DNA of 38,570 nucleotides from an uncultured bacterium (GTDB lineage: Bacteria > Cyanobacteriota > Vampirovibrionia > Gastranaerophilales > Gastranaerophilaceae), in assembly GCA_949285255.1 (NCBI GenBank), contig CASDXV010000018.1:1-38570 (forward strand). Reading direction: 5' to 3'. The notes beneath the pieces are model-generated. The model had not been told where the DNA came from. It did not search any database and worked only from the letters and a program-made list of their open reading frames with translations. Shown here in pieces: positions 1-38,570 of this stretch (position 1 is its first letter; the number at the start of each line of letters is the position of its first letter). The position numbers were made by a program, and so were the translations under genes.

Positions 1-12
1 ATCAATTTACTC

Positions 13-74
13 GGGCGAAATTGGCTCTTGAGAGTCCTCATATCCTCGTTTTACTCGGATAGCACCACTCGCCC
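13..74 (-). ncRNA. Candidate structured RNA element (three-helix junction), unidentified
   Basis: Read leftward, GGGCGA (74-69) pairs with TCGCCC (18-13), enclosing two hairpins: TATCC/GGATA (61-57 with 45-41) and a GGACTC/GAGCC stem with a TCAA loop (37-23). This gives a compact three-way junction of about 62 nt. It lies just downstream of a plausible leftward promoter at 116-144, so it would be the leader of a gene beyond the left edge or a small RNA. I do not recognise it as a known riboswitch, ribozyme or tRNA. The helices are seen in the sequence. That it is an RNA element, and which strand is used, are inference. Confidence 0.35.
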
Positions 75-115
75 AAAATTAACTTATTTAATTATCAATA
101 AGCTTCAGTACCTTT

Positions 116-144
116 AATCTATCCAAAACAAAGCTCACAGTCAA
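116..144 (-). promoter_or_regulatory. Candidate sigma-70 type promoter, leftward
   Basis: On the minus strand TTGACT (144-139) is followed after exactly 17 bases by TAGATT (121-116). This matches 5/6 and 4/6 of the housekeeping consensus with ideal spacing. It sits immediately beyond the terminator of the rsmE-cca unit, where a new leftward transcript would be expected to begin, and reads into the structured element at 13-74. Confidence 0.4.
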
Positions 145-155
145 TACCTTGACAT

Positions 156-178
156 AAAAAAAACTCCCTTTCGGGAGT
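156..178 (-). terminator. Rho-independent terminator of the rsmE-cca unit
   Basis: On the minus strand a 6-bp stem ACTCCC/GGGAGT closed by a GAAA tetraloop is followed by seven T residues (162-156). It lies about 150 nt after the cca stop codon. The stretch 179-327 between it and that stop holds no gene I can support and is probably the 3' untranslated region. Confidence 0.85.
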
Positions 179-327
179 AATACTTTTTATAGGAAGGGAA
201 GGTTAGGAAGTTTGGTTAGTGTGTGTTTATAAAATTGGAGTTGCTTATTTGCTTTTTTAATTTGTTTATCTCTTACATATATATAAAGTATATCTCTTTT
301 ATAGAATTGCGTAATATTCTATTTTTG

Positions 328-1689
328 TTACATTTCTTTACAATATGTTTTAAAGTAGCTTATAACAAACTCCTTAGCCCCTTCCTTATCATAAACCGCA
401 CCCTCCAGCTGCGCCTCCTTAAGAGCATCTATAATCTCACCCAAAACAGGCGATTGTTTTATATTTAAAATTTCCATTATTTCTCTGCCGTCAAGCAACT
501 TTGGCATTGATACCAAAGTAGGCTTGATTTTGTTGTAAAAATCAAGCAATTTATCGAGGTTTTTAAGGTTTTCCTCAACCATTTCATCGCTCACCTGCGG
601 CCCTCTGGCACATAACCTGTCAGCGCGCGCAAGCTCAATTATATCTTCTACATATGGATGCAATTTCCTGACAAATCTTACTTTTGCCTTATCCTGCACA
701 TCTTTTGAACTCATAAGAGCCGAGGGATATATATGATTTTTTATCATTAAACTTACATAGTCAATTTGTTTTTTTGAAAACTTTAACTCCTTTAATATAG
801 GCTTAATCAGCTTTGAACCGACATCATCATGGCCTATAAAACGGTGTCTGCCATTTGGCTCAATTGTATGTGTTTTAGGTTTTCCTATATCATGACAAAA
901 AGCAGCAAGCCTTAATAGAGCATTATCAAGTCTTATTGTGCGCATAGTTTCAATTGAGTGATGAAACAAATCAAGATGATGGTGCGTATTTGGAGGGATT
1001 TTTTTTATCTCACTAACAAAAGGAAATATCTCCTTTAAAAGTCCGCACTCATCAGCGCAAATTAGGGCTTTAGCACAGTACTTACCGCTAAAAAGTTTAA
1101 TTAATTCCTGATTTATTCTCTCTTTGGCACAGTTATTTATAAGACCATGATTATTTTTTATAAAATTATATATATCGTCACCTGCAGAAAAATCATAAAG
1201 TGCGATAAACCTAAAAACCCTTAGCATTCTAAGCGGGTCATCAGCGAAATTACTAATATTGGCGCACTTTAGAATATTTTTTTCTAAATCGGAAATTCCT
1301 AAGCACGGGTCAAAAAAAGTTTCATCACAAAAACTGTAAAATATTGAATTCAGCGTAAAATCTCTTCTTTTAGCGTCAAGTTCAATGTTACCGTTCAATG
1401 CTTTTGATACATCAAAATAATTTTCTTTATCGTCAAGTACAACTCTATAAATTTCATTTTCTAAATCAAGCTCTATAAAAGTCCCATCAAGCTCTTTTGC
1501 AATTTTTTTTGCGAGCATACAGGAATCATTAAGACAGACAATATCTCTGTCGTACGATTCCAGCCCCAAAAATAAATCCCTTATATACCCGCCTACAAGC
1601 CAAGTTTTTTGTTGTTTTAAAATAGGCAGAATTTTTTTAATTTCTTTATCATTTTGAATTTTTTCTAAAACATAAGAGGTATTTTTCAT
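328..1689 (-). CDS. cca: tRNA nucleotidyltransferase / poly(A) polymerase family protein with HD domain
   Basis: The 453-aa protein belongs to the class II nucleotidyltransferase family, whose members add or repair the CCA end of tRNA in the cytoplasm; some add only part of it or poly(A). The head domain shows GG (33-34), RD (37-38) and the metal-binding pair D47/D49 in YDRDIV, then RRDFTLNSIF (108-117) and the ADDPLRMLRVFRF block (149-161) that follows the nucleotide-selecting region. An HD phosphohydrolase domain follows, with HHxLDLFHHS near 237 and H266-D267 in CHDIGKP, as in cyanobacterial and E. coli type enzymes. The start codon overlaps the rsmE stop as ATGA (1689-1686), so the two are translationally coupled. 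CCA-adding versus partial (A- or CC-adding) activity cannot be told from sequence. Confidence 0.9.
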   Translation of the reverse strand: MKNTSYVLEKIQNDKEIKKILPILKQQKTWLVGGYIRDLFLGLESYDRDIVCLNDSCMLAKKIAKELDGTFIELDLENEIYRVVLDDKENYFDVSKALNGNIELDAKRRDFTLNSIFYSFCDETFFDPCLGISDLEKNILKCANISNFADDPLRMLRVFRFIALYDFSAGDDIYNFIKNNHGLINNCAKERINQELIKLFSGKYCAKALICADECGLLKEIFPFVSEIKKIPPNTHHHLDLFHHSIETMRTIRLDNALLRLAAFCHDIGKPKTHTIEPNGRHRFIGHDDVGSKLIKPILKELKFSKKQIDYVSLMIKNHIYPSALMSSKDVQDKAKVRFVRKLHPYVEDIIELARADRLCARGPQVSDEMVEENLKNLDKLLDFYNKIKPTLVSMPKLLDGREIMEILNIKQSPVLGEIIDALKEAQLEGAVYDKEGAKEFVISYFKTYCKEM

Positions 1690-2411
1690 TTTAACCTCGT
1701 ATTTATTACACTAAGGCCCGCAACAACGGCATTTGGAGCTTTATATATTAAATCTCCAAGGCTTATAAGCTTATAATTATTTTCTTTAAAATAAGAAAAC
1801 TCTTCCTCGCTATATCCGCCCTCAGGGCCGACCAAAACATATATTTTTGAATTTAAATCTATATCTTTAATTGCCTCATCTAAGGAGCAATTTGCATATT
1901 TTTCGGCAAATACTATTATATTTTTTCTATCAACATTTGATAATACATTTTTTATGTCAGAAACATCACATACTTTTGCAAAATTTGCTCTTTCGCATTG
2001 TTTTGAAGTTTCATCCGATATTTTCTGCCACCTTTGCACTTTATCGGTGGTGTTTTTCTTTGATACTGCACAGTTATCGGTTATTACAGGGTATATAAAA
2101 TCTACCCCGCACTGAGTTGCGTTTGATATTAAAAGGCTCTGTGCATCAGGCTTTAGCACACTTTGCACAAGACAAAGTGAATATGGCAGCTTTCTTTTTG
2201 AGGGGTAGGATTTTAATACTCTTGCTTGCAAAATTTTTGTATCAGTTTTTACTACAGAGGTTTCATACTGTATTTCATTTTCGTCAATGAACTTCAAATC
2301 CTCGCCACATCTTACCCTTAGCGCGCTTACAAGATGTTTAAGAAGTTCTTTATCTTCTACTGTTAAAATGTCGTTTTTAATATCACTTGATTTTATAAAA
2401 AAATGAGGCAT
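1686..2411 (-). CDS. rsmE: 16S rRNA (uracil1498-N3)-methyltransferase
   Basis: The 241-aa protein is a SPOUT-fold RsmE, which methylates N3 of U1498 in 16S rRNA using SAM. The N-terminal PUA-like part starts MPHFFI, close to the usual MPRFFV. The SPOUT part has LVQSVLKPDAQSLLISNATQCGV (81-103), the SKQCERA block (136-142) and the SAM-binding knot loop LVGPEGG (193-199). Length is typical. It is first of a two-gene leftward unit, overlapping cca by ATGA. No Shine-Dalgarno is visible. A TTAAAAT box ends about 10 nt before the ATG, so the message may be leaderless or nearly so. Confidence 0.92.
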   Translation of the reverse strand: MPHFFIKSSDIKNDILTVEDKELLKHLVSALRVRCGEDLKFIDENEIQYETSVVKTDTKILQARVLKSYPSKRKLPYSLCLVQSVLKPDAQSLLISNATQCGVDFIYPVITDNCAVSKKNTTDKVQRWQKISDETSKQCERANFAKVCDVSDIKNVLSNVDRKNIIVFAEKYANCSLDEAIKDIDLNSKIYVLVGPEGGYSEEEFSYFKENNYKLISLGDLIYKAPNAVVAGLSVINTRLK

Positions 2412-2549
2412 AGCAAGGAAATTTTAACACAAAAATACATTTTTCTACACCATTTAGAGGATATTTAAAGTTTTGCCTTAAAGGGCTAAAAAGCCTGTAA
2501 CGAAAGGGTTTTAGGATATATCTGCAACTTTGGTATAAGAAAACCGAAC

Positions 2550-2576
2550 TAAAGTATAAAAAAATTTGTTCGTTAA
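2550..2576 (+). promoter_or_regulatory. Candidate flagellar (sigma-28 type) promoter for flagellin
   Basis: TAAA (2550-2553) is followed after 15 bases by TTCGTTAA (2569-2576). The sigma-28 consensus is TAAA-N15-GCCGATAA, so the upstream box is perfect and the downstream box matches 5 of 8. The implied start near 2583 would leave a leader of about 24 nt carrying the AGGAG ribosome site. Geometry is good; sequence match is partial. Confidence 0.35.
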
Positions 2577-2606
2577 TGTTTGTGTGGAAAAAATTAGGAG
2601 AGAAAA

Positions 2607-3533
2607 ATGGCAATTTCAGTAAACACAAACATCCCATCGTTAATTGCCCAAAACAGCCTTAACAAATCACTAAGTGCAATGGAAAAGGCTATGCAACAAC
2701 TTACAACGGGCTTAAGAATTAACAATGCCGGTGACGATGCGGCAGGACTTGTAATTTCAGAAAACATGAAAGTACAAATCAACGGTTCAAACAAAGCAAT
2801 GGACAACATCCAAGATGCACAAAACTTTGCAGCAGTAGCTGAAGGAGGTATGATTTCAATAGGTGACCACCTCCAAAGAATCAACGAATTGTTAATTCAA
2901 GGTGCAAACGACACAAACAGCACAGAGTCAAGAAAAGCAATTCTTGTTGAAGTAAAACAAAGACTTGAAGACATCAACGTAATTGCTCAATCAACTCAAT
3001 TCAACGGAAGAACAATGCTTGACGGTTCATTTGACCCAAATGACCCGGATAAACAATTCATTGTTCAAATCGGACCTTACTCAGACACTCAAAACGCAGA
3101 TGACCCGCTAAATACTCTGGACATCTCAGGAGCATTCACAGATTGTCACCTATCCACCCTTGGCATAGGCACAACTACTGACAGTGGTACATATGATGGT
3201 ATTCAGCTTCCTGCTGAACTTGACCCGGATGACCCTGCTTTTGACCCTACAGGGGACACTTTTAGAAACTATATGGATACAATTCAGGCAGCCGTCGGAA
3301 ATGTAACTGATGCAAGAGGTCTTTTGGGCGGGTATCTAAACAGAATGACATCGACTTATGACAACTTAACCATAACAGTTGAAAACCTAACTAACGCTAA
3401 AGGCAGAATTACAGATACAGATGTAGCTGAAGCAAGCTCTGAAATGATTAAACAGCAAATACTTGAACAAGTTTCAGGCTCTATGCTAACTCAAGCTAAC
3501 CAAATCCCATCTCTAGCTTTAAGCTTAATATAA
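2607..3533 (+). CDS. fliC: Flagellin, short form
   Basis: The 308-aa protein is the filament subunit, exported by the flagellar type III system without a Sec signal. The N-terminal D0/D1 helices (1-140) contain NTNIPSLIAQNSLNKSL, LTTGLRINNAGDDAAGL and FNGRTMLDGS. The C-terminal D1/D0 (about 225-308) contains DTDVAEASSEMIKQQIL and SMLTQANQIPSLALSLI. The middle is only about 85 residues, rich in Asp-Pro (DPNDPD, DDPLNT, DPDDPAFDPTGD), with one Cys near 171, so the outer D2/D3 domains are essentially absent. An AGGAG site lies 5 nt before the ATG. The gene has its own terminator. No other flagellar gene is in the window, which is common for flagellin loci. Confidence 0.95.
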   Translation: MAISVNTNIPSLIAQNSLNKSLSAMEKAMQQLTTGLRINNAGDDAAGLVISENMKVQINGSNKAMDNIQDAQNFAAVAEGGMISIGDHLQRINELLIQGANDTNSTESRKAILVEVKQRLEDINVIAQSTQFNGRTMLDGSFDPNDPDKQFIVQIGPYSDTQNADDPLNTLDISGAFTDCHLSTLGIGTTTDSGTYDGIQLPAELDPDDPAFDPTGDTFRNYMDTIQAAVGNVTDARGLLGGYLNRMTSTYDNLTITVENLTNAKGRITDTDVAEASSEMIKQQILEQVSGSMLTQANQIPSLALSLI

Positions 3534-3568
3534 CAAGAAATTGACCCTAATTTCTCTCCATAACACAC

Positions 3569-3613
3569 AAAAAGCACGTCTTGAGCCTTTTGGGGCATCA
3601 AGGTGTGCTTTTT
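3569..3613 (+). terminator. Rho-independent terminator of flagellin
   Basis: AAAAAGCAC-GT-CTTGA (3569-3584) pairs with TCAAG-GT-GTGCTTTTT (3598-3613) through two G-U pairs, with GCC/GGC inside. The long stem ends in a five-T tract 36 nt after the flagellin stop codon. Confidence 0.85.
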
Positions 3614-3692
3614 AACATTTCATAAAGATTATGTTAAGAGGGTATTATTTTGTGCTAACATTGTATTAAGTTAGTATCGGGAGAGAAAAAGT

Positions 3693-4817
3693 ATGATACC
3701 TATTATTGATTCAAAAAGACAATATGCTACAATCGGAGCAGAAGTTGAAAAAGAGGTTGTTGAAGTTTTAAGAAGCGGTTCATATATCTTAGGCAAACAT
3801 AATAAAGCCTTTGAAGAAGAAATCGCAAAGTTTTTAGGCTGCAGCCATGCAGTTGCGCTTAACAGCGGAACAGACGCATTGCACCTTGCGCTACGCGCCT
3901 TAGATATCGGTGCGGGAGATGAAGTAATAACCGTAGCCTTTACTTTTGTTGCAACAACAGAAGCCATAGTCATAGTCGGTGCAAAACCTGTATTTGTTGA
4001 TATTGACCCTGACACATTTAATATTGACGTTAATGAAATAGAATCTAAAATCACACCTAAAACAAAAGCAATATTACCTGTTCACCTGTACGGTCAACCC
4101 TGCAATATGGATGTGATTATGGACATTGCAAAAAGACATAATTTGTTTGTAATTGAAGATGCATGTCAGGCAATTGGCGCTGAATACAAAGGCAAAAAAG
4201 TAGGTACATTCGGCGATATCGGATGTTTTAGCTTCTATCCAACCAAAAACCTTGGCACAATGGGCGATGGCGGACTTATTTCAACAAATAGCGAATACCT
4301 GAAAAACAGAGTAATAGCACTTAGAAACCACGGCGGAGCAGTTCGCTACTATCACGATGAAATAGGCGTTAACTCAAGGTTAGATGAAGTTCAGGCAGCA
4401 ATTTTAAGAGTAAAACTAAGATACATTAACGAATGGAACAAAAAAAGACGCGAACATGCTGCTTTTTATAACGAACTTTTTAAAGACGCTAAAGACATTG
4501 AAACACCTAAAGAACTTGATAATACATATTGTGTTTATCACCAGTACACAGTTAAAATTCCTAACCGCGACGAGGTTCATAAACTTCTTCAGGAAAACGG
4601 TATCGGCGCTATGATATACTACCCCGTACCGTTGCATTTGCAAAAAGTGCACAGCTACTTAGGCTTAAAAGAAGGACTGCTTCCAAATACCGAAAAAAAT
4701 ACAAAGCTTGTTCTCTCACTGCCTATGTTCGCTGAGATTACCGAAGAAGAACAAAAAACAGTTGCAAAAACACTTATTGAATGTGTTGAAAAAGCAAAAA
4801 GTAAAGCAAGTGTTTAG
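3693..4817 (+). CDS. DegT/DnrJ/EryC1/StrS family PLP-dependent sugar aminotransferase
   Basis: The 374-aa protein is a fold-type I aminotransferase of the family that aminates keto sugars of nucleotide-sugar intermediates for surface glycans. Visible features are NSGTDALHLAL (57-67, phosphate binding), FTFVATTEAI (83-92), IEDACQAIGA (154-163) with D156 contacting the PLP pyridine nitrogen, the Schiff-base lysine K185 in SFYPTKNLG, and SRLDEVQAAIL near 229. GGGAGAG lies before the ATG. The overall sequence is closest in feel to WbpE/FdtB-like 3-aminotransferases, but the substrate cannot be assigned. It stands alone between two terminators just after flagellin, so a role in flagellin or LPS glycosylation is possible but unproven. 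Confidence 0.85.
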   Translation: MIPIIDSKRQYATIGAEVEKEVVEVLRSGSYILGKHNKAFEEEIAKFLGCSHAVALNSGTDALHLALRALDIGAGDEVITVAFTFVATTEAIVIVGAKPVFVDIDPDTFNIDVNEIESKITPKTKAILPVHLYGQPCNMDVIMDIAKRHNLFVIEDACQAIGAEYKGKKVGTFGDIGCFSFYPTKNLGTMGDGGLISTNSEYLKNRVIALRNHGGAVRYYHDEIGVNSRLDEVQAAILRVKLRYINEWNKKRREHAAFYNELFKDAKDIETPKELDNTYCVYHQYTVKIPNRDEVHKLLQENGIGAMIYYPVPLHLQKVHSYLGLKEGLLPNTEKNTKLVLSLPMFAEITEEEQKTVAKTLIECVEKAKSKASV

Positions 4818-4824
4818 ATAAACT

Positions 4825-4850
4825 AAAGCCGCCAATAAGGCGGCTTTTTT
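4825..4850 (+). terminator. Rho-independent terminator after the aminotransferase
   Basis: AAAGCCGCC (4825-4833) pairs perfectly with GGCGGCTTT (4839-4847) around a five-base loop and runs into six T residues. It lies 7 nt after the stop codon. Because As precede the stem it may also work for the converging activase gene that ends at 4863. Confidence 0.9.
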
Positions 4851-4862
4851 ATTCTTATTTTT

Positions 4863-5870
4863 TTAACCTATATCCCATCTGCCGCAAGTACCGCCCCAGC
4901 GAGCAATGAGGTTGCCTTTGACATCTGTTATCTTATGTGCTTCACCGGGTTTTAAAGGCTCAATATCCCCTTCAACAATGGATATAACTTCGCAGTTGTT
5001 TGAGCACCCATCACATGTGCAAGTAACGGAGTTAAAATGCATATCTTTTGTTTGCCAACCCTTAAATTTAGTGGGCTCATTTGTAAACTGGTGCTGCTCC
5101 ATAGCAAGCAAAGCTGCGCCTATTGCCCCCATTGTCTGATGATTAGGAGGTACTACAATCTCACATCCGAGCGCTTCTTGAAAAGCTTTAACCATGCCTT
5201 TGTTCGTTGCAACTCCACCTTGAAAAGTTACTATAGGTAATAACTCTTTACCCAAAGCAAGGTTAGAGAGGTAGTTTCTGACAAGCGCCTGACAAAGACC
5301 ATACAACAAGTCTTCCACCGGATAGCCAAGCTGCTGCTTGTGAATTAAGTCAGATTCGGCAAAAACACCACATCTGCCTGCTATTCTTGCAGGAGAAGTT
5401 GATTGAAGGGCAATTGAGCCAAAGTCTTCAATTTTTACATTTAATCTTCCTGCCTGCTGGTCTAGAAAACTTCCCGTGCCTGCAGCACAAACGGTATTCA
5501 TCGCAAAATCAGTCACGATACCGTCTCTTAAAATTATTATCTTACTGTCTTGTCCGCCGATTTCAAGAATTGTTTGAACCCCGGGGACAATAACTGAAGC
5601 AGCTACAGCGTGAGCCGTTATTTCATTTTTTATAACATCAGCACCAACAAGAGCACCTGCTAGGTTTCTACCGCTGCCTGTAGTACCCACTGAGCATACT
5701 TCATAATCACAAAGTGATTTTTTCAATAACTCGCTAAGCCCGCCTTGAACTGCTTTTACAGGCTGACCCGCAGTTCTTAACATGTAAGAATCTATGTATT
5801 TTCCATCTTCATCTATAACGGCCAGTTTTGTTGTAACCGAACCTACATCTATACCTAAATATACTTTCAT
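4863..5870 (-). CDS. 2-hydroxyacyl-CoA dehydratase activase (BadF/BadG/BcrA/BcrD ATPase family)
   Basis: This ASKHA-fold ATPase is of the HgdC/CoA_E_activ type, which drives one electron into 2-hydroxyacyl-CoA dehydratases or benzoyl-CoA reductases in anaerobes. From the preferred start MKVYLGIDVG it has 335 aa. It shows the phosphate-1 loop GIDVGSVTTK (6-15), TTGSGR (63-68), LEIGGQDSK (102-110), and the two cysteines C128 (NTVCAAGTG) and C167 (AGRCGVF) that hold the dimer-bridging 4Fe-4S cluster. A Cys-rich tail (CTCDGCSNNC, then GGTCGRW) resembles the segment after the ATPase domain in the long fused activases. The frame extends 10 codons upstream to 5900, but those residues are not family-like. 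No dehydratase subunit is adjacent, so the partner is unknown. Confidence 0.88.
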   Translation of the reverse strand: MKVYLGIDVGSVTTKLAVIDEDGKYIDSYMLRTAGQPVKAVQGGLSELLKKSLCDYEVCSVGTTGSGRNLAGALVGADVIKNEITAHAVAASVIVPGVQTILEIGGQDSKIIILRDGIVTDFAMNTVCAAGTGSFLDQQAGRLNVKIEDFGSIALQSTSPARIAGRCGVFAESDLIHKQQLGYPVEDLLYGLCQALVRNYLSNLALGKELLPIVTFQGGVATNKGMVKAFQEALGCEIVVPPNHQTMGAIGAALLAMEQHQFTNEPTKFKGWQTKDMHFNSVTCTCDGCSNNCEVISIVEGDIEPLKPGEAHKITDVKGNLIARWGGTCGRWDIG

Positions 5871-5904
5871 ACCAGCAATTCTAAAACAAACAAAAAACAA
5901 AATA

Positions 5905-5929
5905 AAGCGCCCTTTTAAATAGGGCGCTT
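5905..5929 (-). terminator. Rho-independent terminator of rubrerythrin
   Basis: AAGCGCCCT pairs perfectly with AGGGCGCTT (5929-5921 with 5913-5905) around a seven-base loop, followed leftward by a T-rich tail. It lies 5 nt past the rubrerythrin stop and separates it from the activase gene. Confidence 0.85.
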
Positions 5930-5933
5930 AAAA

Positions 5934-6518
5934 CTAGTAATTTTTTACAAAAAGTTCAAAATAGGCTCTTGGATGCAAACACGCAGGGCAAGCATAAGGC
6001 GCTTCAAAGCCTGTGTGCAGATAGCCGCATTTCCTGCATTTCCAAATAACCTCATCATCCCTTTTAAATACCAAATTGTTTTCTATATTTTCTCTTAGTG
6101 CCTTATACCTTTCCTCATGTGCTCTTTCAGCATGTACTATTGCTTCAAAGCATGCGCCAATTGATTCAAAACCCTCCTCACGAGCAATTCGGGCAAATTC
6201 AGGGTATATATAGGTATTTTCCTCATGTTCGCCGTTTATTGAATACTCAAGATTTGTTAGAGTGTCGCTTAATCCTATGGGATATGTGACATCAGAAAGC
6301 TCTATCGGGATATTATCCTCTCCTAAAAATTGAAAAAATCTCTTAGCGTGCATTTTTTCATTTTCTGCAGTTTCAAGAAATATCCCCCCTATCTGCCCGT
6401 AACCTTCTTCACGGGCAATTTTTGCATAATATGTGTAACGGTTTCTTGCCATAGCTTCACCCGCAAAAGCTTTCATAAGATTTTTTTGTGTTTTTGTTCC
6501 CTCTAATTCAGATGGCAT
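5934..6518 (-). CDS. rbr: Rubrerythrin
   Basis: The 194-aa protein is a cytoplasmic non-haem diiron peroxidase that reduces hydrogen peroxide in anaerobes using electrons from a rubredoxin-type centre. The ferritin-like part carries E21 (FAGEAMARNRY), ETAENEKMH (49-57, ExxH) and FEAIVHAERAH (124-134, ExxH) for the two irons. The C-terminal rubredoxin-like domain has C161/C164 (CRKCGY) and C177/C180 (CPACLHP). Length is standard. A strong AAGGAGG lies before the ATG. It is a single-gene unit with its own terminator. Peroxide control is common for this family, but I see no convincing PerR-type operator in 6519-6690. Confidence 0.95.
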   Translation of the reverse strand: MPSELEGTKTQKNLMKAFAGEAMARNRYTYYAKIAREEGYGQIGGIFLETAENEKMHAKRFFQFLGEDNIPIELSDVTYPIGLSDTLTNLEYSINGEHEENTYIYPEFARIAREEGFESIGACFEAIVHAERAHEERYKALRENIENNLVFKRDDEVIWKCRKCGYLHTGFEAPYACPACLHPRAYFELFVKNY

Positions 6519-6651
6519 TTTTACCTCCTTTTATTATTTTTAAAGAGGATAAACCATCATAACAACACAAACAATTACCCTTTAGGCAATAAAAAAGACT
6601 AAAAAATACCTTAATGTTTTTTAATAAAAATTTATAGCAATAGCAATTTTT

Positions 6652-6671
6652 TATAAAGTATATACTTTATA
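6652..6671. promoter_or_regulatory. 20-bp perfect palindrome upstream of the hydrolase pair
   Basis: TATAAAGTATATACTTTATA reads identically on both strands and ends 19 bp before the transglycosylase ATG, in the divergent region shared with rubrerythrin. It could be an operator, or AT-rich promoter DNA whose symmetry is accidental. A similar but imperfect ATATATAAAGTATATCTC occurs near 280-297. Confidence 0.35.
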
Positions 6672-6690
6672 TATATAAAGGAAAATAATT

Positions 6691-7650
6691 ATGTCAGTAA
6701 ATAAACCTGAATTATTGAATATCGTATCGAACAACGCAAATGCTACTACCCAGCAAACAAGTACAAACAACAATAACCAAGCGCAAAGCGCAACAGAGCA
6801 GAGTGAAGATGAGTATATGAGCCTTGATTTGAGCTCTATGGGAGTAGATGAACTTGGCACATTGCTTGAACAAAACCAAAAAAGCCAAGAGGAGCTATTA
6901 AAAGAACAATACGAAATTACTATAGCACAGATTCAAATGGAACTTGAAGAAGCAAGAAGAGAAAGAAACTCACTAAACCAAGAAATTCAAAACGCTGCAC
7001 TTAGTGAAGAAGGTGTTGATTCAAGTAATGCCTTTTCTCAAATAAGTGAAATTAATTCAAAAATAAGCAAACTAAATAATGAGCTCTTAAGTACCGTAAC
7101 ACAGTTCCAGATAGATATGCAAAAACTTGCAATTCAAGCACAACAAAGCGCACTTGAACTTCAATCGCTTGCAGCCGGTGTAGCAAGTACGGGCGGTTTA
7201 ACAACAACTAATGCAAGTAACACAACAACTTCAGGTAAAATAACATCAAATCTTGACGGTTCAACGGCACAAATTGATGCTTTAATTGAAAAATACGCTA
7301 ATGAAGCAGGACTAGACCCCAACTTTGTAAAAGCGGTAGTCAAGGCAGAATCAAGCTTTAACCCTAATGCGACATCATCATGCGGAGCACAAGGCCTAAT
7401 GCAATTAATGCCGTCAACTGCAAAAAGTTTAGGTGTAACAAACGCCTATGACCCTGAACAAAACATAAAAGGCGGAGTAAAATACCTTAAGCAAATGTAT
7501 GAAAAATTCGGAAGCTATGATTTAGCCCTTGCGGCATATAATGCAGGCCCCGGCGCAGTTCAAAAATACGGAGGTATCCCCCCGTATAGTGAAACACAAA
7601 ACTACGTTAAGAAAATAAATCAATATTGGAGCGAATACAAAAACGCTTAA
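6691..7650 (+). CDS. Lytic transglycosylase (SLT domain) with N-terminal coiled coil, no Sec signal
   Basis: In this 319-aa protein, residues 1-42 are Asn/Gln/Thr/Ser-rich and probably disordered. 55-160 is a heptad-rich coiled coil, and 165-190 a Thr/Ser linker. From 193 there is a Slt-type lysozyme-like domain: IDALIEKYANEAGLDP, catalytic E220 in VVKAESSFNP, GLMQLMP (235-241) and AAYNAGPGAV (281-290). Such enzymes cleave the MurNAc-GlcNAc bond to form 1,6-anhydroMurNAc. No signal peptide, lipobox or membrane segment is visible, so export through the flagellar or another dedicated route is likely, as for FlgJ/SltF-like rod-clearing enzymes; this is inference. It is followed after 48 bp by a second hydrolase of the same layout, with GGAAAG before that start. 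Confidence 0.88.
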   Translation: MSVNKPELLNIVSNNANATTQQTSTNNNNQAQSATEQSEDEYMSLDLSSMGVDELGTLLEQNQKSQEELLKEQYEITIAQIQMELEEARRERNSLNQEIQNAALSEEGVDSSNAFSQISEINSKISKLNNELLSTVTQFQIDMQKLAIQAQQSALELQSLAAGVASTGGLTTTNASNTTTSGKITSNLDGSTAQIDALIEKYANEAGLDPNFVKAVVKAESSFNPNATSSCGAQGLMQLMPSTAKSLGVTNAYDPEQNIKGGVKYLKQMYEKFGSYDLALAAYNAGPGAVQKYGGIPPYSETQNYVKKINQYWSEYKNA

Positions 7651-7698
7651 ACTAAAGAAAATTGAACAATTGCCGATAATTATAAAAAAGGAAAGAAA

Positions 7699-8574
7699 AT
7701 GTCAATAAATTCTATTAATCCAAACGACCCGTTATACGGTCTGCAAGCCACAGGAGCAACAAGTACTCAACAAAGCAGCACAAGTGCAAGTTCTATAGCA
7801 GGAGCAAGCAGTGAAGATGCGCTGCAGTCAATTGATTTAGGTACTGATTCATTTTCCCTTGATGCTCTTAAAAAGGCTCAAGAGCACAAAGAAATAATGA
7901 AAAAGCTCCAACAAGAGCTTGACTCAATAAGACAACAAAAACAAAGCTTAATATCACAACTTGCTTTTGCTCAAGATGATGAAGACAGAAGCTCTATAAA
8001 TTCTGAAATAAAAGAATTAAACAAACAGTCTGACTCTGTTTATATGGATATCATTAAGGAGATGCAAAATTACAACAACACCCTTAGTGAGTTAATTTCA
8101 GGAACAGTAAAACAACAGGTTGAAAACACTTCTACAATACAAGGAATACAAAGTTTAACAAGTTCTGCCAATACAATACAAGCCTCGCTTGACGGCTACA
8201 ACGCTCAAGCAGGACAAAAAATTGCTCAATCCGCCCTAACTGTTGACGGCACAACGGGCTGGTGTTTAAAAGGCGTTAATGATTCGCTTCAAAGAATTTA
8301 TGGCAGAAGATTGTCATACAATAGCGCGTATCAAGCCATACCGGAACTGCAAAGCGGTCAGGGCATGGGTGCATATTTTAGAGAAGTAAGCGTCTCAAGA
8401 GATGAACTCTCCTCACTTCCTGCAGGAGCTATAGTTGTTTGGGAACCAAACGCAGGAAATGAACACGGACACATATCAATAGCCCTTGGTGACGGCAGAG
8501 AATCAAGCGACCATATAACATCGCAAATGACAGGGCGTGACGCCAATTTCCACGTGTTTATTCCTATTGCATAA
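7699..8574 (+). CDS. CHAP/NlpC-P60-like cysteine amidase or peptidase with N-terminal coiled coil, no Sec signal
   Basis: In this 291-aa protein, residues 1-45 are Ser/Thr/Gln-rich, followed by DLGTDSFSLDALKK and a coiled coil at about 56-140 with high Gln/Lys/Glu content. 145-180 is a polar linker. The C-terminal part has TTGWCLKGVNDSL with probable nucleophile C189, LPAGAIVVWEP (240-250) and GHISIALGDG with H258, the order and spacing of CHAP domains that cut peptidoglycan peptides or the amide link. The layout mirrors the upstream transglycosylase (leader, IDLG/LDLS segment, coiled coil, linker, enzyme), suggesting a pair that cuts glycan and peptide together. Assignment to CHAP rather than another papain-like family is moderate. 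Its last 11 bp overlap the converging cyclo-ligase gene. Confidence 0.72.
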   Translation: MSINSINPNDPLYGLQATGATSTQQSSTSASSIAGASSEDALQSIDLGTDSFSLDALKKAQEHKEIMKKLQQELDSIRQQKQSLISQLAFAQDDEDRSSINSEIKELNKQSDSVYMDIIKEMQNYNNTLSELISGTVKQQVENTSTIQGIQSLTSSANTIQASLDGYNAQAGQKIAQSALTVDGTTGWCLKGVNDSLQRIYGRRLSYNSAYQAIPELQSGQGMGAYFREVSVSRDELSSLPAGAIVVWEPNAGNEHGHISIALGDGRESSDHITSQMTGRDANFHVFIPIA

Positions 8575-9130
8575 CACTATTTTCGCAAACTAAAATATCA
8601 CAAGCGATATCAAACTTATCGCTTGGTAACTTTTGGCATACAAATTTTTCGCTTATAGGGACAATTTTTTTCGCTCTTAAATTTTTGTTTGATAAAAATC
8701 TGTCATAATATCCGCAGCCGTAACCGAGTCGATAAAAGTTTTTATCCGCGCAAAGAGCGGGTACAAAGATTAAATCTAAAACAGATAAATCTTCAATAGG
8801 ATTTGACTCTGGCTCTAAAATAGAATACTTATTGACGCTAAATTTGTCACAGTGCGGGCAGACAAGGAGGTTTTTGCCCTCGCATTTTGGAAAATAAAAA
8901 TTTTTATCCTCACAACTTAACAAGTCCAAAAGATTTATTTCTTCTTTTAGAGGATAAAAAAGCATGATATTTTTTGCATTTTTAAAAAAATCTGTTTTTA
9001 AGATGTTATCAACAATGGCTTTTGAAATCTGCCTCAGCTCATTTTTTAAAAAAAACTCATGTCTTAAATTTTTACAATATTTTCTTAAAGAGTCTTTATT
9101 TTGCGTGATGTTTGATGGGAACTGTTGCAT
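8564..9130 (-). CDS. 5-formyltetrahydrofolate cyclo-ligase
   Basis: This 188-aa enzyme (MTHFS/YgfA family) converts 5-formyl-THF to 5,10-methenyl-THF with ATP in the cytoplasm. Evidence is the N-terminal KDSLRKYCKNLR block, FYPLKEEINLLDLL, FPKCEGKNL, DLIFVPALCADKNFYRLGYGCGYYDRFL with the family glycine/tyrosine loop GYGxGYYDR, and the expected length. The ATG at 9130 has no Shine-Dalgarno and lies inside the preceding small ORF (9093-9257), so translation is probably coupled to it. Tail-to-tail overlap of 11 bp with the CHAP-like gene. Confidence 0.88.
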   Translation of the reverse strand: MQQFPSNITQNKDSLRKYCKNLRHEFFLKNELRQISKAIVDNILKTDFFKNAKNIMLFYPLKEEINLLDLLSCEDKNFYFPKCEGKNLLVCPHCDKFSVNKYSILEPESNPIEDLSVLDLIFVPALCADKNFYRLGYGCGYYDRFLSNKNLRAKKIVPISEKFVCQKLPSDKFDIACDILVCENSVMQ

Positions 9131-9257
9131 ATTTAATACCGATTAAATCAATCATAAGAGGTTTTTTCTCTTTTTTATACTCTTTTTTAGCCTCAGTTGG
9201 CTCCATTTCATCCGTTTGATAAGCGATTAAATATCGCATAAAATCTTCACTAAACAT
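9093..9257 (-). CDS. Small protein, 54 aa, unknown function
   Basis: Read directly from the minus strand: ATG at 9257, preceded at good spacing by AAGGAGGAA, the strongest ribosome site in this part of the window. The product starts MFSEDFMRYLIAYQTDEMEP, continues with a Lys/Glu stretch (EAKKEYKKEKK) and ends in a hydrophobic-leaning tail (MIDLIGIKYATVPIKHHAK). No signal peptide or known domain is recognised. It overlaps the cyclo-ligase start by 38 bp in another frame, so it may be a real small protein, a translational coupler, or both. Support comes from the ribosome site and lack of any other candidate in 9131-9341. Confidence 0.55.
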
Positions 9258-9341
9258 AAACTTCCTCCTTATATTCTAAATAAGGTATTTTTTTAAGGAT
9301 TATTGCGCAAGTCAAAAATCATTTTACAAAAGTTAACTTTT

Positions 9342-9677
9342 TTAGCCCGCCGGCCAAGAAAATTCTCTTCCTGCCATAACATGAATGTGCAGGTGAAAAA
9401 CCTCTTGCCCTGCGCCTTTGCCTGTGTTTATAACGGTTCGATAGTCGCTAATGCCAAGTTTTTTTGTTGCTTCTTTAACAGCCACAAGCAATTCAGCCAT
9501 AAGAGCTTTATCGTTTAATTCATTAAGAGTTTCAATATGAACCTTTGGAACAACCAAAAGATGCATTGGTGCTTGAGGATTAATGTCGTTAAACACAACT
9601 ACATTATCTGATTCATATACAAACTCTGAGGGGATTTGTCCGTTTGCAATTTTACAAAAAATACAATTTTCGCTCAT
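9342..9677 (-). CDS. HIT family (HinT-like) nucleotide-binding hydrolase
   Basis: The 111-aa protein from start MSENCIFCKI is a histidine-triad protein of the Hint branch, cytoplasmic, typically hydrolysing AMP-amine phosphoramidates. Evidence is CIFCKI (5-10), PSEFVYESDNVVVFNDINPQAPMHLLVVP, and the triad HLHIHVMAGR near the C terminus. The longer frame to 9698 adds seven residues, but GAGGAA is correctly placed for the ATG at 9677, which also matches the family N terminus. The 84 bp after the small ORF's start (9258-9341) lies between the two genes; its AAAAGTTAACTTTT palindrome (9328-9341) is noted without function. Confidence 0.92.
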   Translation of the reverse strand: MSENCIFCKIANGQIPSEFVYESDNVVVFNDINPQAPMHLLVVPKVHIETLNELNDKALMAELLVAVKEATKKLGISDYRTVINTGKGAGQEVFHLHIHVMAGREFSWPAG

Positions 9678-9816
9678 AAAATTCCTCATCCAAGTCAAAA
9701 GTATTCTAGCATATATTGATGTATTTAAACTATTTTTTTAAGTTTTATGTAGTTTTGAGATTTTAATTGTATTATAATGAACATTAAGGGGATTTGTTTA
9801 CTTTTAAGAGGAAGTT

Positions 9817-10920
9817 TTGAAGAAGTTTATATCATTACTTTTAATAATGTTTTTGTTTACTCCTATCTGTCATGCTGCAATAGAGGGGTATGTTGAGCAA
9901 ACGGATATAAAAAGCAAGGAGCTTGATAAAAAACTCTTCACCGGAGAAGTAGAAAAGCTTGAGGCTAAAGATATTATAAAAATGACGGTTTCTCAAGTAC
10001 TAAGCGCAGGCTACACTCAAGAGGGAGATGAGTTTTTTGCCGAAGTTTCAGAAGATGTTTCAAGCGACAAGGGAATAATAATTCCAAAAGGTACAATAGC
10101 ACATGGCAAAGTACAATATATGCAAGATGCCAAAAACATGGGGCGTGACGGGTATATAATAATGGATTTTGACTATCTTGTTACACCCGATGGCAGACAA
10201 GTGCCGATTCAAGCTTCTATTTCTACAAAAGAAAACCTTGCAAAAGGCACAGCAAAAGCCATAGGCGAGCATGTCGGCTACACTTTGGCAGGTGGCGTTG
10301 TAGGCGGTTTTATGGCACTAAATCTTTTAGGCATTGAAGCCGCTATTGCTTCTCAAGGCTATACTTTAGCAGGCGGAGCCGCTATAGGCGGCGTTGTAGG
10401 ACTTACTGCGGCAATATTAAGAAAAGGCGACAGTGTACTTATTCAACCCGGGGATGAATTAAAAATAAAAGTTCTCTCAAATGTTGAAATGCCTGTATTT
10501 TCTAAAGATGCATTCAGGCAGGAAGAATTAAGGCTTGATGGGTTAAATGTCAGAATTAACAGCATAACATTTGAAAAAGACCCCTTTGGAGAAGATAACA
10601 CTATAACAATTTCTCTTGGTATAGATAATTTTACACAAAATACTTTCTCTGCTTTTGATATAGCACTTGTAAACGATACAAGGTCAACATTTTTCCCTTC
10701 TCCTTTTGGAGATACATCTTTGTGGTTTAAAAATATCGGCCCCGGAGATAGAGTTGTCGGGAAATTTTCTTTCTGCGTAAATGACAGAAAAAAACACCAC
10801 TGGCTTGTTTTCTACGATAAAAAAACAAAAAAACCTCTTGCCAAATACTCTATTGATAACGCAAAGTCTGACTTGGATGAAAAACTCGCCGATAAAAAAC
10901 GTAAAAAAAGAAGAAAATAA
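9817..10920 (+). CDS. Exported protein of unknown function with duplicated glycine-zipper segment
   Basis: This 367-aa protein starts at TTG (9817) behind AGAGGAAG. Residues 1-20 are a Sec signal peptide (MKKF, hydrophobic core, CHA cleavage), so it acts in the periplasm or outer membrane. A region at about 60-135 with FFAEVSEDV, GIIIPKGTIAHGKV and GYIIMDFDYLVTPDGRQVPI resembles the small beta domain seen in several envelope proteins. 150-200 holds two copies of GYTLAGG followed by Gly/Ala-rich hydrophobic stretches (154-164 and 181-192). A beta-rich domain (235-345) with NITSFE-like and DNFTQNTFSAFDIALVND strands looks like the DUF4352/Ig-like type. The last eleven residues are almost all Lys/Arg. 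I do not recognise the family. It lies 73 bp before another unknown gene and may share its transcript. TATAAT at 9773-9778 could be the -10 box. Confidence 0.75.
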   Translation: MKKFISLLLIMFLFTPICHAAIEGYVEQTDIKSKELDKKLFTGEVEKLEAKDIIKMTVSQVLSAGYTQEGDEFFAEVSEDVSSDKGIIIPKGTIAHGKVQYMQDAKNMGRDGYIIMDFDYLVTPDGRQVPIQASISTKENLAKGTAKAIGEHVGYTLAGGVVGGFMALNLLGIEAAIASQGYTLAGGAAIGGVVGLTAAILRKGDSVLIQPGDELKIKVLSNVEMPVFSKDAFRQEELRLDGLNVRINSITFEKDPFGEDNTITISLGIDNFTQNTFSAFDIALVNDTRSTFFPSPFGDTSLWFKNIGPGDRVVGKFSFCVNDRKKHHWLVFYDKKTKKPLAKYSIDNAKSDLDEKLADKKRKKRRK

Positions 10921-10993
10921 CTGCACCAAAAGGCAATTTTTATCAGTCCTTTGTTTTGATATTTATATAGGATAATGACTTTTTGAAGGCGAT

Positions 10994-12436
10994 ATGGTTG
11001 ATAAAATAAGTCCGCAGACTCTTGTACAAACAAATACACAACCTGTGTACTCAAAATACCTGAGTACACCTTCATCTAATGCTCAGCAAAAAAATGATAC
11101 AATAGAAATCACCCCTAAAGTACAAGAGCAACCCACTACTCAAGAGCAGCCGCAAGAAAACCAAAAAAAGAGTAAAAAAGCTCTAATTGCAAGCTTATCC
11201 CTTGGTATAGCAGGTGCTGCAACTGTACTTGGTGTACTTACAAATACACGCGGCTGGAACAAAAAAGTTGCAAAAATTTTAAAAGAAAACTTTAAAGACG
11301 GCGATGAAATTTTTAACCTTACCAAGCTAAAAGAAACCATTCAAGCAAGCGCAAAAGATAAAAGAGTAATTAAACTCAGTAACTTTATGAACAATATGGC
11401 AAACTTTAAGGACTGCTATATTCTCCCTGTCCTTGAGAAAATCCCCGGAGTTAAACAATTTGCAAGAAAAACATCCGATATCTACAAACAAACGGGTGTT
11501 AAAATGACACAAGGCGCATATAAACATGCCAATAATGCCTACAGTGCATTTGATAGTAAGATTAAAAAAACCCTTGACTTACTGGATAATAATGAAACAA
11601 GAGAACAAATTGAAAAATTAATACAAAAAAGAAATGAAATTATAAAAAAACGCTTTACTCCTAACTCTGTCCAAAAATTTGTAGACGGCGTTGAATCAGG
11701 CAGAATAACAGATATAGAAAAAATTATGGATAACGTCGGTAACGGCAAAGGAATATGCAGAACCGTAAGAAGCAAGTTTAATAAACTTATAAAAGGCGCA
11801 GTAAAAAGCAAAGGCAAAGATGTAGACGGTTTTGGCAGTTTTATTGCAGAAGATTTAATTAAAACTCAAAAAGAAGATTTCATTTCTCCTCTAAAAAATG
11901 CTAAAAATCAAATAAATGAACTTGATAAACAAATTCTTGAAATACTTGAAAATACTTGCGGAGAAGAATATCTGCTAAAACATTCTAAAAACATGGCAAA
12001 ATCAAGAAGTGATGCTGCTCGAGCATTAAATAATGCCATAAGAACCGAAGCAAATGATTTGTTTGACAAAATGCGTGACGTTAAAATAGGCAGCGCGCCG
12101 ACAGATATTCTTGGAATGGCGGGTACAGCTGGGCTTATGGGAGTGTACCTTGCGCAAGCGGAAGATAAACACCAAAGAGTAGAGGTAGCCCTTACAACAG
12201 GCGTTCCTTTAGGTTTAGGTATGATAGCAACAACTTTTGCAACCATGAAAATGTATGCGGGAATGAAATCTCTGGCGTTTGGTGCGATAACAACACTAAT
12301 TGCAAATACAATAGGAAAAGTTATAAATAATAAATATCAAAAAGCAAATAATGTCGAACATAAAGACCCTGAAATACCGACTCTCGATAAGTTTACCAAA
12401 GACCTTAATGACAAATTAAAAGCGCCCATCAGCTAA
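10994..12436 (+). CDS. Multi-spanning membrane protein of unknown function, long polar N terminus
   Basis: I do not recognise this 480-aa protein. Residues 1-62 are polar and Gln/Thr/Pro-rich (probably disordered, no signal peptide), then a hydrophobic segment at 63-82 and a long charged, mostly helical region (85-365) rich in Lys/Asn with RTPNS-like KRFTPNSVQKFVDGVESGR. Three hydrophobic segments follow at 372-389, 398-417 and 426-444, then a charged tail. The codon use matches the neighbours. A GAAGG site precedes the ATG. The Ser/Gln-rich, signal-less N terminus recalls those of the two wall hydrolases nearby, but no sequence match is claimed. The stop codon lies in the loop of the terminator at 12418-12453. 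Confidence 0.7.
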   Translation: MVDKISPQTLVQTNTQPVYSKYLSTPSSNAQQKNDTIEITPKVQEQPTTQEQPQENQKKSKKALIASLSLGIAGAATVLGVLTNTRGWNKKVAKILKENFKDGDEIFNLTKLKETIQASAKDKRVIKLSNFMNNMANFKDCYILPVLEKIPGVKQFARKTSDIYKQTGVKMTQGAYKHANNAYSAFDSKIKKTLDLLDNNETREQIEKLIQKRNEIIKKRFTPNSVQKFVDGVESGRITDIEKIMDNVGNGKGICRTVRSKFNKLIKGAVKSKGKDVDGFGSFIAEDLIKTQKEDFISPLKNAKNQINELDKQILEILENTCGEEYLLKHSKNMAKSRSDAARALNNAIRTEANDLFDKMRDVKIGSAPTDILGMAGTAGLMGVYLAQAEDKHQRVEVALTTGVPLGLGMIATTFATMKMYAGMKSLAFGAITTLIANTIGKVINNKYQKANNVEHKDPEIPTLDKFTKDLNDKLKAPIS

Positions 12437-12453
12437 AGCTAAAGGACGCTTTT
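12418..12453. terminator. Terminator between converging unknown membrane protein and ferredoxin
   Basis: AAAAGCGCCC (12418-12427) pairs with GGACGCTTTT (12444-12453) with one mismatch. The loop contains the stop codon of the rightward gene. Flanking A and T tracts allow action in both directions, which fits the leftward ferredoxin ending at 12471. Confidence 0.7.
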
Positions 12454-12470
12454 AAAATTGTTTTGTTATC

Positions 12471-12650
12471 TTATTCTTCTACAGAAATAACGCTTACAGG
12501 GCAAGCGTCAGCTGCTTCTTTAACGCAGTCTTCATTGCCTGCAACATTTGTGTCATTAACTGTTGCAACATCTTCTACTTTGAATACATCGGGGCAGAAT
12601 GATTCGCATGCGCCGCAAGCTATGCAGCCTTCTTCGATTTTAACTTTCAT
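12471..12650 (-). CDS. Ferredoxin, single 4Fe-4S cluster
   Basis: Read directly from the minus strand: ATG at 12650 behind AAGGAG, stop at 12471, 59 aa. The sequence starts MKVKIEEGCIACGACESFCP and has C9-xx-C12-xx-C15-xxx-C19-P plus C50-P near the end (ADACPVSVISVEE), the ligand pattern of short monocluster ferredoxins; C42 may be free or in a disulphide. It is very acidic, as expected for a soluble electron carrier. Likely partners of such carriers include pyruvate:ferredoxin oxidoreductase or hydrogenase, none of which is in the window. It lies 85 bp after scpB in the same direction. Upstream, AATTTTAAT (12665-12673) and ATTAAAATT (12691-12699) flank GTC-N5-GAC, a possible operator or leader hairpin. 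Confidence 0.93.
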   Translation of the reverse strand: MKVKIEEGCIACGACESFCPDVFKVEDVATVNDTNVAGNEDCVKEAADACPVSVISVEE

Positions 12651-12735
12651 TTCATTACTCCTTAAATTTTAATATCTTTGTCTTTAAGACATTAAAATTA
12701 TACTAAAAAAAGCTCACAAATTGCAACAGGCAAAA

Positions 12736-13290
12736 TTACATATCCTTTAAGTCTTTATTGGAGTCAAGGAGCTTGGCAAGGGTTTTTGCATCCCCCTTAA
12801 GTTTAAAATATTCTGCAAACTTTGGAGTTGTTTTAAGGTTATAAGAGCGACCGTTTCTATCTTTTGTACGAGAAATTAGCCCCTTTTCAACAAGTTCTGC
12901 AACATGCTCATAAGCATTTGAGCGAAGCTCTTTAAGGGCGGATTGTCTTATGGGCTCTTTTAGAGCAATAACCGTAAGAGTTTTTAAAACCGCAGGTTTT
13001 AAATCCACAGGGCAGAGCTTTTCTACAATATCTAAATGCTCCGAGCGCACTTGAATAATATAGCCGTCCTCATCATCAATCTCAAGAGCACCATCACGAG
13101 AAGAATAGTCAAACATCAAATCCAAAAGCGCGCTTTCAACTTCATCTTCTCTCACACCCAAAAGCTCAGCTATCTCAAGCGGCTGCATAGCACGAGCCGT
13201 TACAAATAAAACAGCCTCAACTTTAGCCTTTAGGTTATTTATTTCATTTGTTTCTTCAGCTTGCAACTTCACTATCCTCCAAAGGAGCAT
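12736..13290 (-). CDS. scpB: Segregation and condensation protein B
   Basis: The 184-aa protein is the ScpB subunit that dimerises and binds the ScpA kleisin to complete the SMC condensin on DNA. It has two winged-helix domains: KAKVEAVLFVTARAMQPLEIAELLG (about 22-46) and KPAVLKTLTVIALKEPIRQSALKELRSNAYEHVAELVEKGLI (about 98-139), with the KTTPKFAEYFKL end typical of the family. Start choice is uncertain. ATG 13290 has AAAGG six bases upstream, while GGAGG sits just before GTG 13272 and TTG 13266; all are inside the scpA 3' end, so the two genes overlap by 10-35 bp and are coupled. Confidence 0.9.
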   Translation of the reverse strand: MLLWRIVKLQAEETNEINNLKAKVEAVLFVTARAMQPLEIAELLGVREDEVESALLDLMFDYSSRDGALEIDDEDGYIIQVRSEHLDIVEKLCPVDLKPAVLKTLTVIALKEPIRQSALKELRSNAYEHVAELVEKGLISRTKDRNGRSYNLKTTPKFAEYFKLKGDAKTLAKLLDSNKDLKDM

Positions 13291-14146
13291 TTTTTGCCTT
13301 TGTTACGTATAATTTTCCATAAAAACTGTCTTGAACTATGTCGATATTTTCTTTTACCATTAAAAATAAAATTGCAATATAAGCACTGCTTCTGTCAAAA
13401 CCAAGAAGAGTCAGTTCACGAAGTTCGATTTTTTCTTCTCTTTTTAAAATCTGTTCAAGGTTTTGGCGCATTTTTTCAACTACTGTTTCAATGTACTCAT
13501 CATGCGCCAGATTTAAAATATCTTTTGCTTTAAGTTTTGAATAATCCCTGACACGCCTTTTTTGCCGCTCAAGGGTGTTTTTTAGAGCTTGTTTTTTCTC
13601 TAACTGTTCATAAAACTCCAAATGTCTGATAAGGTCTTTTAAGGTTACGCTTCTGTTACGATTAAGCCTTACGCTTGTACGTCTTTGAAGAACTTCATCA
13701 AAAGAAACAACATTTGACGATGGCAGCTGCAGCTGCTCAGGCTCATACTCCGCTTCAAAGCCGTCATCTTCAAAAAACTCATCCTGCGGCGCTTCAAGGT
13801 CATCAAGGGTAATGCCCTCTATTATGTTTGATTTTAATCTAAGGAGAATGGACGCAAACAAAAGCGCTCTGCCGACCGATTTTAAATCTTTTATGTTTAA
13901 CTCTGCAAGCCTTGCCATATACTTGTCATAAAGGTCAACAATATCAATATTCCAAGGGTCAATCTTGCCCGAGCGAGCCATATCCACAAGTATTTCAATT
14001 GTGTCAATGTTAGCGTCCTTTTGTATGCCGTTTTTTGAAATAAATTCTATGTTGCCCGCAAAATCTACTGTAGAGTCAAGAAAAGAGGCGTCTTTCAGCG
14101 CTTGCTCCTTGTTATTTGAGTAAAAATCACTAACTGCGTTGTTCAT
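13256..14146 (-). CDS. scpA: Segregation and condensation protein A (kleisin)
   Basis: This 296-aa ScpA bridges the SMC head domains. The N-terminal helical domain has TIEILVDMARSGKIDPWNIDIVDLYDKYMARL (about 49-80) and the LLFASILLRLKSNII helix. The acidic linker is long (DDLEAPQDEFFEDDGFEAEYEPEQ). The C-terminal winged helix begins near VTLKDLIRHLEFYEQ and ends with ELTLLGFDRSSAYIAILFLMVKENIDIVQ. The N terminus is extended about 45 residues compared with many ScpA proteins. The ATG follows the smc stop by one base (TAATATG), so expression is coupled to smc. Confidence 0.92.
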   Translation of the reverse strand: MNNAVSDFYSNNKEQALKDASFLDSTVDFAGNIEFISKNGIQKDANIDTIEILVDMARSGKIDPWNIDIVDLYDKYMARLAELNIKDLKSVGRALLFASILLRLKSNIIEGITLDDLEAPQDEFFEDDGFEAEYEPEQLQLPSSNVVSFDEVLQRRTSVRLNRNRSVTLKDLIRHLEFYEQLEKKQALKNTLERQKRRVRDYSKLKAKDILNLAHDEYIETVVEKMRQNLEQILKREEKIELRELTLLGFDRSSAYIAILFLMVKENIDIVQDSFYGKLYVTKAKNAPLEDSEVAS

Positions 14147-14147
14147 A

Positions 14148-17100
14148 TTATGCTATCCCTGCTTCTTTTTCTTCCGACAATGCCTCTTCTTTTAAGCCGA
14201 CACCTGAGATTTTTGTAATACCTTTACCTCTTTGAGTAACGCCAATCATTCTGTCTGCCGAGTCAATCATAGGTTTTCTCAAGCTTACAACAACAAATTG
14301 AGTTTGTTTAGCCTGAATATTTATCATCCTTGCAAGACGCTCAACATTTGGCCCGTCAAGGTGCATATCAACCTCATCAAAAGCGTAGAAAGGTGCAGGC
14401 AGATATCTTTGAACCGCAAATACAAAGGCAAGCGCGGTAAGAGTTTTTTCGCCACCTGACATGGCGGCAAGTTTTTGGTTTTTCTTGTCACGGATACTTG
14501 CCTTAAAGGCTAAGCCGCCTGCAAACGGGTCACTTGGATTTTCAAGAACCAATTCGCCCTCACCTTCTGAGAGCATCGGAAAGATATCTTTAAAGTTTTG
14601 GTTAACTGCGTTAAATGTTTTTAGGAACTCTTCTTTTTTATTTGTCTCATAGCCCCTCATACGCTCGTTAATTTCAATACGTTCTTTCTCTAAAGTTTCT
14701 ATTCTCTCGCTTAGTTCTTTTAGTGCGTTTGAAACCGTTTCATAGTCGTTGATTGCCCTCATATTAACAAGACCAAGCGCTTCGATTTTCTTTTGGAGTT
14801 TTTGAATTTTTTGATTTATCTCATCAAGAGAAATCTCTGTCGGCTCAACCTCTTTAGGGCTAATTCCCGCCTCTTCAAGCTCACTTGCCGCTTGCTCCAA
14901 CATCGGCTCAAGCTCACGTCTTCTTGTTTTGAAGCTTTCTATCTGTTCGTTAATTCTCTCAAGTTCTAATTCTGCGTTATTTTTGGTTTTTTCTAACTCA
15001 AGAAGTTCGTTTTGCGCTTCATCACGCTGTTTTTGGTATTGAGCAAGATTTTTACCAAGCTCTTCTATTTTTTCTTCATATTCTTTTAGAACAACTTTGA
15101 GCTCTTCAATTTCTTTTGCGTATTTTTTCTTATCTTCTTCAAGTTTTATATTTTCTTCGTTTGTACGTTCAATATCATCCTGACGTTGTTTAATACTCAT
15201 ATCATGGAATTTGATATTGTTCTTTTCTTTTTCAATATCATTTTGAATATTTAAGATATTGCGCTCAATATCGCGGATTTGATTTTCCACACCTTGAGTT
15301 TTTTCTTTCAGTTCTTTTAATTCACCCTCGTCAATGAGTTTTTCAACTTCTTCAACTTCAACTTGAATTTTAGATATTTCATCAAGCATATCAACATGTT
15401 TTGCTTCAAGTGAATCAAGTTTCTTTTCGTTTTCTTTTATTTTTGGCGTTATTTCATTTATTCGTGCAAACTTCTTCTCAATAGCTTCTTTTGCTCCGGA
15501 GTTAACTTTAATTAAGTTTTGAAGTTCATATTTTGCACTGTTATAAACATTTGAGGCATTTGAATAATCGGCTCTAACTTGCTCAAGGCGCTTTTCTAAA
15601 CTGTCACGTTTAATTTCAAGCTCACTGTACTCTGCTTCAAATGCCTTCAAGCGTCTTTTGAAAGTTTCAAGCTCCTTATCTTCCGCTTTTCCAAACAGGG
15701 AAGTTGCTCTTTTTCTTGCACCGCCTGTTATAGCTCCTGATTTTTCAAAAATATCACCCTCAAGTGTTACAACACGGTACTTACTCATTAATTTTTTAGC
15801 GCAGTTGAGGTTTTCTACAACAACTGTTTCACCAAGCGCAAAATAAAAAGCATCAATGTACTTGTCATCAAAGTCTATCAGATTTATTGCAAAATCAATT
15901 ACACCCTCGTCTTTTGGAAGAGAAAGGCGAGTCGGGGCTTTTTTAATTTTATTCAAAGGCAAAAATGTTGCCCTGTCGCGGCCTTGAGATTTTAAAATTT
16001 CAATTGCACGAGCTGCCACATTTTCATCATCCACCACAACAAATCTTGAGCGCCCGCCCATAGCAACATCAATAGCATCAGTGTATTCCCCATCAACTTC
16101 AGCTAATTGCATAAGAGGCGCATGCACACCATCTAAATGAGCATTCATAATAGTTTCAACACCAGCACCGAGCGTTACCGTCTTATATGCTTGTTTATTT
16201 GCTTCAAGAGTAACTATTTTTTTGTGCGAAAGTTGAATACTGTGCCCTAAATCCTGCAATTGTGTGCGGGTTTTATCCAAATCTTCAAAAGTCAGTTTTT
16301 GAACAGTTTTACACTCATCAAGCTCTTTTTGCAGTGTTTGAATTTGAAGCTCAAGCTTATCTCGCTTATCATCAAATGTTTTTTGACCCTCTTCAAGTTC
16401 TTCAATTTGCTTATTTGCCTCATTTAGCTCTTTTTGAAGATTATTTAGCTCGTTTTCAAGCGGGAGTTTTGTTTTTATAAGTTCTGTTTCTTTGTCTTTA
16501 AGATTATCCAGCTCTTTTCTTAAGAAGTTTCTTCTCTCAATATGTTCATCTGCTGTTTTATTTAGCCCTGACATCTCAAGCAAAATCTGTGCCAGCTCTT
16601 GTTTTTTCTTCTCTAAGAGCTCTTCTTTTTCCTTAACTTCAGATTCTTTTTGGGCAATAGCTTTTATAATTTCTTCTTTTTTCTGCGTAAGATTTTCTAT
16701 ACCGTTTCTTGAATTTTCGGCAGTTTTTTTGTTATCGAGAATAAGCTTGTCACTGTGCGCGATAGAGGTTTCTTTGCGGCTTATTTCGCCTTTCTTTTCT
16801 TCAAGAAGTTTTTTTACTTCAATCTGCTTGTCTTCACCTTGAGCACGAACCAACTCGCAAATTTCTCGATATTTTTCTTTTTTGTCTTCGATTTTTGACT
16901 TTACTTCATCCAAACGGGTATTTTGGACTTTTATTTCTTTTGTGGAAGTTAAAATATTTTGGTGCACAAGCTCTAATGAGCGCTTTGTATCAAAGTATTT
17001 TATAACATTTATTTTGCCCTCAAGCTCTTGTTTTTCATCATTTAGAGCTTTATATTTAAGGGCGATTTCTCTCTCTTCTTTTAATTCATCCAGTCTTACG

Positions 17101-17678
17101 TCTTTTTCATTTTTAACAATAAGAGAATTTTGAACACGGGCTTCAACAGTTTCAAGTTCTTTTTGCGCAGCAGCTATTTTTCTGTCAAAATCAGCAGTGC
17201 CGGCTATTTCATCTAAGTACACTCTTCTTTCTTTTGCGCTGCAATTGGCAATTGTCGTAACATCACCTTGCATAATGACGTTATAGCTGTTTGGGGTGAT
17301 ATTGTATTTTTCAAGCTCAGAGTGGATTTGCGTAAGGGTGCATTGCTTATCGTTCATATAATAAATACTTTGCACGCCTTGAGATGTTCTTTTTATTTTC
17401 CTTGCTATAATAAGCTCATCTTCATCATCAAGCGCAAAGGTAACTCTGACGGAAGCTTCGTTTCTGTTGTTGTGAGTTGTGATTAAATCCCCTACACCTT
17501 GCTCGGAGCGAAGAGCTCTGGCGCTTGAAAGACCAAGAGCAAAAAGTATGCAGTCGATGATGTTACTTTTGCCTGAACCGTTAGGGCCGGACACAACGGT
17601 AAAACCATCCAAAAACGGTATGGTGTTTTGGTTGGCAAAAGATTTAAAGTTGTCTATTTCTAACTGTTTTATACGCAT
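14148..17678 (-). CDS. smc: Chromosome segregation ATPase SMC
   Basis: This 1176-aa SMC is the ATPase of the condensin that compacts and separates chromosomes. The N-terminal head has Walker A GPNGSGKS (31-38). Two long coiled-coil arms surround a hinge (about 500-690) with ETIMNAHLDGVHAPLMQL and the SGAITGGARKR motif. The C-terminal head has the ABC signature LAAMSGGEKTLTALAF and Walker B FYAFDEVDMHLD followed by the D-loop region. Length is full. GGAAG lies 8 bases before the ATG. It heads the smc-scpA-scpB unit. In the 102-bp gap to lepB a TTGACA occurs, but no matching -10 box at proper spacing. Confidence 0.97.
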   Translation of the reverse strand: MRIKQLEIDNFKSFANQNTIPFLDGFTVVSGPNGSGKSNIIDCILFALGLSSARALRSEQGVGDLITTHNNRNEASVRVTFALDDEDELIIARKIKRTSQGVQSIYYMNDKQCTLTQIHSELEKYNITPNSYNVIMQGDVTTIANCSAKERRVYLDEIAGTADFDRKIAAAQKELETVEARVQNSLIVKNEKDVRLDELKEEREIALKYKALNDEKQELEGKINVIKYFDTKRSLELVHQNILTSTKEIKVQNTRLDEVKSKIEDKKEKYREICELVRAQGEDKQIEVKKLLEEKKGEISRKETSIAHSDKLILDNKKTAENSRNGIENLTQKKEEIIKAIAQKESEVKEKEELLEKKKQELAQILLEMSGLNKTADEHIERRNFLRKELDNLKDKETELIKTKLPLENELNNLQKELNEANKQIEELEEGQKTFDDKRDKLELQIQTLQKELDECKTVQKLTFEDLDKTRTQLQDLGHSIQLSHKKIVTLEANKQAYKTVTLGAGVETIMNAHLDGVHAPLMQLAEVDGEYTDAIDVAMGGRSRFVVVDDENVAARAIEILKSQGRDRATFLPLNKIKKAPTRLSLPKDEGVIDFAINLIDFDDKYIDAFYFALGETVVVENLNCAKKLMSKYRVVTLEGDIFEKSGAITGGARKRATSLFGKAEDKELETFKRRLKAFEAEYSELEIKRDSLEKRLEQVRADYSNASNVYNSAKYELQNLIKVNSGAKEAIEKKFARINEITPKIKENEKKLDSLEAKHVDMLDEISKIQVEVEEVEKLIDEGELKELKEKTQGVENQIRDIERNILNIQNDIEKEKNNIKFHDMSIKQRQDDIERTNEENIKLEEDKKKYAKEIEELKVVLKEYEEKIEELGKNLAQYQKQRDEAQNELLELEKTKNNAELELERINEQIESFKTRRRELEPMLEQAASELEEAGISPKEVEPTEISLDEINQKIQKLQKKIEALGLVNMRAINDYETVSNALKELSERIETLEKERIEINERMRGYETNKKEEFLKTFNAVNQNFKDIFPMLSEGEGELVLENPSDPFAGGLAFKASIRDKKNQKLAAMSGGEKTLTALAFVFAVQRYLPAPFYAFDEVDMHLDGPNVERLARMINIQAKQTQFVVVSLRKPMIDSADRMIGVTQRGKGITKISGVGLKEEALSEEKEAGIA

Positions 17679-17780
17679 TCAAAACTTCCAAAAAGACAAG
17701 TCCAGTTACTATAATTAGACAACAAAATACACTAGTATGTCAAATTATGTATAAATATTACTCTAAATGCTATAGATAAG

Positions 17781-18416
17781 TTATTTTGCGTACTTATTGA
17801 GCATTTCTATACGATTTAGAGGCCAAAAGACAAAGTAGGCTCTGCCTATAACTCTATCTTTAGGTAAAAATCCCCAAAAACGGCTGTCCTGAGAGTTTCC
17901 GCGGTTATCTCCCATCATAAAATAATGCCCCTCAGGTATTATAAAAGGCCCGCAATACATATCATCTCTACATGGTGTCCAGCCTTTTTTAGATAAAATA
18001 TAAGGCTCATCAAGAGGAATGTCGTTTATATAAACATACCAATCGCCGTCTTTATCTTGTTTTATTTCAAACTTGTCGCCCTCCACCCCCACAATTCTTT
18101 TTATGTAAGCAATATCTCTGCAAAAAATTCCCGTAAGACGAGAAAATACGGAAAAGACGTCTTTTTTAAGTTTTTCATCCGGAGGATAAAAAACAATAAC
18201 ATCACCATGCTTAAGTTCTCTAAAAGGTTTTGAGACTTTTTCAACAAAGAGCCTGTCTTTTTCAATTAAGGTAGGGTGCATTGAGCCTGACGGTATCCAC
18301 CTTAGCTCGCCTATAAAAAACCTTATTATAATAACCGCCACAATGACAAATAATAGCGTGTCAAAGGTTTCTTTTATAAATTCTTTTGCTACTTTTGCAA
18401 ATTGTATTTTTTTCAT
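17781..18416 (-). CDS. lepB: Signal peptidase I
   Basis: The 211-aa type I signal peptidase removes Sec/Tat signal peptides on the outer face of the inner membrane. A single membrane segment (about 18-36) is followed by the catalytic Ser45 in PSGSM (42-46), box C DRLFVEK, the general base Lys106 in AYIKRIVG, and box E GDNRGNSQDSRFWG (near 169-182). One-segment topology is as in Gram-positive and cyanobacterial enzymes. Its ATG overlaps the prenyl synthase stop (ATGA, 18416-18413), so it is the last gene of the lpx unit. Confidence 0.96.
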   Translation of the reverse strand: MKKIQFAKVAKEFIKETFDTLLFVIVAVIIIRFFIGELRWIPSGSMHPTLIEKDRLFVEKVSKPFRELKHGDVIVFYPPDEKLKKDVFSVFSRLTGIFCRDIAYIKRIVGVEGDKFEIKQDKDGDWYVYINDIPLDEPYILSKKGWTPCRDDMYCGPFIIPEGHYFMMGDNRGNSQDSRFWGFLPKDRVIGRAYFVFWPLNRIEMLNKYAK

Positions 18417-19297
18417 TTTATCCTCAGATTGTTAAGACAAAGTGCCTCAAGTAAAGTAAAAGCCTTACGGTCAAAGTAAGAGCGCATTAATTCAACTGTG
18501 TCTTTTGCCATTTTATCTACTTCATTAAGCGCCTTTTGCTTATACTTTTCAATGTCCGTATTGTTAATATTCATAATATCACAAGTGGGATTTTCCTGCT
18601 TAAAATAAATCAGGCAAAGTGTATAAATACCGTTTTTAATATCAAAGGTATTATTTATAAAATCATCTATATCGTTTCTCAATTGAAAAATTGTACCAAA
18701 CCTAAGTGCAAAATCTTCTAACAGCTTGGTTTTTTCCTTATCGGCATCAAATATTGTGCAAACGCATTTTGCAGCGCAAACAAAAAGATTAGCTGTTTTT
18801 GCACTTGTTTTTTGCATATAATCTTCTTTTGTCTGAAATTCAAATCTTGTTTGAAACTGGTTTATCTCGCCATTTATAGTTTTTAAAATATTGTCTGAAA
18901 ATATCTTTAGGATTTTTGGATTTTTTATGTCCGATAGAACCTCTAAACAAAGTGAGAGAAGATAATCCCCGATTACTATTGATTTTTTTGAACCGAATTT
19001 TTGATAAAAACTATCCTCGCCCCGCCTTTTTGTGCTTTCATCCAAAACATCATCATGCACAAGTGTTGCGCTGTGCAAAATCTCAAGCGCAAGAGCGATT
19101 TTTTGAACTTCGCTATTGGGTTTTTGGCCAAGAGCAATTGAGCAGATGTAACAAAAAACAGGCCTTAGTCTTTTAGATTTAGCAAAAAGAAACCGAAGAA
19201 CCTCGTCTTTAAGTTCATTTGGATTATTTTCAACAAGAGTCTTTATATTTGACTCAAGCTCCAAAATATAGGGTTTTAGAGTTTCTTCGGGTTTCAT
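18413..19297 (-). CDS. Polyprenyl (isoprenoid) diphosphate synthase, divergent second Asp motif
   Basis: This 294-aa trans-isoprenyl diphosphate synthase family protein builds prenyl chains from IPP. It has KRLRP (42-46), the first Asp-rich motif DDVLD (82-86) with the downstream RRG (91-93), IGDYLLS, and K167/T168 in SAKTANLF. The second motif reads FQLRNDIDDF (204-213), so the first Asp of the usual DDxxD is Asn. The following segment with the family's GK-x-x-G-x-D-L loop is missing, going straight to KNGIYTLCLIYF. The protein is about 30 residues short. It may still act, have altered chain length, or be a non-catalytic subunit of a heteromer. It lies 3 bp after the aminopeptidase gene and overlaps lepB. 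Confidence 0.85.
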   Translation of the reverse strand: MKPEETLKPYILELESNIKTLVENNPNELKDEVLRFLFAKSKRLRPVFCYICSIALGQKPNSEVQKIALALEILHSATLVHDDVLDESTKRRGEDSFYQKFGSKKSIVIGDYLLSLCLEVLSDIKNPKILKIFSDNILKTINGEINQFQTRFEFQTKEDYMQKTSAKTANLFVCAAKCVCTIFDADKEKTKLLEDFALRFGTIFQLRNDIDDFINNTFDIKNGIYTLCLIYFKQENPTCDIMNINNTDIEKYKQKALNEVDKMAKDTVELMRSYFDRKAFTLLEALCLNNLRIK

Positions 19298-19300
19298 TTA

Positions 19301-20413
19301 CTATATTACAAATTTTCCGTTTTCATAAATCAGTTTATCATCAAGGAATATTTTTGAGTTTTCTTTCATGTTTTTAATAATATCCCAGTGAAGTCCTGAT
19401 TCGTTTTTGCCGCCTGTTTCAGGATAGCTTGCACCAAGTGCCATATGAATTGAGCCGCCGATTTTTTCATCAAACAATATATTGCCTGTTACATCTTTGA
19501 CTCTGTCATTTGTACCTATTGCAATTTCACCTACAAAGCGGCTGCCTGCGTCCATATCAAGCATAGATAGCAAGAAGTCCTCGCCTTTTTCCGCTTTGGC
19601 GTCAACTACTTTGCCGTTTTCAAGTTTTAGCCAGATTTTATGGGACTCATTGCCCCTGTAAATTGCAGGGAAATCAAAATAAATCTCACCGTTTGCACTG
19701 TCTTCAACAGGGGAGGTAAAAATCTCGCCGTCAGGGAAATTATTAAGACCTGAGCAGCTTACCCATTTTCTGCCTTCTACAGAGAATGTAATATCAGTTT
19801 TTTCTCCTATAATATGAAGCTTTTTGCCGCCGTTCATAAGGCTTACTAGTCTTTCCTGTTCACGGCCTATTTCTTGCCATTTTTCAATAGGATTATCTAA
19901 ATCAAGATAGCAGGAATTGATTATAAAATCAGTATAATCATCAAGCGACATCTTTGCTTCTTGAGCTAAAGCCTGAGTCGGATAATCCGCTATAACCCAA
20001 TTAAGTTCGCCTTTTGCGGCACGATTAAGCATAACCGTAGACAACTCACGAGTTGCAGCAGAGCGCTTTGCCATTTTTTTAGCATCAGCGCGAGCCATGT
20101 TTTTAACATTAAATGGAGCGCCGATTGAGATATATTTATCTACTTTTTCGTACTCTAATTTAGTCATAGGGTCGATAAAGCCGAGCTGCCCATCATCTGC
20201 AAATTTTATAAAATCTTCCGCAAGACCCTCAATTGAGCATCTCACAACAGGATGAGCGCCGCGCTTTAGTACAAGTCTGTAGACTTCTTTTACAAGAGGC
20301 TGGCACTGAGTGCTTTCAGCTCTGATTATAACCAAATCACCCTTTTTAACTTTTGTTGAATAATCAACCAAAATTTCGGCGTATTTTTCAAGAGTAGTTT
20401 TCAATTTATTCAT
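19301..20413 (-). CDS. M29 family aminopeptidase
   Basis: This thermophilic-type (AmpS/AmpT, peptidase M29) metallo-aminopeptidase releases N-terminal residues in the cytoplasm. From the ATG at 20413 it has 370 aa. Metal-ligand blocks are NNFPDGEIFTSP with Glu, the RFVGEIAIG Glu, GGSIHMALGASYP with His and the GLHWDI His/Asp. The N terminus KYAEILVDYSTKVKKGDLVIIRAE is typical. The frame runs 17 codons further upstream, but GGAGGAATCCG directly precedes the chosen ATG, which overlaps the lpxA stop by 8 bp (ATGAATAA), so it is coupled to lpxA. Confidence 0.93.
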   Translation of the reverse strand: MNKLKTTLEKYAEILVDYSTKVKKGDLVIIRAESTQCQPLVKEVYRLVLKRGAHPVVRCSIEGLAEDFIKFADDGQLGFIDPMTKLEYEKVDKYISIGAPFNVKNMARADAKKMAKRSAATRELSTVMLNRAAKGELNWVIADYPTQALAQEAKMSLDDYTDFIINSCYLDLDNPIEKWQEIGREQERLVSLMNGGKKLHIIGEKTDITFSVEGRKWVSCSGLNNFPDGEIFTSPVEDSANGEIYFDFPAIYRGNESHKIWLKLENGKVVDAKAEKGEDFLLSMLDMDAGSRFVGEIAIGTNDRVKDVTGNILFDEKIGGSIHMALGASYPETGGKNESGLHWDIIKNMKENSKIFLDDKLIYENGKFVI

Positions 20414-21218
20414 CGGATTCCTCCATGTTTTTGTAATAAGCATCTTTAAAGCGAAGTGTAACACCGCGTTTAGATGTTTTTACAAAATCAACAAGTTTAT
20501 TAACATACTCATTTTTATCAACCGTATCTTCAATAATTTCAAGAGCCTGTGTGGTATTATACTCAGGACTTCTTAAAATTCTAATTGCTTTATGAACCGC
20601 GTCACGAGAGGCTTTATCTACACCACGTCGTCTAAGACCTATGGCATTCAAGCCTATCGGAAGAGCAGGAATACCCTCTGCCTTGCAGTATGGGATAATA
20701 TCAAGTCTTGCAGCTGATGCGCCCGAAATAATTGCCATCTCGCCTATTCTTATATTTTGGTGAAATACGCTCAGACCGCCTAAAAATGCGCCAAAACCTA
20801 CTTTAACGTGGCCGCCTATAGTTGCAGCATTAGCAAAAATAACTTCATCGCCAAGTTCACAGTTGTGTGCAACATGGGAATATGCCATAAGCAGGCACTT
20901 GTTACCGATTTTGGTTACGTTGCCTTCGCCTGAAGCGCGGTTAATTGTTGCAAACTCCCTTATCCAGCAGTTTTTACCAATGATAACACCTGTTTTTTCA
21001 CCCTTATAGCCTAAATCCTGAGGCTCGCCTCCGATTGAAGCCATAGGGGAAATTCTTGTCCCCTCGCCAATTGTTGCAAACTCAATGTGAGCACCTGCAC
21101 CAATTTTAACTCCGGCTTCAATAATAACACCCTCACCTATAACGGCGTTTGGGCCTATTTCTACATCTTGAGCAATTTTTGCTGTATCACAAATCACAGC
21201 GCTTTTGTGTATTGCCAT
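20406..21218 (-). CDS. lpxA: UDP-N-acetylglucosamine acyltransferase
   Basis: This 270-aa LpxA performs the first step of lipid A synthesis, moving a 3-hydroxyacyl chain from ACP to O3 of UDP-GlcNAc. The left-handed beta-helix is visible as repeated hexapeptides (VEIGPN, AVIGEG, VIIEAG, VKIGAG). The catalytic region is MAYSHVAHNC with H118 matching the E. coli base H125, followed by EVIFANAATIGGHVKVG. GGLSVFHQNIRIG and the GLRRRGV start of the C-terminal helices are as in the family. It is the fourth lpx-cluster gene, 13 bp after fabZ. Ribosome site weak (GAAAGTG). Confidence 0.96.
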   Translation of the reverse strand: MAIHKSAVICDTAKIAQDVEIGPNAVIGEGVIIEAGVKIGAGAHIEFATIGEGTRISPMASIGGEPQDLGYKGEKTGVIIGKNCWIREFATINRASGEGNVTKIGNKCLLMAYSHVAHNCELGDEVIFANAATIGGHVKVGFGAFLGGLSVFHQNIRIGEMAIISGASAARLDIIPYCKAEGIPALPIGLNAIGLRRRGVDKASRDAVHKAIRILRSPEYNTTQALEIIEDTVDKNEYVNKLVDFVKTSKRGVTLRFKDAYYKNMEESDE

Positions 21219-21231
21219 TTTTTCACACTTT

Positions 21232-21681
21232 CTATTTTAATGCTATTGTAATTTCGGCTTCGACGCATAATTTACCATCTACGTATGCTCTTGCGTCACA
21301 TTTTGCAATCGGGCCTTTGATTTTTGTCATGTATGCTTCCATCTCGAGTCTGTCACCGGGGCGCACAATGTTTTTAAATCTTACTTTATCAACTGCCGCA
21401 AAAAGAGCAAGCTTGCCTTTGTACTGGTCAAGTGATAAAAGTATGGGAGCAGCGGTTTGAGCCATTGCTTCGATTTGCAAAACACCCGGCATAACAGGGT
21501 TTCCAGGGAAGTGCCCGTTAAAGAACATCTCATTTGCGGTTAAGTTTTTATATCCCTTAGAGTATTTGCCGGGGACATATTCTGTTATTCTATCCACAAG
21601 TAAAAAAGGGTACCTGTGAGGAATCATATCCATAATTTCCATAACATCCATGGAAAGCGGTTTTTCAGTAGTGGTATCCAT
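21232..21681 (-). CDS. fabZ: 3-hydroxyacyl-ACP dehydratase
   Basis: This 149-aa hotdog-fold enzyme dehydrates 3-hydroxyacyl-ACP in fatty acid elongation. It shares its substrate pool with LpxA and LpxD, which explains its place between lpxC and lpxA. MEIMDMIPHRYPFLLVDRI opens the domain. The catalytic His57 and Glu71 lie in NGHFPGNPVMPGVLQIEAMAQ. Length is standard with a short N-terminal extension. A strong AAAGGAG precedes the ATG, suggesting it is the best-translated gene of the cluster. Confidence 0.97.
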   Translation of the reverse strand: MDTTTEKPLSMDVMEIMDMIPHRYPFLLVDRITEYVPGKYSKGYKNLTANEMFFNGHFPGNPVMPGVLQIEAMAQTAAPILLSLDQYKGKLALFAAVDKVRFKNIVRPGDRLEMEAYMTKIKGPIAKCDARAYVDGKLCVEAEITIALK

Positions 21682-21698
21682 GTTATCTCCTTTATAAA

Positions 21699-22529
21699 TT
21701 ACAAACTTTTTTCAATATTTTTTGCAAATTGAATGTGAAGAGCATGCCCTGCTTCTTTAACAAAAATATTTGCATTTAGCGCTAAAGGGTTGACCCCTGT
21801 AAGGTATAAATCTCCTATTATATCAAGGATTTTATGCTTAGCGGGTTCAAACTCGCTTCTAAGTTCGGTCGTATATCCGCCATCATCGGTCAGACCTACG
21901 GTGTTTTCAATAGTAACACCTTTTGAATAACCCATTTTTTGAAATGTTTCGAGGTCTCTTAAAAATCCAAACGTACGAGCCTCGATTATTTCATTTAAAT
22001 TTTCATCCTGATTAAGATTTACCCAGCGGTTTTTTAAGTCGGGATGGTCATAGTTAACGGCATATGTAATTGTTGTTTTACCTTGATTTGGCATTAGAAC
22101 AATCATAGAGTTGTTGTATGAAAAAACAAAATGATTATTTACAGGCTTAACGGGAGCTTGCTCGCCTTGATAGCCGACAGAGTTAAAAAGCTCTACCCAA
22201 TATTTTGCACTGCCGTCCATAATAGGAATTTCAAACCCGTCAGATTTAAAGTGAACATCAAGGTTATCTATACCGCAAATAGCACATGCTGCCATAAAAT
22301 GCTCGATAAGGGCAATTTTTGCATCCGCACCTGTTTGGACATTTGCAAGGACAACACAGTGCTCACAAGAAACGACATTTGAAGTCTTAGCTTCAATCAT
22401 TTTGTCATTAATAAAAAATCTTATACCCTCTTTTTTATCGGAAACATTAGGGTAAATTTCAACATCTGCCCTTAAATTTGTCATTAAACCGTTGCCTTGT
22501 GCAACAACTTTAGATTTTACCGTCTTCAT
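21699..22529 (-). CDS. lpxC: UDP-3-O-acyl-N-acetylglucosamine deacetylase
   Basis: This 276-aa zinc deacetylase performs the committed step of lipid A synthesis. The first half has [11 protein letters not shown] and [18 protein letters not shown] with E76-H77 matching the catalytic Glu and zinc His, then EIPIMDGSA. The second half has [15 protein letters not shown] with H232 and D236 as zinc ligands and H262 in EAGHALH. It is somewhat shorter than the 305-aa E. coli enzyme, and the usual GLHTG near the N terminus is GLMTN. It overlaps lpxD by 20 bp. Confidence 0.96.
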
Positions 22530-23619
22530 TTAAAAATTTCTCGTAATCCTCTAGTAAGTGCTGATATTTTTTGTATTTTTGAACCATAACTTCAGCTTCG
22601 TTAAGGTATTTCATACGTTTTAAGAAATCTTTTCTCGGTACCGCAGGTGCGCCCATAAGAACAGTTTTTGCGGGGTGAGATTTTGTAACGCCCGATTGAG
22701 CAAGGATAATACAGTCATCACCTATTGAAATGTGGTCTGCAAGACCAGCTTGACCTGCTATAACAACTCTGTCGCCAATTTCGCAAGAACCTGCTATACC
22801 GACTTGAGAAACTATCATACAAGCTCTGCCGATTTTGCAGTTGTGACCTATCATAACAAGGTTATCAATCTTTGTTTGGTCGCCTATTGTGGTGTTTTCA
22901 ATAGTGCCTCTGTCAATTGTAGCATTTGCACCTATTTCAACATCGTTGCCTATCACAATTGAGCCAAGTGAAGGAATTTTAAAGACTTTTTGATTTTCTT
23001 TTCCACCTTTGATTTCTCCCTCTTTTCTTGCGCTTTCAATGTTATCGGGAGTCTCTGTTACAAAGCTAAAACCATCAGCGCCCAAGCTTGCACCGTGGTG
23101 AATTATACATCTGTCACCGATTTTAACTCTGTCACCAATGTTTACACCGGGGTGAAAAAGACAGTTTGAGCCGATTTGAGCAAATTTGCCCACATATACG
23201 TTTGGCAAAAGTGCAGTATTATCGCCGATTTCAGCACCGCGAGAAATAACAACATTAGGCCCTATAGAAACATTTTTGCCAAGTTTTGCCTCAGGGTGAA
23301 TAACGGCACTTGGGTGAATTCCAACAGGAGTATCGGGGCCTTCGTAGAACAAGTTAAGAAGTTTCATCATCGCAAGTCTTGGACGTTCAACTTCAATTGT
23401 TGTAATATTATCAAGATTTACACCAAGAGGAACAAGGGCTGCTTTAGCCTTTGTGTTTGCAAGGTTAGCAATTTCATCCTCACCCATTGCAAGCGCCAAA
23501 GCTGTTTCATCAGCCAACAAAGGTGGGGCTACTTTATCTATTGTGCCGTCTTGCACAACCGTTAAAATACCTCCGAGAATTTCAGAGATTTCTTTTTGCG
23601 TAAAAGTTTTCTTACTCAC
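22510..23619 (-). CDS. lpxD: UDP-3-O-(3-hydroxyacyl)glucosamine N-acyltransferase
   Basis: The 369-aa LpxD adds the N-linked hydroxyacyl chain to lipid A precursor. An N-terminal uridine-binding domain (about 1-100) leads into a long hexapeptide beta-helix ([30 protein letters not shown]). [34 protein letters not shown] holds the catalytic His equivalent, and a C-terminal helix follows ([16 protein letters not shown]). The frame opens at TTG 23634, but GAGGAG lies at correct spacing before GTG 23619, which I take as the start. First of the lpxD-lpxC-fabZ-lpxA cluster. Confidence 0.95.
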
Positions 23620-23665
23620 CTTATGTCTCCTCAAATGCTATTAGAATATGTCTATTTTAGTACAA

Positions 23666-24130
23666 TTATTTAATTTTGTCGATTATTTTTGTTGTAGATT
23701 TCCCCTCAACAAAATCAATAAACTCAACCCAGCCGTTATTTCTAAGAATTACATCCGCCTCAGGCAGCGTCTTTAGGGTATAATCAGCCCCTTTTGTGTA
23801 AACATTGGGTTTAATTATTTCCAGTAAATCTTTTGGTGAATCTTCATCAAAAAGCACAACATAATCAACACTCTCAAGTGCACACAGAACCTCTGCTCTA
23901 TCATCTTCAGAGTTAATAGGACGCCCCTCGCCTTTTATTGAGCGAACTGATTTATCGGAATTTAATCCGACAATTAACACATCACCAAAGGATTTACTCT
24001 TTTTTAAATACCTGACATGCCCGACATGTAAAATATCAAAACACCCGTTTGTTGCAACAATTACTTTTTTATTGCTTCTTAAAACTTTTAAAAGCTCTTC
24101 CAGTTTATCTTTTTGTATTACTTTTCCCAT
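23666..24130 (-). CDS. rfaE2: ADP-heptose synthase adenylyltransferase domain (RfaE2)
   Basis: This 154-aa cytidylyltransferase-fold protein matches the C-terminal half of HldE: it adenylylates heptose 1-phosphate for LPS inner core or other heptosylated glycans. It has ATNGCFDILHVGHVRYL with the HxGH motif, VGLNSDKSVRSIKGEGRPIN, DRAEVLCALESVDYVVLF, TKGADY and the closing KSTTKII. The kinase partner (RfaE1/HldA), isomerase and phosphatase are not in the window. AAGGTG precedes the ATG. It begins just after a strong terminator (24150-24189), so its transcript probably starts there or depends on read-through. Confidence 0.93.
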   Translation of the reverse strand: MGKVIQKDKLEELLKVLRSNKKVIVATNGCFDILHVGHVRYLKKSKSFGDVLIVGLNSDKSVRSIKGEGRPINSEDDRAEVLCALESVDYVVLFDEDSPKDLLEIIKPNVYTKGADYTLKTLPEADVILRNNGWVEFIDFVEGKSTTKIIDKIK

Positions 24131-24149
24131 TTTTCACCTTTTTTAAAAA

Positions 24150-24189
24150 AATGCAGCCGTCTTTTTGTGTTGTACTAAACGGCTGCATT
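24150..24189 (-). terminator. Rho-independent terminator after the parvulin lipoprotein gene
   Basis: An 11-bp perfect stem, AATGCAGCCGT with ACGGCTGCATT (24189-24179 and 24160-24150), is followed leftward by seven T residues. It lies 15 nt past the stop codon and splits the long leftward gene run into two transcription units. Confidence 0.9.
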
Positions 24190-24204
24190 ATTTGTTTTTT
24201 ATAA

Positions 24205-25335
24205 CTATTTTGCACTTGTTTGAGCAGGGTCAGCGGGAGCACCCTCAGGGGCTGCAGTTACCCCTCTTAGCTCTTTTTGAATGTTTTGAGGGTCAAATGA
24301 CGGGTCGTTAAATTCGATTTTTGCATTTGATTTAAGTCCGTCAAAGAGGTTTTGCAACGCTGCAACTTTTTTATTTTGCTCAAGGTAAGCTTTTATTTCA
24401 CCCTTAACTTGTTCAAATGGTGCAAGACCTGCTGCTGCACGGTCAGTAACAATAATTATATGATTACCGAATCTTGTAACAACGATTTCTGAAACGGTAT
24501 CGGGTTTAATTGAAAAAGCAACATCGGAGAACTCTTTTACCATTGCTTCTCTTGGAAAAAACCCTAAATCTCCGCCCTTAATTGCACTTGCCTTATCATC
24601 AGAGTACTTTTGAGCAAGAGCTGCAAAGTTTTTGGGGTTATTTAGCGCTTGAGCTCTGACGTCTTTTGCAAGAGCCATTTTTTTATCAAGTTCTTCCTGA
24701 ACTTTTTTGTTAATATCAGCTGCGCTTAATTTACCGTCTTTGTCTGCGTCAATTATAGTTTTTCTTATCATTTCAGGATTTGCTTCAATTAAAATATGAG
24801 AAGCACGAACCCTTTGAGGGTAATTAAACTGTGCTTTGTTTTGATTGTAAAAGTCTTTTACTTCATTATCACTAACAGAAACATTAGCCGTTGCCTCAAC
24901 GAGTTTGTTAATTTTTACTTCGTTTGCAATGTCTTCATTAATTCTTTTTTCTGTTACGTTATTTTGTTTTAAAAGTTCGTCAAATTTTTCTTTTGAACCT
25001 ATTTGCTTAATAATTTCTTCTTTTTTGGCTTGAATTTCAGCGTCACTTGCCGTTATATCTCTTTTTGCATATTCTTGGTCAAGCAGTTTTCTTACAATTA
25101 AGTCTTGTACAATTCTTTCTCGGGCAAGCAGCATCATAGGACTGTTTTCCCTCTTTTGCTCGTCAGATGCGGATTTGTACTGAGGATTATTTTTTACAAC
25201 ATCCATAACCTTTTCATAATCGGCTTTTGTAATAGCGTCACCGTTTACGGTAATAATTGCTTTGTTGTTAACAGAGCAGCCTGCAAATAAAAGAACAGAG
25301 CATGCCGCACTTAACAATACTTTTGTAAACTTCAT
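24205..25335 (-). CDS. SurA/PrsA-like peptidyl-prolyl isomerase lipoprotein with EF-hand-like loop
   Basis: This 376-aa exported folding factor has a lipoprotein signal peptide with lipobox LFAGC (C20). An N-terminal SurA-type helical domain (about 25-165) is followed by a parvulin domain starting RVRASHILIEA (176-186) and continuing through FAALAQKYSDDKAS, GGDLGFFPREAMVKEFSDVAFSI and VTRFGNHIIIV to about 300, then a C-terminal helix and an Ala/Pro-rich tail. Inside the parvulin domain, residues 196-207 read DADKDGKLSAAD, which fits the 12-residue EF-hand/dockerin calcium loop at positions 1, 3, 5, 6, 8, 9 and 12. Calcium binding is inference. It acts on the periplasmic side of a membrane and lies 18 bp after mfd. 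Confidence 0.9.
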   Translation of the reverse strand: MKFTKVLLSAACSVLLFAGCSVNNKAIITVNGDAITKADYEKVMDVVKNNPQYKSASDEQKRENSPMMLLARERIVQDLIVRKLLDQEYAKRDITASDAEIQAKKEEIIKQIGSKEKFDELLKQNNVTEKRINEDIANEVKINKLVEATANVSVSDNEVKDFYNQNKAQFNYPQRVRASHILIEANPEMIRKTIIDADKDGKLSAADINKKVQEELDKKMALAKDVRAQALNNPKNFAALAQKYSDDKASAIKGGDLGFFPREAMVKEFSDVAFSIKPDTVSEIVVTRFGNHIIIVTDRAAAGLAPFEQVKGEIKAYLEQNKKVAALQNLFDGLKSNAKIEFNDPSFDPQNIQKELRGVTAAPEGAPADPAQTSAK

Positions 25336-25353
25336 AAATTTTACTCCTTATGA

Positions 25354-28300
25354 TTAATTTTGAATTTTAAATTCAGATACTATTTTAGAAATATAATAGA
25401 ACAAATCAGTCAATATGTTAAATACTTCATCAAAGTTAAGATTATTTTTATTCATCAATAAAATTCCCTTAGCATTTGTGCGGGTTTTAGGCGGATTTGT
25501 AAATTTAAAGTATTTTGTCAAAGAAAAGTCCATTTTGCGCTTCAGATACATCCACTCCCTTTCGTTATAAGGTGTGTATATTCTTATGTTGTCAGGAGTT
25601 TCTCGTATCATGGTGATATTATTTTGCTCTGCAATAAGCCTTAGTCTGATGAGTTTTATAAGATTTTCGACACTTTGGGGAAGTTTTGAAAATCTGTCTT
25701 TAAAACCTATTACGACATTATCAAGCTCGGCTGCGTTTTTAACATCGCTCAGGCGTTTATATTCAATCATTTTTTGTTCATAACTGCCCACCCACTCATC
25801 GGGTATATAAGCGGTTACATTTATATCTATAACGGCATTTTGAGGCTTTTTGATTTTTTCTTTTGCATAGGGGTCTTTTGAACTGTTGGCCTTTAGCTCG
25901 TTTACACATTCTTCAAGCAAAGAAAAGTATGTATCAAAACCGACATTTACCATATGCCCGTGCTGCTTTGAGCCTAAAATATTTCCCACTCCTCGAATTT
26001 CTATATCACGAAGCGCTATATGATAGCCGCTGCCAAGGCTTTCAAAGTCTTTTATCGCATTTAGGCGCTTATAAGCGTCTGGGGTAAGTTCTTTTGATTT
26101 TTTATAAAAACAATAACAATAAGCCTGTCTGTCAGAGCGCCCGACACGTCCTCTTAACTGATACAACTGCGCCAAACCAAACCTGTCACAGTCATGGATT
26201 ATTATTGTATTAGCATTTGAAATATCAAGACCGGATTCAATTATTGTTGTGCACAAGAGTATGTCATATTCTCTATTTGCAAACTCATACATTATGCGCT
26301 CAAGCTCACCCTCTTTCATTTGCCCGTGAGCCACGGCTATTCTTGCATTTGGCACGACAGAAGAGAGGTAATCTCTAAACTGATAAATAGATTCAACACG
26401 ATTATAAAGATAGAAAACCTGCCCGTCACGCTGTATCTCGTGATTTATGGCGTTTTTTAAATACGCTTCGCTAAATTCACCCACATAAGTTTTAACACTC
26501 AAGCGGTTTTTAGGAGGAGTGTTTATGACAGAGAGGTCTTTTATGCCTGATAAAGCCATATTAAGAGTTCTTGGAATAGGAGTAGCGGACATTGCTAAAA
26601 TATCGATATTCTCTCTGAATTTTTTGAGCTTTTCTTTATGCCTTACGCCAAATTTATGCTCTTCATCTATAACTAAAAGTCCTAAATTCTTAAAGCAAAT
26701 ATCATCCCCCAAGAGCCTGTGCGTGCCTATTACAACATCAACCTTGCCTTCATTAATGTCTTTTACTATTTGCTTTTGCTCTTTTGCACTTCTAAAGCGA
26801 GAAAGTAACTCAACCCTTACGCTAAAAGGCTTAAAGCGCTCAAAAACAGTTTGATAATGTTGCAGGGTAAGGATAGTTGTAGGGGCAATAAGCGCTGCTT
26901 GTCTGCCTGACATAACGGCTTTAAACATTGCCCTTACAGCTATTTCTGTTTTACCAAAACCAACATCGGCGCAAATCAGCCTATCCATAGGGCGCGGCGC
27001 TTCCATATCGGCTTTGGTTTCAACAATTGCTTTCATCTGGTCGGGAGTTTCAGTGTATTCAAAGGCATCTTCCATCTCAAACTGCCATGTCGTATCAGGG
27101 TCAAAAGAAATTCCCTGCGACATTTGACGCTTAGCATAAAGTTCCAATAAATCCTGCGCTATGAGTTCAACTTCCGCTTTTGCCTTAGATTTTGTAGCTT
27201 CCCATGCACTTCCGCCCATCTTTGACAACTTTGGTTTTAAAGAGCCCGAGCCTCTGTAGCGGTACAGAAGATTTATCTGCTCGGCAGGCATAAATAATTT
27301 ATCCGAGTTTGCAAATTCTATTTCAAGGTAGTCTTTTTTTGCTCCGTCAATTTCCTGCTTTGTTAAGCCTTTATATATTCCCACCCCATGGATACTGTGA
27401 ACCACATACTCGCCTTCTTTAATGTCATTAATTGAGTCAATGTAGTCCTGAGATTGCTTATTTTTAAAGTATTTTCTTGTCGTTACATCTTTTGAGCGCT
27501 TGTTAAATAGCTCTCTATCCGTAAGGAAAATATATCTGCCGTTTGGAATTTCAAAAGTCTCATCAAAATCCACAACGCCGCCGCCTGAGCTTAGGGCATT
27601 TGTGACAAAAATATTATCAGAAAATACTTCATTTTCCTTAAGTATTTCTTTTATTCTTTTTGGATAGTCACTGCAAATAAATACTTTTGCGTCGTCTAAA
27701 ATATTTTCTTTAATATATTTAATTATCTCATCTGCTTCCGAAGAAAAAACTGGCGTAAGAGAGGTTTTAAACTCGATTAATTTATCAAAATCATCATCTA
27801 AAAAATTATCAAAACCTATTATTTTGAATTTTTTAATATCTTTTATAAAATCGTCATATTTTACATGGTTTAAATCGCAAAGCGGGAGTTTAAGTTTTGA
27901 AGATACTTCTTTTTGATACTCTTCTCTAAAATCCCTGTCAAGCGTGTTGTATTTAGAAAATATTTGAGAAGTTTCATCTAAAATAACAACGTAGTCCCTA
28001 AAGTATTTAAGCGCACCGTCAAGAGAATTTGTAAAGTAGTTTTGATAGTATTCAATGCCAGCGAAATATCCCTCTTGCTCAAGTTTTTCACATATTTGAG
28101 AATATATATCGCAAGCTATTTCATTGTCCGTTTTTTTAACTTCATCAGAAAGAGATTTTTTAAAGTTTTCTATGTTTTTTTCATCCAAAATAAACTTATA
28201 GAGAGGATAAATTGTTATTTCTTTTGTTTTTTCAAAACTTCTTTGATTTTTTGGGTCAAAAAATCTGATATCTTCTACCGTGTCTCCAAAAAACTCTATT

Positions 28301-28848
28301 CTCACGGGGTTTTTTTCAAGGGTATAAATATCTAAAATATCACCCCTTACACAAAACTCACCGACGTCCATAACACTTGTGACTCTTTTATAACCCAGTT
28401 TTGTCAGAGATTTTATAAGGTTTGTATAGTCGATATCTTCGTTAATTTTTATTTTAAAAGAATTTTTCTCATAAAAACTCTTTTGGGGAAATTTTTCAAA
28501 TAAAGCTCTAACAGGAGCTATAACAACATCATCCAAGCTTGTTAAAATACTTATCTGCTCTTGGTAAATATAGTAATTTTTCTCTACATCATCATAAAAA
28601 TTTATGTCTTGAGAAGGGAAAATCTTAGCCTCAATTTGGCAAAAATTTTCTAAATCTTTTTGAAATTTAAGAGCCTCTTGCTCGCTTGGCGTGATGTATA
28701 AAATTTTCTTTTTGGCATTTAGAATAGCTCTGAATATAAGCAATCTAAGCGGATTGTTAAGCGCACTTAAAGAGAGCTTCATAACTCCATCGAGTGCCAG
28801 AAAGCGAGTTAGGGCAGGTATTTTAATATTTTCTAAATCCGATAACAT
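25354..28848 (-). CDS. mfd: Transcription-repair coupling factor
   Basis: This 1164-aa Mfd displaces stalled RNA polymerase and recruits UvrA. Order: UvrB-like N-terminal module (about 1-350), a diverged linker module, RNA-polymerase-interacting domain (EYVVHSIHGVGIYKGL to EQINLLYRYRG, about 480-545), then SF2 translocase with Walker A GFGKTE, DEEH box in LLVIDEEHKFG, TRG region LAMSATPIPRTLNMAL, motif VI QLRGRVGRSD, and the C-terminal D7 domain. The frame extends to a TTG at 28866, but the family-like N terminus is MLSDLENIKIPALTRF from ATG 28848. No ribosome site is seen; it starts 20 bp after the glucokinase stop and is probably coupled to it. Confidence 0.96.
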   Translation of the reverse strand: MLSDLENIKIPALTRFLALDGVMKLSLSALNNPLRLLIFRAILNAKKKILYITPSEQEALKFQKDLENFCQIEAKIFPSQDINFYDDVEKNYYIYQEQISILTSLDDVVIAPVRALFEKFPQKSFYEKNSFKIKINEDIDYTNLIKSLTKLGYKRVTSVMDVGEFCVRGDILDIYTLEKNPVRIEFFGDTVEDIRFFDPKNQRSFEKTKEITIYPLYKFILDEKNIENFKKSLSDEVKKTDNEIACDIYSQICEKLEQEGYFAGIEYYQNYFTNSLDGALKYFRDYVVILDETSQIFSKYNTLDRDFREEYQKEVSSKLKLPLCDLNHVKYDDFIKDIKKFKIIGFDNFLDDDFDKLIEFKTSLTPVFSSEADEIIKYIKENILDDAKVFICSDYPKRIKEILKENEVFSDNIFVTNALSSGGGVVDFDETFEIPNGRYIFLTDRELFNKRSKDVTTRKYFKNKQSQDYIDSINDIKEGEYVVHSIHGVGIYKGLTKQEIDGAKKDYLEIEFANSDKLFMPAEQINLLYRYRGSGSLKPKLSKMGGSAWEATKSKAKAEVELIAQDLLELYAKRQMSQGISFDPDTTWQFEMEDAFEYTETPDQMKAIVETKADMEAPRPMDRLICADVGFGKTEIAVRAMFKAVMSGRQAALIAPTTILTLQHYQTVFERFKPFSVRVELLSRFRSAKEQKQIVKDINEGKVDVVIGTHRLLGDDICFKNLGLLVIDEEHKFGVRHKEKLKKFRENIDILAMSATPIPRTLNMALSGIKDLSVINTPPKNRLSVKTYVGEFSEAYLKNAINHEIQRDGQVFYLYNRVESIYQFRDYLSSVVPNARIAVAHGQMKEGELERIMYEFANREYDILLCTTIIESGLDISNANTIIIHDCDRFGLAQLYQLRGRVGRSDRQAYCYCFYKKSKELTPDAYKRLNAIKDFESLGSGYHIALRDIEIRGVGNILGSKQHGHMVNVGFDTYFSLLEECVNELKANSSKDPYAKEKIKKPQNAVIDINVTAYIPDEWVGSYEQKMIEYKRLSDVKNAAELDNVVIGFKDRFSKLPQSVENLIKLIRLRLIAEQNNITMIRETPDNIRIYTPYNEREWMYLKRKMDFSLTKYFKFTNPPKTRTNAKGILLMNKNNLNFDEVFNILTDLFYYISKIVSEFKIQN

Positions 28849-28868
28849 AGAAAAATTATCGCACAAAA

Positions 28869-29828
28869 TTATAACTTGCGCTCTTCTAAAAGTGCAGCAC
28901 CTATAACACCCGAGTAATCACCAAGAGCGGCTTTTTTAAACTCTATAGATTGAGCAGGGGTAGGCAGCGCTTTAGCGCGGGCTTTTTTAATCGTTGCAAG
29001 ATAAAAATCATCCACACTTTGAATTAAGCCGCCGCCAAGAATTATAAGCTGCGGATTGTAAAAGTTAATAACGCTTGCTATGCCGCCTGAAAGGTAGTCT
29101 ACAGCCTCGTTTACATACTGCGTAACAACCTCGTCATGTGCTTCAAGGGATTTTTTAATATGTTTTGAGCTTATGTTGTTTTTACCCTCCGTAAGCTCTG
29201 TTATTATAGATTGTCTGCCTTTTTTAACCGCACCTAAAATCCTTGTTTCTATCGCAGTTCTTGACGCATACGCCTCAAGACATCCGTTAGCACCGCACGC
29301 ACAAGCTCTACCGTTTAAATCTACAATAATATGACCAATCTCGCCCGCACTCTGGCTTGCGCCAAGGTGAATTTTGCCGTCTTTAACTATGCTTGAGCCG
29401 ATACCTGTACCTACAAAAATACAAACAATGTCCTGATAACCCTTGCCTGCACCAAATTTTAGCTCGCCAAAAGTCGCAACTTCAACGTCGTTGCCGATAT
29501 ACACAGGCAATGAAAATTTTTCTTCAAGTATCTCTTTTATGTGCAAATCCTTGCATTCAAGGTTTACAGCGTTTATTAAAACACCCTCTTTTCTCTCAAC
29601 TTGACCTGCCAAACCTATGCCGATAGAGGATATTTCATCTTTTGAGATTTTTGACTCACAAAAAAGCTCCTCTATGGTTTCAATAATTTTAGCGGTGACT
29701 TTTTTGTTGCCTTTTTCTTTTTTTGTTTTGTTTTTAACTTCAAAAACTACTTTGCCGCTTGCTTTTTCTACAACGCCTGCTAAGATTTTTGTCCCGCCTA
29801 AATCAATTCCTATAGAGTACTTTTTCAT
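28869..29828 (-). CDS. ROK family sugar kinase, probable glucokinase
   Basis: The 319-aa ROK kinase phosphorylates hexoses with ATP in the cytoplasm. The N-terminal phosphate loop is GIDLGGTKILAG (7-18). The sugar-binding part has GNDVEVATFGELKFGAGKG and the catalytic Asp in VYIGNDVEV. SAGEIGHIIV with the zinc-type ACACGANGCLEAYAS cluster is the ROK signature. INFYNPQLIILGGG closes the second domain. Glucose is the likeliest substrate from overall similarity, but allied ROK kinases use N-acetylmannosamine or other sugars. It lies 7 bp after the acyltransferase gene and just before mfd. Confidence 0.9.
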   Translation of the reverse strand: MKKYSIGIDLGGTKILAGVVEKASGKVVFEVKNKTKKEKGNKKVTAKIIETIEELFCESKISKDEISSIGIGLAGQVERKEGVLINAVNLECKDLHIKEILEEKFSLPVYIGNDVEVATFGELKFGAGKGYQDIVCIFVGTGIGSSIVKDGKIHLGASQSAGEIGHIIVDLNGRACACGANGCLEAYASRTAIETRILGAVKKGRQSIITELTEGKNNISSKHIKKSLEAHDEVVTQYVNEAVDYLSGGIASVINFYNPQLIILGGGLIQSVDDFYLATIKKARAKALPTPAQSIEFKKAALGDYSGVIGAALLEERKL

Positions 29829-29835
29829 ATAATGC

Positions 29836-30687
29836 CTATTTTAAATCCACTGTTTGTTTATTTTTCAGACCTTTTGTTTTGAGCTTTTGCTCAATATAAC
29901 GCCACCATTTGAGTTTTTGTTTAAAAAGGTAATGATACCCCTCAAAATTAGCACCTGAAATATCTTTTTGCTGTTTATCCAAAAAGTGCTCAAACTCTTT
30001 TTCCATAACTTCCGTAAGTTCTTTTCTGTTGAGCTTAGGGTCTGTAATAATTCTTGGTTTACCAAATTCTACAAGTATCTCGGGTCTGTCTTGCCTTAAG
30101 AAAGTATAGTTAATTGCAACAGGCACAAGATTTACTCCGCCAAATTTTTTTGCGGCATCTTTTGCAATGTATGCTAAACCTGACTGGAAAATCTCCGGAC
30201 GATAAAGCGGGGGTCTTATAATGCCTTGAGGAAAAATCCAAAAAGCAATGTCAGGGTCTTTTAGCGTTGTTACCGCATATTGTAAAAACTTCATAGACGC
30301 CTGCGGAGATTTTTTATTTATTGGAAAACAACCCACATATTGAAAAAGAGGAAACCTGTTCATCTCTTCAATCATAAAGCGAAAACGAGGTTTTTTTATA
30401 ACTTTGCTTACAATTCTATATACAATATTGTATGCTAAAACCCCATCCCACCAGTTATTGTGAGGCGCATAAAATATTGTCGCTTTAGTTTTATCCCTTA
30501 GTTCAAGATTTTCAAGGTTTTTATACATTAAAGAACAAAAACGGCTTTCAATCATTTTTGGGAATACAATATCACCTATAAAGTGCCAAAAAGGTACGTT
30601 TTTAGCCTCTCTAAACTTTTCCTCCCTGTTTCTTAATTTTGTCGGGGGAATTGCGCTATACATATGTTGCGGTGTATCTAAGGTCAT
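29836..30687 (-). CDS. PlsC-like 1-acylglycerol-phosphate/glycerolipid acyltransferase
   Basis: In this 283-aa protein, the acyltransferase motif I HNNWWD (H76-D81, HX4D) and block FPQG (152-155, usually FPEG) mark the LPLAT fold that transfers acyl chains to glycerolipids at the inner membrane. RFMIEEMNRFPLFQYVGCFPIN (102-123) matches motif II. No clear membrane segment is present, so association is probably peripheral. The exact acceptor is unknown: lysophosphatidate is the default, but related cyanobacterial proteins acylate other lipids. It lies 35 bp after the STAND ATPase gene. Confidence 0.82.
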   Translation of the reverse strand: MTLDTPQHMYSAIPPTKLRNREEKFREAKNVPFWHFIGDIVFPKMIESRFCSLMYKNLENLELRDKTKATIFYAPHNNWWDGVLAYNIVYRIVSKVIKKPRFRFMIEEMNRFPLFQYVGCFPINKKSPQASMKFLQYAVTTLKDPDIAFWIFPQGIIRPPLYRPEIFQSGLAYIAKDAAKKFGGVNLVPVAINYTFLRQDRPEILVEFGKPRIITDPKLNRKELTEVMEKEFEHFLDKQQKDISGANFEGYHYLFKQKLKWWRYIEQKLKTKGLKNKQTVDLK

Positions 30688-30722
30688 ACTGTAATTCTAT
30701 TTAATTTTGACAAATGTGTCAA

Positions 30723-33700
30723 TTAGCTTATACGGTTTAGTTGGCAATATGCCCTAAATGCCGTGAGTTCTTTTTGAATAATGTAGTGATGCCTGTCAAG
30801 ACCGAGGCGCGAGGCCAAAAGAAGGGATTTTTCATACACCCTTACGGTGTTTTGCGCAAGCGAGAGTTTCTTTTCTTCATCCGCCTTAACTATAGAATCC
30901 TGCATTATATTTGCCCTCAGGCGATACAAGCGCATTTGTAAAAATATTAACTCGTTAGCACTTGCATCCTGCAGTGCAAGTTCACAGTACATTTTTGCAT
31001 TATCAAAATCACCTTTTTGCAAATATGCACGAGATAAAAGCTCCTGAAATAAAATCTTAAGGTTAATACTGCTGATTTTTGCGCTCTCACAAATTGTAAC
31101 CGCTTTCTCGCAAATTTCTATACATCTGTCTGAACCCGAAGAAGGCAGAGTTGCCTTAGCACTTATATACCAAGCCAAAAGCGCACCAAAGGCTATTTTT
31201 TTATCTGAAAAATAAGTCATCTGCTCGGCACAAATCTCAAGTGAGCGAAGCGCGTTATTTTCTTTTAAAAGAACATAGGCGAGCATGGTTTTTAGAATAT
31301 TTTTTGTATAATCATCCCCGCAGTTGTTTGCAAAAGTCACCGCCTCAAAGAGGTCATCTTTAATATTTTCAAAATCTCCGGAGAAGATTTTGTTAAATAT
31401 ATCTATCAAATTCCACTTAGAAACAAGCTTTAAGTCTTTTATAGCGTAAGAAAAATCTTTAAGAATTGATTGTAAGATTTCATCAGAATCCTTAACAAAG
31501 CCGCGCGAAGTCTGAGCGCAAGCGTTAGCAAGTGCAAGGTGCATTTTAAGTCTTGTTGAATGATTGCTCTTGTCTTTATTAAGTTCTTTTTGAATTTCTC
31601 CGATAAGTTCAAATGCCAAAGGACTGCCTTGCTGAGCATAAGACTCGGCAAGGATTATATTTGACATAATCCAAGTTTCATAAACTTCTCTGACACTTGC
31701 AAAGTCGTTCTTTTTAGGGTGTTTCAAAAATTCCTGCAAGACAGGATTTACTTCATTGTTTACTATACTTGCAATTTCTGACCAATTGCCAAGCTGCAAA
31801 AGCGCCTCGAGTTTTCTTGTTTTTATAAGTGCTCTTTGTAAATCCTGCTTGGGTTTAGAATATATCGCAAGAACCGCATCCACTGTTTCTACTATTGCCG
31901 TGTAGTTTTGGGCAATTTTGCAACTTTGAATTAAATAACCGCTAAGTTCTACCACCTTACTTTCGTTATCTTTATTTTGAGCGCTCACTATGGCGTTTGA
32001 AAGATACTCCATGGCTTCTTTTGGGTTTTTCTGATAAGTAAGCTTGCCAAGTCGCTCGCAAATATTATTTTTTATATATTCAAAGTTTGGCAGTTTAACA
32101 TCTTCAAGCAAAATCAAACTCTGTTTTTGACACATTGTATAAAAACTTACATCACCGATGTATGAGGCGAGTTTTAAACTCATTGTCCAAAGTTTAAACG
32201 CAAGCTCTTTTTCTCCTGTAATTTGCGCTAGAAGTGAGGGTATAGCAGGAGATGAAACCGTTCTTTTACAGATTTCATTAAGCAGGGCTTTTTGCACAGG
32301 CAATATGTCTTTATCTTCTTTGGCATTTGCATACACATAAGACCAGACAAGAGAGTTTTTAAATTCAAAAATATTTTCCGTAATTCTTTTTATATAGCCG
32401 ATTTTTTCAAGAAAAGCTGCAACCCTTTCAAAGCGCTCAAGCTCAAGAGAGAAGACTTTTTCCATTAAAGATTTTGTAAACTTGCCGCCAAGCATTGATG
32501 AAACCATTAAAAATTCATACTCAAAACGGTAATTGTCTTTTAGATATTCAAAACGCTTTTTCAAAAGTTCACTCAGAGAGTTTATTATATACATTGACTC
32601 TTGTTCTTTATCAAAAACAAACTCTTTATTTTGAACCGTTATAACTTTTGTTTCGATTAAGTCGTATAAAACCTGCTCAACATAAGCGATATTACCTTTT
32701 GTATTCATTATTATCTGGTTTAGAACACCCTGCGGTAAAACATCAAAACTGCCTAGTTGAGATTTAATAAACTCTTTAACATCAGGTACTTCTTTTTGTG
32801 CAAGGTTAATATTCAAACAAGCGTTTTTTGGCAATTTGTCGCTGTTTATATACATAGCGATTGCATGCTGATTTCTGTAGGTCAAAACAAGCTTTGCACC
32901 GGTTTTAAAGTAGTCGCTTTCAATCAGATATTTTACAAAATCAAAAGAAGTTTCATCTATCAAATCAAAATCATCTATCACAAGTGTGAGCTTGTTTTTT
33001 GACTTAAGATAAAGAAGAATATCCCTTAAATCTTCAAAAGTTTTTTTCTTATTTTCAAGAATATTCTCATAATACGCCTCTTTAAGCGGGTATACGATGT
33101 TAATCAGGGTATCGATTTTTTCTTGAGGAATATGTCCCGCTAAATTTTGCCCCAGTGCGTTTTTTAGCTCCTGAACTCTTTTTTCATACTTACTTGGTGC
33201 AAAAGAAAGGTCAAACAAAGAAAGACAGACATCTTGAATAAGGCCCATGGGCGTAACCTGAGTAAGCGCACAACAGTGACCTTTAAGGACTATATGAGGC
33301 TCGCCCTCAAGCCTTTTATACATTGCATCCAACAGATGTGTCTTTCCGCAGCCGCGAGGAGCGTTTATTGAAATGGCTCTAATTTCACTATTTGTGTCAT
33401 TTATTGCATCAAGTACCATCTCAAGCGCAACATCATCTCTTCTTGATTCACTTTGAGAAAATACGGGCTTTTGCTCAAGAAAGACCATTTTGTACGATTC
33501 GGGAGAGATTTTTATAAGGGGAATTTCTGATGACAGCACCGAATAAGCGCCTTCTGAAGTTATTATGTCTTTTTCTATTCCTGAGTTTAGTTGTTTTGGG
33601 GAAATTGCCTGAGTGTACTCTTCCTCCTTTAAAACCGCAAATTTGTAGTTAATGTCTACCCCTAGAGTCTCACTTAAAATATTGTTAAATTTTTCAAACT

Positions 33701-34277
33701 CACCTGAGAAGAGTTTGATTTTATCCAAAAACTTAAAGTTTTTTGTATGAGGAATTTTAAAAACGCACACATGAGGGTTAATAAACTCACATGACGTATT
33801 AAAACCAAGCTTTATAGAGGTTTTTATATTGAGTACAACTTTTTGTCTGAATTCCTCGTCTTTATATTTATCAAAAAGATTTTCAAGATTTATAAAATCT
33901 ACAAAAACAGCCAAACGGGGCTGCTTTGGTACATTTTGAGCTTTTTGTTTTTCTTCTTTTTTTACTTCCGTTTCTTTTTGCACCTCAGGACGCTTAAACT
34001 TATACTGTTCTTCTTTTGCCTCAGCTGCTTTTTGCTGCTCTTTTGTATTTTTGTCAAAAACATATGAGCACTTACGACACTCGGGAGATGAAGCATAATT
34101 AGCGCTGCCGCATTTAGGGCAGAATTTTACAAATGCAAAACCGCAAACAGAACAGGAAGAAGAACCTATTCTTGTATAATTTCCGCATCTGGGGCATTTA
34201 AATTTAAGCCTTAAGCCGCAACTTGGGCACAAGACATCTTGAGGACTTACTTCAGTTTTGCACTTTGGACAAATCAC
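30723..34277 (-). CDS. Zinc-ribbon / degenerate cyclase-homology / STAND-type ATPase / helical-repeat protein
   Basis: In this 1184-aa signalling-type protein, residues 1-75 hold three CxxC...CxxC zinc ribbons (C3, C6, C17, C20; C28, C31, C42, C45; C53, C56, C67, C70). A charged linker (78-118) is followed by a domain at 121-270 that follows the outline of class III nucleotide cyclases: the first metal Asp is kept in AVFVDFINLENL (D127), but the GDG of the second metal site is replaced by INPHVCVF. An AAA/STAND module has Walker A APRGCGKT (306-313) and Walker B TLVIDD (431-436). The rest is helical with TPR-like pairs. Proteins of the cyclase-ATPase-TPR layout act as signal-gated switches. 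This one probably lost cyclase activity. It heads the long leftward gene run and is divergent from pdxJ. Confidence 0.8.
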   Translation of the reverse strand: MICPKCKTEVSPQDVLCPSCGLRLKFKCPRCGNYTRIGSSSCSVCGFAFVKFCPKCGSANYASSPECRKCSYVFDKNTKEQQKAAEAKEEQYKFKRPEVQKETEVKKEEKQKAQNVPKQPRLAVFVDFINLENLFDKYKDEEFRQKVVLNIKTSIKLGFNTSCEFINPHVCVFKIPHTKNFKFLDKIKLFSGEFEKFNNILSETLGVDINYKFAVLKEEEYTQAISPKQLNSGIEKDIITSEGAYSVLSSEIPLIKISPESYKMVFLEQKPVFSQSESRRDDVALEMVLDAINDTNSEIRAISINAPRGCGKTHLLDAMYKRLEGEPHIVLKGHCCALTQVTPMGLIQDVCLSLFDLSFAPSKYEKRVQELKNALGQNLAGHIPQEKIDTLINIVYPLKEAYYENILENKKKTFEDLRDILLYLKSKNKLTLVIDDFDLIDETSFDFVKYLIESDYFKTGAKLVLTYRNQHAIAMYINSDKLPKNACLNINLAQKEVPDVKEFIKSQLGSFDVLPQGVLNQIIMNTKGNIAYVEQVLYDLIETKVITVQNKEFVFDKEQESMYIINSLSELLKKRFEYLKDNYRFEYEFLMVSSMLGGKFTKSLMEKVFSLELERFERVAAFLEKIGYIKRITENIFEFKNSLVWSYVYANAKEDKDILPVQKALLNEICKRTVSSPAIPSLLAQITGEKELAFKLWTMSLKLASYIGDVSFYTMCQKQSLILLEDVKLPNFEYIKNNICERLGKLTYQKNPKEAMEYLSNAIVSAQNKDNESKVVELSGYLIQSCKIAQNYTAIVETVDAVLAIYSKPKQDLQRALIKTRKLEALLQLGNWSEIASIVNNEVNPVLQEFLKHPKKNDFASVREVYETWIMSNIILAESYAQQGSPLAFELIGEIQKELNKDKSNHSTRLKMHLALANACAQTSRGFVKDSDEILQSILKDFSYAIKDLKLVSKWNLIDIFNKIFSGDFENIKDDLFEAVTFANNCGDDYTKNILKTMLAYVLLKENNALRSLEICAEQMTYFSDKKIAFGALLAWYISAKATLPSSGSDRCIEICEKAVTICESAKISSINLKILFQELLSRAYLQKGDFDNAKMYCELALQDASANELIFLQMRLYRLRANIMQDSIVKADEEKKLSLAQNTVRVYEKSLLLASRLGLDRHHYIIQKELTAFRAYCQLNRIS

Positions 34278-34333
34278 TTCTTAATCTCGTTAAGTATCTC
34301 AGGAATTTTAACAATATTTTACAATTATTATAT

Positions 34334-34345
34334 ATGAAATTTCAT
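34334..34345. promoter_or_regulatory. 12-bp perfect palindrome between divergent STAND gene and pdxJ
   Basis: ATGAAATTTCAT reads the same on both strands in the 138-bp divergent region (34278-34415). It is a possible shared operator. No convincing -35/-10 pair was found for either direction, so its placement relative to the promoters is unknown. Confidence 0.3.
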
Positions 34346-34415
34346 TTAAGTCCATAAATGCAAATAATAAATAGTCGATTTGTACCAGTTCAAAATTTGT
34401 GCTATTATCAAAACC

Positions 34416-35126
34416 ATGGAACTGGGAGTAAATATAGACCACGTTGCGACACTCAGAAACGCCCGCGGAGGAGTCGAACCGGACGTACTTGATGCTGCAA
34501 TAATAGCTCAAAGAGCAGGCGCAAGCGCTATTACAATTCATTTAAGAGAAGACAGGCGCCACATAAAAGACTCTGACCTTGACGCTATTAAAAAAAATAT
34601 AAAAACAAACATAAATCTTGAAATGGCTGCAACAAAGGAAATGCAGGAAATTGCCGTAAAAAATAAACCCTACTCCTGCTGCATCGTGCCTGAAAAAAGA
34701 CAGGAAGTAACAACCGAGGGCGGCTTAGATGTTTATTCTCAAGAAGAATATATGAGAAAATTTATAGAACCTCTGCATGAAGCAGGTATTGTTGTAAGTC
34801 TTTTTATTGACCCTGATGAAAAGCAGATTTTCTCTGCTCACAAGTGCAAAGCAGACTTTATCGAACTGCACACGGGTGCTTTTGCAAACGCTTTTGGAAC
34901 AGAGCATGAAAAAGAAGAATTTGAAAAACTAAAAACCGCAGCAGCACTTGCCCAAAACCTTGGTCTAAAGGTTAACGCGGGTCACGGGCTTAACTACGAA
35001 AATGTTCATCGCATGCATGAAATAGACGGACTTATTGAACTGAACATTGGTCATAGCATTATTTCCCGTGCGGTTTTTGTCGGGTTAGAACAAGCTATAG
35101 AAGAGATGAAAGACCTTATTTCTTAA
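34416..35126 (+). CDS. pdxJ: Pyridoxine 5'-phosphate synthase
   Basis: This 236-aa TIM-barrel enzyme condenses 1-deoxy-D-xylulose 5-phosphate with 3-amino-2-oxopropyl phosphate to pyridoxine 5'-phosphate. The start MELGVNIDHVATLRNARGG is typical. TIHLREDRRHI, NLEMAATKEM, PEKRQEVTTEGGLDV, IELHTGAFA and VNAGHGLNYENV carry the phosphate- and substrate-binding residues. The frame begins earlier at TTG 34380, but the ATG at 34416 gives the family N terminus. The downstream neighbour yggS encodes a PLP-handling protein, but it has its own promoter. Confidence 0.96.
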   Translation: MELGVNIDHVATLRNARGGVEPDVLDAAIIAQRAGASAITIHLREDRRHIKDSDLDAIKKNIKTNINLEMAATKEMQEIAVKNKPYSCCIVPEKRQEVTTEGGLDVYSQEEYMRKFIEPLHEAGIVVSLFIDPDEKQIFSAHKCKADFIELHTGAFANAFGTEHEKEEFEKLKTAAALAQNLGLKVNAGHGLNYENVHRMHEIDGLIELNIGHSIISRAVFVGLEQAIEEMKDLIS

Positions 35127-35233
35127 TAAGTGTATTTTTTAGTATTTTTCTTTTCATACATATATAGGATTTTCATCTTGTAAAGCATTGTTAAGTGTTT
35201 TTTTGACATATTATTAAGAAATGTAACCACATC

Positions 35234-35270
35234 TAAAACATGCTCAAATCATGTGCCCATGCATGTTTTA
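35234..35270. promoter_or_regulatory. Inverted repeat with CATG cores upstream of yggS
   Basis: TAAAACATGC (35234-35243) and GCATGTTTTA (35261-35270) are perfect inverted copies separated by 17 bp, with two further CATG words (35250, 35258) between or beside them. The site lies 43 bp upstream of the -35 box of the yggS promoter, a usual place for a regulator. Confidence 0.5.
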
Positions 35271-35285
35271 AGAAATGGTGCATGT

Positions 35286-35316
35286 ACAACAATATGTTTA
35301 CTAAACAAAATGTTGT
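35286..35316. promoter_or_regulatory. Inverted repeat (candidate operator) overlapping the yggS -35 box
   Basis: ACAACAATATGTTTA (35286-35300) and TAAACAAAATGTTGT (35302-35316) are inverted copies matching at 13 of 15 positions around one central base. The right arm covers four bases of the -35 hexamer, so a bound protein would be expected to block or contact RNA polymerase. Confidence 0.55.
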
Positions 35317-35341
35317 CACGTCATGTTAAATACCATATAAT
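35313..35341 (+). promoter_or_regulatory. Sigma-70 type promoter of yggS-sepF
   Basis: TTGTCA (35313-35318) and a perfect TATAAT (35336-35341) are separated by exactly 17 bp, the best housekeeping promoter in the window. The transcript would begin near 35348 and carry a small hairpin, CGTGC-AAAC-GCACG (35350-35363), shortly before the ribosome site. Confidence 0.75.
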
Positions 35342-35381
35342 AAAAAAGTCGTGCAAACGCACGCAAGTGGGGAAATGATAA

Positions 35382-36038
35382 GTGGGTGCTTTAAGTACTG
35401 TATCAAAAAATCTCGATTGTATATTGAAAATTGTTGATGGAAGAGATGTAAGGATAGTTGCCGTTACTAAGTACTATGACTCTTCAAAAATAGAAGAGGC
35501 CTACAAGGCAGGCTTAAGAGATTTTGCAGAGAGCAGAGCCCTTGAAGCGGTAGAAAAAATCAACAAATTAGACGATGAAATTAAGTCGAATTCAACTTAT
35601 CATTTTATTGGACATTTACAAACGAATAAAGTAAAGCATGTGGTTGGTAATTTTGACTACATTCAAAGCGTAGACTCGCTTAAGGTAGCACAAGAGATAG
35701 CAAAACATGCGGCAGAAAAAAACATTGTCCAAAAGATTTTGATTCAGGTTAATAACGCAGATGAAGAATCAAAATTTGGAATTGCACTTTCACAGTTAGA
35801 TGAATTAGTTGAGCAAATCGGTTCAATGAACTCGCTAAAGCTTGAGGGGCTTATGAACATAGCTCCGATATATGCTGATGAAAAAGAGCTAAGGAGACTT
35901 TTTTCTCAGATGAGAGAACTTAAAGAACAATACAAGCTCAAAGAACTCTCAATGGGAATGAGTAATGATTTTAAAATCGCGCTTGATGAGGGCGCAACAA
36001 TTATAAGATTAGGAAGAATACTGTTTGAAAATTCATAA
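35382..36038 (+). CDS. yggS: YggS/PROSC family PLP homeostasis protein
   Basis: This 218-aa PLP-binding TIM-barrel protein regulates free pyridoxal phosphate and keto/amino-acid balance, with no known enzyme activity. PLP lysine K30 lies in VAVTKYY. HFIGHLQTNKVK, SVDSLKVAQEI, LIQVNNADEESKFGI, LEGLMNIAP and SMGMSNDFKIALDEGATIIRLGR are all family blocks. The start is GTG 35382 with GGGGAA upstream. It is followed after 15 bp by sepF, the pairing known from Gram-positive bacteria and cyanobacteria. Confidence 0.94.
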   Translation: MGALSTVSKNLDCILKIVDGRDVRIVAVTKYYDSSKIEEAYKAGLRDFAESRALEAVEKINKLDDEIKSNSTYHFIGHLQTNKVKHVVGNFDYIQSVDSLKVAQEIAKHAAEKNIVQKILIQVNNADEESKFGIALSQLDELVEQIGSMNSLKLEGLMNIAPIYADEKELRRLFSQMRELKEQYKLKELSMGMSNDFKIALDEGATIIRLGRILFENS

Positions 36039-36053
36039 AAGGAGGAAAAGAAA

Positions 36054-36548
36054 TTGGCAGGCATAGGAGAAAAATTCAAGTTTTTATACAACTTATTCGG
36101 TTTTGATAATCCGGATGAAAATGAATTCGGCGAATTAAGCGACGAATACGAAAACGAGTATGAAACAGACGGTTCTAACGTACTTAAAAGAAATTTTGAA
36201 GCACAAAGCCCTATGGAAACAAGAGAACGCAACAATTTAAGAGTATTACACGGTGCTAACAGAGGTTATGAGGTTATTGTATTTGAACCCAGAGCGTTCA
36301 ACGAATCAATCAACATTGTAGAAGCACTAAAATCAAGAAAAACTGTTATCCTTAACCTGCAATTACTTGACAGAGAACAATCTCAAAGAATAGTTGATTT
36401 CCTTTGCGGCTGCACTCACGCACTTGACGGTTCACAAAGAAAAATCGGCGAGTTTGTCTTCATTTTCACTCCTTCCAACATAAACATATCTCAGGAAGTT
36501 GTAAACTCAAAATTAACAAGAGACGCAATCTGGACAGCAAGCAACTAG
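36054..36548 (+). CDS. sepF: Cell division protein SepF
   Basis: The 164-aa SepF assembles into rings that tether FtsZ to the membrane. The N-terminal amphipathic helix (GIGEKFKFLYNLFGF) is the membrane anchor. An acidic linker (18-60) leads to the SepF domain: NESINIVEALKSRKTVILNLQLLDREQSQRIVDFLCGCTHALDGSQRKIGEFVFIFTPSNINI. The start is TTG 36054 behind a very strong AGGAGGAAAA ribosome site; no ATG is available near it. Its last codons form the left arm of the terminator at 36521-36564. Confidence 0.93.
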   Translation: MAGIGEKFKFLYNLFGFDNPDENEFGELSDEYENEYETDGSNVLKRNFEAQSPMETRERNNLRVLHGANRGYEVIVFEPRAFNESINIVEALKSRKTVILNLQLLDREQSQRIVDFLCGCTHALDGSQRKIGEFVFIFTPSNINISQEVVNSKLTRDAIWTASN

Positions 36549-36564
36549 TCCTTGCGTCTTTTTT
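36521..36564 (+). terminator. Terminator embedded in the sepF 3' end
   Basis: AGACGCAA (36521-36528) pairs with TTGCGTCT (36552-36559), extended inward by GGAC/GTCC (36532-36535 with 36548-36551) after a three-base bulge, and followed by a run of six Ts. The left arm is coding sequence of sepF, so ribosomes finishing sepF would cover it. Confidence 0.7.
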
Positions 36565-36591
36565 AATACGGAGAAATAATAGAGAGATTTT

Positions 36592-36618
36592 AGCGCACCA
36601 AAACAAGGTGCGCTTTTT
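36592..36618 (+). terminator. Second rho-independent terminator after sepF
   Basis: AGCGCACC (36592-36599) pairs perfectly with GGTGCGCT (36607-36614) around a seven-base loop and ends in five Ts. Together with the element at 36521-36564 it isolates sepF from acpP. The remaining 36619-36730 shows no gene. Confidence 0.88.
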
Positions 36619-36733
36619 ATTGTCATGAAGAAAAAATTGTAAAAAAAATTAACAAAAGACAAACAAGTCTAACGAGCTCAAAACGCCTGTATATCAATAA
36701 AAATCAAAAAGTGCCGAGGCAAAAGTTTATAAT

Positions 36734-36762
36734 TTGCAAAATAATCATGTGCCCTGTATAAT
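36734..36762 (+). promoter_or_regulatory. Sigma-70 type promoter of acpP
   Basis: TTGCAA (36734-36739), a 17-bp spacer and TATAAT (36757-36762). The spacer contains AATCATGTGCCC (36743-36754), identical to a 12-base word in the yggS upstream region (35247-35258). The expected start near 36769 leaves a leader of about 34 nt. Confidence 0.7.
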
Positions 36763-36802
36763 CAATGGAGTAAGTTAGTTAGTATTATAAATTGAGGTAA
36801 AA

Positions 36803-37033
36803 ATGAGCACATTAGAAAGAGTTAAAAAAGTTGTAGTTGACCAATTAAGCGTTGATGAAAATCTTGTTACACCACAAGCAAGCTTCACAGGCGACCTTGG
36901 TGCTGATTCATTAGATACAGTTGAATTAGTTATGGCTTTTGAAGAAGAATTCGGTTGCGAAATTCCTGACGAAGAAGCAGAAAAAATCGCTACAGTTCAA
37001 GACGCTGTTGACTATATTGATTCTCATTCATAG
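36803..37033 (+). CDS. acpP: Acyl carrier protein
   Basis: The 76-aa ACP carries growing acyl chains on phosphopantetheine for fatty acid, lipid A and phospholipid synthesis. The attachment serine S36 lies in [19 protein letters not shown]. The four-helix layout and acidic composition are standard. GAGGT lies before the ATG. It supplies LpxA, LpxD and FabZ encoded elsewhere in the window, and FabF just downstream. Confidence 0.97.
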
Positions 37034-37064
37034 TTAACGTAATAAGACACAGAATTCATTTGCA

Positions 37065-37103
37065 AAAAAGTTGCAATGAGATAGTATCAACTTGTAACTT
37101 TTT
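37065..37103 (+). terminator. Hairpin between acpP and fabF, possible attenuator
   Basis: AAAAAGTTGCAA (37065-37076) pairs with TTGTAACTTTTT (37092-37103), twelve pairs with one G-U, around a 15-base loop, followed by a T-rich stretch. The A/T-rich stem makes it a weak terminator that could let part of the transcripts continue into fabF. Confidence 0.5.
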
Positions 37104-37125
37104 GTTTTGAAAGTTTAAGGAAGAA

Positions 37126-38388
37126 ATGATGGAGAACAAGAAAAGAAGAGTAGTAGTTACCGGTATCGGTATGGCAACGCCTTACGGTTTTGGCGCAAAG
37201 AAATTTTGGGACAGCATTTTGGAGGGGAAAAGTGCAATAAGCACAATTGAAAGAATTCCTCTTGAAGGACACAGTGTCCATATAGCAGGCGAAATCAAAG
37301 ATTTTGAAACTTGGGGCAAGCTTGACCCTAAAGACGCTAAAAGAATGGACCGCTTTACCCAGTATGCAGTTGTAGCAGCAGATGAAGCAGTTGCAGATTC
37401 GGGCGTAAATGAAAATAATGTTGACCCATACAGATACGGCGTTATCGTAGGTTCTGCTGCAGGCGGTTTTGATACGTTTGAAAAACAACATCACAACATA
37501 CTTGAAAAAGGGCCTACAAAATGTTCTCCATTTACTGTTCCTATGCTTATTGCAGATATGGGCGCAGGTAGAATTTCTATGCGTCACCACGCTAAAGGCG
37601 TTAACAAAGCTATTGTTACCGCTTGTGCTACATCTGCTCACTGCGTGGGAGATGCGTTTAGAACAATTCAATACAATGATGCCGATGTTGTTATAGCAGG
37701 CGGTTCTGAAGCTGTTATCACAACTCTTGGTATCGGCGCATTTACTTCCGCAAGAACACTTTCAAAAAGAAACGACGAGCCTCAAAAAGCTTCTCGTCCA
37801 TATGACAAAGACCGTGACGGCTTTGTAATGGCAGAGGGTGCTGCTATTGTTGTTCTTGAAGAGTTAGAACACGCTAAAGCAAGAGGTGCAAAAATTTACG
37901 CTGAAATCGTCGGCTATGGTCAAACAGCCGATGCTTACGATATCGTTGCTCCTGACCCGACAGGTGCAGGTGCTGCAAAAGCTATGGAATTAGCAGTAAA
38001 AGACGCACACATTGAACCAAAAGAAGTTGATTACGTGAACGCTCACGGTACAAGCACAGGACTTGGTGATATAGCAGAATCAAAAGCTATTGCAAGAGTG
38101 TTTGGCGACCTTGATACAAATAAAAACCTTAAAGTATCGTCAACAAAAAGTATGCACGGACATATGCTCGGTGCGACAGGCGCTGCCGAGTCTATCGTTT
38201 GTATTAAAGCACTCCAAGATGGCATTGTACCGCCAACAATTAACTTAGAAAACCAAGACCCTGAAGTGGCAAACTTAAACTATGTACCACATAAAGCAGT
38301 TAAAGCTGATTTAAAATACGCTTTAACAAATTCATTTGGTTTTGGCGGACATAACGCATCGTTATTGTTTAAAAAATACGAAGGCTAG
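37126..38388 (+). CDS. fabF: Beta-ketoacyl-ACP synthase II
   Basis: This 420-aa thiolase-fold condensing enzyme extends acyl-ACP with malonyl-ACP. VVVTGIGMATPYG opens the fold. Nucleophile C167 lies in VTACATSAH. The two catalytic histidines lie in NAHGTSTGLGD and SMHGHMLGATGA. PPTINLENQDPE and NSFGFGGHNASLLF close it. Full length. AAGGAAG precedes two consecutive ATG codons (37126 and 37129), either of which can serve. It is expressed with acpP across the hairpin at 37065-37103. Confidence 0.97.
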   Translation: MMENKKRRVVVTGIGMATPYGFGAKKFWDSILEGKSAISTIERIPLEGHSVHIAGEIKDFETWGKLDPKDAKRMDRFTQYAVVAADEAVADSGVNENNVDPYRYGVIVGSAAGGFDTFEKQHHNILEKGPTKCSPFTVPMLIADMGAGRISMRHHAKGVNKAIVTACATSAHCVGDAFRTIQYNDADVVIAGGSEAVITTLGIGAFTSARTLSKRNDEPQKASRPYDKDRDGFVMAEGAAIVVLEELEHAKARGAKIYAEIVGYGQTADAYDIVAPDPTGAGAAKAMELAVKDAHIEPKEVDYVNAHGTSTGLGDIAESKAIARVFGDLDTNKNLKVSSTKSMHGHMLGATGAAESIVCIKALQDGIVPPTINLENQDPEVANLNYVPHKAVKADLKYALTNSFGFGGHNASLLFKKYEG

Positions 38389-38401
38389 TTTAATGTTGCT
38401 G

Positions 38402-38425
38402 CGTGGCTGGCAGTTTGCCGCCACG
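38402..38425. other. GC-rich hairpin after fabF
   Basis: CGTGGC-t-GGCA (38402-38412) pairs with TGCC-GCCACG (38416-38425) with a three-base loop and one bulge. No T run follows on either side, so it is not a classical terminator. It directly precedes the repeat array and shares part of it (CCGCCA). Confidence 0.55.
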
Positions 38426-38570
38426 AAGGCAAGTTGAAAATTGAATAATGTTTATTAAATGTCGACGTGGTGGCAAGCGCGAAGACGTGGAGTGCGTAGT
38501 TCAAATTCTACCATTCCGCCATGTTGGCAGATTGAAAATTGAATAATGTTTATTAAATGTCGACGTGGCG
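38419..38570. repeat. Start of a non-coding tandem repeat, 98-nt period
   Basis: A 37-base word beginning TTGAAAATTGAATAATGTTT and ending GTCGACGTGG occurs at 38434-38470 and again, identical, at 38532-38568. Each copy is preceded by CCGCCA-N4-GGCA-N2, so the conserved part is about 53 nt and the variable part about 45 nt. The period is not a multiple of three and no frame is open, so it is not a coding repeat. The second copy is cut by the window end; more copies may follow. No gene is seen in 38389-38570. Confidence 0.8.

Follow-up and report, generated by a model that had tools for sequence, protein, structure and literature searches.

Two adjacent predicted peptidoglycan hydrolases with a homologous N-terminal leader in a bacterium of the Gastranaerophilales

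The gene pair and its surroundings

The window, that is the whole stretch of 38,570 nucleotides analysed here, belongs to a genome of about 1.6 Mb from an uncultured member of the Gastranaerophilales, non-photosynthetic kin of Cyanobacteria. Two genes follow each other on its forward strand, separated by 48 bases. Gene 1 (6691-7650, +) is an open reading frame (ORF) of 319 codons for a leader followed by an SLT lytic transglycosylase domain recognised by Pfam, and gene 2 (7699-8574, +) is an ORF of 291 codons for a leader followed by a Tae3-like Cys/His amidase or peptidase. On re-reading, the coordinates and frames first given for the pair proved to be exact. Its neighbours, identified by Pfam as rubrerythrin and 5-formyltetrahydrofolate cyclo-ligase, lie on the other strand. 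A flagellin gene, which an earlier note on this DNA had placed 3 kb away, was located by Pfam at 2607-3533, 3.2 kb from the pair. No chaperone-like gene was recognised next to the pair.

Upstream of gene 1, a footprint alignment pointed to the palindrome AAAGTATATACTTT (6655-6668), within which TATATACTTT is conserved in five of the six upstream regions compared, in sequence that is A+T-rich; this palindrome is a candidate operator and may possibly have that function. A scan for sigma-70 sites gave fewer than expected from shuffled sequences (4 against 6.7) and a stem scan gave more terminator-like stems than expected (8 against 2.3), one of which, at 8601-8625, directly follows gene 2. A promoter common to the pair and flagellin was rejected, no clear shared motif being present in the aligned upstream regions.

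The catalytic domain of protein 1 (residues 198-303; 7282-7599, +) was assigned to Pfam SLT with 112.7 bits (E 9.1e-33) against a curated cut-off of 21.3, and the catalytic glutamate E220 (codon 7348-7350, +) stands inside the motif ESSFNPNATSSCGAQGLMQLMP, which upholds the first description of this protein as a Slt-type transglycosylase. Its relatives in the PDB, found by sequence, are SLT domains as well. Full-length relatives were present in two other genomes of the genus (G147, 92%; G155, 60%), and a complete protein of this type thus occurs in 3 of the 15 genus genomes, own genome included, some of the 15 being incomplete. The structure model of protein 1 was built on three rows, and its enzyme part was poorly modelled.

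Protein 2 had been described as a CHAP-like hydrolase with C189 and H258 as catalytic residues. In an alignment of 44 rows, these two residues and D271 (codons 8263-8265, 8470-8472 and 8509-8511, +) are invariant, and the catalytic assignment was retained. The label had to be changed from CHAP-like to Tae3-like, because the Pfam CHAP score (13.9 bits, E 0.08) falls under the 26-bit cut-off, whereas the enzyme domain (residues 165-291; 8191-8571, +) resembles Tae3 both by profile (E 5.4e-4, and less clearly E 0.0085 with another profile) and by fold (Foldseek match to structure 4hz9, E 2.2e-5, TM 0.75 by target length), with the Cys and His aligned. As judged from these alignments and the predicted fold, Tae3, an amidase effector of type VI systems, is the solved protein closest to gene 2. 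The second match of gene 2 in its own genome (L008, E 0.003) was rejected, its sequence reading like that of an ATPase-like protein of no relation. The pair would constitute a two-gene unit of peptidoglycan hydrolases, in which the SLT enzyme would cut the glycan backbone, and the stem peptide or a cross-link would be the target of the Tae3-like Cys/His/Asp enzyme.

The common N-terminal module

Both proteins had been credited with the same unusual layout, and structure prediction agreed with this description. In protein 1, AlphaFold2 predicts a disordered tail rich in Ser, Thr, Asn and Gln (residues 1-45; 6691-6825, +; pLDDT below 50) and a helical hairpin (residues 52-165; 6844-7185, +; helices 52-104 and 112-165), directly preceded by the segment SEDEYMSLDLSS; the ten-residue mean pLDDT ranges from 67 to 94 across residues 51-160. 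In protein 2, the corresponding tail covers residues 1-52 (7699-7854, +; pLDDT below 50) and the hairpin residues 54-143 (7858-8127, +; helices 54-90 and 94-143), with low confidence at its end (residues 137-143, pLDDT below 50). The region first read as coiled coil is thus predicted to be a helical hairpin behind a disordered tail in both cases.

Profile-profile comparison of the two leaders by hhalign gave 96.5% (E 1e-9), against 0.05-6.3% for six controls, namely three coiled-coil regions (two of them from longer gene 2 relatives), FliH, flagellin and a window protein. The gene 1 leader profile takes in the two swapped genes described below. By pairwise BLAST the match was weak (E 0.005), and a further pair (L110) matched the gene 1 leader in one direction alone (5% or 92%). 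The similarity of the two N-termini, on which the earlier note had made its reading depend, is therefore significant by profile.

Ser, Thr, Asn and Gln account for 57% of residues 2-45 in protein 1 and for 50% in protein 2, in keeping with the polar leader of about 45 residues originally reported. These values are the highest two among 128 distinct ORFs of at least 150 amino acids, taken from the window and eight own-genome stretches (132 with four double-counted). A third leader protein ranks 5th. Of the type III substrates encoded by the same genome, flagellin and a FlgK-like protein are tied at 6th-8th and FlgG at 9th-10th (FlgK and FlgG being named by reading their sequences); another FlgG-like rod ORF falls outside the top 14. 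Since a TPR-like protein and other non-substrates rank equally high, composition is a weak predictor.

A natural swap was observed in two congeners (G153 and G154), in each of which the enzyme of gene 2 stands behind a leader of the gene 1 type within a single gene. The own genome encodes a third protein of the layout seen in the pair (L006/L072, contig C4), which passes Pfam CHAP with 37.6 bits against 26; the genome-wide leader search suggested earlier yielded this one additional bearer and no fourth, and all three are predicted wall hydrolases. With a 17-row leader profile, strong matches were obtained in 3 of 146 genomes of the order, two of which involve rows that build the profile, and the sole strong match outside these rows (G115) lies again on a Tae3-like protein. 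The gene 1 leader alone as query detected no other genome among the 146, and the hairpin alone gave no significant Foldseek match. These sequence comparisons give good support for regarding the shared N-terminal part as a separate, exchangeable module.

In agreement with the earlier note, neither protein was found to have a signal peptide or a lipobox; their N-termini are not hydrophobic, and no alternative start supplies a signal peptide. When all ATG, GTG and TTG starts up to 40 codons in were considered, peak N-terminal hydropathy was 0.46 and 0.44 for the pair, against 2.3-3.2 for eight proteins chosen as Sec controls. Among 84 ORFs of relatives from 80 named loci, some of them shortened at contig ends (L099, L169), 81 have no N-terminal hydrophobic segment and three have one (L125, L138 and L140); a copy on a viral contig (L233) reads like a lipoprotein. 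Since the same domain is subject to Sec-type export in some relatives, the enzyme domain probably works outside the cytoplasm. The pair itself combines the two features looked for in type III substrates, absence of a Sec signal and a disordered polar N-terminus.

Candidate routes out of the cell

The own genome (G000) contains a second set of type III export genes: FlhA, FlhB, FliF, FliH, FliI, FliE, FliPQR and SpoA. FlhA, FlhB, FliF, FliH, FliI and FliP were recognised by Pfam/NCBIfam; FliQ, FliR and FliE were assigned by position and sequence reading alone. An operon of FliE, FliF, FliH and FlhA2, together with the second-set FlhB and FliI, is present in G000, G001 and G135, and FliP2, FliQ2, FliR2 and SpoA2 are present in G000. 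Between G000 and the other two genomes, identity reaches 80-83% for FlhA2 and 77-86% for FliI2; FliF2, FliE2, FliH2 and an unassigned ORF are just 34-64% identical among the three. FlhA2 and FliF2 score closer to flagellar than to injectisome models, yet below both curated cut-offs. In the FlhA tree, six Gastranaerophilales FlhA2 rows form a tight clade (support 100/100); this clade alone was used, the tree retaining L183, L185 and probably L199, each the longest ORF of its locus and not FlhA.

FlhA was sorted into score classes from the best E-values among the matches listed, where 92 of the 94 order genomes without the flagellar class (FlhA1) have the FlhA2 class; G045 and G122 have FlhA fragments only. 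In flagellated genomes, FlhA2 was read directly among the matches listed. Hook and filament were gauged by counts of Flg_bbr_C, not by single hook or flagellin genes: among the matches listed, there were 0-3 in 92 of the 94 FlhA1-less genomes (2 in 74) and 5-8 in 50 of the 52 FlhA1 genomes. G009, with nine such matches, and G020, 66% complete, are possibly flagellated genomes from whose assembly FlhA1 is missing.

The second set has its own SLT gene beside FliE2 (contig C11). In G001, the distance from a relative of this gene to two genes of the enzyme family is 5.4 kb, and that from FlhA2 to the family genes is about 260 kb. When the 80 named homologue loci (848 kb) were searched with the type III proteins of the own genome, only SLT domains matched. 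FHIPEP was detected in every one of the 20 genomes that were searched, which represent 22 of the 80 loci and among which are the three with Sec-type copies, so that its co-occurrence does not discriminate. The "another secretion machine" of the earlier note has thus gained a concrete candidate in the second set, but no close gene linkage to the pair. Judging from gene content, this set is the best candidate export route for the pair; genes of this kind appear to have been taken as partial flagella sets in earlier papers.

We propose, with an even chance of being right, that the pair is sent out through a type III apparatus, preferably the second set, by its leader in place of a Sec signal. The leader module, about 45-50 disordered residues and an antiparallel helical hairpin, would replace the Sec signal; the disordered tail would be a signal of the type III kind that is not cleaved off, and the hairpin may serve in docking, chaperone binding or autoinhibition. 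Rather than the flagellum, the machine would be the set of FlhA2, FlhB2, FliPQR2, FliEFH2, FliI2 and SpoA2, together with an SLT of its own.

It is unlikely that the proteins are instead cytoplasmic lysins devoid of any export route, building up inside the cell and freed on lysis to act upon sibling cells or to serve as a public good. The missing signal peptide, lipobox and hydrophobic N-terminus and the lack of closely linked secretion genes at the 80 homologue loci are consistent with this explanation. So are matches to phage profiles: the SLT domain of gene 1 matches endolysin and tail profiles to 3.5e-39, the best of them reaching over its hairpin, and weak endolysin-profile matches were obtained with gene 2 (0.0017) and the third leader protein (1.6e-5). 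However, leaders common to and swapped among different enzymes would be needless for release by lysis, some relatives bear Sec signals, and no phage or holin family turned up when 18 window proteins were scanned with Pfam. Furthermore, none of 50,697 phage records was matched with gene 2 as query, and a pattern scan of viral contigs for its type returned three loci, which speaks against the earlier concern that its homologues might be found only as prophage lysins. A phage lysin identity was accordingly rejected for gene 2 and, less directly, for gene 1, given the lack of phage families among the window proteins scanned.

Attack on other cells, also raised in the earlier note, is possible. In its specific form, delivery of the Tae3-like amidase and the transglycosylase to rival bacteria with type III replacing type VI, we hold it to be improbable, although the solved protein closest to gene 2 is a type VI effector and the gene 2 family differs in copy number and N-terminus from genome to genome, like effector sets. 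No Tai3-type immunity gene adjoins gene 2 among the neighbouring ORFs on both strands, no injection parts were identified, and the three Sec-type copies in relatives would also fit a self-acting or simply secreted enzyme.

Exit by way of the flagellar type III apparatus of the cell, the wall being opened for flagella as by FlgJ-type enzymes, is quite unlikely. It is suggested by the flagellin gene upstream of the pair, by the order flagellin, pair (or single-gene form) and two more genes kept in G147, G155, G153 and L093, by the flagellar export set of the own genome and by an N-terminal composition like that of flagellar substrates. Against it, a signal-less SLT already adjoins flgG (contig C15), the full SLT protein was not found in 12 of the 15 genus genomes, some incomplete, G091 is without the pair in spite of FlhA1 and five Flg_bbr_C matches, and the upstream regions of pair and flagellin have no clear common motif. 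The pair does not combine, as a FlgJ-type enzyme would, a place at the rod operon with retention in flagellated relatives. Among the matches listed, of which the best 29 in the order were read by eye, the enzyme family occurs in 62 of the 94 genomes without FlhA1, and the flagellar route as sole explanation was rejected for the whole family. Of the proposed export or docking module, the separate module therefore stands, on homology, swap and wall-hydrolase bearers, and rod/hook export as its route is disfavoured.

Two further candidates were rejected: WXG100/LXG-type secretion, invited by the shape of the hairpin (no such Pfam family among matches up to E 0.1), and a defence system (in PADLOC, gene 1 was without a match and the other two proteins had weak matches over helical parts alone).

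If it does serve in export, as in the type III proposal, the leader would mark out further cargo proteins of a so far unstudied machine that common gut bacteria possess, and would offer an exchangeable tag for which nature supplies the controls. The "incomplete" flagella sets of non-motile Melainabacteria, if the second apparatus is real, would be a working secretion system retained throughout the order and not remnants. We also put forward, as a doubtful joint reading, that a flagellum-derived type III machine without hook or filament, hitherto taken for a partial or decaying flagella set, may, across the order, ship leader-marked wall hydrolases onto neighbours or the adjoining wall, and that this machine and its cargo, Tae3-like amidases foremost, might be to type III secretion what the wall-cutting effectors are to type VI. 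If wall cutters of the Tae kind do leave by a type III route, two secretion fields would be joined.

Comparison with known systems

Hydrolases of the PcsB, RipC and Cg1735 type, which are Sec-exported and FtsEX-controlled, resemble the pair in that a coiled coil is joined to a wall hydrolase; their Foldseek matches were weak and non-significant. The own genome also encodes an EnvC-like protein, distinct from the pair, whose start is Sec-like.

In Pseudomonas syringae, HrpH and HopP1 are transglycosylases tied to the type III system, where they are linked to an injectisome. To our knowledge, they have no paired amidase with a homologous leader.

Also related to gene 1 are the signal-less SLTs of its own genome, at flgG (C15) and FliE2 (C11), whose SLT domains are 65% and 60% identical to that of gene 1 and whose N-terminal hydropathy (0.95 and 1.43) is, as in gene 1, below threshold. 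Unlike gene 1, they sit in export operons, and the homologous leader was not found on them.

Finally, Tae3 of Ralstonia pickettii (PDB 4hz9/4hzb) differs from gene 2 in several respects: identity is about 20%, the relation was not found with a single-sequence query, and gene 2, with no immunity gene beside it, is fused behind a tail and hairpin. The folds are nevertheless alike, and the Cys and the GH and SD motifs line up.

The gene pair and its two enzymes

Gene 1 (6691-7650, + strand) ends in an SLT transglycosylase domain, in agreement with the earlier note, and 48 bases separate it from gene 2 (7699-8574, + strand). The pair is flanked by rubrerythrin and 5-formyltetrahydrofolate cyclo-ligase genes, both on the opposite strand, in contig C18 of an own-genome assembly of 1,599,233 bases and 43 contigs. 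A palindrome upstream of gene 1, AAAGTATATACTTT (6655-6668), is a possible operator; TATATACTTT was kept in five of the six upstream regions compared.

Gene 2 had been described as CHAP-like with residues C189 and H258. Both residues, together with D271, were invariant in 44 of 44 alignment rows, but the score of gene 2 failed the Pfam CHAP family cut-off, and its C-terminal domain matched the type VI amidase effector Tae3 instead. PDB entry 4hz9 (Tae3-Tai3 complex, Ralstonia pickettii) was the top sequence match of the domain with a 25-row profile (E 5.4e-4) and again, more weakly, with another profile of 33 rows (E 0.0085); it was absent from the matches of a single-sequence search run to E 1. 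The AlphaFold2 model of gene 2, with a ten-residue mean pLDDT of 84-95 across residues 171-290, matched 4hz9 with an E of 2.2e-5 and a TM of 0.75 by target length, and three Tae3 chains were the only fold matches with E up to 0.001. The nearest named relatives of the domain came from Gastranaerophilales metagenome assemblies (99% identity in homologue locus L091). Long relatives of about 530-740 aa (loci L009, L010, L013, L014 and L094-L098) carry the same enzyme after long coiled coils, and several of them contain EF-hand-like DxDGNG-type segments by reading.

A common leader on predicted wall hydrolases

The S/T/N/Q content of residues 2-45 was 57% for gene 1 and 50% for gene 2, which ranked first and second among the 128 distinct ORFs, each 150 aa or longer, that were taken from the window and eight own-genome stretches. 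In both models, a disordered tail is followed by a helical hairpin, immediately ahead of which a motif of the type E-[DN]-x-[LY]-x-x-[LIF]-[DE]-[LI] recurs. Pairwise, the two leaders matched marginally (E 0.005), and the gene 1 leader alone matched no other genome at E 0.001 among 146 Gastranaerophilales genomes. Leader profiles built from 5 rows for the gene 1 type, 4 for the gene 2 type and 6 for a third family were then compared with one another. The gene 1 and gene 2 leaders scored 96.5-96.8% against each other, confirming the common N-terminal layout noticed earlier; the third family scored 97.1-97.9% with gene 1 and 72-85% with gene 2, and scores of 0.05-6.3% were obtained for six controls (FliH, flagellin, a window protein and three coiled-coil regions, of which two came from longer gene 2 relatives).

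The leader occurs in several combinations. In genomes G153 and G154, the pair's locus has a single gene, in which the gene 2 enzyme follows a gene 1-type leader, and in locus L093 this place holds only a gene 2-type protein. Further clusters (L110, L108/L109) show, by reading, similar N-termini ahead of different Cys/His enzymes; the Cys/His wall enzymes at L110 5422-7484 (+) and L108 2581-6935 (+) stand in pairs or clusters, have no signal and carry look-alike leaders. The L110 pair, from another genome, scored 91-95% against the gene 2 leader and third family profiles and, depending on direction, 5% or 92% against that of gene 1.

The genome-wide search proposed in the earlier note, carried out with a 17-row leader profile, returned three own-genome proteins, the same three used to build the profile, and no fourth; all three are predicted wall hydrolases. 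Strong matches were obtained in 3 of the 146 order genomes, namely the own genome and G091, which both contributed rows, and G115, whose match (7e-9) was independent of the profile rows and again lay on a Tae3-like protein; four additional genomes gave weak partial matches. Judged from this distribution, the leader subtype is narrow; predicted signal-less N-termini on the Tae3-like enzyme are widespread.

Possible routes of export

The absence of a Sec signal, already noticed for both proteins, held when alternative starts were considered. With every ATG/GTG/TTG start as far as 40 codons in taken into account, 11-residue hydropathy within the first 40 residues peaked at 0.46 and 0.44 for the pair, versus 2.3-3.2 for eight chosen own-genome Sec-type controls. 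Among 84 relatives' ORFs in loci L091-L170, three scored at least 1.9 (L125, uncultured bacterium; L138, Sericytochromatia; L140, Myxococcales), the next highest being 1.85, and these three include no locus named Eremiobacterota or UBP9. One Sericytochromatia genome has both kinds, L138 with such a start and L155 without. From this survey, the Tae3-like enzyme appears to be Sec-exported in some lineages and signal-less in Gastranaerophilales and Eremiobacterota.

Antagonism toward other bacteria, one of the purposes considered before, is suggested by the Tae3 kinship of gene 2, though no adjacent immunity gene and no injection parts were identified. The flagellum, also proposed as a route, cannot alone explain the enzyme family, since the family, searched with gene 2 at E 1e-5 or lower, occurs in 23 of 52 genomes having the flagellar-class FlhA1 and in 62 of 94 without it (classes among the matches listed). 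The pair itself seems dispensable for flagellated congeners, because the full SLT protein is present in just 3 of 15 genus genomes including our own, some of them incomplete, and G091 has FlhA1 and no Tae3-like match.

Given this mismatch and the substrate-like composition of the leader, type III export is judged the most likely route, with a second type III apparatus as the likelier of the two machines; for the explanation as a whole, the chances appear about even. By S/T/N/Q content, the own-genome type III substrates flagellin and a FlgK-like protein ranked 6th-8th of 128 and FlgG, another such substrate, 9th-10th (the FlgK-like protein and FlgG named by reading), and another FlgG-like ORF fell outside the top 14. 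Against type III export, the flanks of the 80 homologue loci contained no type III gene except SLT domains, no chaperone was recognised, and all 20 genomes to which 22 of the 80 loci led had FHIPEP (FlhA), among them the three that contain Sec-type copies. The sole, loose link to the second apparatus is in G001, where the distance between two family genes and a relative of the own-genome SLT gene on contig C11 is 5.4 kb.

Other signal-less proteins with polar N-termini (window 10994-12436, +; L069 1613-2914; L071 8228-9664; L081 3033-6692; L108 6965-10355) may be additional cargo of a non-Sec route. That of the window is syntenic with the pair and tied third of 128 in S/T/N/Q content. By reading, some of these proteins have later hydrophobic stretches and some NFTG/SFAG/NFGS-like motifs close to the N-terminus.

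A predicted second type III apparatus

FHIPEP was detected in 146 of 146 order genomes, in two full-length score classes. In the own genome, FlhA1 lies on C21 within a flagellar fliPQR-flhB-flhA cluster, and FlhA2 on C11, in the order SLT, FliE-like, FliF, unassigned ORF, FliH, FlhA2; FliP2, FliQ2, FliR2, a FliO-like ORF and a SpoA protein are on C3, FlhB2 on C13 and FliI2 on C1. The apparatus was found in loci L068 (12146-18762, -), L082 (15481-18194, -), L207 (2204-3505, -), L213 and L217. By E-value classes among the matches listed, FlhA1 is present in 52 genomes and absent in 94, of which 92 have the second class; G001 and G135 have full-length FlhA of the second class only, with one FlhB and one FliI above cut-off. 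Of the 52 FlhA1 genomes, 50 gave 5-8 Flg_bbr_C matches; of the 94 others, 92 gave 0-3 (exactly 2 in 74). As the frames listed for these 92 measure 148-163 aa, short rod-type genes may accompany the second apparatus.

FlhA1 and FlhA2 are 39% identical, and FlhA2 formed one clade with a long stem in a tree that retains L183, L185 and probably L199, whose rows are the longest ORF of the locus and not FlhA. Among G000 (our own genome), G001 and G135, identity reached 77-83% for FlhA2, 77-86% for FliI2 and 69-77% for FlhB2, FliF2, FliE2, FliH2 and the unassigned ORF being less conserved (34-64%). With its core conserved in this way, the apparatus looks more like a functioning machine than a decaying one.

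A protein with the FlhA cytoplasmic domain only (FHIPEP positions about 310-655) was present in G000 (contig C3, L082 8642-10090, +) and G001 (L081 8725-10203, -) and was not found in G135. Six genomes reached from loci of Eremiobacterota type or other (G159, G164, G166, G168, G169, G170) had 10-19 FHIPEP matches each, mostly to the cytoplasmic part alone. Such free copies are puzzling, because this part is the platform for substrates and chaperones.

With partial coverage, a literature search on type III secretion in Gastranaerophilales, Melainabacteria and Eremiobacterota returned no paper on such a system by title or abstract start, and one on Vampirovibrionia secretion systems found nothing. 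In the accessible portions of the sources, two flhA genes are listed among the flagellum-related genes of ACD20, and the lack of filament, cap and ring genes in MEL.A1 is read as possible ongoing genome reduction (Di Rienzi 2013, PMC3787301); flagella sets are complete in 3 of 9 genomes, the others having a subset only (Soo 2014, PMC4040986); and a termite-gut paper, which used TXSScan for secretion systems and describes flagella and type IV pili, credits earlier genomes with partial flagella and pili gene sets (PMC5877343). As far as these portions go, the second type III apparatus has apparently been counted among partial flagella gene sets.
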